From IMG/VR virus record IMGVR_UViG_3300030382_002593, positions 1 to 31,221 of that record: 31,221 nt of DNA; one strand, given 5' to 3'. Position 1 is the first letter of the stretch; every line of letters begins with the position of its first letter. The translations under genes were made by a program, and so were the position numbers. The DNA is from a virus. Below are positions 1 through 31,221 of the stretch, one piece after another. The notes beneath the pieces were generated by a model. The model was not told where the DNA came from. It ran no database searches and saw only the letters and a program-made list of their open reading frames with translations.

Positions 1-89
1 CTTGCCACTCCGTAGTACACAGGTACTACAACAAAGTCGTAGATGCAGATGGTTAGATAAACTATTAACGCTGTCCAACGCCACTTCAT
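1..89 (-). CDS. Holin-like small membrane protein (N-terminal part, runs off the left edge)
   Basis: The reading frame opens at ATG (position 89), six bases after the stop of the preceding gene, and is still open at the window edge, so only 29 residues are seen. They begin MKWRWTALIV and continue as a strongly hydrophobic stretch with an acidic break (IYDFVVVPVYYG). The pattern of a hydrophobic helix followed by YDF and P-V-Y/W-Y-G resembles the first membrane segment of the three-helix holin family found in gene transfer agents and marine phages. Its place after tail-fibre genes and next to a small coiled-coil membrane protein fits a lysis cassette. The family call is from memory of the motif; with only 29 residues it remains tentative. 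Confidence 0.55.
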   Translation of the reverse strand, partial: MKWRWTALIVYLTICIYDFVVVPVYYGVA

Positions 90-94
90 ATTGC

Positions 95-283
95 TCAACC
101 AGCTCCGTCTTTAATATGTCTTATTAGTAAATATGCACCAATTGCCAAACCAGTTAATCCAAGACCTAATCCATAGCCTGCTATTTTCCTTGTCATACTT
201 TCACCTTTCTGCATTCTGTAAACTCTGTTCTTTAGGTCTTCTAACTGGTTGAGCAAAAAGCTGACATCGCTGTCTTTGCTCAT
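95..283 (-). CDS. Small coiled-coil plus transmembrane protein, XhlA/holin-accessory-like
   Basis: This is a 62-aa protein. Residues about 7-28 are charged and amphipathic with leucine spacing typical of a coiled coil, and residues about 34-55 are a Gly/Leu-rich membrane helix followed by a short basic tail. This layout matches haemolysin XhlA-type proteins, which work with holins in phage lysis. The start has a good AAGGA ribosome binding site. The next gene downstream looks like a holin, which supports a lysis role, but the sequence itself is low in information and a small virion membrane anchor is an alternative. Confidence 0.6.
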   Translation of the reverse strand: MSKDSDVSFLLNQLEDLKNRVYRMQKGESMTRKIAGYGLGLGLTGLAIGAYLLIRHIKDGAG

Positions 284-294
284 TTTTTATTTCC

Positions 295-1098
295 TTACAC
301 GGTAATCACATTTTCATAAACACTCTTTCTGCCCCTGATATATCCAAGAGCCGTTGTCCACCCTGCTCCTTCAACCGTTGAAGTAACCTTCACGGCTGTT
401 CCTCCTGTTTCACCAATGAAGTTTCTCCTCAGACTTTGAACCACCCCATACCCTGTAGGCCATAAAGCCGCTGTAGCATATCCTGAAATAGTTTGCTGTA
501 AAACACCGCCAATATAAAGTTTTAGGGTTAACGTAACCGATTCATATGAACTGCCCCCAAACTGGTTATTTCCGACAAATCCTCCCACCACTATAGAAAC
601 TATTGAATTATCATCTGATGCTGTATAGGTTGCGTTGTACATATCATTCTCAGCAACATCACCACTTCCCATCGCTGAACTTGTTAATGTGACACAGCTA
701 CCATCAACTGCTGTACTCAAAACAATTTGATGCTGATGGTTGCCCGCCGCCGCTTCTGTTGCTCCTGTTCCAAGACTTCTCAGAGATGCCGTCCCTGCCG
801 ATTGGTCTGATGCTGTTAAATCAATAGCGGTAGAACCATCAAAGTAAAGAATGTTTGCACCGTTTCTTTGAATAGTTCCTGTGACGCTAGGGTCTGCCGT
901 TTGGTCTGCAAATTGATACCCTGCAACATTAGAAAAAGATACTCCTGTCAGAGTTGAGTTCCCATCCCCTGCCGCTCCAGTATGGGCGTGTTGGTCTAAT
1001 GCTAAAAAGTTATCCCTGACCTGTTCATTTAATGAACCTGTTCCTGAGGCTAAAACTATTTGGTCAGTTGACCATGTTGCGGGTGCAGTCCAAGCCAT
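295..1098 (-). CDS. Putative tail fibre / receptor-binding structural protein
   Basis: The protein has 267 aa when started at the ATG that overlaps the previous stop (TAATG at 1098) with a GGGGG ribosome binding site. An in-frame start five codons upstream is less likely because the paralog at 1335-1691 also begins MAWTAP-TW. Residues 1-45 (ending DNFLALDQHAHTGA-GDG) match that paralog. The middle carries a short LGTGAT-AAAGNHQH motif; such H-x-H motifs are common at domain ends of trimeric phage fibres, where His can bind metal. The remaining C-terminal half is beta-rich and low in charge, as in fibre tips. The function is inferred from position and composition. Confidence 0.7.
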   Translation of the reverse strand: MAWTAPATWSTDQIVLASGTGSLNEQVRDNFLALDQHAHTGAAGDGNSTLTGVSFSNVAGYQFADQTADPSVTGTIQRNGANILYFDGSTAIDLTASDQSAGTASLRSLGTGATEAAAGNHQHQIVLSTAVDGSCVTLTSSAMGSGDVAENDMYNATYTASDDNSIVSIVVGGFVGNNQFGGSSYESVTLTLKLYIGGVLQQTISGYATAALWPTGYGVVQSLRRNFIGETGGTAVKVTSTVEGAGWTTALGYIRGRKSVYENVITV

Positions 1099-1325
1099 TA
1101 CACTATCCCCCATCCTACCAAGTTAGTGTCTCCACCATCTTTGGCAGTATTGAATTTTGTTGTTGCATCTATTGATTCGACATTAGTGGCAACAGAAATG
1201 TTGCCATCAATATCTGCCGAAACACTTAAATATTCCCCTTCATTTAAGGCTGAAACCTCTGAGGAAAATAAGGTGTTTCTAACGTAATCTGCTGTGAAAT
1301 TTATTTCTGTTTCTGTCTTAGCCAT
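1098..1325 (-). CDS. Small hypothetical protein of the tail-tip region
   Basis: A 75-aa acidic protein (MAKTETEINFTADYVR...) preceded by a clear TAAGGAG ribosome binding site and overlapping the next fibre gene by TAATG, so it is very likely translated and coupled. No family is recognised. It has no membrane segment or cysteines. Position between two fibre-like genes suggests a small virion component or fibre chaperone, but nothing in the sequence proves this. Confidence 0.75.
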   Translation of the reverse strand: MAKTETEINFTADYVRNTLFSSEVSALNEGEYLSVSADIDGNISVATNVESIDATTKFNTAKDGGDTNLVGWGIV

Positions 1326-1334
1326 CAGAACTCC

Positions 1335-1691
1335 TTAATGAGTATGATTTCCTGCGGCGGCTTGCGTTGCTCCTGTCCCCAAGGTTCTAGCACTTGGCAT
1401 TGAGACAGCGGCATCTGGTGAAAGCTGAACCGTAACCCCATTAAAATACCTAACATCAATCCCCTGCCTTCTCAGTTCGCCAATTTGAGTCAAGGCTTCT
1501 GTATTACTTGCCAGAGTCATATCTGTTTGACCTGTATAAGTTCCACCAACATCTAAATTGCTAAATCCATCTCCTGATGCACCTGTATGAGCATGTTGGT
1601 CAAGAGCAAGCAAGTTATCACGAATATGAGTGTTTAACATTGCCGCTGTTACCACAGTTTCATCCCAAGTTTTTGGAGCAGTCCAAGCCAT
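1335..1691 (-). CDS. Short tail-fibre-like protein, paralog of the 267-aa fibre gene
   Basis: 118 aa, preceded by a TAGGAG ribosome binding site. Its N-terminus (MAWTAPKTW, then RDNLLALDQHAHTGASGDG) is clearly paralogous to the fibre protein at 295-1098. It also shares the later LGTGAT-AAAGNH-H motif, but here the protein stops exactly at that motif (it ends NHTH). It therefore looks like the shaft or collar part of a fibre without the distal domain. It could be a separate short fibre, or a copy that lost its tip by deletion. Confidence 0.75.
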   Translation of the reverse strand: MAWTAPKTWDETVVTAAMLNTHIRDNLLALDQHAHTGASGDGFSNLDVGGTYTGQTDMTLASNTEALTQIGELRRQGIDVRYFNGVTVQLSPDAAVSMPSARTLGTGATQAAAGNHTH

Positions 1692-1700
1692 GTAATTCTC

Positions 1701-3284
1701 CTAATATGCAGGGACAGTAGTTGTGTCCAATTTGCCTGTATCAAGTTTCCAGAATTGAGTATATCCAGTATCCGCAGGGGATAATTTCCATGTCACCATA
1801 TGAGATTGCCCACCGTCTGTAATATTGTGATTAACTTCCTCAATGAAGAAATCCCCACTAACACCCAACTCTGCATTCCCTGTAGCAACCAAGGTGATTC
1901 GGTCTGATACATCCAACTCTATTGCCGCATCCATATTATTCTGGGAAATATTTGCGTTAAATGTCATTGTCATTACATTGATGGGGGTCGAGTACATTTG
2001 GATTTGATAATTGCACCAACTCTGAGCAATTGCCAATGTGGGAAAGAACGGTGTGTCAGCAGTAAATTTTCGCTCTCCATATTTGGTAACGCTGTCACTA
2101 TCACTTTGAGTTACAAGGGTATTATCTTTCAACAGAATGGGTGTCCCTCTTGCTTTTAGAGTTGTAAGCCATACCGTGCTAGGCAATCCTGACGTTGGGG
2201 AAATATAATCATTAGTGATAGCTATTCTCATTTGATTAGCAACTTTTGTCTGAGTAATTGTCATACTGCTAGAGGCATCCAAACCCCCTCCTGTATAAGC
2301 AGTATTGGCAATAATATCCACCCCTGATTGTGGGTCTAGCCAAGCGTCAACCCCAATAGCTTCAGGGTCAGCGGAAGTATTTGGATACTCTGCAATAAAT
2401 ACCTTTGTTTCCTCAGGAACTAATTTGGGACTATCTGCTCCAGTTTCAGGATATGTCCATAAATCAGGCTGACCTGTAACAAGATAATTTCGATAGGTTG
2501 CATCAAATCTATTGATAACAGTATCAAGAGGGTCTGTCTGTTCAAGTTGCATGTAAGTATGGGTGGCACTAACTGCATCGCTAAACGTGGCTTGAGAGGT
2601 AACGTATGAGCCTGAAAGCCTTGTGTTTCTTGATTCAAAAGAGATATAGCCATTAGCCATCTCTTTCACAAAACCATTTTCAGTTTCTTCAACAATTCTC
2701 AGGGCTGTAATCGTGTTCAATGAATCAGTCCACCATCGGTTCATGGTGGTCTGCCCTACAGCCAAATCTCTTTCAGATGCTCCCCATCCCGCATCATCAA
2801 GGATTTTACCAATGGCTTCATCAGTCCTAATATCTTCTTGCATTTCGGAAATTGGAACTAAATCATTGATATATCCCAATGGGCCAACTGCTGTTAAAAC
2901 AACCCGATTTAATCCTGTGCTTGAAGGTTCAGGAATTAAAGACTGTAACCTTCCTGTCCATTCGGGAACAGCCTCATCAGAGAAAGCAAAAGGAAACTCA
3001 TAGGGGAATTCTCCTGATGCTCCTGTTCCAAATCTTACAGGTCTGCCAACTTCAAGATTCCCTGCTAAAACAGATGCCGCATTTGATGGGGAATACTTAC
3101 CGCCTTCATTGTTTAAAACCGCTGTGAGTTTGCCCGCTGTAGAGTTCCCTGAAACCTGTGAGGCATAGTCTCTGCCACGCCGAAATTGAACGGTAAAAGT
3201 TTCACTAGAAACATTATCGTATGTTCCTACATAATCACCGTTATTTTCCCAATCAACTTCCAGTTGGTAGGTTGTCGTTACCAT
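1701..3284 (-). CDS. Large tail/baseplate protein
   Basis: About 527 aa. The start used is the ATG at 3284, with AGGT five bases ahead; a GTG directly before it (3287) is an alternative. The N-terminus (TYQLEVDWENNGDY, then QFRRGRDYASQ, STAGKLTAVLNN, GRPVRF) has the pattern seen in tail-tip proteins of siphophages that begin with a Dit-like or beta-sandwich domain. The rest is beta-rich and acidic. It follows the tape measure module and precedes the fibres, which is the expected place for a distal tail or adsorption-hub protein. The reading frame is intact. Confidence 0.65.
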   Translation of the reverse strand: MVTTTYQLEVDWENNGDYVGTYDNVSSETFTVQFRRGRDYASQVSGNSTAGKLTAVLNNEGGKYSPSNAASVLAGNLEVGRPVRFGTGASGEFPYEFPFAFSDEAVPEWTGRLQSLIPEPSSTGLNRVVLTAVGPLGYINDLVPISEMQEDIRTDEAIGKILDDAGWGASERDLAVGQTTMNRWWTDSLNTITALRIVEETENGFVKEMANGYISFESRNTRLSGSYVTSQATFSDAVSATHTYMQLEQTDPLDTVINRFDATYRNYLVTGQPDLWTYPETGADSPKLVPEETKVFIAEYPNTSADPEAIGVDAWLDPQSGVDIIANTAYTGGGLDASSSMTITQTKVANQMRIAITNDYISPTSGLPSTVWLTTLKARGTPILLKDNTLVTQSDSDSVTKYGERKFTADTPFFPTLAIAQSWCNYQIQMYSTPINVMTMTFNANISQNNMDAAIELDVSDRITLVATGNAELGVSGDFFIEEVNHNITDGGQSHMVTWKLSPADTGYTQFWKLDTGKLDTTTVPAY

Positions 3285-3435
3285 CACTTACCTCAGGGAC
3301 GGCTAAACCGTTATTCTCTATAAAGTCTTTCAATTCCTGTGCTTCACGCTCTGCCACTATTCTCCTGAGTTGCTCACTTGCAACAGGATTCTCTTGGCAT
3401 AATCGCTCGATATCTATTTGAATTATATTTCCCAT
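3253..3435 (-). CDS. Small hypothetical protein
   Basis: 60 aa, starting at the ATG that overlaps the previous stop (TAATG) with an AGAGG ribosome binding site; a longer form with nine more residues would be encoded inside the previous gene and is rejected. The sequence (GNIIQIDIERLC..., VAEREAQELKDFIE) is mainly helical with a charged middle. It overlaps the start of the large tail protein by about 30 bases, implying coupled translation. No family is recognised. Confidence 0.6.
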   Translation of the reverse strand: MGNIIQIDIERLCQENPVASEQLRRIVAEREAQELKDFIENNGLAVPEVSDGNDNLPTGS

Positions 3436-4016
3436 TATTCTACCTCTGGAATACGCCCCCAAACATCATCGATAATTACTTCTCTTTTTACATAATCCGC
3501 ATATACATAATGCCCTTCATGGGTTCGCAGGGTAACCTTTCCTGCCGCCAATGCGGAATTAAGTCCACGACGAGTCACCCTGTCAGCGTCACTAAGGTCT
3601 TCTTTTGAATCTTCAAGAGGGATTTCGCCACTGGCATGTCCTACAATAATTCTGCCTGTGTTCACAATAATTTGATTGGAGTGGTTAATTAAGTCATCTG
3701 TTACAGAATGCTTGTGTCCTTTTAACCGAATCGCAGACACTTCTTCTGCCGTTAATTCAACAGGGTCTTGGTTTATGTCATAACTAAGGTATAAGGCACT
3801 TCCATCAGAGCGTTTTTTTGTTGTTCCATCAACATTTCTAATGATTGTCCCACTTGGAGTATCGACCATTGTCATATCGGTATCAGGATATTTGTCATCT
3901 ACCCTGACATAATAATCATCAATGAAAGTGTTCCAAGCCGCTTCAACGGCTCTGCATTCTTCCATCGTGGGGTTTGTGTTGTCCGTATAATTACAGCACA
4001 CATGATTTACAGGCAT
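3435..4016 (-). CDS. Hypothetical tail-region structural protein
   Basis: 193 aa with an AGGAG ribosome binding site. The N-terminal part contains two adjacent cysteines (VCCNYTDN) and acidic loops. The middle holds LKGHKHSVTDD, a His-rich motif of the sort found at domain joints of phage fibres. The C-terminal part is mixed alpha/beta. The gene lies inside the tail gene block and is coupled to its downstream neighbour by TAATG. A virion role is inferred from context only. Confidence 0.65.
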   Translation of the reverse strand: MPVNHVCCNYTDNTNPTMEECRAVEAAWNTFIDDYYVRVDDKYPDTDMTMVDTPSGTIIRNVDGTTKKRSDGSALYLSYDINQDPVELTAEEVSAIRLKGHKHSVTDDLINHSNQIIVNTGRIIVGHASGEIPLEDSKEDLSDADRVTRRGLNSALAAGKVTLRTHEGHYVYADYVKREVIIDDVWGRIPEVE

Positions 4017-4026
4017 ATTATTTCTC

Positions 4027-4395
4027 CTATTCTTTTGTAATTATTCCTCTGTAGTCTTGACCATATGGATTACCTGTTCCATAGCCCTTTTGGGCGTATA
4101 TATAATAATCATAAGTAAGCGGATAGGTCATTCTCATAGTAGCACCATGCGTATGGCCGTCAGTACCGGTGTAATTTGACTGAAGCTGCGGACTGTATTT
4201 ATTTCCATACCAGATAGCACCGATTAAGGGATAAGTACCAGCGGAAAGATGGGACGGATAGGCATTCGCAAAATTATTACTATCATAGTAAGCATGTTGC
4301 ATAAAGGTAAGACAAACCTCTACCCCCGAAGAGGGTCGAACGTTCCCAGAAGTGGTTGTTCCAAATTGAATTGCCCAAATATCACCTACTGCCAT
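4027..4395 (-). CDS. Small beta-rich virion-type protein, tandem paralog A
   Basis: 122 aa, start supported by TAAGGAG. It is rich in Tyr, Gly, Ser and Thr and has almost no charged residues, as expected for an exposed virion protein. It begins MAVGDIWAIQFG and continues TTTSGNVRPSSGVEV. The gene at 4406-4771 has the same layout (MAAGDVWEVVHG, STTGDIQPSSGVEV) and ends with a related Y-x-G-x-I-x-K segment, so the two are tandem duplicates that have diverged. Likely minor tail or decoration proteins; no family name is claimed. Confidence 0.7.
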   Translation of the reverse strand: MAVGDIWAIQFGTTTSGNVRPSSGVEVCLTFMQHAYYDSNNFANAYPSHLSAGTYPLIGAIWYGNKYSPQLQSNYTGTDGHTHGATMRMTYPLTYDYYIYAQKGYGTGNPYGQDYRGIITKE

Positions 4396-4405
4396 AATTT
4401 TCTCC

Positions 4406-4771
4406 TTAATCCTTTATGATGTAACCGGCGAAATAATTCCCATATCCAGTTCCCCTCTGTCCGCTGTATAAATAATAACTATTGTTCATGGGAATCTTGC
4501 AATAAAATGAAGACCCATGTGATTCTGTCGATGGAGATGTGGAATGGTATTGCCAACAGTCGGCAAGGGCTTCTGAGCTTTTATAAACCCCCCCCACGAT
4601 GACATACGTAGAAAGACTGGTCGTGGGCTGTACGGATACATATGTGTAATTACTGGAGTTGTACACCGACCCGACATACGCCGTTAGCATTACCTCAACG
4701 CCCGAAGAGGGCTGTATATCCCCAGTAGTGCTATTTCCATGTACCACTTCCCAAACATCTCCTGCTGCCAT
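4406..4771 (-). CDS. Small beta-rich virion-type protein, tandem paralog B
   Basis: 121 aa starting at MAAGDVWEV, the ATG preceded by AAAGGAG. A longer form beginning at 4840 is rejected because the extra residues overlap the preceding gene and are absent from the paralog. Like its neighbour it is Tyr/Ser/Gly-rich and beta-predicted, with the shared SSGVEV core near residue 25. The pair probably arose by duplication and may form related surface or tail-tip subunits. Confidence 0.7.
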   Translation of the reverse strand: MAAGDVWEVVHGNSTTGDIQPSSGVEVMLTAYVGSVYNSSNYTYVSVQPTTSLSTYVIVGGVYKSSEALADCWQYHSTSPSTESHGSSFYCKIPMNNSYYLYSGQRGTGYGNYFAGYIIKD

Positions 4772-4782
4772 GTTAATCTCCT

Positions 4783-5673
4783 TTATTTGAAAGCCAAAGC
4801 CAAAGCATAATCGAACCCGCCACCGGCGGGAGTTGCCCATGATGGAGCCGCCCCTGCACCGCCTGAAGTTAGAACCTGTCCTGATGTTCCATAATTTGCA
4901 CCACCGATACCAAATTCCCCCTGAGAAGTCATGCGGAATTTCTCTGTTGCCGCTTCTGAATGTCCTGTTGAAAAAACAAGGTCTGTGGCATTGGAATCTG
5001 CCGCAAATGTACTCTGTGCTATTCCCTCAATCATTGCAGACACTAAAATCGCATCTGTTCCACCCGCCTCAAGAGGTGCTTGCCAACTGATTTTACCAAT
5101 AATATCAAGGGCATTAACATCTGTTAGAGCCGTTGTTAAAAGTAGCTTTCCTGTACTTGTTACAGCATCCGCTGATGCTCCTCTTAATTCCAACTGGTCT
5201 GAGGCTTGAGTCCATTCAAAATATGCCCCTGCGGATGCTCCAAAGAATTTAACATTGTGACCTGTATCGTCAACACCAACCGTTATGGTTCCCAAGACTG
5301 TCAACCCACCACTTGCCAAGGTCATCAAATCTGTGTCAGAAGTATGTCCAATATAAACGTCATTGATTATGACATTATCAACCGTCAGCGTTCCCAGAGT
5401 TCCAACCGTTGTAAGGGATGAAGTAACAACTCCTGACGCAAGCGTTGTCCCTGACAAGTCCCCCGCATCGACATCATCCCAAGAGGGAATTCCACCCGCA
5501 ACCTTTAAGACTTTTCCTGTAGCACCTATGCCAAGTCTTCGCAGTTGAGTAGCTGATTCTGCATAAATCGTGTCCCCTGTAGCCTGAGATTCGATAACGT
5601 GTCCACCGATTGCCTCATACTCTACTTGAGTTAAAGAAGTTCCAACTGATAAGTGTTTAAATTCGTTTGCCAT
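4783..5673 (-). CDS. Tail fibre / structural protein, low-complexity beta-rich
   Basis: 296 aa, start codon overlapping the tape measure stop (TAATG). The N-terminus has LRRLGIGATGKVLKVAGGIPSW, a linker repeat often found in phage and environmental virus fibres. The middle is built of short T/G/V-rich strands (TTVGTLGTLTVDNVIIN), and near the C-terminus a second linker (GTSGQVLTSGGAGAAPSW) repeats the first. This suggests a trimeric beta-prism fibre made of repeated modules. Placement directly after the tape measure fits a tail-tip structural role. Confidence 0.65.
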   Translation of the reverse strand: MANEFKHLSVGTSLTQVEYEAIGGHVIESQATGDTIYAESATQLRRLGIGATGKVLKVAGGIPSWDDVDAGDLSGTTLASGVVTSSLTTVGTLGTLTVDNVIINDVYIGHTSDTDLMTLASGGLTVLGTITVGVDDTGHNVKFFGASAGAYFEWTQASDQLELRGASADAVTSTGKLLLTTALTDVNALDIIGKISWQAPLEAGGTDAILVSAMIEGIAQSTFAADSNATDLVFSTGHSEAATEKFRMTSQGEFGIGGANYGTSGQVLTSGGAGAAPSWATPAGGGFDYALALAFK

Positions 5674-7610
5674 TAGTTAATAATCCTCTGGAATCCGCCT
5701 CTGCGAACTCCATCCTTAATAGCTTCTGCAACCTTATTTTCAAAGTCATCAAATCCATATGTATTGCCCATTATATTAATAGTTATCTTTGCACCCATGC
5801 CACTACCACCTTGCCCTAATGGTACAACAGCTTCAGGGCCAGACTCTCCAATCATGGCAAGAGTAGGACTGTTTACAATCCCACCTTTCGCAAGTCTTGG
5901 TATCTCAGGGAAGTTAAACCCAAACGAACCTCCACCTAACCAATCAGGCATATCAATTTTAATGGCATTGGCTAATTGCAGAACTGAATTAATCATTCCC
6001 ACAACACCGTTCACGATAGCCTTAAATCCTGAAAGAATTAAATCTGTGTCCCCTGTAAGTATTCCAACTAATATTTTCCACATCCCACTCCAAGCTTCAA
6101 TAAGTCCTGAGAAATATCCCTTAATAGCTTCAAAAACAGCACTGACTATATTCTTAAATTTATCCCATTTATCTCCCATTAGTCTGGACATAAATTCATC
6201 AAAGGGTTTCCAGAGATGTTCGACAAACATATCCCATGCTTTGCCAAGAAGTTCCATCGCCTTTGACATATGTTCTTTGAATCCGTCTATGTCACCCCTG
6301 AAAAGGTCAAATAATCCCCTGAAGATTTCTTTGATTGCTCCAATTGTGGTTTTGATAATTGCCTTCAAATATATCCAAGTAGGGCCAAATTGGTCTCTTA
6401 AAAAACTGTCTATCTTAAACAGAGTATCGGAGACAAATTCCATGATGGCATCAAAGTTCTTCCATATGAGAATTGCCGCAACTATCGCCGCAGTTATCCC
6501 GATAATAATTAATGCAACAGGATTAGCGGACATGACTAGATTAAAGGCCACTTGAATTGCTGTCCAAGCCTTTGTTGCCGCTGATGCAAGCATAGTAGAA
6601 CTTGCCATAGCCGCAATTCCGCTAATCATGGCAGGGAGCATAACAACAAATGGCCCCGCTGCAGATGCCATGCCCGCCAAGGGTTCTATAGCAAGTTTGG
6701 CTTTGTTCTTCATGATATCGAAACGCTCCCCTGCGGTCATCGTTCCTTCATTCATTCCGCTTAGAACATCTGTAGCCCCTGCAAGTTGGTTTGCCATTTC
6801 TTCAATATCAACAGCACCTTCTTGTATAGCAACCTTCATCCTCTGTGCCCCTTCAGCACCGAATAAATCAGTTGCCAAATTTAATGCTTCTGTTTCAGAA
6901 GTAGCGTTTTTAATGTCTTCCATACTTGAAAAGAGAGCAGACCTTAAATCAGTTACACCAGACTCTGCCAAACGCCTCATAGAGGCGTTAATTCCGGGCA
7001 TTACTCTTGTGATAGCAATACCCGCTCCTTCCAATTGACCAAAGAAAGCAGTTGCCTCATTGAAGTTCAAGCCAAGGTTTTTCATCACAGGCCCGAACTC
7101 TCTCATACTGTTAGAAAGTGCGTCCATTGGAACGCCAGTTTGCTGTGATGCCATTGCCAAGGAATCAAGAATTTGACCAGTCTCAGAAACATCTACACCG
7201 AATACTCCCATGGAATCCGAAACCGTCTTAATCATGGGTTCTACTTCAGTCCCCATGATTCGGGACATGTCGAGAAATTGCTTGGTGGTATTTTCTAAAT
7301 CGTCACCAGTTAATCCCATCTTGGTATTAACGTCAGCCAAAGCAGTTGAGACAGCACCCATGTCCTGAGGAACTCTTCCCGCTAAGTCACGGAATTCTTC
7401 CTTCAGGGCTTCAAGTTCTTTTCCTGTAGCACCAGTCCCTGCTTGGATATTTCGGGTAGCAGTTTGGAATTCATCCCCAATTTTTACAAGAGCAAGCCCA
7501 ACGCCTGCAACAGCGAGACTAACCCCTGCTACAGCTTTACTAACCTTTTGGAATTGCCCTTGAGCATTGCTTCCATCAGCATTAATTAATATGTCTACTG
7601 CATTAGCCAT
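5673..7610 (-). CDS. Tail tape measure protein
   Basis: 645 aa. It determines tail length and is packed inside the tail tube. Residues 1-60 are alanine-rich helix, residues about 60-260 match the TP901/PhageMin_Tail-type core (a GTGATGKELEALKEEF-like start, then GLNFNEATAFFGQLEGAG and LFGAEGAQRM), and residues about 310-385 are a long hydrophobic stretch that may cross the host membrane on DNA entry. A C-terminal Pro/Gly segment (SPTLAMIGESGPEAVVPL) is typical of such proteins. The gene follows the frameshifted chaperone pair, the normal siphophage order, and its start codon overlaps the stop of the frameshift extension. Confidence 0.93.
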   Translation of the reverse strand: MANAVDILINADGSNAQGQFQKVSKAVAGVSLAVAGVGLALVKIGDEFQTATRNIQAGTGATGKELEALKEEFRDLAGRVPQDMGAVSTALADVNTKMGLTGDDLENTTKQFLDMSRIMGTEVEPMIKTVSDSMGVFGVDVSETGQILDSLAMASQQTGVPMDALSNSMREFGPVMKNLGLNFNEATAFFGQLEGAGIAITRVMPGINASMRRLAESGVTDLRSALFSSMEDIKNATSETEALNLATDLFGAEGAQRMKVAIQEGAVDIEEMANQLAGATDVLSGMNEGTMTAGERFDIMKNKAKLAIEPLAGMASAAGPFVVMLPAMISGIAAMASSTMLASAATKAWTAIQVAFNLVMSANPVALIIIGITAAIVAAILIWKNFDAIMEFVSDTLFKIDSFLRDQFGPTWIYLKAIIKTTIGAIKEIFRGLFDLFRGDIDGFKEHMSKAMELLGKAWDMFVEHLWKPFDEFMSRLMGDKWDKFKNIVSAVFEAIKGYFSGLIEAWSGMWKILVGILTGDTDLILSGFKAIVNGVVGMINSVLQLANAIKIDMPDWLGGGSFGFNFPEIPRLAKGGIVNSPTLAMIGESGPEAVVPLGQGGSGMGAKITINIMGNTYGFDDFENKVAEAIKDGVRRGGFQRIIN

Positions 7611-8171
7611 TCTTGTCCTTGTCTATTCCGATATTTACTATATTCAACATTTTTAACAGGCTGACATCCTCCCCCACAAGAGCAGATGGAAGGCAACTGT
7701 ATCTTTGGCAGATACCGTCAATCATTTCAGCATTAATCAGAAGGGGTGGCTTGACGATTGGATTGCCCGCTCTGTCAGTCCCACCCCCTACAGATTTCCA
7801 CTTGAGAATTTCAGCCTCTAGGCTTCCCCCGCAGTTGCCGCATTCTCAGCCCAACTCTGAATCATGGCTGTGCAGATATTTGGAGGAAGTTCTAAAAAGC
7901 CAACTCCTGTAGAAGGTACAGGTTTGCCGTCCTCATCATGTAAATTCCACTCCAGAACAATCTCATCACCAAACTTCAGGAACATCATCTTCATGTCCTC
8001 TGCCGTATTAGTTTCTGAAACTACCTGAAACTCTAAAAACGTGGATATATTTACATCAAGTTTTACCCTGATTTCCAGACCGTGAAATTCATGGTCTTCA
8101 GGAAATGTAAGGTTAGCTTCCCTGCGTTGCAAGACAAACGGTTTTATCCCTGTTGTGTTCTTAACCACCAT
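7603..8171 (-). CDS. Tail assembly chaperone long form (GT-like), made by -1 frameshift
   Basis: If ribosomes slip back one base at GGGGGAA (7824-7830), translation continues for 74 codons to TAA at 7603-7605, giving about 189 aa. The extension frame has no stop over its full length and ends inside the tape measure start region (ATGGCTAA). Its translation (GSLEAEILKWKSVGGG..., INAEMIDGICQRYSCLPS, SLLKMLNIVNIG) is helical and looks like a genuine T domain, which in lambda-like tails binds the tape measure while G binds the tube protein. The extension cannot be reached without frameshifting: there is no suitable start codon or ribosome binding site. Confidence 0.82.
7818..8171 (-). CDS. Tail assembly chaperone short form (G-like)
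   Basis: 117 aa from the ATG that overlaps the tail tube stop (TAATG at 8171); longer in-frame starts lie inside the previous gene. The protein (MVVKNTTGIKPFVLQRREANL..., KLDVNISTFLEFQ) is acidic and of the size expected for the short tail chaperone located between tail tube and tape measure genes. The frame ends at TAG (7818) a few codons after a G5 run. Sequence similarity to a named G family is not asserted; the call rests on gene order and the frameshift layout. Confidence 0.8.
   Translation of the reverse strand: MVVKNTTGIKPFVLQRREANLTFPEDHEFHGLEIRVKLDVNISTFLEFQVVSETNTAEDMKMMFLKFGDEIVLEWNLHDEDGKPVPSTGVGFLELPPNICTAMIQSWAENAATAGEA
7824..7830 (-). other. Programmed -1 frameshift slippery site
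   Basis: On the minus strand the zero frame reads GCG GGG GAA GCC TAG. A one-base backward slip re-pairs the P-site glycine tRNA perfectly (GGG to GGG); the A-site re-pairing (GAA to GGA) is imperfect. The -1 frame has a TGA just upstream (within GGGCTGAGAATG), so slippage is confined to about 30 bases in which this G5 run is the only good site. It is not the textbook X-XXY-YYZ heptamer, but G-run variants are known in phage tail chaperone genes. Confidence 0.75.
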
Positions 8172-8590
8172 TAGGATGCCGTACCCCAAGTAGGAACAGT
8201 TCCACTCTGTAAAGGTAGAGAGACAGACCAAGTTAATGCTCCATCATTACCCCTTGAGAGGTTATATTCACTTACAAGGCATTCAGCTTCCAGTTCAGGG
8301 TAGCCAGTAGTGTTTCCACCAATTGCTATCGTGACTGTCCTTGTACCTGATTTTGTCTTAAAAACATCATGGGCTTTATTGGATGCAGAATCAAAAACGC
8401 CGCTTAAGGAAATAGTTAAATCTCCCAATCCAATAATTCTTTCCATAGCAGATTTACTAATGGAAGTGGCATCTAAGAGATTCTGCCCATCACCAATTTC
8501 ATAATTGGTAATATCGTCAGATAAATCCCTAGCCGTTCCGCCAGAATCATCCACCGCTATGTAATCACCCAATCCACTCTGTTTAGCCAT
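8171..8590 (-). CDS. Tail tube protein paralog 2
   Basis: 139 aa. The segment ATSISKSAMERIIGLGDLTISLSG-FDSASNKAHDVFKT aligns with VTPLNTLAMKRITGRSDGSLSI-YFDAGTNLSHSTFTS of the 242-aa neighbour, so the two genes are paralogs. The layout (short N-terminal beta segment, I/L-rich core, Y-N-L-S motif near the end) is that of siphophage major tail tube proteins. It lies directly before the chaperone pair. Of the two, this compact form is the better candidate for the main tube subunit; the other may be a decorated or minor form. Confidence 0.75.
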   Translation of the reverse strand: MAKQSGLGDYIAVDDSGGTARDLSDDITNYEIGDGQNLLDATSISKSAMERIIGLGDLTISLSGVFDSASNKAHDVFKTKSGTRTVTIAIGGNTTGYPELEAECLVSEYNLSRGNDGALTWSVSLPLQSGTVPTWGTAS

Positions 8591-8610
8591 AATGACCTCC
8601 TGAAAAAATT

Positions 8611-9339
8611 TTAATACCTAACGAATCCTACTGCGATTGCCGCATTAGTAAATGTACCTGATGACTGAACCCTAATATATCTTCCAACCGAACCAGTCAT
8701 TTCAAGCCTTTCTGCCGTTGGAACATCTGATGTTCCAACAGTTGAAAACGTAATTAAATCAGTATAGGAAACATTGTCAGAACTCTCTTGAATTTTGACA
8801 ACTACACTTCCCGAATCCAAGGAAAGAAAATGAGCATATCCTGCCCCACCTGATGAAGATGAGGATGTATTATCTACCGCTGTTCCATCTGTTGCAGATG
8901 AATGCGTATCATCAAAGGCCGTGAGCATTTCCCCGAACTCTCCACCAACCCCTGCTGTAGCAGAAAAGGATGCGTTGGCTGTTATTGCTGAACCCGCTCC
9001 AGAGGTAACGTTATAATCAGATTCCATAGCAATCAGCCCTGCGAAATCAGAACCTACAGCAGAACCTAATGGTGCTGTAATGATTTGATTAGCTGTTGGA
9101 AGTTTTCCTGAGTTTGATGTAAAGGTTGAGTGAGACAAATTAGTTCCCGCATCAAAATAACAATTAATTGATAGGCTTCCATCAGACCTTCCTGTGATTC
9201 TTTTCATTGCTAGGGTATTTAATGGTGTTACATCAAGAGTTTCCTGAGTATAGCCCATTCCATCAAGAGCATTAGCGTCACCGCTAATATCTCGACCCAT
9301 TACAAAACATCTGACATTTAAACCACTTACTTTTGCCAT
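8611..9339 (-). CDS. Tail tube protein paralog 1 with extra C-terminal beta domain
   Basis: 242 aa, good TAGGAG ribosome binding site. Residues 1-125 resemble the tube fold of its 139-aa neighbour. After a Ser/Gly linker (NTSSSSSGGAGY, about residue 158) follows a separate domain of about 75 residues (HFLSLDSGSVVVKIQESSDNVSYTDL..., GRYIRVQSSGTFTNA) with the look of a discoidin- or Ig-like beta sandwich. Added C-terminal domains of this kind project from the tail surface in several siphophages. Having two tube genes side by side suggests a mixed tube or a main/minor pair. Confidence 0.75.
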   Translation of the reverse strand: MAKVSGLNVRCFVMGRDISGDANALDGMGYTQETLDVTPLNTLAMKRITGRSDGSLSINCYFDAGTNLSHSTFTSNSGKLPTANQIITAPLGSAVGSDFAGLIAMESDYNVTSGAGSAITANASFSATAGVGGEFGEMLTAFDDTHSSATDGTAVDNTSSSSSGGAGYAHFLSLDSGSVVVKIQESSDNVSYTDLITFSTVGTSDVPTAERLEMTGSVGRYIRVQSSGTFTNAAIAVGFVRY

Positions 9340-9349
9340 ATCTTTTCTC

Positions 9350-9784
9350 CTACGGCGTTATTGTTACTTCACCCATAATTGTTAGACTCAACGGAATATC
9401 CAAAGTACGAAAAGCTAGGCCTCCAATTTCTGAGTACCCTGTCGTGGCTGAACCTATTTCCATATCTGTAATATTCCCATCCAAATCAGAATCACTACGT
9501 AATGCTGTATCTATATTTACAATCGCATCCCATATATTTAATTCTAAGTCTTCCCGAACAACGGCTGACGGTTGCATCCTGAAATAAGCCCTTATTGTAA
9601 TTTCCGTAATGCTAGACACATCTTTTAATGTCAGAAAATCAACTTCTCTGCCCGCTATCCAAAAAGCCGCTGTTGGTGAACCCGCTAATGCTAGTGGTTC
9701 CCCTCGTAAAACAGCAGTAAAGGTTGGGTCTGAAACAGTACCCAATAAGGTATCAATTCTGTTTAATGCTCCAGACCTACTCAA
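9350..9784 (-). CDS. Tail completion / terminator-like protein
   Basis: 144 aa. The start appears to be TTG at 9784, overlapping the previous stop (TTGA), because no ATG occurs in frame for about 70 residues. The sequence (GALNRIDTLLGTVSDPTFTAVLRGEP..., REDLELNIWDAIVNID) has the mixed alpha/beta pattern and position (after the HK97 gp10-like gene, before the tail tube) of tail terminator proteins, which cap the tube and join it to the head. No diagnostic motif is visible, so this is mainly a context call. Confidence 0.6.
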   Translation of the reverse strand: MSRSGALNRIDTLLGTVSDPTFTAVLRGEPLALAGSPTAAFWIAGREVDFLTLKDVSSITEITIRAYFRMQPSAVVREDLELNIWDAIVNIDTALRSDSDLDGNITDMEIGSATTGYSEIGGLAFRTLDIPLSLTIMGEVTITP

Positions 9785-10155
9785 TTCAATCTTGCTCCAA
9801 CATGAAATTTAATTATTTCAGCCACTTCTGACGGCATCTTGTTTAGCCATCTAGCTACATTACGAAACATACGGAAACGTGGCATTCGCTCGACAAATAT
9901 GGCATACCTTACGTTACGTCCTCGCATTAATTTCCCTGCGTCAATTTGCCCCTGTAAATTCTTAACTAAACCACCATGAACAGAACTTTTTAAATACCCA
10001 GTTCGAAAACCGTGCCCTTTATATAATTGGTCTTTTACTTTTGCAGAACCTAAAACCGCAATATCTAATATTGAGTCATTTAAACCCTTGGCAAATCTTT
10101 CATTCCTATGGTCAAAAAAGTTACCCTGTGTCACTACCTTAGTTTGCCCTTTCAT
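9781..10155 (-). CDS. HK97 gp10-like head-tail joining / tail component
   Basis: 124 aa. The middle motif GFRTGYLKSSVHGGL, then GRNVRYAIFVE and a basic segment before the C-terminal helix, is characteristic of the HK97 gp10 family: R/TG-LR/KSS near the middle and a conserved Y-A-FVE. These proteins act at the neck during tail attachment. The gene is coupled to its neighbours by TAATG and TTGA overlaps and sits between the connector and tail terminator genes, the standard order. Confidence 0.75.
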   Translation of the reverse strand: MKGQTKVVTQGNFFDHRNERFAKGLNDSILDIAVLGSAKVKDQLYKGHGFRTGYLKSSVHGGLVKNLQGQIDAGKLMRGRNVRYAIFVERMPRFRMFRNVARWLNKMPSEVAEIIKFHVGARLN

Positions 10156-11075
10156 TAAAAGAAAACCACAGTATCGGGAGTGCTAGCTTTATATTCATCC
10201 AATGTTTTTAAAACAGACCTTGCTTCATTAGATGCTCTTGTTATATTCATCTCCCCAGTTCCAATTGTTTGAATAACCCCCAAATCCCTATCTCTGTAAT
10301 AGATTTTTGCTAAGTCTAAGCAAGCCTGTGCCACAAGATTCGGATATTCGTAAGCATAAACAGATGTCCCTGCGGTGTGGGCTACTGCTGTTGTTCCGTT
10401 AACACCCCGAATTACTGTCAATGTATTACTACTAATAGATGTTATATACATCTGTTCTGAATCAACTAAAATTGTCTGAGAAGCACTAAGTCCTGAAGCA
10501 TCATTAACCCCCCAAGACGTTACAGCTTCTCCAACAGTTCCTGTTGTTGTCTTTTCAGGAGTTGTTGTATTTGAATATCCCCATTCCCCTGTAATAGCGA
10601 GAGTTTGTTGCCCTGCGTGGAATGATTTGGCTGTATCTTCGTTCAGTTCAATTTCAACCTTAGGGGAATCGTTATAAGGTAAAAGCCAATAATCGTTATC
10701 GTAACCTTCTGTCAGGGATTCGTTAGATGCCCTATCAGTCGATTTATACGCTGTTACGGAAGTAGCAGAAATTAACCAATCATCAAGAACAACAGAATTA
10801 CTCAGGCTTTGCGTTAATCCGATAGTTGTATTCCCTATGGATGCTCTAATATTTTGCCGACTATTCCTTAAAGCCCCACTCCCAATATCGTAATATCTAG
10901 TATCAATTCTGGGGCCAAAACTAATCATGCCAATATGATTATCAATTCGCTTAGATGAAGCTTCTAAAATGCGAGTAATAATACCGGCATCAGATGTCCA
11001 ATTGGCACTATACGAAGTCCCTGCAAGATAATCCCTTAAATCGTCATTACTTGCATAGGTATGATAGGTAGCCAC
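10155..11075 (-). CDS. Head-tail connector protein with inserted beta domain
   Basis: 306 aa with GTG start overlapping the previous stop (TAGTG). The N-terminus (YASNDDLRDYLAGTSYSANWTSDAGIITRILEASS) and C-terminus (YPNLVAQACLDLAKIYYRDRDLG) are helical and look like the two halves of a gp6-type head-tail adaptor. Between them, around residues 165-250, is a Thr/Ser/Val-rich insert (VNDASGLSASQTILVDSEQMYI..., VIRGVNGTTA) that resembles a small beta module seen in other virion proteins. This makes the protein longer than the usual adaptor of 100-200 residues. Confidence 0.7.
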   Translation of the reverse strand: MATYHTYASNDDLRDYLAGTSYSANWTSDAGIITRILEASSKRIDNHIGMISFGPRIDTRYYDIGSGALRNSRQNIRASIGNTTIGLTQSLSNSVVLDDWLISATSVTAYKSTDRASNESLTEGYDNDYWLLPYNDSPKVEIELNEDTAKSFHAGQQTLAITGEWGYSNTTTPEKTTTGTVGEAVTSWGVNDASGLSASQTILVDSEQMYITSISSNTLTVIRGVNGTTAVAHTAGTSVYAYEYPNLVAQACLDLAKIYYRDRDLGVIQTIGTGEMNITRASNEARSVLKTLDEYKASTPDTVVFF

Positions 11076-11275
11076 TACTTATTTTCCTCAGTAGTTGCTT
11101 CCTTATTTTCTTCTGCTTCTGCTTTCTTGGCAGTAGCTTTCTTTGTTGCGTGAGTCTTGAAGTATTCTGTATATACTTTTGCATCCTTGGCAGGGATGTC
11201 ATATTCCTTGCCTTCTACAAAAGCCATATTCATGCTTCCAATTGTCACATCCTTCAAACATGTTACTTTTGCCAT
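11075..11275 (-). CDS. Small hypothetical head protein
   Basis: 66 aa from the ATG at 11275, which has GAGGAG six bases upstream; a TTG two codons earlier is less likely. The first 45 residues (MAKVTCLKDVTIGSM...GKEYDIPAKDA) form a compact beta-like segment, followed by a charged low-complexity tail of Lys/Glu/Ala/Thr. Small proteins of this form occur after the major capsid gene in many siphophages. They may be head decoration or neck proteins; the exact role is unknown. Confidence 0.65.
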   Translation of the reverse strand: MAKVTCLKDVTIGSMNMAFVEGKEYDIPAKDAKVYTEYFKTHATKKATAKKAEAEENKEATTEENK

Positions 11276-11292
11276 TTCCAACTCCTCAATAA

Positions 11293-11331
11293 CGACAGGG
11301 GGATGGTCATTCCCATTACACCCCCCTGCCG
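11293..11331 (-). other. Stem-loop after the major capsid gene, no U-tract
   Basis: A 10-bp inverted repeat (CGGCAGGGGG paired with CCCCCTGTCG on the transcript, one G-U pair) encloses a second small hairpin (ATGG/CCAT). It lies between the capsid stop and the next gene. No run of U follows on the minus strand, so it is not a standard intrinsic terminator. It may protect the 3' end of capsid mRNA or partly attenuate transcription. Confidence 0.6.
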
Positions 11332-11347
11332 ACTTAGCCTCTAGTTA

Positions 11348-12667
11348 TTAACTAGCGGCGGCTTTTACAATCTTAAATGCGGCAGGTAATGCCACCTGTC
11401 CATCACCACGAGTTGTGGCGAAGAAGCCAATCTGGTCGTTCTCCATGTAGAGAGAGTCATTTCGGCGGATGCTGAAGCCGACTCTATCGAATATGTAGTA
11501 TTGCTTGAAGTCCCCGAACACTCCTATCTCAGCATTTGCTGTTATGGAAGTAGCAAGACCAGTCCCTGAAATATCACTATTGATTACCCTCTTACCAAGC
11601 AAGAAGTCAGCGGGTGGTGTGTTTAGGTCATTGACCGAATGCACCCCTGCGGACGTTGAATTGATACCATTGATTTCTTTCGATATCAACGAGGGCATTA
11701 CCCAAGTAGCCCCTGCTCTATGCTGAGACTCCAAGGTGTAGAACACCGTGAACAGGTCAGCGGCAACTATAGCTGTCGCACTTGCCAACAGAACATCACT
11801 TACCCCTGCGGCGGCATCTGTAATACCAAGGTAGTCAGTAGTTCCACCACCACCAAGGATTCCAACTTCTTCAGACCGTCCTGAAGCCTCTTGGAATATC
11901 TGCGAAAGCATCGAGGGCAGATTGATGGCTGAGTCATCGAGTAATTCCCTCGTGACCTTTACTAGCCCTCCACTCTTTACGACTGAGAAAGCAACCTGAC
12001 CAACTGTTGGTGTCTGGTCACTAAATGCCGCCTCTTCTGCAATTGCCGCCCATGTAGCATTAGCAATAGTTGGAACATATCCATCTTTACTTGCAACACG
12101 AATAACCGTACAAGCATCTCTCACAGCACCGGATGGAAGTCCTGTGTCGTGAACTGGGGCATTTATGAATTCCTCAGGAACGAAATATCCTCCTTCGGTA
12201 TCCGTTCCTTCCTCCATTGCTTTAGCTTCCTGAGGAGTCAGGGACAATCGGAAAGCCGCATCATTTGAAGACCGAATGTATTTAGTAAACACATCGGTGT
12301 AAAAAACAGCTTCCTCTTTTTCCCGAACTCCAGATTTTTCCAAAACCCATGTAGGTTGAGAAGCGGCAGGCAATCCTTTCACCCAGTCAGCAGGCTTATA
12401 GCTTGCCCTCAGTTCTGCTCCACCTTCATCAAGGTTGTGCAAGGCAATATCTGTTGACGCAACTGGGACAGTATTCATAGGCTTGTTAATTTCGCCTTTG
12501 AGTTCTGCTAAGTTAGTTGCGATTTCATCTTTTGCTTCAGCGGCCTCAAATTCATTTTTAGCCTCAAGGTACATTGCTTTAGCATCTTCAACTTTCCCCT
12601 CTTTGAGGGTTTCATCTGCTTTTTCAAGCAGATAATTTGCATGTGTTCTCATTTCTGAGGTTTCCAC
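11348..12667 (-). CDS. Major capsid protein, HK97 fold
   Basis: 439 aa from a GTG start with an AGGAGG ribosome binding site. Residues 1-60 are a charged helical delta/scaffold domain that the prohead protease would remove. From about residue 95 on, the sequence has the HK97 features: EEGTDTEGGYFVPEEFINAP (N-arm to G-loop), the VASKDGYVPTIANATWAAIAEEA... beta hinge, VKVTRELLDDSAI-LPSMLSQ (spine helix), and GDFKQYYIFDRVGFSIRRND near the C-terminus. It directly follows the prohead protease gene. The assignment is secure at family level. Confidence 0.93.
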   Translation of the reverse strand: METSEMRTHANYLLEKADETLKEGKVEDAKAMYLEAKNEFEAAEAKDEIATNLAELKGEINKPMNTVPVASTDIALHNLDEGGAELRASYKPADWVKGLPAASQPTWVLEKSGVREKEEAVFYTDVFTKYIRSSNDAAFRLSLTPQEAKAMEEGTDTEGGYFVPEEFINAPVHDTGLPSGAVRDACTVIRVASKDGYVPTIANATWAAIAEEAAFSDQTPTVGQVAFSVVKSGGLVKVTRELLDDSAINLPSMLSQIFQEASGRSEEVGILGGGGTTDYLGITDAAAGVSDVLLASATAIVAADLFTVFYTLESQHRAGATWVMPSLISKEINGINSTSAGVHSVNDLNTPPADFLLGKRVINSDISGTGLATSITANAEIGVFGDFKQYYIFDRVGFSIRRNDSLYMENDQIGFFATTRGDGQVALPAAFKIVKAAAS

Positions 12668-12677
12668 TTGATACCTC

Positions 12678-13337
12678 CTAGTATCTTTTAGGTTTCTTTT
12701 TCTTTGCTCTTAATTTAAGCAAATCTATTTGTGCCTGAAGGAGTTCTGTGTCAGGGGCTTCAGTCTCTTGGACTTCTGTGCCTGAGGCATCATCTTCAGG
12801 AGTTTCACCTGTATAAATTTCAAACAAGGTTTTTGGCTTCTCCTCATTGTCTTCTGCTTTTGCAGAAATAGTAGCGGTTTGAGGACTAGCACCTCTAATA
12901 ACTGTGCTGACTTCAACCCAATCTAATTCCTTGATTCTTCTGGTCTGGGCTTTCCCCTTGCCATCATATGTAATCCCATCCTCAGGAACATTAAAACCGA
13001 CCGACCATTCACGAATGAAATTTCCCTTAACATTACTAAATGCTTCCCTTCCTCCCTGTGTTTCCATGTTCATCTGCATAAGGGTATATAACTTGTATTC
13101 ATCATCAGTTATATGGACAGGTCGTGCCGATAATACTTTCCCAACAACCGTATGTTGGTCATGTCCCGCAAGTACAGGAATTGGTAGATTTTTAGCTATA
13201 GAACCATTAAAAGCAATTGGGTCTATTACATCCCCATCTTTATCAATAACTCCCATAGTATTCGTAAACGCTTCAACCATACCTTGTTCACCATCAAGGG
13301 CTTTGGCTTCTGCTACCGCTATACTTTTATGAATCAT
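12678..13337 (-). CDS. HK97-family prohead protease
   Basis: 219 aa starting at MIHKSIAVAEAK, the ATG within the ATGA overlap with the portal stop; GAAGGAG precedes it. Upstream in-frame codons lie inside the portal gene and are rejected. The S78 peptidase core is visible: GVIDKDGDVIDPIAF, the catalytic His in LAGHDQ (about residue 80) and the catalytic Ser in REWSVGFN. The last 60 residues are acidic and then end in a basic LLKLRAKKKKP tail, possibly a scaffold-binding extension. It cleaves the capsid N-terminal domain during head maturation. Confidence 0.9.
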   Translation of the reverse strand: MIHKSIAVAEAKALDGEQGMVEAFTNTMGVIDKDGDVIDPIAFNGSIAKNLPIPVLAGHDQHTVVGKVLSARPVHITDDEYKLYTLMQMNMETQGGREAFSNVKGNFIREWSVGFNVPEDGITYDGKGKAQTRRIKELDWVEVSTVIRGASPQTATISAKAEDNEEKPKTLFEIYTGETPEDDASGTEVQETEAPDTELLQAQIDLLKLRAKKKKPKRY

Positions 13338-15391
13338 ACTATTACTCCTTCGGGTTGATAATTTCGTGGCATTGGAACCCATGACAACGTACCGTTTGGA
13401 TGGTCGATTATGTCAAAAGCATCCTCCACTCTGTAAATCTGTCCGTTCCTTTCTGAACAACTTCTGTTATATGGGTCTCCTATCGCCGGAGCCGTATCGT
13501 AAGGACTGCCATCAATGTCATATGCCCTTACATACTCAAATCCCTGCCTTTTAAATAGATTGGTACTGGTTAAATTCTGGCTTCGCATAATTTCTGTTCT
13601 TGCAACTAATTTTGACCTGATTTCAGATTCTTGTAACACACTTCGTAAGCCGGGGAATTTTTCGTTTGGAACTCCCCTTGCTAATTGGTCAATTGAATAT
13701 CCTCGCTCAAATGCCATATCTAATGCTTTTTGGACTCTCTTTTTTGTCGTAGAGTGAATTAATGTTGCTCTTGCCGGAGCAGATGTTAAAACTTCAGATA
13801 CAACAGGAGATGCTTCCGACCATGTGACTTCTCCTGCAACTCCACTTTCATTAATTATTCCGTAAGTTGTTTTTGTAACATCAAGGTACATCCGATAAAT
13901 TAATTCACTAAGATTTCCGACTTCACTATCTGGAACTAAATCAGTCATTCCAAAAGGAAAAGCCCCCTCCTTTGTCATCTCTGTTGCCCTTTCTAAGTGT
14001 CGACCTATCACGCCATCAATACGATTCCGAATACCCCTAAAATATTTAGCTATAGTAGGTTCGTATTTTTCAGCTAACCTATCTCGCTCCTTATTTAATT
14101 CATCACCCATTTTTTTACCTCTAGGGGCAACTGGGTCAATTGCCTTAGCCGAAAGAGCATTGAAACCTGTTGGCAATAACATATCTAAACTTGGAGTTAT
14201 TGATTCAACCATATTGGAAGGCATTCTCCTCACTTCACCTTCCGCTAGAGCCTCTTGCCCTACCAATTGCCTAGCTTCATTTAAGGTTATAATCCCTGCT
14301 CCGAAAAGGTCTGTTGCTCTTTTATTATCAGTTTCCTTATCGTCCATGAAGGCTCGCATTTCTGCGAAATCGACAGCAACAGTTTCCCCCAACTCATTAC
14401 CAATACAATAATTGAGGAATCTAACAATTCTGTTGATTAAGGGTTCTAACGTCTCAGAATGAAAGGATAATCTAGCCTCCTTATAATTAGAAAAAGTAGA
14501 ACGCTGTAATCCCACGTTTGCTGAGATAAGAATTGGCGGTACTCCAAGAACGGAACAAATTCTTGACTCTGTTTGATTATGTAAATCGGTCAAAGCCATA
14601 TCCGAAGGTGCTGAAGCCATCTGTTGATATTCCGCATCGTCATCCAATACGGCAACGGAATGGAAGTTATTTACACCACCAAAACTCGACCTCCACCTTG
14701 ATTTAATACGATTCGCTTCATCTTGTGATGTTAACTTCCTTTTTACTTTCAATAATCCTGATGGAACCCCTGCATTCTGGAAAAAAACCTTAGCAAAGTC
14801 CGTCATAGCCAAATCCAAATTGATTGTCTTGGCTAGAACATGTAGTGGGGAAAGTCCATATAAGTCCCCATTAGGATTTGGAAAACTCATATGCCCTACA
14901 TCTTCAGGAGAGAGGGAATATTCCCTACCATCTATCTCATAAGAGTAACCCTTTACTCCTTCCCCTGATGGCATAATTGAAACTCTGTCAGGTCGTAACA
15001 GGTAAAACCCTGTAATCTGGTTACCTTTTGAGCGTTCTTTTAAAATGTATACATTGCCCGACACATAAAGATAAGTTACCAGACGTTCAATCCAATGATA
15101 AAAGTCCTGATTCTCATTTGGGTACATTATCAATTGACTGAGTGGGGTGCCTGTAGCTTCAATCATTCCTTCAGCAGTTTCCTGTTCAACGAAATAACGA
15201 GCCGTAGCCGCTCCTGTTGAAAGTTCTCTAATGCAAGAATTGACTATAGCATTTCGGCCATAACCTTCCTTTGCGAAGTTGCCGTAATTGTCTTCAGGAT
15301 ACATAACAGAAGACAAGTCATTTACTAAGGGGACAGAAGTTGCGACATTATAGTCGACTTCTTTACTGAAAAACGGAAACCATTTTGGCAT
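13334..15391 (-). CDS. Portal protein fused to a MuF-type head morphogenesis domain
   Basis: 685 aa. Residues about 1-400 are an HK97-type portal (LSTGAATARYFVE, then LYGLSPLHVLAKTINLDLA and FFQNAGVPSGLLK), forming the ring through which DNA passes. Residues about 430-685 match the phage Mu gpF / SPP1 gp7 minor capsid domain: SKLVARTEIMRSQNLTSTNL, then C-SERNGQIYRVEDAF and HPNGTLSWVP near the end. In many phages these are separate genes. The start is ATG at 15391 with a GGAGGG ribosome binding site that is covered by a stem-loop. The prohead protease follows by ATGA overlap. Confidence 0.9.
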   Translation of the reverse strand: MPKWFPFFSKEVDYNVATSVPLVNDLSSVMYPEDNYGNFAKEGYGRNAIVNSCIRELSTGAATARYFVEQETAEGMIEATGTPLSQLIMYPNENQDFYHWIERLVTYLYVSGNVYILKERSKGNQITGFYLLRPDRVSIMPSGEGVKGYSYEIDGREYSLSPEDVGHMSFPNPNGDLYGLSPLHVLAKTINLDLAMTDFAKVFFQNAGVPSGLLKVKRKLTSQDEANRIKSRWRSSFGGVNNFHSVAVLDDDAEYQQMASAPSDMALTDLHNQTESRICSVLGVPPILISANVGLQRSTFSNYKEARLSFHSETLEPLINRIVRFLNYCIGNELGETVAVDFAEMRAFMDDKETDNKRATDLFGAGIITLNEARQLVGQEALAEGEVRRMPSNMVESITPSLDMLLPTGFNALSAKAIDPVAPRGKKMGDELNKERDRLAEKYEPTIAKYFRGIRNRIDGVIGRHLERATEMTKEGAFPFGMTDLVPDSEVGNLSELIYRMYLDVTKTTYGIINESGVAGEVTWSEASPVVSEVLTSAPARATLIHSTTKKRVQKALDMAFERGYSIDQLARGVPNEKFPGLRSVLQESEIRSKLVARTEIMRSQNLTSTNLFKRQGFEYVRAYDIDGSPYDTAPAIGDPYNRSCSERNGQIYRVEDAFDIIDHPNGTLSWVPMPRNYQPEGVIV

Positions 15392-15393
15392 AG

Positions 15394-15413
15394 ACCCTCC
15401 ATAGCTTGAGGGT
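15394..15413 (-). promoter_or_regulatory. Stem-loop covering the portal ribosome binding site
   Basis: The transcript can fold ACCCTC with GAGGGT around the 8-base loop AAGCTATG. The 3' arm is the portal ribosome binding site (GGAGGG, three bases from the ATG). Such a hairpin would limit initiation unless ribosomes or a protein open it. It lies about 45 bases downstream of the Com-like gene, and Com of phage Mu is known to open a translation-blocking stem-loop in mom mRNA. A link here is inference. Confidence 0.6.
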
Positions 15414-15457
15414 ACTTGCCTAGACCACTATTTTAAAAATACCACATTTGTTCCATA

Positions 15458-15562
15458 TTATGCAAAGTTACGGTATTTACATCTTGAACAAACAATAATC
15501 GTTCCTTTTATTGCCCATTCAGCTAACAATTTATTACATTGAAGACAACGAAAAAATTTCAT
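15458..15562 (-). CDS. Com-like small zinc-finger protein
   Basis: 34 aa, start codon overlapping the terminase stop (TGATG). The protein reads MKFFRCLQCNKLLAEW, then a short basic stretch and IIVCSRCKYRNFA. Cys 6, 9, 25 and 28 make two CxxC pairs in a small zinc ribbon, and the C-x2-C-N-K-L-L-A pattern with C-x-R-C-K near the end is that of the Mu Com family, which activates translation of the mom DNA-modification gene. Copies of this family occur scattered in phage genomes. Here it is between terminase and portal, with no mom gene in view. Confidence 0.8.
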   Translation of the reverse strand: MKFFRCLQCNKLLAEWAIKGTIIVCSRCKYRNFA

Positions 15563-16758
15563 CACCAAAGTCCTTGTGTTGGAGCATTTGAACTTCCATA
15601 AACAGCTAATGATAATGCCATGACACAGTCGTCATGCAATCCGTCTGGAGCCGAATACCTTACCCCTGTTCGTGTGTACTCATACCCAAATGCGTCCAAT
15701 TCATTAACGATAACTCCATCTGGATAAGTAATCTCCTTTGATTGAATAGCGGCTGATAATCCTTCCATTAATTTCTGCTTTGATGGGGCAGAAAAGTTAT
15801 ATCCTTCTACATTGGGCAAATCTTTTTGCAACCTTTCTACTATAGGGTCACCCACACCAGTTGAATCAACAACAGCAGGGGTATATCCGATTAAATTCTT
15901 CAAGACACGGCACGTTTCTTCCCACGGTGCTTGAAATCTTTCAAATTGACAAACTTGACCCTTACTATCCAATCCGATTGCGACAGTATAATCAACCGAC
16001 TTTGCCAAATCTACCCCGAATATTTCTGGCTCTTCTGTAGATAAAGGGGCAATACATTCGTGTATAGATTGTTGACCGAAAGGATTCCCTCCGTCATCCG
16101 ATGGTTCAGCTAAATATAATTCCTTAAAAACATTTTCTGGTAATTGACGTTTTGCTTGCTCTACTTCCTCTAAATCTAAAACCCCCGCATCAACTGCATC
16201 ATATGCAGTCAGCTTTGCATAATGCCAATTTGGTTCACCGCTTTCAGCCATCCTAGCAAGCCTATAAGCCCAATTCCTTCGTCCTTTGACGTTGCCGATA
16301 ATTCTCAATGGCCCCCTAGTGTGAGTTAGGGTAGAGCGAATAGCGTGCCAAGATTCTTCACGTACTCTTGTGGCTTCATCAATAACAGCGGCGTGAACAT
16401 CATCCCCATAAAGGTTGTCGGCTTTTTCTCCTGACCTAAAAGCAATTACTGCCCCATTCGGTAAAGTAATTGTTAATTCGGATTCATTTGCTTTATAAAT
16501 ATGGGGAGGGAGTCCTCTTTTTAATCTACGATATGCCATCTTAGCTTGAGGATAAACAGGTGCTACCCACCAAAAAGAATGATTGGGTTTCCCCATTACG
16601 GCTCTTTCAAGAATCCAAGACAAGCACGCTACTGTTTTCCCACATTTCGTAGAACCTTCAATAACTGCATACCTATTGGTCGAGAATATAGCCTCCGTTT
16701 GCTTCTGGTAAAGGGGCGGTCTCTTGTAAGTTATTGTCGGCTTCTGTAGTGTCGTCAT
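15562..16758 (-). CDS. Terminase large subunit
   Basis: 398 aa from ATG at 16758; a TTG three codons earlier is possible. It is the DNA-packaging motor: an ATPase with a nuclease that cuts the concatemer. Walker A is GSTKCGKT at residues 35-42, and Walker B is HAAVIDEAT. The RNase-H-like nuclease shows IFGVDLAKSVDYTVAIGLD, VVDSTGVGDPIVERL and LHDDCVMALSLA, which carry the expected Asp residues. The start lies about 85 bases inside the small-subunit gene, and the stop overlaps the Com-like start. Length is typical of the short terminase group. Confidence 0.92.
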   Translation of the reverse strand: MTTLQKPTITYKRPPLYQKQTEAIFSTNRYAVIEGSTKCGKTVACLSWILERAVMGKPNHSFWWVAPVYPQAKMAYRRLKRGLPPHIYKANESELTITLPNGAVIAFRSGEKADNLYGDDVHAAVIDEATRVREESWHAIRSTLTHTRGPLRIIGNVKGRRNWAYRLARMAESGEPNWHYAKLTAYDAVDAGVLDLEEVEQAKRQLPENVFKELYLAEPSDDGGNPFGQQSIHECIAPLSTEEPEIFGVDLAKSVDYTVAIGLDSKGQVCQFERFQAPWEETCRVLKNLIGYTPAVVDSTGVGDPIVERLQKDLPNVEGYNFSAPSKQKLMEGLSAAIQSKEITYPDGVIVNELDAFGYEYTRTGVRYSAPDGLHDDCVMALSLAVYGSSNAPTQGLW

Positions 16759-17161
16759 TAGAGTCAATCCTAAATGTTATAGGGGCATCATTCATATATA
16801 AATTATGCTGACTTAAAGAAATTAAAGGCCTATCAGGAATAACTCCATTTATAACATTAATCTCTTTCATGATGCGAAGAATTAAATTTGTTGCTTCCAC
16901 ATCTCCTTGCATTGCTCTTTGCCAATGTCTGAGCATTAATTGATTATAGCGTTCCATTTGTATTGAACGAACGTCATCCGCAAGACCAACATGTTCTTTG
17001 GCTAAATCGGATAAAATCCTCTTTTTATCCCTGTGAATTAAAGAATAGGCAACGCCTTCCTGTTCTGCTATTTGTCTTTCGCTCGCCCCTGCAAGTACGG
17101 ATTGCAAAACACGAAATCTGCGTAATTGTGCTTTTTCGGATTGACCGTTTTTTAATGCCAT
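16673..17161 (-). CDS. Terminase small subunit
   Basis: 162 aa, start overlapping the glycosyltransferase stop (TAATG). Residues about 20-55 (LAGASERQIAEQEGVAYSLIHRDKKRIL) form a helix-turn-helix for recognition of the packaging site. A helical oligomerisation region follows, with QLMLRHWQRAMQGDVEATNLILRIMKEIN, a pattern common in terminase small subunits. It precedes and overlaps the large subunit, the normal order. Confidence 0.85.
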   Translation of the reverse strand: MALKNGQSEKAQLRRFRVLQSVLAGASERQIAEQEGVAYSLIHRDKKRILSDLAKEHVGLADDVRSIQMERYNQLMLRHWQRAMQGDVEATNLILRIMKEINVINGVIPDRPLISLSQHNLYMNDAPITFRIDSNDDTTEADNNLQETAPLPEANGGYILDQ

Positions 17162-18027
17162 TAAGTTATTTTTTCCTTAATAGTCATGCCGTAATTATTT
17201 ACCCCATCGGGAATCTCAATATCGTCCCTTAAAATCAGGCGGTTCTTTTTAAATGATTGATAATTAACCTCATGATGCCATCGGTGAAACTTCCAAACGA
17301 CTCTTGAGACATCAGGATGCATCTTTTGAATCATGCGAGATTTATTCATTGTTCCTTCATCGGCATAAAAGGCATCCGTATTACCACCCTTTAAGCCTTG
17401 TGTGACAATCTTCTGTTGCATGAAGATGTAAAATTCTACCGTACACCAACCGTCCTTCAATGCCCTTAACGAGATGTCAGTATCCTCGTTATATCTGCCT
17501 CTCCATCTATAAGGAAGTTCATTATTTATTAATAAACAAGAGTAAATTCTAGTATTCAAAATAAAGGCGGGATTATCATCCTTAAAGATTACAAACATAT
17601 CGTACTGAGGCCCTGCAAGGGCAACATTCGTATATCGGTCGACGAAATCTTCAGCCATTCTGAATATAGCACCAGTATGGCAATCTAAAGCCCGATTTCC
17701 GTTTAATCGTTTGAAACTTCTGATATTGTCATCCATCACCCAATGCCGAGCGAATCCGTTTTCAATTGAATGCTCCCACGCGAAATTCCTTGCCGCCCCC
17801 GGCCCATTAGACTTCCACTCTTCCTCTGTACAAGGGTCATATTCGTCATGGTATTTCTGTGGTAAAAGTAATATTTGTTCGGGATTAATTACTTTTGCAT
17901 ATTCCTCATATTCCTCAGGTTCAATAACCATATAGTAAGGCTGATTCATTGAATCCAAAGCCTTACTGGTAAAGCGAGTTTCCCATCTCCCCTTACTGAC
18001 AATGTATATGGGGTATTTAGAGTTCAT
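17161..18027 (-). CDS. TAGT-type (TET-associated) glycosyltransferase
   Basis: 288 aa, joined to the ParB-like gene by ATGA. Motifs: PIYIVSKGR at residues 6-14 (the first beta strand and nucleotide-sugar loop), a VIEPEEYEEY segment, GPGAARNFAW at 75-84, WVMDDN at 96-101 (a DxD-like acidic metal site) and YNEDTDISLR at 179-188. This set fits the TET/JBP-associated glycosyltransferases that Iyer and Aravind linked to glycosylated modified bases in phage DNA. No TET/JBP oxygenase or methylase is seen in this window; one may lie elsewhere in the genome. It may also modify another substrate. Confidence 0.75.
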   Translation of the reverse strand: MNSKYPIYIVSKGRWETRFTSKALDSMNQPYYMVIEPEEYEEYAKVINPEQILLLPQKYHDEYDPCTEEEWKSNGPGAARNFAWEHSIENGFARHWVMDDNIRSFKRLNGNRALDCHTGAIFRMAEDFVDRYTNVALAGPQYDMFVIFKDDNPAFILNTRIYSCLLINNELPYRWRGRYNEDTDISLRALKDGWCTVEFYIFMQQKIVTQGLKGGNTDAFYADEGTMNKSRMIQKMHPDVSRVVWKFHRWHHEVNYQSFKKNRLILRDDIEIPDGVNNYGMTIKEKIT

Positions 18028-18665
18028 GCTTCATGCTCATCCGCATATTGCAAACCCAAATTAGTTGTTTCGTGAACAAAGTCTGTGAATGGAATGCTCT
18101 TTGTTTTGTCAGTAATGTTGTAATCAATCAATTCGGCAAATCTGTCGACATCTTCCTGATTCATAAAGTTCATTTGGATTGCCCGAAAATATGTTAAATC
18201 TTCGTTTTCATATTCTGGCATACCCTTCCAATGTTCTTCCCAATCCTCATTCCCTACAAGAGGGTCATAGCCTCCTGTTAGCGAAGATAAAAATTCACTG
18301 ACAGAATCATCTTCGGCAATCAGCCCATCAAGCAGTTCCTCAATCTTCATCTCGTCCCTCCCTGCCATATTAGCCAAAGGGTCTAATGTCGCAAGGATTA
18401 AGTCAGCTTCCCTTTCTGTAACATCTAAAATAAGGACAGGAACCTCCTCATTTCGTGATGCTTCGGCTCTTAAGTGCCCATCAATTAGCATTAAACCGTC
18501 AGGTGTTTCCCTTGCGATTACGGCATCAGCATAGCCGACTTCGTTCAGAATTCCCGCTAATGCTGTCCGTTGATTTATGGGGTGTGTCCGCCAATTTTTT
18601 GGATTGGGGATTAAGTCATTTGCATTTACTAATTTGTACTCTTTAATACGATTCTTAAAAGCCAT
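18024..18665 (-). CDS. ParB-like nuclease-domain protein
   Basis: 213 aa. Residues 9-85 carry the ParB/Srx fold: KLVNANDLIPNPKNWRTHP, LAGILNEVGYADAVIA and the key LIDGHLRAEA motif, followed by VPVLILDVTEREADLILATLDPLA. The C-terminal half is acidic and family-specific. Stand-alone phage ParB-like proteins often sit next to terminases and DNA methylases and may act as nucleases or CTP/ATP-dependent DNA-binding proteins. Here it is followed at once by the TAGT-like glycosyltransferase, which suggests a link with DNA modification or its sensing. Confidence 0.85.
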   Translation of the reverse strand: MAFKNRIKEYKLVNANDLIPNPKNWRTHPINQRTALAGILNEVGYADAVIARETPDGLMLIDGHLRAEASRNEEVPVLILDVTEREADLILATLDPLANMAGRDEMKIEELLDGLIAEDDSVSEFLSSLTGGYDPLVGNEDWEEHWKGMPEYENEDLTYFRAIQMNFMNQEDVDRFAELIDYNITDKTKSIPFTDFVHETTNLGLQYADEHEA

Positions 18666-18729
18666 TACTATACCCCTAGCCTGCTGAATTAGTGATTTAT
18701 AGCCTTGATGTATCTATTCATATTACCGA

Positions 18730-19155
18730 TTATTTTTGCACACCTCTAATGCACACCTCAACTCGGACTTCCTTCATAGTGGCTACTTTTACGAAATACA
18801 TTTGATAGCTTTTAATAAATTTTGGGGAATCGTCTTCAATAATTTTCGCATCTACAATCCCATCAATTGCGGGTGCTACCGCACAAGCTAATCCGTCATA
18901 ATCCATTGGCTTCCTTGCCCAGAAAGATACGATTTCCAACGCACATTCCTTAAACGGCTCGGTCATTTCAGCTTCTTGCTTTGCAATAAGTGCTAAGTTC
19001 CTCGCAATTTCCCGATGTTTTTTTGTTAAATTGGCAATCTTTCTAAAGTGCGTAGTCTTTAATCCGTTTTTTGTAAGTCTTGTATCTGTTTGAATCACTA
19101 TACGAAGCGATTTACTGTAAAACGTAGCGTCCCACAGACTTAATTGCTGAATCAA
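18730..19155 (-). CDS. RusA-like Holliday junction resolvase
   Basis: 141 aa, apparent TTG start with AAGGGGA upstream. The core RKPMDYDGLACAVAPAIDGIVDAKIIEDDSPKFI matches the RusA signature D-x-D-N-L...(F/I)D-x-L...DD-x-x-(V/I): the two Asp of DYD and the DD pair correspond to the catalytic acids. One difference is DYDG in place of DLDN. RusA resolves branched DNA before packaging. The gene follows an intrinsic terminator, so it appears to be the first gene of the late transcription unit. Confidence 0.75.
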   Translation of the reverse strand: MIQQLSLWDATFYSKSLRIVIQTDTRLTKNGLKTTHFRKIANLTKKHREIARNLALIAKQEAEMTEPFKECALEIVSFWARKPMDYDGLACAVAPAIDGIVDAKIIEDDSPKFIKSYQMYFVKVATMKEVRVEVCIRGVQK

Positions 19156-19166
19156 AACAATCCCCT

Positions 19167-19190
19167 TGTTAACTGTTATCTATTGTTAAC
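19167..19190. promoter_or_regulatory. Triple heptamer repeat, candidate operator of the late unit
   Basis: The plus strand reads TGTTAAC TGTTATC tat TGTTAAC: three near-identical heptamers with spacings 0 and 3. It lies between the terminator at 19216-19252 and the RusA start, where a late promoter or operator is expected. The same three-heptamer arrangement with the same spacing occurs at 30076-30099. No convincing -10/-35 pair was found here. Confidence 0.4.
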
Positions 19191-19215
19191 CTTACCCTTA
19201 CGGCAAAAAAAAGGC

Positions 19216-19252
19216 AAAAAAAAAGCACCCCCCCTGCTTATGCAAGGGGGGG
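19216..19252 (-). terminator. Intrinsic terminator closing the early operon
   Basis: On the minus strand a stem of CCCCCCC with GGGGGGG, extended by TGC/GCA across a one-base bulge and closed by a 4-base loop, is followed by TGC and nine T. A second run of eight T follows shortly after. It lies 60 bases past the HNH endonuclease stop. This is a clear rho-independent terminator separating the early genes from RusA and the late genes. Confidence 0.9.
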
Positions 19253-19312
19253 AGTTTGTAGTGTGTAAATTCATTCGTTCACAACCCTTTCTCTTTATAC
19301 GGTTGAATGAAA

Positions 19313-20248
19313 TTATGCTACATAAGCTTCAACGTCATTTAAAGCGACATAGAAATCTGACCATACGACATAAGCCTTTGCGATTTTCAATCTATCTTTG
19401 GCGTTATAAGCAGAAGTCCATATTTCTCTAAATAAAGTTAATTTCGGGTCATTTTCTAAATCAATAGCATGTAACTCTGATTTATCCCTTATTGAATCCA
19501 CCCACGGCTTAGTCCATTCCTCCCATTCATCCTTAACGTGGGATTCAACCATCATTTGCATATCGATAGGTTGTCGTACTAAATGTCTTGTCGGAATTAT
19601 CACATTAGGATTATAAGGAGGAATAGAAATAATGCGTGGTTTTAATGACATTAAGTCGAAGGTCTCAGATTCAGGCTCGGGTTTAGGTTTAAGATATCCA
19701 ACCCATTCAGGTGGTTCGTACTCCTTCGCACCTTTCCCAATATTACATCTACGACAAGCAGTTGTAAGGTTCTCCATTTCATTCCCCCCACCTTTCGATA
19801 CAGGGACAATGTGGTCAACTTCTAATCGGATATCCTCTTCTGAACTTTTAGCCCCGCAATAAACACATTTGTACTTATCTCTTGCAAGAACCTTAAATCG
19901 TATAGCACTACCTATGTATTTTCTTTTGTTTTGTTTTTTCGGCGTTTTCCTTGCCTTTCTTATTTCATCAAGTCCCTCCTTATACGCCTTCGTTCCATAT
20001 GACCCTGAGGTCAAGTTTATGGTAGTAGGAATAGCTAAAACCGAATCGGCTGCAGTCCTAGCCTTAATTTCTGCGGCGGATTCGTGTGGCCTGTGCCACA
20101 TATTAACGGTACTCATCCATGATGGAACGCTAACCGAATCGGCTGCAATCGCTGATGCACCCCCTACAGTAATTGTTCCATCCTCTAATATCGCATTAAA
20201 ACTTTGATTTAAACTCCTTTCCTTCCTTTTCACTTTTTTATGAACCAT
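19313..20248 (-). CDS. HNH homing-type endonuclease
   Basis: 311 aa from ATG at 20248; a TTG five codons earlier overlaps the upstream gene and is less likely. The nuclease centre is KYKCVYCGAKS, then LEVDHIVPVSKGGGN, then NLTTACRRCNIGKG: two CxxC zinc pairs around the His/Asn active site (DHI, N-x8-CRRC). About 105 residues precede it, basic and of unknown fold, and about 130 residues follow. HNH enzymes in phages take part in packaging or homing; this one ends the early operon, away from the terminase, so a homing or replication role is as likely as packaging. Confidence 0.85.
   Translation of the reverse strand: MVHKKVKRKERSLNQSFNAILEDGTITVGGASAIAADSVSVPSWMSTVNMWHRPHESAAEIKARTAADSVLAIPTTINLTSGSYGTKAYKEGLDEIRKARKTPKKQNKRKYIGSAIRFKVLARDKYKCVYCGAKSSEEDIRLEVDHIVPVSKGGGNEMENLTTACRRCNIGKGAKEYEPPEWVGYLKPKPEPESETFDLMSLKPRIISIPPYNPNVIIPTRHLVRQPIDMQMMVESHVKDEWEEWTKPWVDSIRDKSELHAIDLENDPKLTLFREIWTSAYNAKDRLKIAKAYVVWSDFYVALNDVEAYVA
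20039..20147 (-). repeat. Two 16-bp direct repeats inside the HNH gene
   Basis: AACCGAATCGGCTGCA occurs at 20039-20054 and again at 20132-20147, 93 bases (31 codons) apart and in the same frame, so both encode an AADSV peptide. The core CCGAATCGG is nearly palindromic. It may be an internal duplication in the N-terminal domain or a protein-binding site. Confidence 0.6.
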
Positions 20249-20423
20249 GACCTGACCTCTCAATAAAGTCTTGGTAAGCCATAGTTATATCGTAGGCACA
20301 GTCACTACAGTAATCTTGTCCATTCCTAAGGGTGTCGTATATCAGGTAATCCTTCAAAGGTTCACCACAATGGCTACATATATTGAGTGGTTCAGCTATG
20401 TTTAGATTTATTTGTCCAACCAT
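20238..20423 (-). CDS. Small zinc-ribbon protein
   Basis: 61 aa from ATG at 20423, preceded by AAGGAGAG; a longer form from 20462 overlaps the previous gene and lacks a good ribosome binding site. Two CxxC pairs (NICSHCGEPL and DYCSDCAYD) 22 residues apart form a zinc ribbon. The C-terminal end overlaps the HNH start by about ten bases. Such small proteins are common in phage early operons; target and function are unknown. Confidence 0.75.
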   Translation of the reverse strand: MVGQINLNIAEPLNICSHCGEPLKDYLIYDTLRNGQDYCSDCAYDITMAYQDFIERSGHGS

Positions 20424-20601
20424 ATCGTAATTTCTCTCCTTGTTTAGTAGGGGGTGGGTCATATTTCATGTAATTACATTTCACGCATCTTTTATCGTTA
20501 AATCCATCTAGAGCATCAGCCTCGGTGAAATAATGTCTGCATGATTGTTTAATTATTAAGGGGTCTATGACCTCCTTTTTTTCGGGTTTGTTATAAGCCA
20601 T
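20392..20601 (-). CDS. Small hypothetical zinc-binding protein
   Basis: 69 aa (MAYNKPEKKEVIDPLIIKQSCRHYF...), with CRHYF and RCVKCNYMKY giving Cys and His that could bind one zinc ion. The tail is basic. The ribosome binding site is only a weak AGAGAGA in a CT/TA repeat leader with a preceding hairpin. Its 3' end overlaps the next gene by about 30 bases. No family is named. Confidence 0.65.
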   Translation of the reverse strand: MAYNKPEKKEVIDPLIIKQSCRHYFTEADALDGFNDKRCVKCNYMKYDPPPTKQGEKLRYGWTNKSKHS

Positions 20602-20623
20602 ATTTATATATATATCTCTCTCT

Positions 20624-20658
20624 CTTTTTACCCCCTACTTTAGTAGGGGGGAAAAAAG
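20624..20658 (-). other. Perfect hairpin in a simple-sequence leader
   Basis: CCCCCTAC and GTAGGGGG pair around a 4-base loop and are flanked by complementary CTTTTT/AAAAAG arms separated by one mismatch. There is no U-tract on either strand, so it is not a clear terminator. A palindrome (ATGTTTTC/GAAAACAT) overlaps the stop of the upstream gene just before it, and an (AG)n(AT)n stretch follows up to the next start. It may be an mRNA processing or stability element. Confidence 0.55.
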
Positions 20659-20675
20659 AGATAATAAATGTTTTC

Positions 20676-21125
20676 CTAAGAAAACATATTTAGTTGAAAA
20701 TGTTGGTTGTAATCTTGTCTTGTTAACCCCCCACTCCAGTATTTAAGTGGCAGATAAATTTGTTTGCCATAACCTCTGTCGAATTCGACTCCATGTTTGT
20801 CCCACATCGTGAGGTCAGTTATATAAGTGCTATCCGTATCTCTTGCATGGATTCGGAACAATATTTTGTATCTCGTCCCTTCCATGTTGATATCCCATGT
20901 GCAATGCCGCTTAATTTGATTAATAACATCAATATCCATAGCCCACGCAGGCGGCATTCGTAATTGATGAGACTCTTGCTCCACCTCCTTATCCACGTAT
21001 CCAGTTTCCTCGTCAGGGTCGTAATAAAAAGTGGCAATCACTTTCCTCCCTGTGTTGTCAAAAATCGGGCGGCGGTGCATTTGAGCATATTTGGCTCTTA
21101 AGCGATTCATTTCCTCTTCAAACAT
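20676..21125 (-). CDS. Hypothetical early protein
   Basis: 149 aa starting MFEEEMNRLRAKYAQ, the ATG one base after the previous stop with AGGGGG seven bases ahead. An upstream in-frame start at 21245 would lie inside the previous gene. The sequence has a helical, charged N-terminus followed by a mixed alpha/beta part rich in Tyr and Trp (FYYDPDEETGY, CTWDINMEGTRYKILFRIHA). No family is recognised; it belongs to the same tightly packed block as the zinc-ribbon genes upstream. Confidence 0.65.
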   Translation of the reverse strand: MFEEEMNRLRAKYAQMHRRPIFDNTGRKVIATFYYDPDEETGYVDKEVEQESHQLRMPPAWAMDIDVINQIKRHCTWDINMEGTRYKILFRIHARDTDSTYITDLTMWDKHGVEFDRGYGKQIYLPLKYWSGGLTRQDYNQHFQLNMFS

Positions 21126-21126
21126 T

Positions 21127-21657
21127 TTATGCCCCCTGTATGTGCAATAATCTGCGATATATCTGTTTTGTAAATTGGCTTGGATGCGAGAGTAATTCCT
21201 TAACTTCGCCATTTTCACCAAGCGAGAGTTTAGTTCCACAGCCAATACAAATTGCTATACAGCTATATTTCATTTCTTCAATAGCCAAGACTCTCAAATG
21301 CAGACAATAAAGATAATATTTGCCGAAGGATTTCGTTGGTACATTTCTACGGAAAACCCTGTCCTGACTATGATTAGCCGCATATTTGTGCTGTGGTGCA
21401 AAGGTTACCGGCAAATAACCCCAATGTTCACCGTCTTCAGTAGAACGCTGTTCCCACACAGCACCACATATATCGCATTTGAGAACTTTGAGGGGATTCC
21501 CAATAAAGTCGGCTCTATTCTCGGAAATTGGGCGAATTTTTCGCTCCCCATTAATCGAGCAACATTCTAATGAAATCCAATTTAAAAACCTTTCGTTTTG
21601 GAATTCAATATGAGTATGCGAAAAGCCTGTAACTGGTTTTTTACTGGAGTTAGCCAT
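21127..21657 (-). CDS. Hypothetical protein with two zinc-binding CxxC pairs
   Basis: 176 aa, start inside the previous stop region (ATGGCTAA overlap). LKCDICGAVWEQR and AICIGCGTKLSLG are two CxxC knuckles about 70 residues apart; between them are several His and Tyr residues. The protein starts MANSSKKPVTGFSHTHIEF. It looks like a zinc-ribbon nucleic-acid-binding protein, but no family can be named. Confidence 0.7.
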   Translation of the reverse strand: MANSSKKPVTGFSHTHIEFQNERFLNWISLECCSINGERKIRPISENRADFIGNPLKVLKCDICGAVWEQRSTEDGEHWGYLPVTFAPQHKYAANHSQDRVFRRNVPTKSFGKYYLYCLHLRVLAIEEMKYSCIAICIGCGTKLSLGENGEVKELLSHPSQFTKQIYRRLLHIQGA

Positions 21658-21889
21658 CGACTTCCTCCATACTTCCGTATTTATCCCACAGAACAGGAAA
21701 TGATTCAGTTTTAACAGTTAATTTGGCAACTACGACAAATTTATTACCGCAGTCGGTTTCTTCGTCCATACAGGTTACAAGAACCGTTTCCTCACATCTC
21801 TGAAACCTTGGTCGAGGAACCCCATAGAAGAAAACGTTTTCACATTTAGGACATTTAGCCGGTACATTAATATTTTCTTGTTCTTGCAT
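21650..21889 (-). CDS. Small zinc-ribbon protein
   Basis: 79 aa with TAATG start overlap. AKCPKCENVFFYG and VTCMDEETDCGNKF give CxxC and C-x7-C, a complete zinc-ribbon set. The tail is acidic. It is the first of three zinc-binding small proteins in this block, which suggests regulators or accessory factors of early gene expression. Confidence 0.7.
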   Translation of the reverse strand: MQEQENINVPAKCPKCENVFFYGVPRPRFQRCEETVLVTCMDEETDCGNKFVVVAKLTVKTESFPVLWDKYGSMEEVDG

Positions 21890-22161
21890 TATTCGTCTCC
21901 CTCCATATCGTGCTCTACAACTATTTGGTTAACATCTTCAGTTCGCCAACTTTGACCATCACCAATCAATAGAGGGACAACATCTTTGTCTTTTACTTTA
22001 ATTAATTCTTGTAAAATATCGTCATTCACAATGACCCTTACATCACCGCTAAAGCCATTGACCCGATTTGCTCTGTTCGTATCTTTTTGCCTAACAGTTT
22101 TAATAAGGTTCACCATATCGGGATAGTGGTTGAACTGTAGGGTTATTTCATAATTTGCCAT
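21889..22161 (-). CDS. Hypothetical small early protein
   Basis: 90 aa (MANYEITLQFNHYPDMVNLIKTVRQKD...), with an ACAAGGAG ribosome binding site. It has a mixed alpha/beta pattern and a very acidic C-terminal end (VVEHDMEGDE). No motif is recognised. It is the first gene after a 93-base gap that holds a GC-rich hairpin. Confidence 0.65.
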   Translation of the reverse strand: MANYEITLQFNHYPDMVNLIKTVRQKDTNRANRVNGFSGDVRVIVNDDILQELIKVKDKDVVPLLIGDGQSWRTEDVNQIVVEHDMEGDE

Positions 22162-22204
22162 TCTGTACTCCTTGTTTTATCCTTTGCAAAACTTTTTTGT
22201 TTTT

Positions 22205-22241
22205 GGGGGGATGGTTTCTCTCCTTGTTTAAACATCCCCCC
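22205..22241. other. GC-rich hairpin between the ATPase gene and the next gene
   Basis: GGGGGGATG and CATCCCCCC pair around a 19-base loop. On the plus strand six T follow, so it could stop antisense transcription; on the minus strand, the coding direction, no U-tract follows. The minus-strand loop contains AAACAAGGAGAG, the same ribosome-binding-site sequence used by several early genes. Confidence 0.5.
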
Positions 22242-22254
22242 TTTTTTCAATTAC

Positions 22255-23505
22255 TTAATACTCAGCTTTGGTGGCATCTAAATGCCATAAAGTCCCATCG
22301 CTAACAAATCGGTCATCCCTTGATAGTGAGGAGGAAAAAGACCTTAAGTTGGATACCTTGATTTCATCGGCTAAGTCCTCTAAGGACAGCCCTGTACCAT
22401 TGGCTTCTTCAAGTAATTTTGCACTCCTGTCACAATAAGAATCTGACCCCAAAGCGGCATGGTGTTTTATATCTAGTGGCTCTAAATAAATCCCATCCCC
22501 CCATGTCATACGAAACCCAACAGGTTCTCTCAAAGTACCAATGTTAGTTTTCATGTGATGCATCGCTAAATCAATATAGTTTTCCCCCTTTTTCTGTGAT
22601 TTTTTGAGTTCGAAAGTATTCCTCGGTAAATTTGTCCAATAGACAGAACCAAATGGGCCGTTTTTCCCACCACCGCCTTTCGTAATATGAGCCAAGGTGA
22701 TGGTAGTTACTGGTCTGTCAAAATCTGACAACATTCTGAGTGCAGAAAAATACTGTAATGTAGCATCTGCTTTCTCAGGTTCGCCACCACAGGCGGGGCC
22801 TGCAGAATCAATTAATACAAGGTCAATATTTTTGTCCCTGATTTCGGCTCTAAGGGTCTCGACCTCTGCGGCTAGAGGAGAAGCACAAAAGCGATAGTAA
22901 ATCATCGAGTCATTGGGTAAATCCATCCCTCTGATAATCCCATTATTCCTTCGCCAAGTCTCCTCCCAACTTGCTTCAAAGTCTAAAACCAAAGTGTTGC
23001 CTTTCACGGTTTGAAAACTGTCTGTCAGCCCGATACCGCTTTGAACCATAGTAAGCAAAGCTACCCCTAGAGTAGATTTGCCCATACCACCATCTCCATA
23101 AATTAGAGTCGGCATTCCTTCAAAGGCTATACCTGTGATTCGTTCAGGTGGCATTTCAGGTGGCTCCATACTATTTAGCTTAAATACAGGCTGACCTTTT
23201 CGGTATTCCTTTAATGCTAAATTAGTAGCCTGAGTCAATCGTCCTTTCCAATTTCTGCCTGCGGCAGAATCGTTTAAATCGCTAATAGTATTGCGAAAAG
23301 TACGAGTGACACCAGTTCTAAGTGGCCCAAGTAAGTGCGGATTCAATTGCTGATAATCTCTTACCGAGATTTCCGCATCGACATGATAATCGGTGTGGGT
23401 GTAGAAACTGACCATATCAATTTCTACCCCATCATCCCACTTAATTACATAACCAAGACCCTTGGGAGTAATCTCAGGAATGCTCAAATCGTCTTCCATT
23501 GTCAT
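22255..23505 (-). CDS. RecA-fold ATPase, RepA/DnaB-like replication helicase
   Basis: 416 aa, joined to the previous gene by ATGA. Walker A is GDGGMGKST at residues 137-145, a strand LVLDFEASWEET follows at about 172, and Walker B is LVLIDSAGP at 229-237. TITLAHITKGG and GSVYWTNLPRNTFEL correspond to the later RecA-type motifs. This pattern is that of the AAA_25/RepA family of hexameric replicative ATPases. Residues about 370-412 look like a winged helix (LSLEDLADEIKVSNLRSFSSSLSRD). The first 120 residues are unrelated to primases. It is probably the phage's own replicative helicase or loader. Confidence 0.82.
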   Translation of the reverse strand: MTMEDDLSIPEITPKGLGYVIKWDDGVEIDMVSFYTHTDYHVDAEISVRDYQQLNPHLLGPLRTGVTRTFRNTISDLNDSAAGRNWKGRLTQATNLALKEYRKGQPVFKLNSMEPPEMPPERITGIAFEGMPTLIYGDGGMGKSTLGVALLTMVQSGIGLTDSFQTVKGNTLVLDFEASWEETWRRNNGIIRGMDLPNDSMIYYRFCASPLAAEVETLRAEIRDKNIDLVLIDSAGPACGGEPEKADATLQYFSALRMLSDFDRPVTTITLAHITKGGGGKNGPFGSVYWTNLPRNTFELKKSQKKGENYIDLAMHHMKTNIGTLREPVGFRMTWGDGIYLEPLDIKHHAALGSDSYCDRSAKLLEEANGTGLSLEDLADEIKVSNLRSFSSSLSRDDRFVSDGTLWHLDATKAEY

Positions 23506-23912
23506 AAGGGAACCCCCCCTCCGTTTGTTTCTTTATGCCTCAAATAATCGAGGTGACTTCTGTTTTGAGCGGAGTTGAGGCTCGCCTGTCGTTCACTAAG
23601 TTCTTCCAAAAACTTCATAATATCTCTGGTTTTAACAAAGATTTGGTCAGATTCGTCCATTGTCTTTTTAAGCATGAGAAGTGTTTTTTTATGCTCCTCA
23701 TGCTCAAATTGATAAGCGGGTTTCCATCCTTGTTCATCGCTATCAATACTGACTATAGCGTTATTTACAACCGTAATTGCTTCCGTTAACAAATCTTTAT
23801 GACTCTGACCATTTACTTCAGAAAGGTAATAAGTATTACGGTTTAGGATATCGCTGAATTCATTTTTTATTTGCACCCAAGATTTCAACACGGCATCAAT
23901 GTTTTCTACCAT
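23502..23912 (-). CDS. Hypothetical helical early protein
   Basis: 136 aa, with an AGGAG ribosome binding site and start overlapping the previous stop. It is largely helical and charged (MLKKTMDESDQIFVKTRDIMKFLEELSERQASLN), consistent with a coiled-coil partner. It is sandwiched by overlaps between the possible SSB-like gene and the replicative ATPase, so it may be a replication accessory protein. No family is recognised. Confidence 0.7.
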   Translation of the reverse strand: MVENIDAVLKSWVQIKNEFSDILNRNTYYLSEVNGQSHKDLLTEAITVVNNAIVSIDSDEQGWKPAYQFEHEEHKKTLLMLKKTMDESDQIFVKTRDIMKFLEELSERQASLNSAQNRSHLDYLRHKETNGGGVPL

Positions 23913-24751
23913 GGAAGGTCTCCTGTTGAGTGCGTTTCTAAAAAGGATGCTAACATCTGATAGTTAGAACCATTTTTAGCTAGAAAATCATTACTGGACT
24001 CGTACCCTCCTTCCTTCAATTTCCTTTTCCTGTCTTCAACCGATACCTCTTTTGCATCAAGGTACTGGTCTAAGTCAGCTTTATTTTTTATGGTGGAATT
24101 TGGAGGGGATTCTTTAGGTATTATTTTTGAAATCAACGCTCCTTCCTCAACAGCCTTTTGTACAAGAGGGGAATATCTGGCGAAAGTTCTCTCGTTCAAC
24201 CATTGAGCAATTTCTTCCGCGTTCTGCAACACCTCTGGAACGTCAGCCGCTCCAAAAGCAATCGCCTGCATTACCGCAGTTCGGTCATTTGTTCCTTGCT
24301 CTTTATTAATGGTTACCATATCCCCACCAACTAATCCCTTAGAGGGTGGTAGCAGACCGTTTGAGGAACTTTTGACTGTCGGTGATATAGACATATCACC
24401 TAAACCACTACCGACTTGAAAAGTAAGGAATTTCCATTGATAACTATTGTCGTATTTTGGGTCTCTGGGTTCGCCGACATGTGCCCCTGTGGTAGGAGGG
24501 CTTAATAATTCTCCCCTGACCAAATCTGCCTGCGTGGTAAAAGTTTGATGTCCCTGTCCATCACAGTCAGCATTCCATACTTTTGCTTTCGGACATTGCC
24601 CATCAGGAACGCTTCGCATCTGCTCTAAATCAGCCGCTTCAAGTTTCCCGATAGGATATACCGTCATTAAAAACTTATTGATATCTGGCACACCGAGTAT
24701 TAGTGCATTTTTTTCGTTGTGTCCATGATATGTGACATTAAAAATTGTCAT
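23906..24751 (-). CDS. Possible single-strand DNA-binding or replication protein
   Basis: 281 aa from ATG at 24751 (MTIFNVTYHGHNEKN) with GAGAG upstream; a longer start at 24952 is rejected because it lies within the preceding gene. The N-terminal half is beta-rich. A segment NKEQGTNDRTAVMQAIAFGAADVPEVL precedes an acidic helical region. The protein ends STGDLPW, which resembles the acidic C-terminal peptide of SSB-type proteins (DD-I/L-P-F/W). The gene lies two genes ahead of the RecA-fold ATPase. The SSB idea rests on the tail and the context and is weak, since the final codons also overlap the next start. Confidence 0.5.
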   Translation of the reverse strand: MTIFNVTYHGHNEKNALILGVPDINKFLMTVYPIGKLEAADLEQMRSVPDGQCPKAKVWNADCDGQGHQTFTTQADLVRGELLSPPTTGAHVGEPRDPKYDNSYQWKFLTFQVGSGLGDMSISPTVKSSSNGLLPPSKGLVGGDMVTINKEQGTNDRTAVMQAIAFGAADVPEVLQNAEEIAQWLNERTFARYSPLVQKAVEEGALISKIIPKESPPNSTIKNKADLDQYLDAKEVSVEDRKRKLKEGGYESSNDFLAKNGSNYQMLASFLETHSTGDLPW

Positions 24752-24767
24752 TTCGCTCTCTCTCTCT

Positions 24768-25235
24768 TTATATAACTGGTTTTGGATTCTTTGCTGTAAA
24801 TTTAATCTTCGTCCTAACATCAAGTTTCGGCTTGTAAGCTTCTTCAATAATGTCAGCGAATTTCTTGCCCTCCCTTGCAAGTGGCTTAATATGTGTAGCA
24901 TTAAATTTTTCTGGCACGGTGACGGTTTCAATATGTTCTGGAACCCATCCACCGTTATCCAGTAGCCTCTGTTGAACTACTTCGTCATCAAGCAATCTTT
25001 GGAGAATCTCAGAGTCGTACTCCATAGGGTAATTAATGTCAGCCCTAACAAATTCAGTTTCAGTACGAACTGCTCCAATATCTTCCATTTTGCGAACTAA
25101 AATTGCTTCGCAGTAATCCATCTGGCTCTTTAACCGAAAAAATTCTTTCCGTAAGTCAAAGGTAATATTTGCAAGTCCCTTGATGTCATAGGATTGAACA
25201 CTTTCAACAAAATTTTCGGTCACTCCCTGATTCAT
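24768..25235 (-). CDS. Hypothetical early protein
   Basis: 155 aa from ATG in an ATGA overlap with the HTH gene, with GAAGGAGG upstream; the upstream in-frame extension lies inside that gene. The N-terminal half is helical (ITFDLRKEFFRLKSQMDYCEAILVRKMEDIG) and the C-terminal half is acidic then basic. It probably acts with its coupled neighbour. No family is recognised. Confidence 0.65.
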   Translation of the reverse strand: MNQGVTENFVESVQSYDIKGLANITFDLRKEFFRLKSQMDYCEAILVRKMEDIGAVRTETEFVRADINYPMEYDSEILQRLLDDEVVQQRLLDNGGWVPEHIETVTVPEKFNATHIKPLAREGKKFADIIEEAYKPKLDVRTKIKFTAKNPKPVI

Positions 25236-25471
25236 AACGATTTTTTCCTCCTTCGTATATGTTCTGTTCGAATAATTGGGTAAGGAATCCACCAAAAAGC
25301 ACCTCTGGGGGTTTCTTCCTTGATACAAACTCCTAAATCACCCATACGCATCAGTTGATGTACTCGCTGTCTGGACACTTTGTGTCCGTTATTCCATTGT
25401 TCAGAATCTTCTACAGCTGTACTTACTGAAACGTACCGTTGATTCAGTTTCATCACACCCTTATCTGCCAT
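25232..25471 (-). CDS. Small helix-turn-helix DNA-binding protein
   Basis: 79 aa, strong TAAGGAGG ribosome binding site. Residues about 15-45 (STAVEDSEQWNNGHKVSRQRVHQLMRMGDLG) include a helix-turn-helix (SRQRVHQLMRMGDL) like that of MerR/excisionase-type proteins, followed by a basic C-terminal tail (HIRRRKKSL). It could be an early transcription regulator or a replication-origin binder. The triple-heptamer sites in this window would be natural candidate targets, but nothing links them directly. Confidence 0.65.
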   Translation of the reverse strand: MADKGVMKLNQRYVSVSTAVEDSEQWNNGHKVSRQRVHQLMRMGDLGVCIKEETPRGAFWWIPYPIIRTEHIRRRKKSL

Positions 25472-25517
25472 TGATTTTTACCTCCTTATTAGTTATGCAG
25501 ATTAAGGTTTACATGGT

Positions 25518-25549
25518 AAAGAGGATTGACCGAATAATCAATCCCCTTT
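25518..25549 (-). other. 12-bp hairpin between the DUF932 and HTH genes
   Basis: AAAGGGGATTGA and TCAATCCTCTTT pair on the transcript (one G-U) around an 8-base loop. No U-tract follows on the minus strand. It sits right after the DUF932 stop and ahead of the next ribosome binding site, so it may mark an mRNA end or processing site. Confidence 0.55.
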
Positions 25550-25556
25550 GCCACAG

Positions 25557-26603
25557 TTAAGCAGGCAGAAGGAGGTGCTCCCTCTCCTCCTCTGATGCAG
25601 AAACAATCTTCCATGCTTCATTTCGCATTTTCACGCCATCGCCGAACCAGTTGTTGTTCAGTCGGGCATTTACTACAGCGTCAGAATTGTCACCAATAGT
25701 ATTGACTGCTCGACCTTTACCTTTGTAATGGGATAGATATTCTGTAACCGCATTGTATGCGTGCCATGCTGTCTTACCATTATTTCCTAATCCACTCTTG
25801 AATAAACCAACCATCGTCTCAGCATTCGCACGTTGCGAGCCATTCTGCTCACCGATTGATTTTTCCGAATCAAGATTCAACAATTTGTATGTCATGCTTT
25901 CCATGAGGTCTTCGTTCCATGCCTTTTCAGCAATAAGGTTGATTTCCTGTTCAAGCATTGACTTGTAAGTATTTTGAAGTAACAAGATTTCTCTAGCTTG
26001 AGAAGCCCTGTCCAAAACAGTCGTAGTGTGTCGTGCTTTAAATCGTGCAAATGCACTCTTTTTATTAACTGCGAACTCAAAGGTGTTTTGGCATACCACC
26101 CTAATATCACACCATTGCATAGATAGCGATGAAGTTCCGTCATGTGAGTTGGTAAGTAGGACATAAGAGTCAATCTGTTCTTCGTTATCTAACGTGATGC
26201 TCTCATTGAATTTAGCCAACAGCCAAACTCTTTTGCCATTATTTAGTGTCCCGACAGTATCGTATTTAGCTTCTCCAGTTCCAATCACAGAATCGAAAAA
26301 GGAAAAACATTCTACATTTTGTACTGGTTGATAGCCGTGACCTACAATTCCTAGTACCTCTTGGGTATCTTGGCGAACTGTTGCCACTTTATTCTCAACA
26401 ATCGTACTGACACCATCTAAACCGTAAGCCTTACCTCCACGCATGTAATACAAGGGAACTTTTTCTACTTGCCAGTCCATCCCTGTAGCCTCTATAGCTT
26501 CAACGGCAGTCATTGCGTCACCTTCAACCTTAACTCCAAGGTTGTGCCAAGGTTTTTGTCCCACATAAGCCATACCGTCGTTTTCTTCAATTCCTGAGGG
26601 CAT
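25557..26603 (-). CDS. DUF932 family phage/plasmid protein
   Basis: 348 aa with TAAGGAGG ahead of ATG. The N-terminus (YVGQKPWHNLGVKVEGDAMTAVEAI, then GMDWQVEKVPLYY) and the middle (VLGIVGHGYQPVQNVECFSFFD..., LLTNSHDGTSSLSM) are diagnostic of the DUF932/TIGR03299 family, common on phages and plasmids and of unknown biochemical role. Length is typical. It is a highly expressed early protein in some phages; here it is the largest gene in its part of the early operon and follows a 176-base structured gap. Confidence 0.88.
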   Translation of the reverse strand: MPSGIEENDGMAYVGQKPWHNLGVKVEGDAMTAVEAIEATGMDWQVEKVPLYYMRGGKAYGLDGVSTIVENKVATVRQDTQEVLGIVGHGYQPVQNVECFSFFDSVIGTGEAKYDTVGTLNNGKRVWLLAKFNESITLDNEEQIDSYVLLTNSHDGTSSLSMQWCDIRVVCQNTFEFAVNKKSAFARFKARHTTTVLDRASQAREILLLQNTYKSMLEQEINLIAEKAWNEDLMESMTYKLLNLDSEKSIGEQNGSQRANAETMVGLFKSGLGNNGKTAWHAYNAVTEYLSHYKGKGRAVNTIGDNSDAVVNARLNNNWFGDGVKMRNEAWKIVSASEEEREHLLLPA

Positions 26604-26640
26604 TATTTGCCTCCTTATAAAAAATGTTTTGTTTGTTTTT

Positions 26641-26760
26641 GATAATCGGTGTGCTTAACCTCCATTTTTAAAATTTGATTATCCCTGACCACCTATTCCC
26701 TGTTCATATCTCCTTTATCTATGTTGCTTTGGCTTTCGCAATTCAGAGTGGGGAATAGGT
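26641..26760 (-). other. Inverted repeats in the gap between DUF2958 and DUF932 genes
   Basis: ACCTATTCCC (26691-26700) pairs with GGGAATAGGT (26751-26760), a perfect 10-bp stem with a loop of 50 bases. GATAATC (26641-26647) pairs with GATTATC (26677-26683). The first loop includes AAAGGAGATATG followed by a three-codon frame, too short to be a gene. It does not fit a hammerhead: no CUGANGA core and no cleavage triplet at the stem junction. Confidence 0.5.
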
Positions 26761-26779
26761 AGTTTTGGATTTGTCATCT

Positions 26780-27085
26780 CTACATACCATCTGACATAAC
26801 CTCACTTAATGGCTTCTCAATCCAATATAAATCCCTTTCAATTCCTAGACCGAAAACTTTAGTGTTTTCTAGTTCTTCTAAGGAAAAATAACCTAGTTCG
26901 GGGAAATCTCCTTTTACATATCCATAGAAAATCTCTGTATCAGGGTCATACTCAGTTGCATACCATGTCCAATGACTCATCGGATGAAAGTATTTTGCGT
27001 AAACTGTTGGTGTCCCTATCACATCCTGTTCTGTATCATAAAGAGCAGGTAACTTCTTCTCTAATTCCTTCGTCATCAACTTCAT
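26780..27085 (-). CDS. DUF2958 family protein
   Basis: 101 aa with AAAGGAG upstream. The pattern MKLMTKELEKKLPALYDTE, then AKYFHPMSHWTWYATEYDPDTEIFYGYV, GDFPELGYFSLEELE and GLGIERDLYW matches the whole DUF2958 domain, found in plasmid and phage early regions next to replication or anti-restriction genes. Its biochemical role is unknown. The domain is complete and of normal length. Confidence 0.85.
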   Translation of the reverse strand: MKLMTKELEKKLPALYDTEQDVIGTPTVYAKYFHPMSHWTWYATEYDPDTEIFYGYVKGDFPELGYFSLEELENTKVFGLGIERDLYWIEKPLSEVMSDGM

Positions 27086-27141
27086 TTCTAACTCCTTTTA
27101 ATTATCAGTTTTAATATCTATGGAAAAAATTTTGCTCATTT

Positions 27142-27819
27142 TTATAACCTCATCCTATCTACAGTGATATCAGAATCACCCTCTATAGTTTTTCGAACTT
27201 TAACGGTTTTCCCTCCAATTGACCCCTGCAATTCATGATTGTCATAGACCTTTCCTTTCAGATTTTTAACCGTAGTGTGCAAGGGGCCCCTTGGCTCCAA
27301 TTGAATATTCCTGAAGCGAATATCGTGAGAAGTCATTCGTCCCGATACTAAATCGTTGACCCTATTGTCAATAGAATCAGCAAAACTTCGTATGACTGAC
27401 TTCATCTCTTTTTCCGCAACCTTTTTCACTTCCTTCTCTGGATTTCCACCGCCGATTGCTTCATCCATATATCCTTTTGCGGGTGATAATCCTTTTAATA
27501 CACTGCCAGTATTGATAAACCATTCCAAATCCACATGCATTAGAGTCATAGAAAATGGGATTCGTATTTCGCCCGATATTACCGTGGTGCGGTTATGTTC
27601 AAATCCGAACATGTAACCGTTTTCTTGTAATGCTTCTATAACCCTGTCGCAAGTCATAATAATCCCACAATTACAAATAACATTTCCCAAATAAGTAATC
27701 TGTCCTTTAGCATTTGAGAATACTTCGGTTTCTCGTATCTCCTCCAAAGTTCTCTTTTTAAATCTATCAGCTTCGGCTTGTGTTATCTCACCAGATTCAA
27801 CCAAATTTTCGTTTGCCAT
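27142..27819 (-). CDS. Hypothetical early protein behind a hammerhead ribozyme
   Basis: 225 aa from ATG at 27819, with AAACAAGGAGG eight bases upstream. An in-frame start at 27858 is rejected because that stretch is part of the ribozyme leader. Residues 1-40 are helical and charged. The middle has ICNCGIIMTCDRVIEALQENGYMFGFEHN, with three Cys in a short span. The C-terminal third is beta-rich and basic (KGKVYDNHELQGSIGGKTVKVRK). No family is recognised. Confidence 0.65.
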   Translation of the reverse strand: MANENLVESGEITQAEADRFKKRTLEEIRETEVFSNAKGQITYLGNVICNCGIIMTCDRVIEALQENGYMFGFEHNRTTVISGEIRIPFSMTLMHVDLEWFINTGSVLKGLSPAKGYMDEAIGGGNPEKEVKKVAEKEMKSVIRSFADSIDNRVNDLVSGRMTSHDIRFRNIQLEPRGPLHTTVKNLKGKVYDNHELQGSIGGKTVKVRKTIEGDSDITVDRMRL

Positions 27820-27850
27820 TTTAGTGGCCTCCTTGTTTACAATGGTGTCT

Positions 27851-27945
27851 GCCATCATCAGAGCGAGTAGACAATCTCTCGCTGACGCTCATCCGGTTTT
27901 TGACCGTAACCCTTGGGTTAAAGTTTGCATAATGAGCGTTTCGGC
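27851..27945 (-). ncRNA. Type II hammerhead ribozyme 1
   Basis: Minus-strand order: GCC, GAAA (27942-27939), stem III CGCTCAT/ATGAGCG, GTC cleavage triplet, stem I AGCGAG-10 nt-CTCGCT, CTGATGA (27861-27855), U, GGC. All invariant core bases of the hammerhead are present, A15.1 pairs with U16.1, and predicted cleavage falls between 27884 and 27883. Stem II is GCC/GGC with one bulged U. Stem III encloses two more hairpins (TAACCC/GGGTTA and CGGT/ACCG). It starts seven bases after the upstream stop and ends just before the ribosome binding site of the 225-aa gene. Confidence 0.88.
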
Positions 27946-27952
27946 TATCTCA

Positions 27953-28300
27953 TTATCTAACCCTCCAAAGGTTTCTTGTTTCATGGTTAGCGAAATAAAT
28001 TTCATTTGTTAATTGAACCGCCCAATCTTCTGCATATGTCCTAGAAAAGTCAGCTTTAAATGGGTCACATTCAGAGAGAATGTCACTGCTTGCAAGTATG
28101 GATAAGTAAGCATTATTGAGACTGTCAAATGCTTGCTCTGACATCATTCCGTTTTCGCCTGTTTTCATGTCAACCGTATTGACTATCAATTCCCACCCTA
28201 AGTTAATTACTGCTTTGTGGAATGGCGATAGGTTTTTGTTAGAGTTAACCATCTCAGCGATTCTCTTTATGTGATATAGGGCTTTAAAAATTTCATCCAT
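27953..28300 (-). CDS. Hypothetical early protein behind a hammerhead ribozyme
   Basis: 115 aa from ATG at 28300 (MDEIFKALYHIKRIAEM) with AACAAGGAG upstream. A longer in-frame version to 28393 would translate the ribozyme itself and is rejected. The sequence is helical throughout, with a Met-rich middle (MKTGENGMMSEQAF), no Cys pairs and no membrane segment. No family is recognised. Confidence 0.65.
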   Translation of the reverse strand: MDEIFKALYHIKRIAEMVNSNKNLSPFHKAVINLGWELIVNTVDMKTGENGMMSEQAFDSLNNAYLSILASSDILSECDPFKADFSRTYAEDWAVQLTNEIYFANHETRNLWRVR

Positions 28301-28328
28301 CTTAGTTCTCCTTGTTTGCGTGGTATCT

Positions 28329-28404
28329 GCCATCATCAGTATGGGTAGATTAAATCCCATAGACGGTGTAGTGAGTTCTTGAGTTCTTTCCACACCGTTT
28401 CGGC
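28329..28404 (-). ncRNA. Type II hammerhead ribozyme 2
   Basis: Minus-strand order: GCC, GAAA (28401-28398), stem III CGGTGTGG/CTACACCG (8 bp, one G-U) with an 18-base loop, GTC, stem I TATGGG-10 nt-CCCATA, CTGATGA (28339-28333), U, GGC. Predicted cleavage is between 28362 and 28361. All stems differ in sequence from ribozyme 1 while the core is identical, which is compensatory support. It abuts the stop of the upstream gene (TAAGCCGAAA), and the ribosome binding site follows within about 20 bases. Confidence 0.9.
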
Positions 28405-28839
28405 TTAATTCAAAGGAACCTTTCGGGCGAGAGCAATTAAATCAGCCAAATTTATATCAAATCTGTCCTCTTCAATTCGACCAGTTATGATGCGGACAAC
28501 AATTTCATTCATCCAAGGTGCATCAGGATTAATCTCGTTTCCAAAAGCGTTGTCCAGTTTACCTTTAGGATTAAAGACTTCTGCCATAACATCATTTTCA
28601 TCAGGTTCGTGCATATCATCTCGGCAACCTTCTGTAGCAGATAAGAGTCCTGTTAGCATCTCAGTCTCTCGTTCGTTAAGGGTAGGTTCGGAGACATCGA
28701 GGAAAGCTTCTAATGTTTGAATTGCATTATTGAAGCCCCGATTGAATTCGGTATAGGCTGTGTCTTTGGTAAAAACTTCGTGGTCTACTTTCAATACACG
28801 GATTAAGTGTTCAACTGTTGCTTTGTGTAGATTTGCCAT
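28405..28839 (-). CDS. Hypothetical early protein behind a hammerhead-like element
   Basis: 144 aa, ATG at 28839 with AACAAGGAGG ten bases upstream. The N-terminal half is helical (FNNAIQTLEAFLDVSEPTL) and the rest acidic (CRDDMHEPDENDVMAEVF), with a hydrophobic helix near the end (INLADLIALARKVPLN). No family is recognised. Its stop codon is directly joined to ribozyme 2. Confidence 0.65.
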   Translation of the reverse strand: MANLHKATVEHLIRVLKVDHEVFTKDTAYTEFNRGFNNAIQTLEAFLDVSEPTLNERETEMLTGLLSATEGCRDDMHEPDENDVMAEVFNPKGKLDNAFGNEINPDAPWMNEIVVRIITGRIEEDRFDINLADLIALARKVPLN

Positions 28840-28842
28840 TTT

Positions 28843-28877
28843 GGTACAATCCTCCTTGTTTGTTTTGTTTGTGTACC
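28843..28877 (-). promoter_or_regulatory. Hairpin with the ribosome binding site in its loop
   Basis: GGTACA (28877-28872) can pair with TGTACC (28848-28843). The 23-base loop contains AACAAACAAGGAGG, the ribosome binding site of the 144-aa gene, and the stem ends five bases from the ATG. It lies just after ribozyme 3, so it would be near the 5' end of the cleaved message. Confidence 0.45.
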
Positions 28878-28888
28878 GTTAGGGGTTT

Positions 28889-28982
28889 CCCTAGACAGCA
28901 GGGTCGGGTTTCGTGTAGTGCTTTTCTAATCCCCGACCTTGCCGTTTCGGAGGGATAACCAATCCCTCTCTCATCGGTAGGG
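28889..28982 (-). ncRNA. Type I hammerhead-like ribozyme 3, variant core
   Basis: Minus-strand order: stem I CCCTA, core CCGATGA (28977-28971), stem II G-(A)-GAGGGAT/ATCCCTC-C, GAAA (28948-28945), stem III of 14 bp (ACGGCAAGGTCGGG with CCCGACCCTGCTGT, one G-U and one A-C), GTC, stem I TAGGG. Predicted cleavage is between 28894 and 28893. The core has C where U4 is normally found (CCGAUGA for CUGAUGA); all other core positions match, including the G10.1-C11.1 pair. It begins right after the upstream stop codon. TAGGG can also pair with CCCTA just downstream. Confidence 0.72.
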
Positions 28983-29384
28983 TTATAATGCTAAGTCTGA
29001 ATATTTTTGTGAAATATATTCGTCATGGGCAAGATTCATATCCTCAACAGGAGTGAACATCCCACGTCTCATGGATGAAGCAACCCATTCATTTGCTCTC
29101 GCAAGAGCGTGCTTGGTTTTCTCATATCCTTTTAAGTTTGTATAACTTTCGAAATTCTCACAGCCCTCCATGCTGATGAATTTCACTCGCATTTTTTCTG
29201 TGATAACACAGTTGTAATTTGATGTGGCAAATCGTTTGATTGTGCCGTCTGCATGTCGTTCAATCCAAGAGATGTAATTGTCTGCGTGGAAAGTTGGGGT
29301 GAATTTCTGAGATGCGTGAATAATAATCTCGTCGCCAACCGATATTGTTGTTTCGTCAATTCCGAATTTTGCAAATGCTTTCAT
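28983..29384 (-). CDS. Hypothetical first early protein
   Basis: 133 aa, ATG at 29384 with AACAAGGAGAG upstream. The N-terminal half is beta-rich (KFGIDETTISVGDEIIIHASQ, FISMEGCENF), as in small single-domain early proteins, and the C-terminal half is helical. No family is recognised. It is the first gene after the long leader and promoter region and is therefore probably among the first expressed. Confidence 0.65.
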   Translation of the reverse strand: MKAFAKFGIDETTISVGDEIIIHASQKFTPTFHADNYISWIERHADGTIKRFATSNYNCVITEKMRVKFISMEGCENFESYTNLKGYEKTKHALARANEWVASSMRRGMFTPVEDMNLAHDEYISQKYSDLAL

Positions 29385-29407
29385 CTCGTTCTCTCCTTGT
29401 TTGTGGC

Positions 29408-29473
29408 TTTATCATCAGACCGTCAGTTGCCAACTTTGCGGTTAGCGGACTTCGGCTTTGCTGTCCGCTTTCA
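29408..29473 (-). ncRNA. Type II hammerhead-like ribozyme 4
   Basis: Minus-strand order: TT, GAAA (29471-29468), stem III GCGGAC-12 nt-GTCCGC, CTA cleavage triplet, stem I ACCG...CGGT with an inner AGTT/AACT hairpin, CTGATGA (29417-29411), U, AA. Core and triplet are correct (H17 is A), with predicted cleavage between 29442 and 29441. Stem II is only UU/AA with the same bulged U as ribozymes 1 and 2, so it would need tertiary help or may be slow. It lies just before the ribosome binding site of the 133-aa gene. Confidence 0.65.
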
Positions 29474-29820
29474 ATATTTCATATATCTAATAAATAACTC
29501 CTTAGTGTTTGTAATCAATTTTTTTTAATCCGAGACCCTTGCCTACTTCTCCCTCTGTCTCAGTCTGTCTTTGACCAAAAATGAATTTGGAATCAGACCT
29601 TTCCGCCAGAGTTTGTTTTAGCCGCCTGTACTTCATGAGAATCGTGTTAACTCATGAAGTGTCTTACCGGTCTATTAACTCGGTGTGGGACACCTCTCTT
29701 ACGTGGGAAGTCCCTTTGGTTTTCATCTATCCCTCCGCCGCTGTTGCAGGAGAGGGGGATGGTTCTGGTCGGTTACCGTTGATTGCGGTCAAGTATGTTA
29801 TCAATTACCAGTACCTGTGA
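29474..29820 (-). other. Structured untranslated leader of the early operon
   Basis: No credible gene was found between the promoter and the first early gene. Transcribed hairpins include ACTTCATGAG/CTCATGAAGT (29631-29661, perfect 10 bp), GGTGT/ACACC (29681-29693) and a GC-rich fold (ATCCCCCTCTCC with GGAGGGAT, 29729-29760). A 20-codon frame (start near 29726) and a 40-codon frame (29514-29636) exist but lack convincing coding character. The leader may regulate early expression or hold a small RNA. The further stretch 29850-29992 shows only a small hairpin (AGCAGA/TCTGCT). Confidence 0.45.
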
Positions 29821-29849
29821 AGTATCTCTGGTTCTCTTTACCTTGTCAA
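29821..29849 (-). promoter_or_regulatory. Candidate sigma70-type promoter of the early operon
   Basis: On the minus strand TTGACA (29849-29844) is followed after 17 bases by GATACT (29826-29821). The -35 box is perfect, the -10 box matches TATAAT at four of six positions and the spacing is ideal. It lies downstream of the terminator at 29993-30042 and upstream of all early genes. Confidence 0.55.
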
Positions 29850-29992
29850 GAGGTTTTGTAGGCACTAACAAAAGTAATCCTTCAGCAGAATTTTCTCTGC
29901 TAGGTACTAGACGTGAAATATTGGTTAAAAATGGGTCTGCCGAAGCCGATATTTACTGTGAGGAATTGAAACAAACGGTATTTTTAAGGGGT

Positions 29993-30042
29993 AAAAAAAA
30001 CCCCCACAATCTGGATTGGGAGCATCTTTTTTGTGAGGGTTT
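29993..30042 (-). terminator. Intrinsic terminator of the right-hand operon
   Basis: On the minus strand AAACCCTCACAA pairs with TTGTGGGGGTTT (one G-U) around a 21-base loop, followed by a run of eight T in all. It lies 36 bases past the 58-aa membrane protein gene. It is a clear rho-independent terminator and isolates the early promoter from upstream transcription. Confidence 0.88.
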
Positions 30043-30075
30043 ACTTAAACATCAACTACGAGAGAGAGAGGCTGA

Positions 30076-30099
30076 TGTTAACTGTTATCAGATGTTATC
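30076..30099. promoter_or_regulatory. Second triple-heptamer site
   Basis: The plus strand reads TGTTAAC TGTTATC aga TGTTATC, the same order and spacing as the site at 19167-19190 (20 of 24 positions identical). It overlaps the last codons of the 58-aa gene, so part of the match may be due to coding sequence. It lies about 225 bases upstream of the candidate early promoter. Confidence 0.35.
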
Positions 30100-30254
30100 A
30101 CATCTTTACTTAAAGCAATAATGCCTGCGGCACATACGCCAGATATTTCATTCATATCGTGATAAATACCCAGAATTCCTATTGTTCCTAAAACTAGAAT
30201 TGCTGTTAAAACCTGTGGTCTTATATGGATTATTTCCCACCATTTTTGTGGCAT
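30078..30254 (-). CDS. Small membrane protein
   Basis: 58 aa from ATG at 30254, with a strong AAGGAGG five bases upstream. MPQKWWEIIHIRP is followed by a hydrophobic helix (VLTAILVLGTIGILGIY) and a second weaker one (ISGVCAAGIIALS), giving a two-segment membrane protein with a short polar loop. It could be a holin, an antiholin or a superinfection-exclusion protein. It is the last gene before the terminator. Confidence 0.72.
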   Translation of the reverse strand: MPQKWWEIIHIRPQVLTAILVLGTIGILGIYHDMNEISGVCAAGIIALSKDVITSDNS

Positions 30255-30346
30255 GTTTCCTCCTTTGGAATAAATTTTCGCATACCATTAATTGTGACAA
30301 AGGAACCTTCAGGAGGTTTCCAACTTTTCCGTGTTTGTTTAGGCAT
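30230..30346 (-). CDS. Very small basic protein
   Basis: 38 aa starting MPKQTRKSWKPPEGSFVTING. The ATG overlaps the previous stop (ATGCCTAA), and the 3' end overlaps the start of the membrane protein by 25 bases and holds its ribosome binding site. It is basic and proline-containing. Its own ribosome binding site is weak (AGAAG), so expression probably depends on coupling. Confidence 0.45.
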   Translation of the reverse strand: MPKQTRKSWKPPEGSFVTINGMRKFIPKEETCHKNGGK

Positions 30347-30593
30347 AATAATCTTCTTGCATACATTTGAGATGCCATGCCATATTTGCACCTTCCCAAT
30401 GAATGTATTCGCCTGCTTTTATATCTCCACACCCTGTTAGATATGAATAATAGCAATCGCTATCGAATTTAGCAGTTAATTGAATTAATTTTTTCGGGGG
30501 GCCTGTTTTGGGAGGTTTTGTTTTAATTACCACAGGAATATCTATAGCTTTAGATTCAACCCATTCAAATGTAACTCTTTTATAATCCGACAT
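30339..30593 (-). CDS. Small protein with zinc-knuckle-like C-terminus
   Basis: 84 aa, AAGGTGAG ribosome binding site, start 14 bases inside the previous gene. The first half is basic and proline-rich (KTKPPKTGPPKK). The second half has YLTGCGDIKAGEYIHWEGANMAWHLKC, a C...GE...H-x2-C pattern like one half of a PARP/LIM-type zinc finger. No family is named; probably a nucleic-acid or protein-binding module. Confidence 0.6.
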   Translation of the reverse strand: MSDYKRVTFEWVESKAIDIPVVIKTKPPKTGPPKKLIQLTAKFDSDCYYSYLTGCGDIKAGEYIHWEGANMAWHLKCMQEDYYA

Positions 30594-30753
30594 ATGAACT
30601 CACCTTGGTATTACATACTTTACACAGTCCTTTTAATTGTTTTCTACCACCATCTAAATTCACGTAGGTGACCTCTGTGACAGGCTGTGTTGCCTTACAT
30701 TTAAAACAATAACCTTTCCTTGGTTTAAATATATTGGGCATCCAATTAAACAT
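30580..30753 (-). CDS. DUF5679-like zinc-ribbon protein
   Basis: 57 aa from ATG at 30753, which overlaps the cupin stop (ATGTTTAA); earlier in-frame starts lie inside the cupin gene. After a short lead (MFNWMPNIFKPRKG) comes YCFKCKATQPV, a KxLKG turn and LCKVCNTKVSSYVG: two CxxC pairs separated by about 30 residues with G-R-K-x-L-K-G between them. This is the DUF5679 pattern known from phages and archaea. Role unknown; likely binds nucleic acid or protein. Confidence 0.7.
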   Translation of the reverse strand: MFNWMPNIFKPRKGYCFKCKATQPVTEVTYVNLDGGRKQLKGLCKVCNTKVSSYVGL

Positions 30754-31078
30754 CACGAATCCCATTGAATATACAGACAAAATATAAAGGTTGAGTTGTA
30801 GATGTATTAATCACTCGATGAAATTCTCCGTCAGGAATTGGAATAATATCGCCTGCAGAAATTCTGTCTACCTTCTCACCCACAGTAATTGTTCCTTCAC
30901 CATTTACGAAAAGGTAATACTCCTCTTGTCCTTCATGGTGATGTCCTGTTGTTGAAGATAGGGGGTGTAGCAAGGTGCTACTTAACATTAATTGCTTTAA
31001 ATAATCATTATCTCGGACTATATATCTTTCGTCCTCTTTGACGATTCTGCCGCTTATATCGTTGACATGAAATTTCAT
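30746..31078 (-). CDS. Cupin-domain protein
   Basis: 110 aa. Cupin motif 1 is TTGHHHEGQEEYYLFVNGEG with the metal-binding His and Glu, and motif 2 is DGEFHRVIN with the last His, so all metal ligands of a small single-domain cupin are present. Such proteins are sugar isomerases, dioxygenases or simple sugar binders. In a phage it could modify surface glycans or nucleotide sugars, but position next to a structural gene gives no firm lead. The ribosome binding site is AAGGTAACG. Confidence 0.8.
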   Translation of the reverse strand: MKFHVNDISGRIVKEDERYIVRDNDYLKQLMLSSTLLHPLSSTTGHHHEGQEEYYLFVNGEGTITVGEKVDRISAGDIIPIPDGEFHRVINTSTTQPLYFVCIFNGIRDV

Positions 31079-31092
31079 ACTACTCGTTACCT

Positions 31093-31221
31093 TTATGGGT
31101 TACCTAGTTGTACTGCTGGTTCAGACATAGTAATTTCTACGTTGTCTGTGACTGTCCAGTTAGCCCCTGTTACTGTGCTGGTTATTTGAAACTCTTTAGT
31201 GGCTAGGGCTGAATCATTTCC
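31093..31221 (-). CDS. C-terminal end of a probable structural protein (cut by right edge)
   Basis: An open frame enters from the right edge and stops at TAA (31093-31095), giving 42 residues (GNDSALATKEFQITSTVTG..., ITMSEPAVQLGNP). It is Thr/Val/Ser-rich and beta-like, as in virion proteins. It is followed 15 bases later by the cupin gene. Too little is visible for a family call. Confidence 0.5.
   Translation of the reverse strand, partial: GNDSALATKEFQITSTVTGANWTVTDNVEITMSEPAVQLGNP

Follow-up and report, generated by a model that had tools for sequence, protein, structure and literature searches.

A putative lambda G/GT-type tail chaperone locus with a GGGGGAA slip site and a conserved downstream RNA structure in a family of mostly uncultivated viruses

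The tail assembly chaperones gpG and gpGT of phage lambda are products of programmed -1 frameshifting in a tail operon (Levin 1993; Xu 2004, 2013, 2014, via the account in PMC5009743). In that account, the genes follow the order major tail protein, G, T and tape measure, the -1 slip occurs near the 3' end of G, T ends at the tape-measure gene, and two products arise from one start, all of which have counterparts at the locus described here, the slip and the two products being predicted ones. On the other hand, this locus differs from lambda in lacking a family match, in its heptamer (GGGGGAA, against a site of the G_GGA_AAG type) and in the conserved 3' RNA structure that is predicted for it. 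The heptamer GGGGGAA has also been reported before. About a thousand SEA-PHAGES tail-chaperone sites, all of them GGGGGAA, make up the 'fivetwo' category of PRFect, and the G.U re-pairing at the middle position at this motif was already discussed in the same paper (PMC10885494). The motif was predicted in corynephage phi16 as well, together with a predicted 3' structure (PMC5506516). The heptamer and the kind of gene are identical in these cases and in the present one. They differ in that canonical heptamers take turns with GGGGGAA at the homologous position in the present family, and in that its 3' structure, for which there is comparative support, is a closing stem formed over a long range and not a pseudoknot inferred from a single sequence (PMC5506516). 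Among the stimulators of bacterial frameshifting, the branched structure of IS911 and the long-range structure of IS3411 were tested in those systems (PMC5009743); the present locus resembles them in having branched or long-range pairing 3' of the slippery site, and differs in that its stem is predicted, closes a loop of about 130 nt and belongs to a phage tail gene. While the lambda-like G/GT frameshift and the common use of GGGGGAA in phage tail chaperones are already known, the family itself, the exchange of heptamers at a homologous site and a long-range stem 3' of a tail-chaperone site, with support from comparison, are new here.

The window, i.e., the whole stretch of DNA that was analysed, is a virus record of 31,221 bases with 41% G+C, in which every gene of the tail operon lies on the minus strand. 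G and T are located between the major tail protein and tape measure genes on the same strand, and the relevant features are as follows.

8611..9339, minus strand: second major-tail-like protein (phrog_9522, 2.5e-27)
8171..8590, minus strand: major-tail-like protein directly upstream of G (phrog_10528, 8.5e-11)
7818..8171, minus strand: G, putative short tail assembly chaperone of 117 aa, from ATG at 8171 to TAG (open reading frame; AlphaFold2 model; VIA match)
7846..7848, minus strand: -1 frame stop TGA, boundary of the slip window in this genome
7824..7830, minus strand: slippery heptamer G_GGG_GAA (same place in homologs; known motif in PMC10885494)
7818..7820, minus strand: 0-frame stop TAG, one codon past the heptamer
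7804..7817, minus strand: 5' arm of the predicted stimulatory stem, AGGCUGAAAUUCUC, beginning 6 nt 3' of the heptamer
7658..7671, minus strand: 3' arm of the predicted stem, GAGGAUGUCAGCCU, 132 nt away, 13 of 14 positions paired
7603..7824, minus strand: T extension, -1 frame downstream of the slip, 73 codons and a TAA (protein-level conservation in the -1 frame only)
5673..7610, minus strand: tape measure protein, its start overlapping the end of T (phrog_991, 2e-64; PF10145)

The start codon of G and the stop codon of the preceding major-tail-like gene share bases in TAATG, and the open frame of this 117-codon gene reaches back to a TTG at 8231. The 0-frame junction reads GCG_GGG_GAA_GCC_TAG, and the stop at 7818 and the GGGGGAA site are both where the original prediction had placed them and as it had described them. 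The -1 frame is open over 80 codons (7845-7606) and then meets TAA (7605-7603) within ATGGCTAA, which contains the tape-measure start (ATG 7610-7608). An open -1 frame with this very ending had been claimed and is confirmed, its length being 73 codons after the slip instead of the 74 given; the predicted G-T fusion has 189 aa. The slip window, put earlier at about 30 bases, is the 28 nt that are open in both frames. A -1 stop just upstream had been said to restrict slippage, which holds in the window (TGA 7848-7846) and is not a conserved feature, as the -1 frame of several relatives (L012, L025, L029 and others) is open much further back.

The conservation of this arrangement was examined in related viral sequences. 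A first search yielded 12 relatives (56-95% identity), in all of which the -1 frame is open with GGGGGAA at the same place, replaced by GGGAAAA in one, and profile searches with G and with T extended the set to more than 300 related stretches. T lies in the -1 frame in 228 of the 229 related viral loci that carry both parts. Homologs with a closed extension, named in advance as the observation that would count against the reading, were sought among these loci, and the lone exception is L210 (1018-1630), where T follows a stop in the frame of G; the sequence between the two parts looks shifted, and this case is probably an indel or an assembly error. The differences from close homologs concentrate on the third codon position of the -1 frame (in L005, for instance, 6, 1 and 18 at positions 1, 2 and 3). 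Judged from such substitutions, the extension is evolving as a protein in the -1 frame under protein-level selection, and the proposal of a T domain is supported by an open -1 frame and purifying selection in all close homologs. The L210 contig, with its different relation of T to G, is what might be expected if the extension were a decayed or sequencing-split gene, i.e., an ancestral in-frame G-T broken by an indel. This explanation has next to no probability and is already refuted by conservation, since all other loci, which come from many assemblies, and a cultured phage share the -1 relation and have a slippery heptamer without exception, and both frames are protein-constrained.

Removal of duplicate junctions left 92 distinct ones, each with a slippery heptamer in register at the homologous place (92/92): GGGGGAA in 62, CCCTTTA in 13, GGGAAAA in nine, CCCTTTG in four, AAAAAAA in three and CCCAAAA in one. 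In-frame slippery heptamers arise by chance at a rate of 0.0067 per codon in the window's genes, or about 0.05 in an overlap of this size, so a heptamer at all 92 junctions is not a chance feature. Chance matches are likelier in the CCCTTT, CCCAAAA and AAAAAAA clades, where overlaps are longer, and yet the same heptamer recurs there at the same place. The heptamer turns over among GGGGGAA, GGGAAAA, CCCTTTA/G, CCCAAAA and AAAAAAA while the frame relation stays constant, and the canonical GGGAAAA occupies the homologous site in L011, L028, L039, L043, L183 and Streptomyces phage Dagobah. GGGGGAA does not follow the X_XXY_YYZ rule, in which XXX and YYY are each identical, and the original prediction was right to call it non-standard in this sense. 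It is not an exotic site, since it recurs in phages, and its position in register in a tail-chaperone overlap is that of the 'fivetwo' class (PMC10885494).

A mixed product could also come from transcriptional slippage at the G run, which would likewise yield both products from one gene and could fit the A runs (AAAAAAA) of a few relatives. Presence of CCCTTTA and GGGAAAA in other relatives favours tandem tRNA slippage in the -1 direction, and a G5 run is short for slippage by the polymerase, so that this source of the mixture is extremely unlikely.

Only one relative could be found among 50,697 phage records, the cultured Streptomyces phage Dagobah, and two scans of bacterial and archaeal genomes detected no prophage or host. 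In Dagobah, the T part (44% identity) is in the -1 frame from a GGGAAAA onwards, inside HUN42_00022 (MT711977.1, L072, locus 3172-3716), and its G part is a weak match (23.5%, E 0.6). The heptamer is canonical in this phage, and HUN42_00022 and HUN42_00023 are annotated as two hypothetical proteins without a frameshift. Such a record, listing T as a CDS of its own, raises the alternative that T is a separate small protein made from its own start, by re-initiation after the TAG or from an internal ATG, without any fusion. An 81-aa T-like entry in BFVD would agree with it, as would an AGAGG just past the TAG that is followed by an ATT or ATC codon in most of the clade. Initiation of a standalone T at this ATT was weighed and discarded, because the sister clades lack AGAGG, the T frame has no conserved ATG, GTG or TTG ahead of the conserved domain, and homologs have Leu, Val or Ile codons where the window has its sole early ATG. 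Moreover, the heptamer at 92 of 92 junctions and the conservation of its codons would have no reason if T were made separately, which leaves this possibility very unlikely.

With regard to the proteins themselves, neither G nor T matched a family above threshold in Pfam, NCBIfam or PHROGs; profile searches of both against PDB sequences gave nothing useful. The AlphaFold2 model of G, built with 28 family members (pLDDT 84.7), was compared with known structures by VIA-align, in which the HK97 tail assembly chaperone 2ob9 came first (Z 5.2, a value too low to exclude a common arrangement; 92 residues, rmsd 4.7, 10% identity), tied with 5ir0. Several viral models named tail assembly chaperone were also among the matches, and a Foldseek search of the same model against PDB returned none. 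The modelled fold of G may thus suggest a resemblance to the HK97 chaperone, the match being modest. The T model is a small helical domain (pLDDT 80.8) with a sole match, one unnamed entry that is 65% identical. This is a tail-chaperone family that is not covered by Pfam, NCBIfam or PHROGs, and its members are mostly uncultivated viruses.

A conserved RNA structure, overlooked in the original prediction, is present 6 nt past the heptamer. In RNA numbering (+0 being the first base of the heptamer), codon choice is over-conserved in two blocks, one from the heptamer to about +26, beyond the 0-frame stop, and the other from +162 to +190; conservation of the heptamer codons is position-specific (1.0 versus 0.25-0.50 expected). 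The two synonymously suppressed blocks are complementary, AGGCUGACAUUCUC at +13..26 pairing with GAGGAUGUCAGCCU at +159..172, and this helix ranks best of all possible helices in an alignment of 20 sequences. As a control, codon columns that share an amino acid were exchanged with one another at random, so that the protein and the relatedness of the sequences are preserved, and an equal helix appeared anywhere in only 7, 3, 1 and 1 of 2000 permutations for lengths of 7, 10, 12 and 14, respectively. In 15 further distinct sequences that were not used in discovery, the same helix was best at lengths 10 (2/1000) and 14 (6/1000), and at length 7 the best helix was a shifted register of that stem (45/1000). 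The mean folding energy of the window clade over +7..200 is below that of all 100 permuted sets (z -6.7), while the upstream control within G is not significant (z -1.0). In the window itself, the first seven pairs of the stem (7817-7804 with 7671-7658) have pairing probabilities of 0.89 to 1.0, and the form taken by the clade is mostly a stem of 13-14 bp that closes a branched loop of about 130 nt.

A different form is found in the sister clade whose 0-frame stop lies 15 nt past the heptamer, where a bulged hairpin has nearly the same starting point. An excess of stability is seen over +7..60 (z -4.2, 0/200) and not in the next two windows; the upstream control of this clade is itself mildly structured (z -2.6). 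The hairpin, from about +7 to +60 after GGGGGAA, has a mean of about -24 kcal/mol and an inner GCC/GGC stem, and is a good candidate for a compact stimulator as judged from its predicted fold; the clade comprises L114, L119-L121, L130-L148 and L192-L230. By contrast with these two clades, the CCCTTTA clade gave no significant helix. RNAalifold on the first 130 nt returned almost nothing, because the partner arm lies beyond +158. A short hairpin just past the window heptamer, GCC-UAGA-GGC, was also considered and rejected, as it is broken in L005, L009, L011 and others.

Several features bear on how strictly the long stem is kept. Compensatory double changes are few, with one in the 20 sequences and a few more in 39 (L183, L221, L226), and the changed 5' arms of L031, L036, L039 and L043 face the same partner without a compensating change. 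Among the 39 sequences of the window clade, whose 0-frame stop is 3 nt past the heptamer, 12 have a long stem with almost no pairing probability or absent from the minimum-energy fold, and the stem is weak in L041 and L122. Alternative stems starting at +14 or +15 are formed in several sequences that lack the long one, locally in L031 and L149, with +151..158 in L177 and with +120..127 in L226; in L043 and L179 the alternative stem includes +14/+15, has extra pairs before it and uses +151..158 as partner. These folds fit, post hoc, a constraint on where the stem starts and not on its partner.

Such variation raises the question of whether the frameshift is real and the downstream structure serves tape-measure translation or mRNA stability instead of slippage. 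The 3' arm lies about 50-60 nt ahead of the tape-measure start, the minimum-energy fold of about one third of the 39 sequences does not contain the exact long stem, and GGGGGAA could suffice alone. On the other side, the stem starts 6 nt past the heptamer, which is the usual stimulator spacing, the excess structure of the sister clade is restricted to the 53 nt directly past the heptamer, and several sequences without the long stem fold another one from +14 or +15. A role other than slippage is therefore considered rather unlikely. With its 6-nt spacer and a conservation beyond coding need, the 3' structure, as predicted from the aligned sequences, is of the kind expected of a stimulator and would act as one. 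Regarding its evolution, the balance tilts slightly towards a model in which frameshifting in the window clade is set by the long-range stem closing the branched loop of about 130 nt, and related clades use a local hairpin in its stead, again 6 nt from a heptamer that turns over as well, so that the level of frameshifting would be conserved and its parts interchangeable. An upstream Shine-Dalgarno-like stimulator was also looked for, and none was consistent.

Taken as a whole, the locus is very probably a lambda G/GT-type tail chaperone gene in which a -1 slip yields a G-T fusion with the help of the RNA structure. The original prediction had proposed the G/GT reading, and it is strongly supported by the gene order, the conserved frames, the heptamer at every distinct junction, the RNA structure and, modestly, the predicted fold of G. 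According to the proposed mechanism, the majority of ribosomes would translate G (117 aa) and terminate at the TAG. A minority would be held up, with GGG occupying the P site and GAA the A site, by the folded RNA 6 nt further on, which is proposed to block the mRNA entrance, and would move back by one base. The tRNA-Gly would then re-pair perfectly from GGG to GGG, and the tRNA-Glu would re-pair imperfectly to GGA, with G.U at the middle position; alternatively, the slip might precede fixation of the Glu-tRNA, GGA then being read as Gly. A tandem slip would leave ...AGES... at the junction and a P-site-only slip ...AGGS.... The shifted ribosomes would add 73 codons, giving the 189-aa G-T and stopping inside the tape-measure start. 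Slippage, its efficiency and the effect of the stimulator are inferred. If lambda is a guide, the tape measure would be coated by many copies of G and few of G-T, T would recruit the major tail protein, and both G and G-T would leave before the virion is completed.

These observations point to a large tail-chaperone family that annotation has missed, T being either passed over or listed as a hypothetical protein in its own right. With about 90 distinct natural junctions, one can ask which slippery heptamers, and which RNA structures 3' of them, may stand in for one another. The exchange of GGGGGAA and GGGAAAA at a single homologous position provides comparative evidence that GGGGGAA is a real -1 site despite its imperfect A-site re-pairing, and the conserved stem opens a direct test of long-range RNA stimulators in phage tail chaperones.

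In addition, several minor features were observed. The relatives with CCCTTTA or CCCTTTG are L049, L050, L113, L116-L118, L128-L131 and L146-L152, and the 0-frame stop of the CCCTTT clade lies mostly 27-63 nt downstream, which gives unshifted G a longer C-terminal tail. Further in-frame GGGGGAA motifs occur inside genes on the minus strand of the window (first base at 4921, 14390 and 22588) and are presumed to be due to chance. The major-tail-like genes at 8171-8590 and 8611-9339 (minus strand) are neighbours of unequal length that both match phrog_9522 and phrog_10528, and their presence side by side suggests a duplicated or two-subunit tail tube.

Follow-up and report, generated by a model that had tools for sequence, protein, structure and literature searches.

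Hammerhead arrays at phage gene junctions have been known since 2011, when Perreault et al. described type II hammerheads, a pseudoknot and clustered hammerheads around single genes in prophages (PMC3088659). Three of the prophage arrays cleave in vitro and one does so in E. coli, and processing into single-gene mRNAs was proposed for them (PMC3088659). For HHphage of the haloviruses HF1 and HF2, a mapped 5′ end lies within three nucleotides (nt) of the cut site (PMC3088659). A 2017 review counts the role of prokaryotic hammerheads among the open questions of the field (PMC6155905).

We analysed a single IMG/VR virus record of 31,221 bases (the window), which is bacterial virus (phage) DNA. 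Head, portal and tail proteins are identifiable, the main genes lie on the minus strand, and a search for tRNAs in the window found none. An earlier sequence-only reading had proposed a hammerhead-like fold before each of four consecutive genes, which it presumed to be early. Structure scanning, covariance models and shuffled controls bear this out. The window holds four hammerhead elements, here numbered 1 to 4, all on the minus strand and each preceding one of the four genes (Table 1), and the types assigned to them earlier are correct (elements 1 and 2, type II; element 4, type II with a weak stem II; element 3, type I with one core change).

Table 1. Positions in the window of the hammerhead elements, the genes that they precede and neighbouring features
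Feature	Position	Strand	Remarks
DUF932 and DUF2958 genes	25557-26603 and 26780-27085		Directly downstream of the array
Gene after element 1	27142-27819	minus	225 aa from the start after AAGGAGG; hypothetical
Element 1, type II hammerhead	27851-27945	minus	Predicted cut before 27883
Gene after element 2	27953-28300	minus	115 aa from ATG; hypothetical
Element 2, type II hammerhead	28329-28404	minus	Predicted cut before 28361
Gene after element 3	28405-28839	minus	144 aa; hypothetical; 43% relative directly after a hammerhead in locus L029
Product hairpin of element 3	28880-28893	minus	TAGGG-AAAC-CCCTA, flush with the 5′ end of the 3′ product
Element 3, type I hammerhead	28889-28982	minus	U4C core (CCGAUGA); predicted cut before 28893
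Gene after element 4	28983-29384	minus	133 aa; hypothetical; sub-threshold Pfam match only, no PHROG
Element 4, type II hammerhead	29409-29474	minus	Predicted cut before 29442; H17 is A

A structure scan of both strands of the 31 kb, allowing at most one core mismatch, returned elements 1 to 4 and no fifth place. With an exact core and correctly placed stems, only elements 1, 2 and 4 were returned, and element 3 was added at one mismatch. Elements 1 and 2 were missed by a scan that disallowed an extra U in the core, because both carry one. With at least two hammerheads on one strand flanking single genes, the window belongs among the arrays. Its four array genes have no PHROG assignment; an INPHARED search with two of the four proteins returned no relatives, and in IMG/VR one of the proteins had no relatives and another had them at two loci. 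Protein relatives are so few that synteny with a close relative could not be used.

Other candidate features of the region were considered. The array gaps contain no U-runs that would mark rho-independent terminators; the sole call in their vicinity has five pairs and is on the plus strand. The gap that precedes the DUF932 gene (26604-26779) contains an inverted repeat at 26681-26770, which has 20-nt arms that are 80% complementary and a 50-nt loop (folding z, −2.25); despite its strength, it has no Rfam or hammerhead match, and we rejected it as a fifth ribozyme. Among 143 other loci with valid hammerheads, 7 have a DUF932 relative, as against 0 of 83 loci without (p = 0.049), which is too weak to claim DUF932 as a partner gene of hammerheads.

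Elements 1 and 2 have an exact core (C3 U4 G5 A6 N7 G8 A9, G12 A13 A14, A15.1-U16.1 and an H17 that is not G), set, as in element 4, in the type II order of stem II, GAA-A, stem III, UH, cut, stem I, CUGAUGA and stem II. Stems I and III are closed by loops, stem II is open, and loop I can pair with the tail in a pseudoknot (TGTCT/AGACA in element 1, ATCT/AGAT in element 2). Element 1 combines a GCC/GGC stem II with a stem III of 9 bp and the stem I AGCGAG/CTCGCT; in element 2, a GCC/GGC stem II adjoins the TAA of the upstream gene and stem I is TATGGG/CCCATA. The sequence-only reading did not mention that an extra U follows A9 in elements 1, 2 and 4. Through this U, elements 1 and 2 depart from the 2011 description, in which N10.1-N11.1 pair directly after A9 with no core insertion. 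In the Rfam comparison that the reading had proposed, element 1 passes the gathering cut-off of 37 for Hammerhead_II (RF02276; 27843-27946, minus strand, 40.9 bits), whereas element 2 falls below it (28321-28405, minus strand, 31.2 bits) and elements 3 and 4 have no Rfam hammerhead match. A covariance model (R1) built from an alignment of 51 extra-U elements, none of them from the window, scores element 1 at 56.4 bits (E = 1.7e-13) and element 2 at 56.1 bits (E = 2e-13). Judged by this model from other contigs alone, both are unambiguous type II hammerheads.

The extra U recurs in other loci. When IMG/VR was scanned with a pattern that included the extra U, 37 stretches matched, of which 23 contain elements with a valid structure, whereas the same scan with A, C or G in place of the U gave 21 stretches and a single valid one; without any extra base there were 79 stretches, 47 of them valid. 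Outside the window, 62 structurally valid extra-U elements were found, two of them in Ruminococcus bicirculans 80/3 (locus L114), and in 30 of the 34 loci with several type II elements the extra-U state is uniform. In the 51-element alignment, stems I and III vary with strong compensation and the pseudoknot is supported, with 89.1% of cells paired (62.5% after shuffling) and a covariation of 0.667 (0.177 after shuffling); stem II is near-invariant in this set because the search pattern fixed it. The longest run of pairing between loop I and the tail averages 4.33 bp, compared with 2.67 bp when tails are swapped (maximum of 200 trials, 3.04). An alignment of type I elements is likewise 98.3% paired (57.5% shuffled), with a covariation of 0.972 (0.168 shuffled). 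On sequence grounds, extra-U type II hammerheads are a real, U-specific subclass. A core variant of this kind scores low with generic models, so arrays like that of the window are partly invisible to Rfam.

Element 4 is the least certain of the four. Its core is exact, with the extra U after A9, a 4-bp stem I (ACCG/CGGT), a 7-bp stem III and a TGGC/GCCA pseudoknot between loop I and the tail, and its stem II is weak, consisting of two A-U pairs (UU/AA). With filters disabled, model R1 detects it in 5.7 kb at 16.3 bits (E = 0.0017), and default filters miss it. When one core mismatch was allowed, 15 of 300 shuffled strands reached its score; with the canonical core required, none of 60 did. A hairpin on the minus strand at 29992-30056 (ACCCTCACAA...TTGTGGGGGT, followed by eight T) resembles a rho-independent terminator and looks like the close of a unit upstream of the array, so element 4 may lie in the leader of a new transcript. 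The roughly 580 bases at 29500-30080 contain no convincing minus-strand gene and several hairpins (for example, ACTTCATGAG...CTCATGAAGT), and could be a control region or replication origin.

Element 3 has the stem order I-II-III with stem I open, and runs CCCTA, CCGAUGA, stem II, CCGAAAC, stem III, GUC, cut and TAGGG; the U4C change is its departure from the exact C3-A9 core. Stem I (CCCTA/TAGGG) begins immediately behind the upstream TAA, stem II contains a single bulge, and the long stem III has 6 + 7 bp with one mismatch. Among all positions in the window, element 3 is the best match to a covariance model (R2) built from 59 phage elements of type I (window-wide E = 2.9e-4; 20.4 bits), and its structure-scan score of 22 exceeds the maximum of 15 in 300 shuffles. 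U4C is also present in structurally sound elements of four other phage loci (L219, L224, L322 and L353), and in a variant of the viroid PLMVd the corresponding CCGA core was reported to leave self-cleavage unaffected (PMC9608096). When the growing transcript was folded, stem I of the ribozyme had formed at 6 to 12 nt past the cut, and the product hairpin, which competes with stem I, was favoured once about 15 nt beyond the cut had been transcribed. The folding suggests that element 3 would cut during transcription, or else partially; partial cleavage may be expected from the core change, the bulged stem II and the competing hairpin together.

The elements are closely fitted to gene junctions. 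The sequence-only reading had each fold begin near the upstream stop codon, which is so for elements 2 and 3 (0 nt) and element 1 (7 nt) but not for element 4, which has no gene directly upstream. It gave the right first base of the downstream product for the first three elements, whereas that predicted for element 4 is 29442 rather than 29441; its account of the hairpins that open the products and of the ACAAGGAG sites is correct. From the predicted first base of the product to the start codon there are 64 (27883), 61 (28361), 54 (28893) and 58 nt (29442), the distance for element 2 being measured to the ATG at 28300.

In a survey of 145 distinct type II elements from 90 loci, found by patterns that fix part of the core so that counts describe the classes searched and not all hammerheads, 67% follow a reading frame of 50 or more codons whose stop codon falls at offset −12 to 0 from the ribozyme (8% at random). 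These stops have a sharp edge at 0, with none beyond it into the ribozyme, and the offset is −2, −1 or 0 in 63 of 141 elements. On the other side, a ribosome-binding site and start codon follow within 60 nt in 80% of the 145 elements (17% at random), and the median cut-to-start distance is 59 nt (quartiles, 55-66), close to the 58, 61 and 64 nt of the type II elements in the window. Type I elements have the same junction preference. The 54-nt leader of element 3 is type II-like for a type I element, given that survey leaders are about 32 nt for type I and about 59 nt for type II.

The claim that a serial array would be unusual did not survive: prophage arrays were described in 2011 (PMC3088659), and arrays are common in IMG/VR. 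At least two type II elements occur in 34 of the 95 locus strands that bear such elements, and a single locus of 94 bears them on both strands. A mixture of type I and type II elements is rare, being found in 2 of 66 multi-element loci. Locus L029 has seven type II elements, including near-identical pairs, in an array with relatives of the DUF932 gene and of the gene after element 3; L326 has eight type I elements, and in L219 eight successive junctions of one phage carry type II hammerheads that are nearly identical to each other. One of the eight has a U4C core, so that L219 lends itself to a comparison of core variants within a single phage. No named phage is close to L219, L326 or L029 at megablast level. 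Presence, structure, covariation within the classes, position and recurrence of the elements are direct observations, and the survey gives the mRNA-processing suggestion of 2011 a sharp geometry of abutting stop, type II leader of about 59 nt and flush 5′ hairpin.

The hairpins themselves follow from the layout in one type and not in the other. In type II, the stem I hairpin always opens the 3′ product, and the stem III hairpin closes the 5′ product. A type I 3′ product begins with a strand released from the ribozyme; its complement nevertheless follows this strand in 45 of 163 elements, compared with 13.1 expected from swapped tails (maximum of 200 trials, 24), a flush hairpin being counted at no fewer than 4 Watson-Crick pairs and a loop of up to 9 nt. 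With one element per locus, the proportions are 27.6% observed and 6.9% expected, and a mirror control upstream shows no such effect (6.8% and 4.6%). A looser test that allowed G-U pairs and long loops gave weak enrichment; the strict thresholds were chosen after its result, and the same type I set served for both. The hairpin-capped 5′ ends of the earlier reading are thus automatic in type II and enriched beyond chance in type I, and they may serve as a decay-resistant cap. The type I hairpin can be read in two ways: it may protect the 5′ end from decay, or it may draw the product away from the ribozyme and so keep the two from being religated. The pattern suggests that the cut ends are built to be hairpin-capped. 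In type I elements of three loci (L271, L344 and L355), the ribosome-binding site lies inside the product hairpin (for example, ATAGC-AATAGGAG-GCTAT), an arrangement that could tie cleavage to the start of translation.

We propose that the four elements are probably self-cleaving hammerheads that punctuate a polycistronic phage transcript into single-gene, hairpin-ended messages. Covariance models, pseudoknots, junction geometry and the survey of hundreds of elements agree with the earlier proposal that they are placed to cut such a transcript at its junctions, where cleavage is predicted; from these data we infer cleavage of the four RNAs and an effect on mRNA life or translation. As the polymerase passes a junction, the hammerhead would fold and cut just upstream of the next ribosome-binding site. 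At type II elements, the upstream message would terminate in the stem III hairpin followed by a single nucleotide bearing a 2′,3′-cyclic phosphate, and the downstream message would begin with the stem I hairpin and a 5′-OH, 58-64 nt before the start codon. At element 3, a second copy of CCCTA downstream would pair with the released strand, yielding a type II-like product from a type I layout. The likely outcome is one-gene messages with hairpins at both ends and matched leaders. The effect of cutting on message life may go either way, because the 5′-OH product of the glmS ribozyme is degraded by RNase J1 in B. subtilis (PMC3997798). More tentatively, and with somewhat less than even confidence, we suggest that phage hammerhead arrays are a general mRNA-finishing system selected for flush end hairpins, in which type I elements acquire a hairpin of their own in the product, which removes the new 5′ end from the ribozyme. 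Element 3 would be such a case, perhaps a type II element permuted in place, and the extra-U core would be a distinct working class.

Whether all four elements belong to this scheme can be questioned, since Rfam recognizes neither element 3 nor element 4, element 4 is borderline and both are off consensus; they might be ordinary intergenic hairpins or decayed ribozymes, leaving only elements 1 and 2 as real. We consider this rather unlikely, because element 3 is the top type I match in the window and exceeds every shuffle, U4C recurs in other phage loci and both elements sit in matching junction geometry. A different role for the same ribozymes is suggested by their abutting stop codons, which lie at −2, −1 or 0 in so many type II elements, never go further into the ribozyme and adjoin elements 2 and 3 exactly. 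A ribosome terminating there would cover the 5′ strand of the ribozyme and block its folding, so that cutting would occur mainly on untranslated messages and serve as a sensor. Compact phage genomes would, however, place genes against the ribozyme anyway, and we regard translational gating as unlikely.

The glmS precedent (PMC3997798) would also allow cleavage to lower expression, the 5′-OH end exposing downstream genes to RNase J-type decay. It is hard to reconcile with the flush hairpins, kept by type II and enriched in type I, which are the opposite of what an exonuclease entry site needs; a phage would moreover gain little from destroying its own transcript at each gene, and we think destabilization very improbable. 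The near-identical hammerheads of L219 and the near-identical pairs of L029 could instead point to selfish spread, with hammerheads moving as short junction repeats that help to shuffle small genes and cleavage being secondary. The four copies in the window, however, share little beyond the core except for a 29-nt match of 83% between elements 1 and 2, and stems change with compensation in both the extra-U type II and type I alignments; structure, not sequence, is therefore kept, and a selfish origin seems highly doubtful. Punctuation of a polycistronic transcript by self-cleavage remains our preferred explanation.

An extra nucleotide described by De la Pena and Flores in 2001 reportedly lies next to A9. 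An extra core nucleotide in a viroid hammerhead is on record in that work, as cited in a later review (De la Pena and Flores 2001; PMC6155905). The main text of Perreault et al. describes the core insertions A6a, U13a and 2a/2b and not an extra U after A9 (PMC3088659). Our literature search found no report of a cleavage assay on a type II hammerhead with an extra U at the stem II junction, nor any prior report of the extra-U core, the mixture of types or the type I product hairpin.

Compared with known systems, the window is a fresh example of the kind of array described in 2011. The prophage clusters (PMC3088659, Figure 3; the Agrobacterium tumefaciens triple, Clostridium scindens and Azorhizobium) likewise have tandem hammerheads flanking single genes or short blocks; the window differs from them in its four consecutive junctions, its combination of types II and I, its extra-U cores and a U4C type I element with its own product hairpin. 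Rfam RF02276 has the permutation, core and pseudoknot tail in common with element 1, which passes its cut-off, but it treats the extra U as inserted and forms only two of the three base pairs of stem II, and elements 2, 3 and 4 fall below or outside it. HHphage (PMC3088659) is a variant hammerhead of an archaeal virus, located 13 nt upstream of a start codon; unlike the elements of the window, it stands alone, and its core insertion is another one, close to C3. The U4C change of element 3 is shared with viroid hammerheads with core variants (PLMVd and CtaHVd-LR1, both with CCGA variants), which belong to plant circular RNAs and to another hammerhead type, whereas the elements of the window lie at phage mRNA junctions.

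Follow-up and report, generated by a model that had tools for sequence, protein, structure and literature searches.

Arrays of hammerhead ribozymes in phages have been published since 2011 (Perreault et al. 2011, PMC3088659). Pairing between loop I and the 3' tail, which forms a pseudoknot, is a known feature of the type II hammerheads described there and occurs in most, not all, of them. The role of hammerheads in prokaryotes and phages is stated as an open question (PMC6155905). Here we analyse a single virus record of 31,221 bases (the window), in which an element, E1, shares its core, permutation, pseudoknot and short stem II with the type II hammerheads of bacteria and prophages (RF02276, PMC3088659). 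As with hammerheads in PMC3088659, those of the window form an array that flanks small phage genes. The coordinates of the features are given in Table 1.

Anatomy and placement of E1

E1 scores 40.9 bits with the Rfam model Hammerhead_II (RF02276), for which the gathering score is 37, and the alignment covers model positions 1–66, the full model. RNAfold predicts all three expected stems, I, II, and III, at −32.6 kcal/mol (z −2.76; 2 of 200 shuffles are equally stable). The element reads, in order, GCC (stem II), GAAA, a 53-nt stem III, GUC, a 22-nt stem I hairpin, CUGAUGA, U, GGC (stem II), and AGACACCA. By descriptor the core is complete, with CUGANGA, GAAA, the A15.1–U16.1 pair, and a UH cleavage doublet (GUC). 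Rfam, RNAfold, and the descriptor agree that loops close stems I and III and that stem II is open, which is the type II topology. The preliminary description is therefore borne out as to the type II hammerhead and its enlarged, structured stem III.

Table 1 Features of the E1 locus and its neighbours (window positions).
Feature	Position	Strand	Basis or remark
E1, type II hammerhead ribozyme, full element	27843..27946	-	Rfam RF02276 and descriptor
E1 pseudoknot strand AGACA, partner of loop I UGUCU	27846..27850	-	5 Watson-Crick pairs
E1 stem I hairpin; loop UGUCU (27869-27873) pairs with 3' tail	27862..27883	-	fold and pairing count
E1 predicted cleavage site, after GUC, C17 at 27884	27883..27884	-	position computed; chemistry from known family
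E1 stem III with insert, 53 nt	27886..27938	-	descriptor, fold
Insert hairpin 2, CGGU CAAAA ACCG (CGGUCAAAAACCG)	27894..27906	-	fold
Insert hairpin 1, UUUAACCC AA GGGUUA (UUUAACCCAAGGGUUA)	27907..27922	-	fold
Possible alternative hairpin, 3' strand: stem III 5' strand and insert hairpin 1	27908..27936	-	RNAfold
Possible alternative hairpin, 5' strand: upstream gene end and stop codon, ~25 nt	27949..27973	-	RNAfold
Downstream gene, 225 aa, no known family	27142..27819	-	gene call
Leader AAACAAGGAG with Shine-Dalgarno of downstream gene	27829..27838	-	lowest of four hammerhead gaps
Upstream gene, 113 aa, no known family	27953..28294	-	gene call; stop codon 27953-27955
E2, type II hammerhead	28321..28405	-	Rfam 31.2 bits, below cut-off; descriptor
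UAGGGAAACCCCUA, putative 5' hairpin of cleaved downstream RNA at E3	28880..28893	-	fold
E3, candidate type I hammerhead, core CCGAUGA (U4C)	28889..28982	-	descriptor only
E4, candidate type II hammerhead, UA cleavage doublet (CUA), 2-bp stem II	29409..29474	-	descriptor only

For comparison, we compile a census of phage elements. Its loci are nearly all chosen by patterns with CTGATGATGGC and comprise the matches listed only, so it is no random sample and does not give the true frequency of long stems III. Five loci are set aside beforehand (L001 and L002, which are the window, and L034, L042, and L043), and removal of four of 232 elements with a stem II under 3 bp leaves 228, in which at least two apparent false positives, L019 (77 nt) and L152, are retained. 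Ten of the 228 with less than 300 nt upstream are left out of the first stop-codon count, and 14 with less than 400 nt out of the second. Loop I and the tail can form at least 4 bp in 64.9% of the 228 elements among the matches listed, as compared with 27.5% when tails are swapped.

Relatives of the phage are reached by a DUF932 search, which returns L034, and by an alignment of the AAA protein, which returns L042 (on the same contig as L034) and L043. L034 is part of a longer contig, and the part covered holds no hammerhead by Rfam or descriptor. The same is true by Rfam of L043, also part of a longer contig, for which the motif listing covers CTGANGA and TCGTC in the first 8000 bases of the given strand. 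In the stretches searched, these relatives thus offer no hammerhead in which to look for the insert of E1. The AAA alignment finds no match in bacterial genomes, and a search of named phages finds no DNA match to the window.

All identified phage genes of the window lie on the minus strand, and E1 fills the gap between two small ones, from the stop codon of the first to the ribosome-binding site of the second. It starts 6 nt past the upstream stop codon, which places its GAAA 10 nt past the stop. In E2, stem II is abutted directly by the upstream stop codon and GAAA lies 3 nt past it. Such placement is frequent among the matches listed. In the wider count of stop distances (n = 218), 159 elements have a stop within 12 nt, 24 at 13–50 nt, and eight farther away, and 27 have none. 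GAAA follows the stop of an open reading frame of at least 40 codons by 2–8 nt in 150 of 214 phage type II elements among the matches listed; the same count at seven shifted positions gives 2–19 of 214. A terminating ribosome, of the size generally given, would extend over stem II and into the core, since the stop codon lies 2–8 nt before GAAA. However, start codons are also close; counted from 6 nt beyond the core, their median distance is 22 nt (222 of 228 elements among the matches listed), so genome compactness is a simpler reading of the placement. Among the titles and abstract openings found, a scope that leaves subscription papers and most preprints outside, none reports this placement, and the words "stop codon" do not occur in the main text of PMC3088659.

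We consider it quite likely that E1, which sits between two small genes, is an ordinary type II hammerhead of phages and cuts a multi-gene transcript. Self-cleavage is predicted, its position from the fold and its chemistry by analogy with the known family. The phage transcript would be cut after GUC, between the two genes. Of the two products, the upstream mRNA would keep the stop codon of its gene and end in the stem III hairpin at its 3' terminus; the downstream mRNA would begin with the stem I hairpin, followed by its ribosome-binding site. The best reading is that phage transcripts are processed to gene-size mRNAs, as published, and that, as we infer, a hairpin on both new ends may protect them. 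The enlarged stem III would be a peripheral insert, tolerated because stem III points away from the contact between stem I and stem II, and would act at most as a bigger 3' cap.

The stem III insert and a possible alternative hairpin

The preliminary description proposed that the insert, with its two hairpins, could be a sensor or a protein-binding site that controls cleavage. The two hairpins are indeed predicted, but they have no special stability; folded by itself, the insert gives z −0.94, and 33 of 200 shuffles are equally stable, which is no better than shuffled sequence. No other Rfam family lies within the insert, which thus shows no conserved ligand-binding domain of the kind expected of a riboswitch or an allosteric ribozyme. 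A search of virus contigs with the insert finds no relative of it in any other hammerhead. A 20-base piece has an exact match in one other virus contig only (L153, 4045–4064), in a coding-type region that has no hammerhead and no further likeness to the window. If the collection amounts to ~6e10 bases, our own estimate, chance alone would give about 0.1 such match, so this match is probably a coincidence.

A search for type II elements with a long stem III returns eight virus contigs. By descriptor, stem III measures 46–69 nt in six of them (L009, L035, L036, L037, L040, and L041) and is short in L038 and L039, despite their return in this search; L031 (38 nt) and L110 (54 nt) add further long stems III. 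By eye, the long inserts of the other phage hammerheads do not resemble that of E1. Since other phage contigs carry inserts of the same size and unrelated sequence, a long stem III appears to be a recurrent peripheral variation among phage hammerheads, not unique to E1. With unremarkable stability, a 20-base piece found only in an unrelated gene, and unrelated inserts elsewhere, the proposal of a sensor or protein-binding site does not hold up, and we regard such a role as very unlikely.

One point stands against the hammerhead in its context: with the pseudoknot left out of account, as it is in RNAfold, a different fold is preferred. The minimum-energy fold of positions 27815–27990, and of a shorter context, contains a 24-bp hairpin between the end of the upstream gene and the stem III 5' strand with insert hairpin 1. 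In the 176-nt context this hairpin has a probability of 0.85 and stem III one of 0.15. The hairpin might make the insert an anti-ribozyme strand, with half of stem III masked by pairing with the upstream gene end and the stop codon in it. On arrival at this codon a ribosome would open the hairpin; once it had left, the hammerhead would form, and the cut would follow translation of the upstream gene. Consistent with such gating, the alternative fold (−42.8 kcal/mol) is more stable than the forced hammerhead without pseudoknot (−41.9 kcal/mol, 0.9 weaker), and in folds of growing prefixes the alternative hairpin forms first and keeps a probability of 0.999 until most of the stem III 3' strand has been made. 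The complementarity (−24.1 kcal/mol) is matched, for four flank lengths, by 1, 0, 2, and 1 of 1000 upstream shuffles and by 8, 14, 18, and 14 of 1000 insert shuffles, figures that overstate the case because the hairpin was found after looking at folds.

However, the pseudoknot helix, at about −3.7 kcal/mol, would favour the ribozyme. The probability of stem III rises to 0.62 with 50 nt of upstream sequence and a shorter tail, and in a partition-function test 6 of 300 upstream shuffles pair equally well. A shuffle p of at most 0.01 is reached by just two of 227 other phage elements among the matches listed; of the 16 other elements with a long stem III among these, only L009 (0.04) falls below 0.17. 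E2 and E4 have no such pairing. Searches of viral contigs find no homologue of the gene before E1 or of the gene after it, and no homologous locus by which conservation could be judged. Translation gating of E1 is therefore unlikely.

The same imperfect complementarity could have a different origin. The insert may be an inverted copy of the upstream gene end, a quasi-palindrome left by template switching, with no role of its own. No conserved insert is seen in other phages, which fits this origin, but the pairing contains several gaps and G–U pairs, and the searches gave no relative of the locus in which stem III is short. We hold this to be possible, if doubtful. It concerns the origin of the insert and is compatible with E1 as an ordinary hammerhead.

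Were gating true, E1 would be a natural hammerhead controlled by translation of the preceding gene, and a looser version of this coupling could be general among phage type II hammerheads, which often abut upstream stop codons. Whether cleavage by phage ribozymes is tied to translation could be tested directly in two ways, through the placement at stop codons and through the bistable fold of E1. If cleavage is not tied to translation, E1 would still illustrate the freedom of stem III to accept inserts. Translation-coupled attenuators would be a parallel, both systems having two mutually exclusive hairpins of which one overlaps the end of a coding region. However, the output of attenuators is termination, whereas that of E1 would be self-cleavage, and E1 is a single case.

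As a separate matter, pairing between the upstream flank and stem III was considered as a class-wide feature and rejected; its distribution over 227 elements among the matches listed is near flat, with no excess of runs of at least 6.

Neighbouring elements, core variant, and shared leader

The next three gene gaps upstream of E1 hold E2 and then two weaker candidates, E3 and E4. By descriptor, the core of E2 is complete (GUC doublet), and a form with stems I and III closed is supported. The descriptor also reads the type II core motifs in E4, with CUA at the cleavage doublet, whereas E3 departs from them at one position. E3 and E4 have no Rfam match in the search of the window. Loop I and the tail can form 4 bp in E2 (AUCU:AGAU) and 4 bp in E4, but the pseudoknot evidence for both is weak, as swapped pairs reach 4 bp at the rate given above. 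The minimum-energy fold of E3 lacks the hammerhead (−44.2 versus −39.4 kcal/mol with stem I forced). Cleaved RNA at E3, a type I candidate, would lack a stem I hairpin; the next bases, UAGGGAAACCCCUA, could form one, which would fit the idea of end hairpins. The descriptor finds three type II elements in the window, whereas a shuffled window holds on average 0.03 elements of type II and 0.04 of type I, so the window's elements are unlikely to be there by chance; E3 and E4 remain candidates. Among the matches listed, 43 of 132 loci have more than one distinct element.

Two stretches of the minus strand are recorded here as observations in their own right. Positions 28860–28986, the E3 region, fold very well (z −4.82) into a junction that UACCG/CGGUA closes and that is incompatible with the hammerhead core. 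Positions 29500–29985, about 480 nt with no convincing minus-strand gene and no Rfam match, have a strong predicted fold (z −3.48) and are a possible structured RNA.

The core of E3 has C in place of U at position 4. In the loci analysed, among the matches listed, seven type II matches (five distinct sequences) have CCGANGA, as compared with 215 with CUGANGA and none with CAGANGA or CGGANGA; the type I matches are four with CUGANGA and none with CCGANGA, CAGANGA, or CGGANGA. Type II hammerheads with CCGAUGA that are otherwise complete occur in L067, L089 (identical in L128 and L130), L100, L108, and L138. As judged from sequence, this points to U4C as a natural, perhaps working, variant of type II, and would support E3 only indirectly. 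Section 8 of PMC3088659 describes natural hammerheads that, like E3, have one otherwise conserved core position changed; C at position 4 is not named in that section.

The preliminary description also held that E1 or E2 probably arose by duplication, on the ground that their 3' flanks are nearly identical. The letters are nearly identical, but they are mainly core (CUGAUGA), stem II (GGC), and pseudoknot strand (AGA..), all features of the family. They are no proof of duplication, because 31 other virus contigs have CTGATGATGGCAGA at the same place (the search itself required those letters). UGGCAG directly follows the core in 113 of 228 elements among the matches listed, from searches that favoured UGGC. 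Past the shared letters, the flanks of E1 and E2 score higher than 98.9% of 25,423 between-locus pairs among the matches listed, part of which is due to the leader AAACAAGGAG. This leader has seven sites on the coding (minus) strand and none on the other, is present in all four hammerhead gaps, and has three further sites outside them. The stem I hairpins of E1 and E2 agree at 10 of their 22 positions, hardly more than unrelated pairs among the matches listed, which agree at 9.2 on average. A common origin of E1 and E2 is possible.

Comparison with described type II hammerheads

E1 differs from the type II hammerheads described in PMC3088659 in its 53-nt stem III with two inner hairpins, which is unusual, yet long stems III are present in other phages too. 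A further difference is that E1 may form an alternative hairpin with the upstream gene. What is new here is the predicted ability of the E1 insert and the stem III 5' strand to pair with the upstream gene end, stop codon included, and perhaps thereby to form a switch, in this single case.
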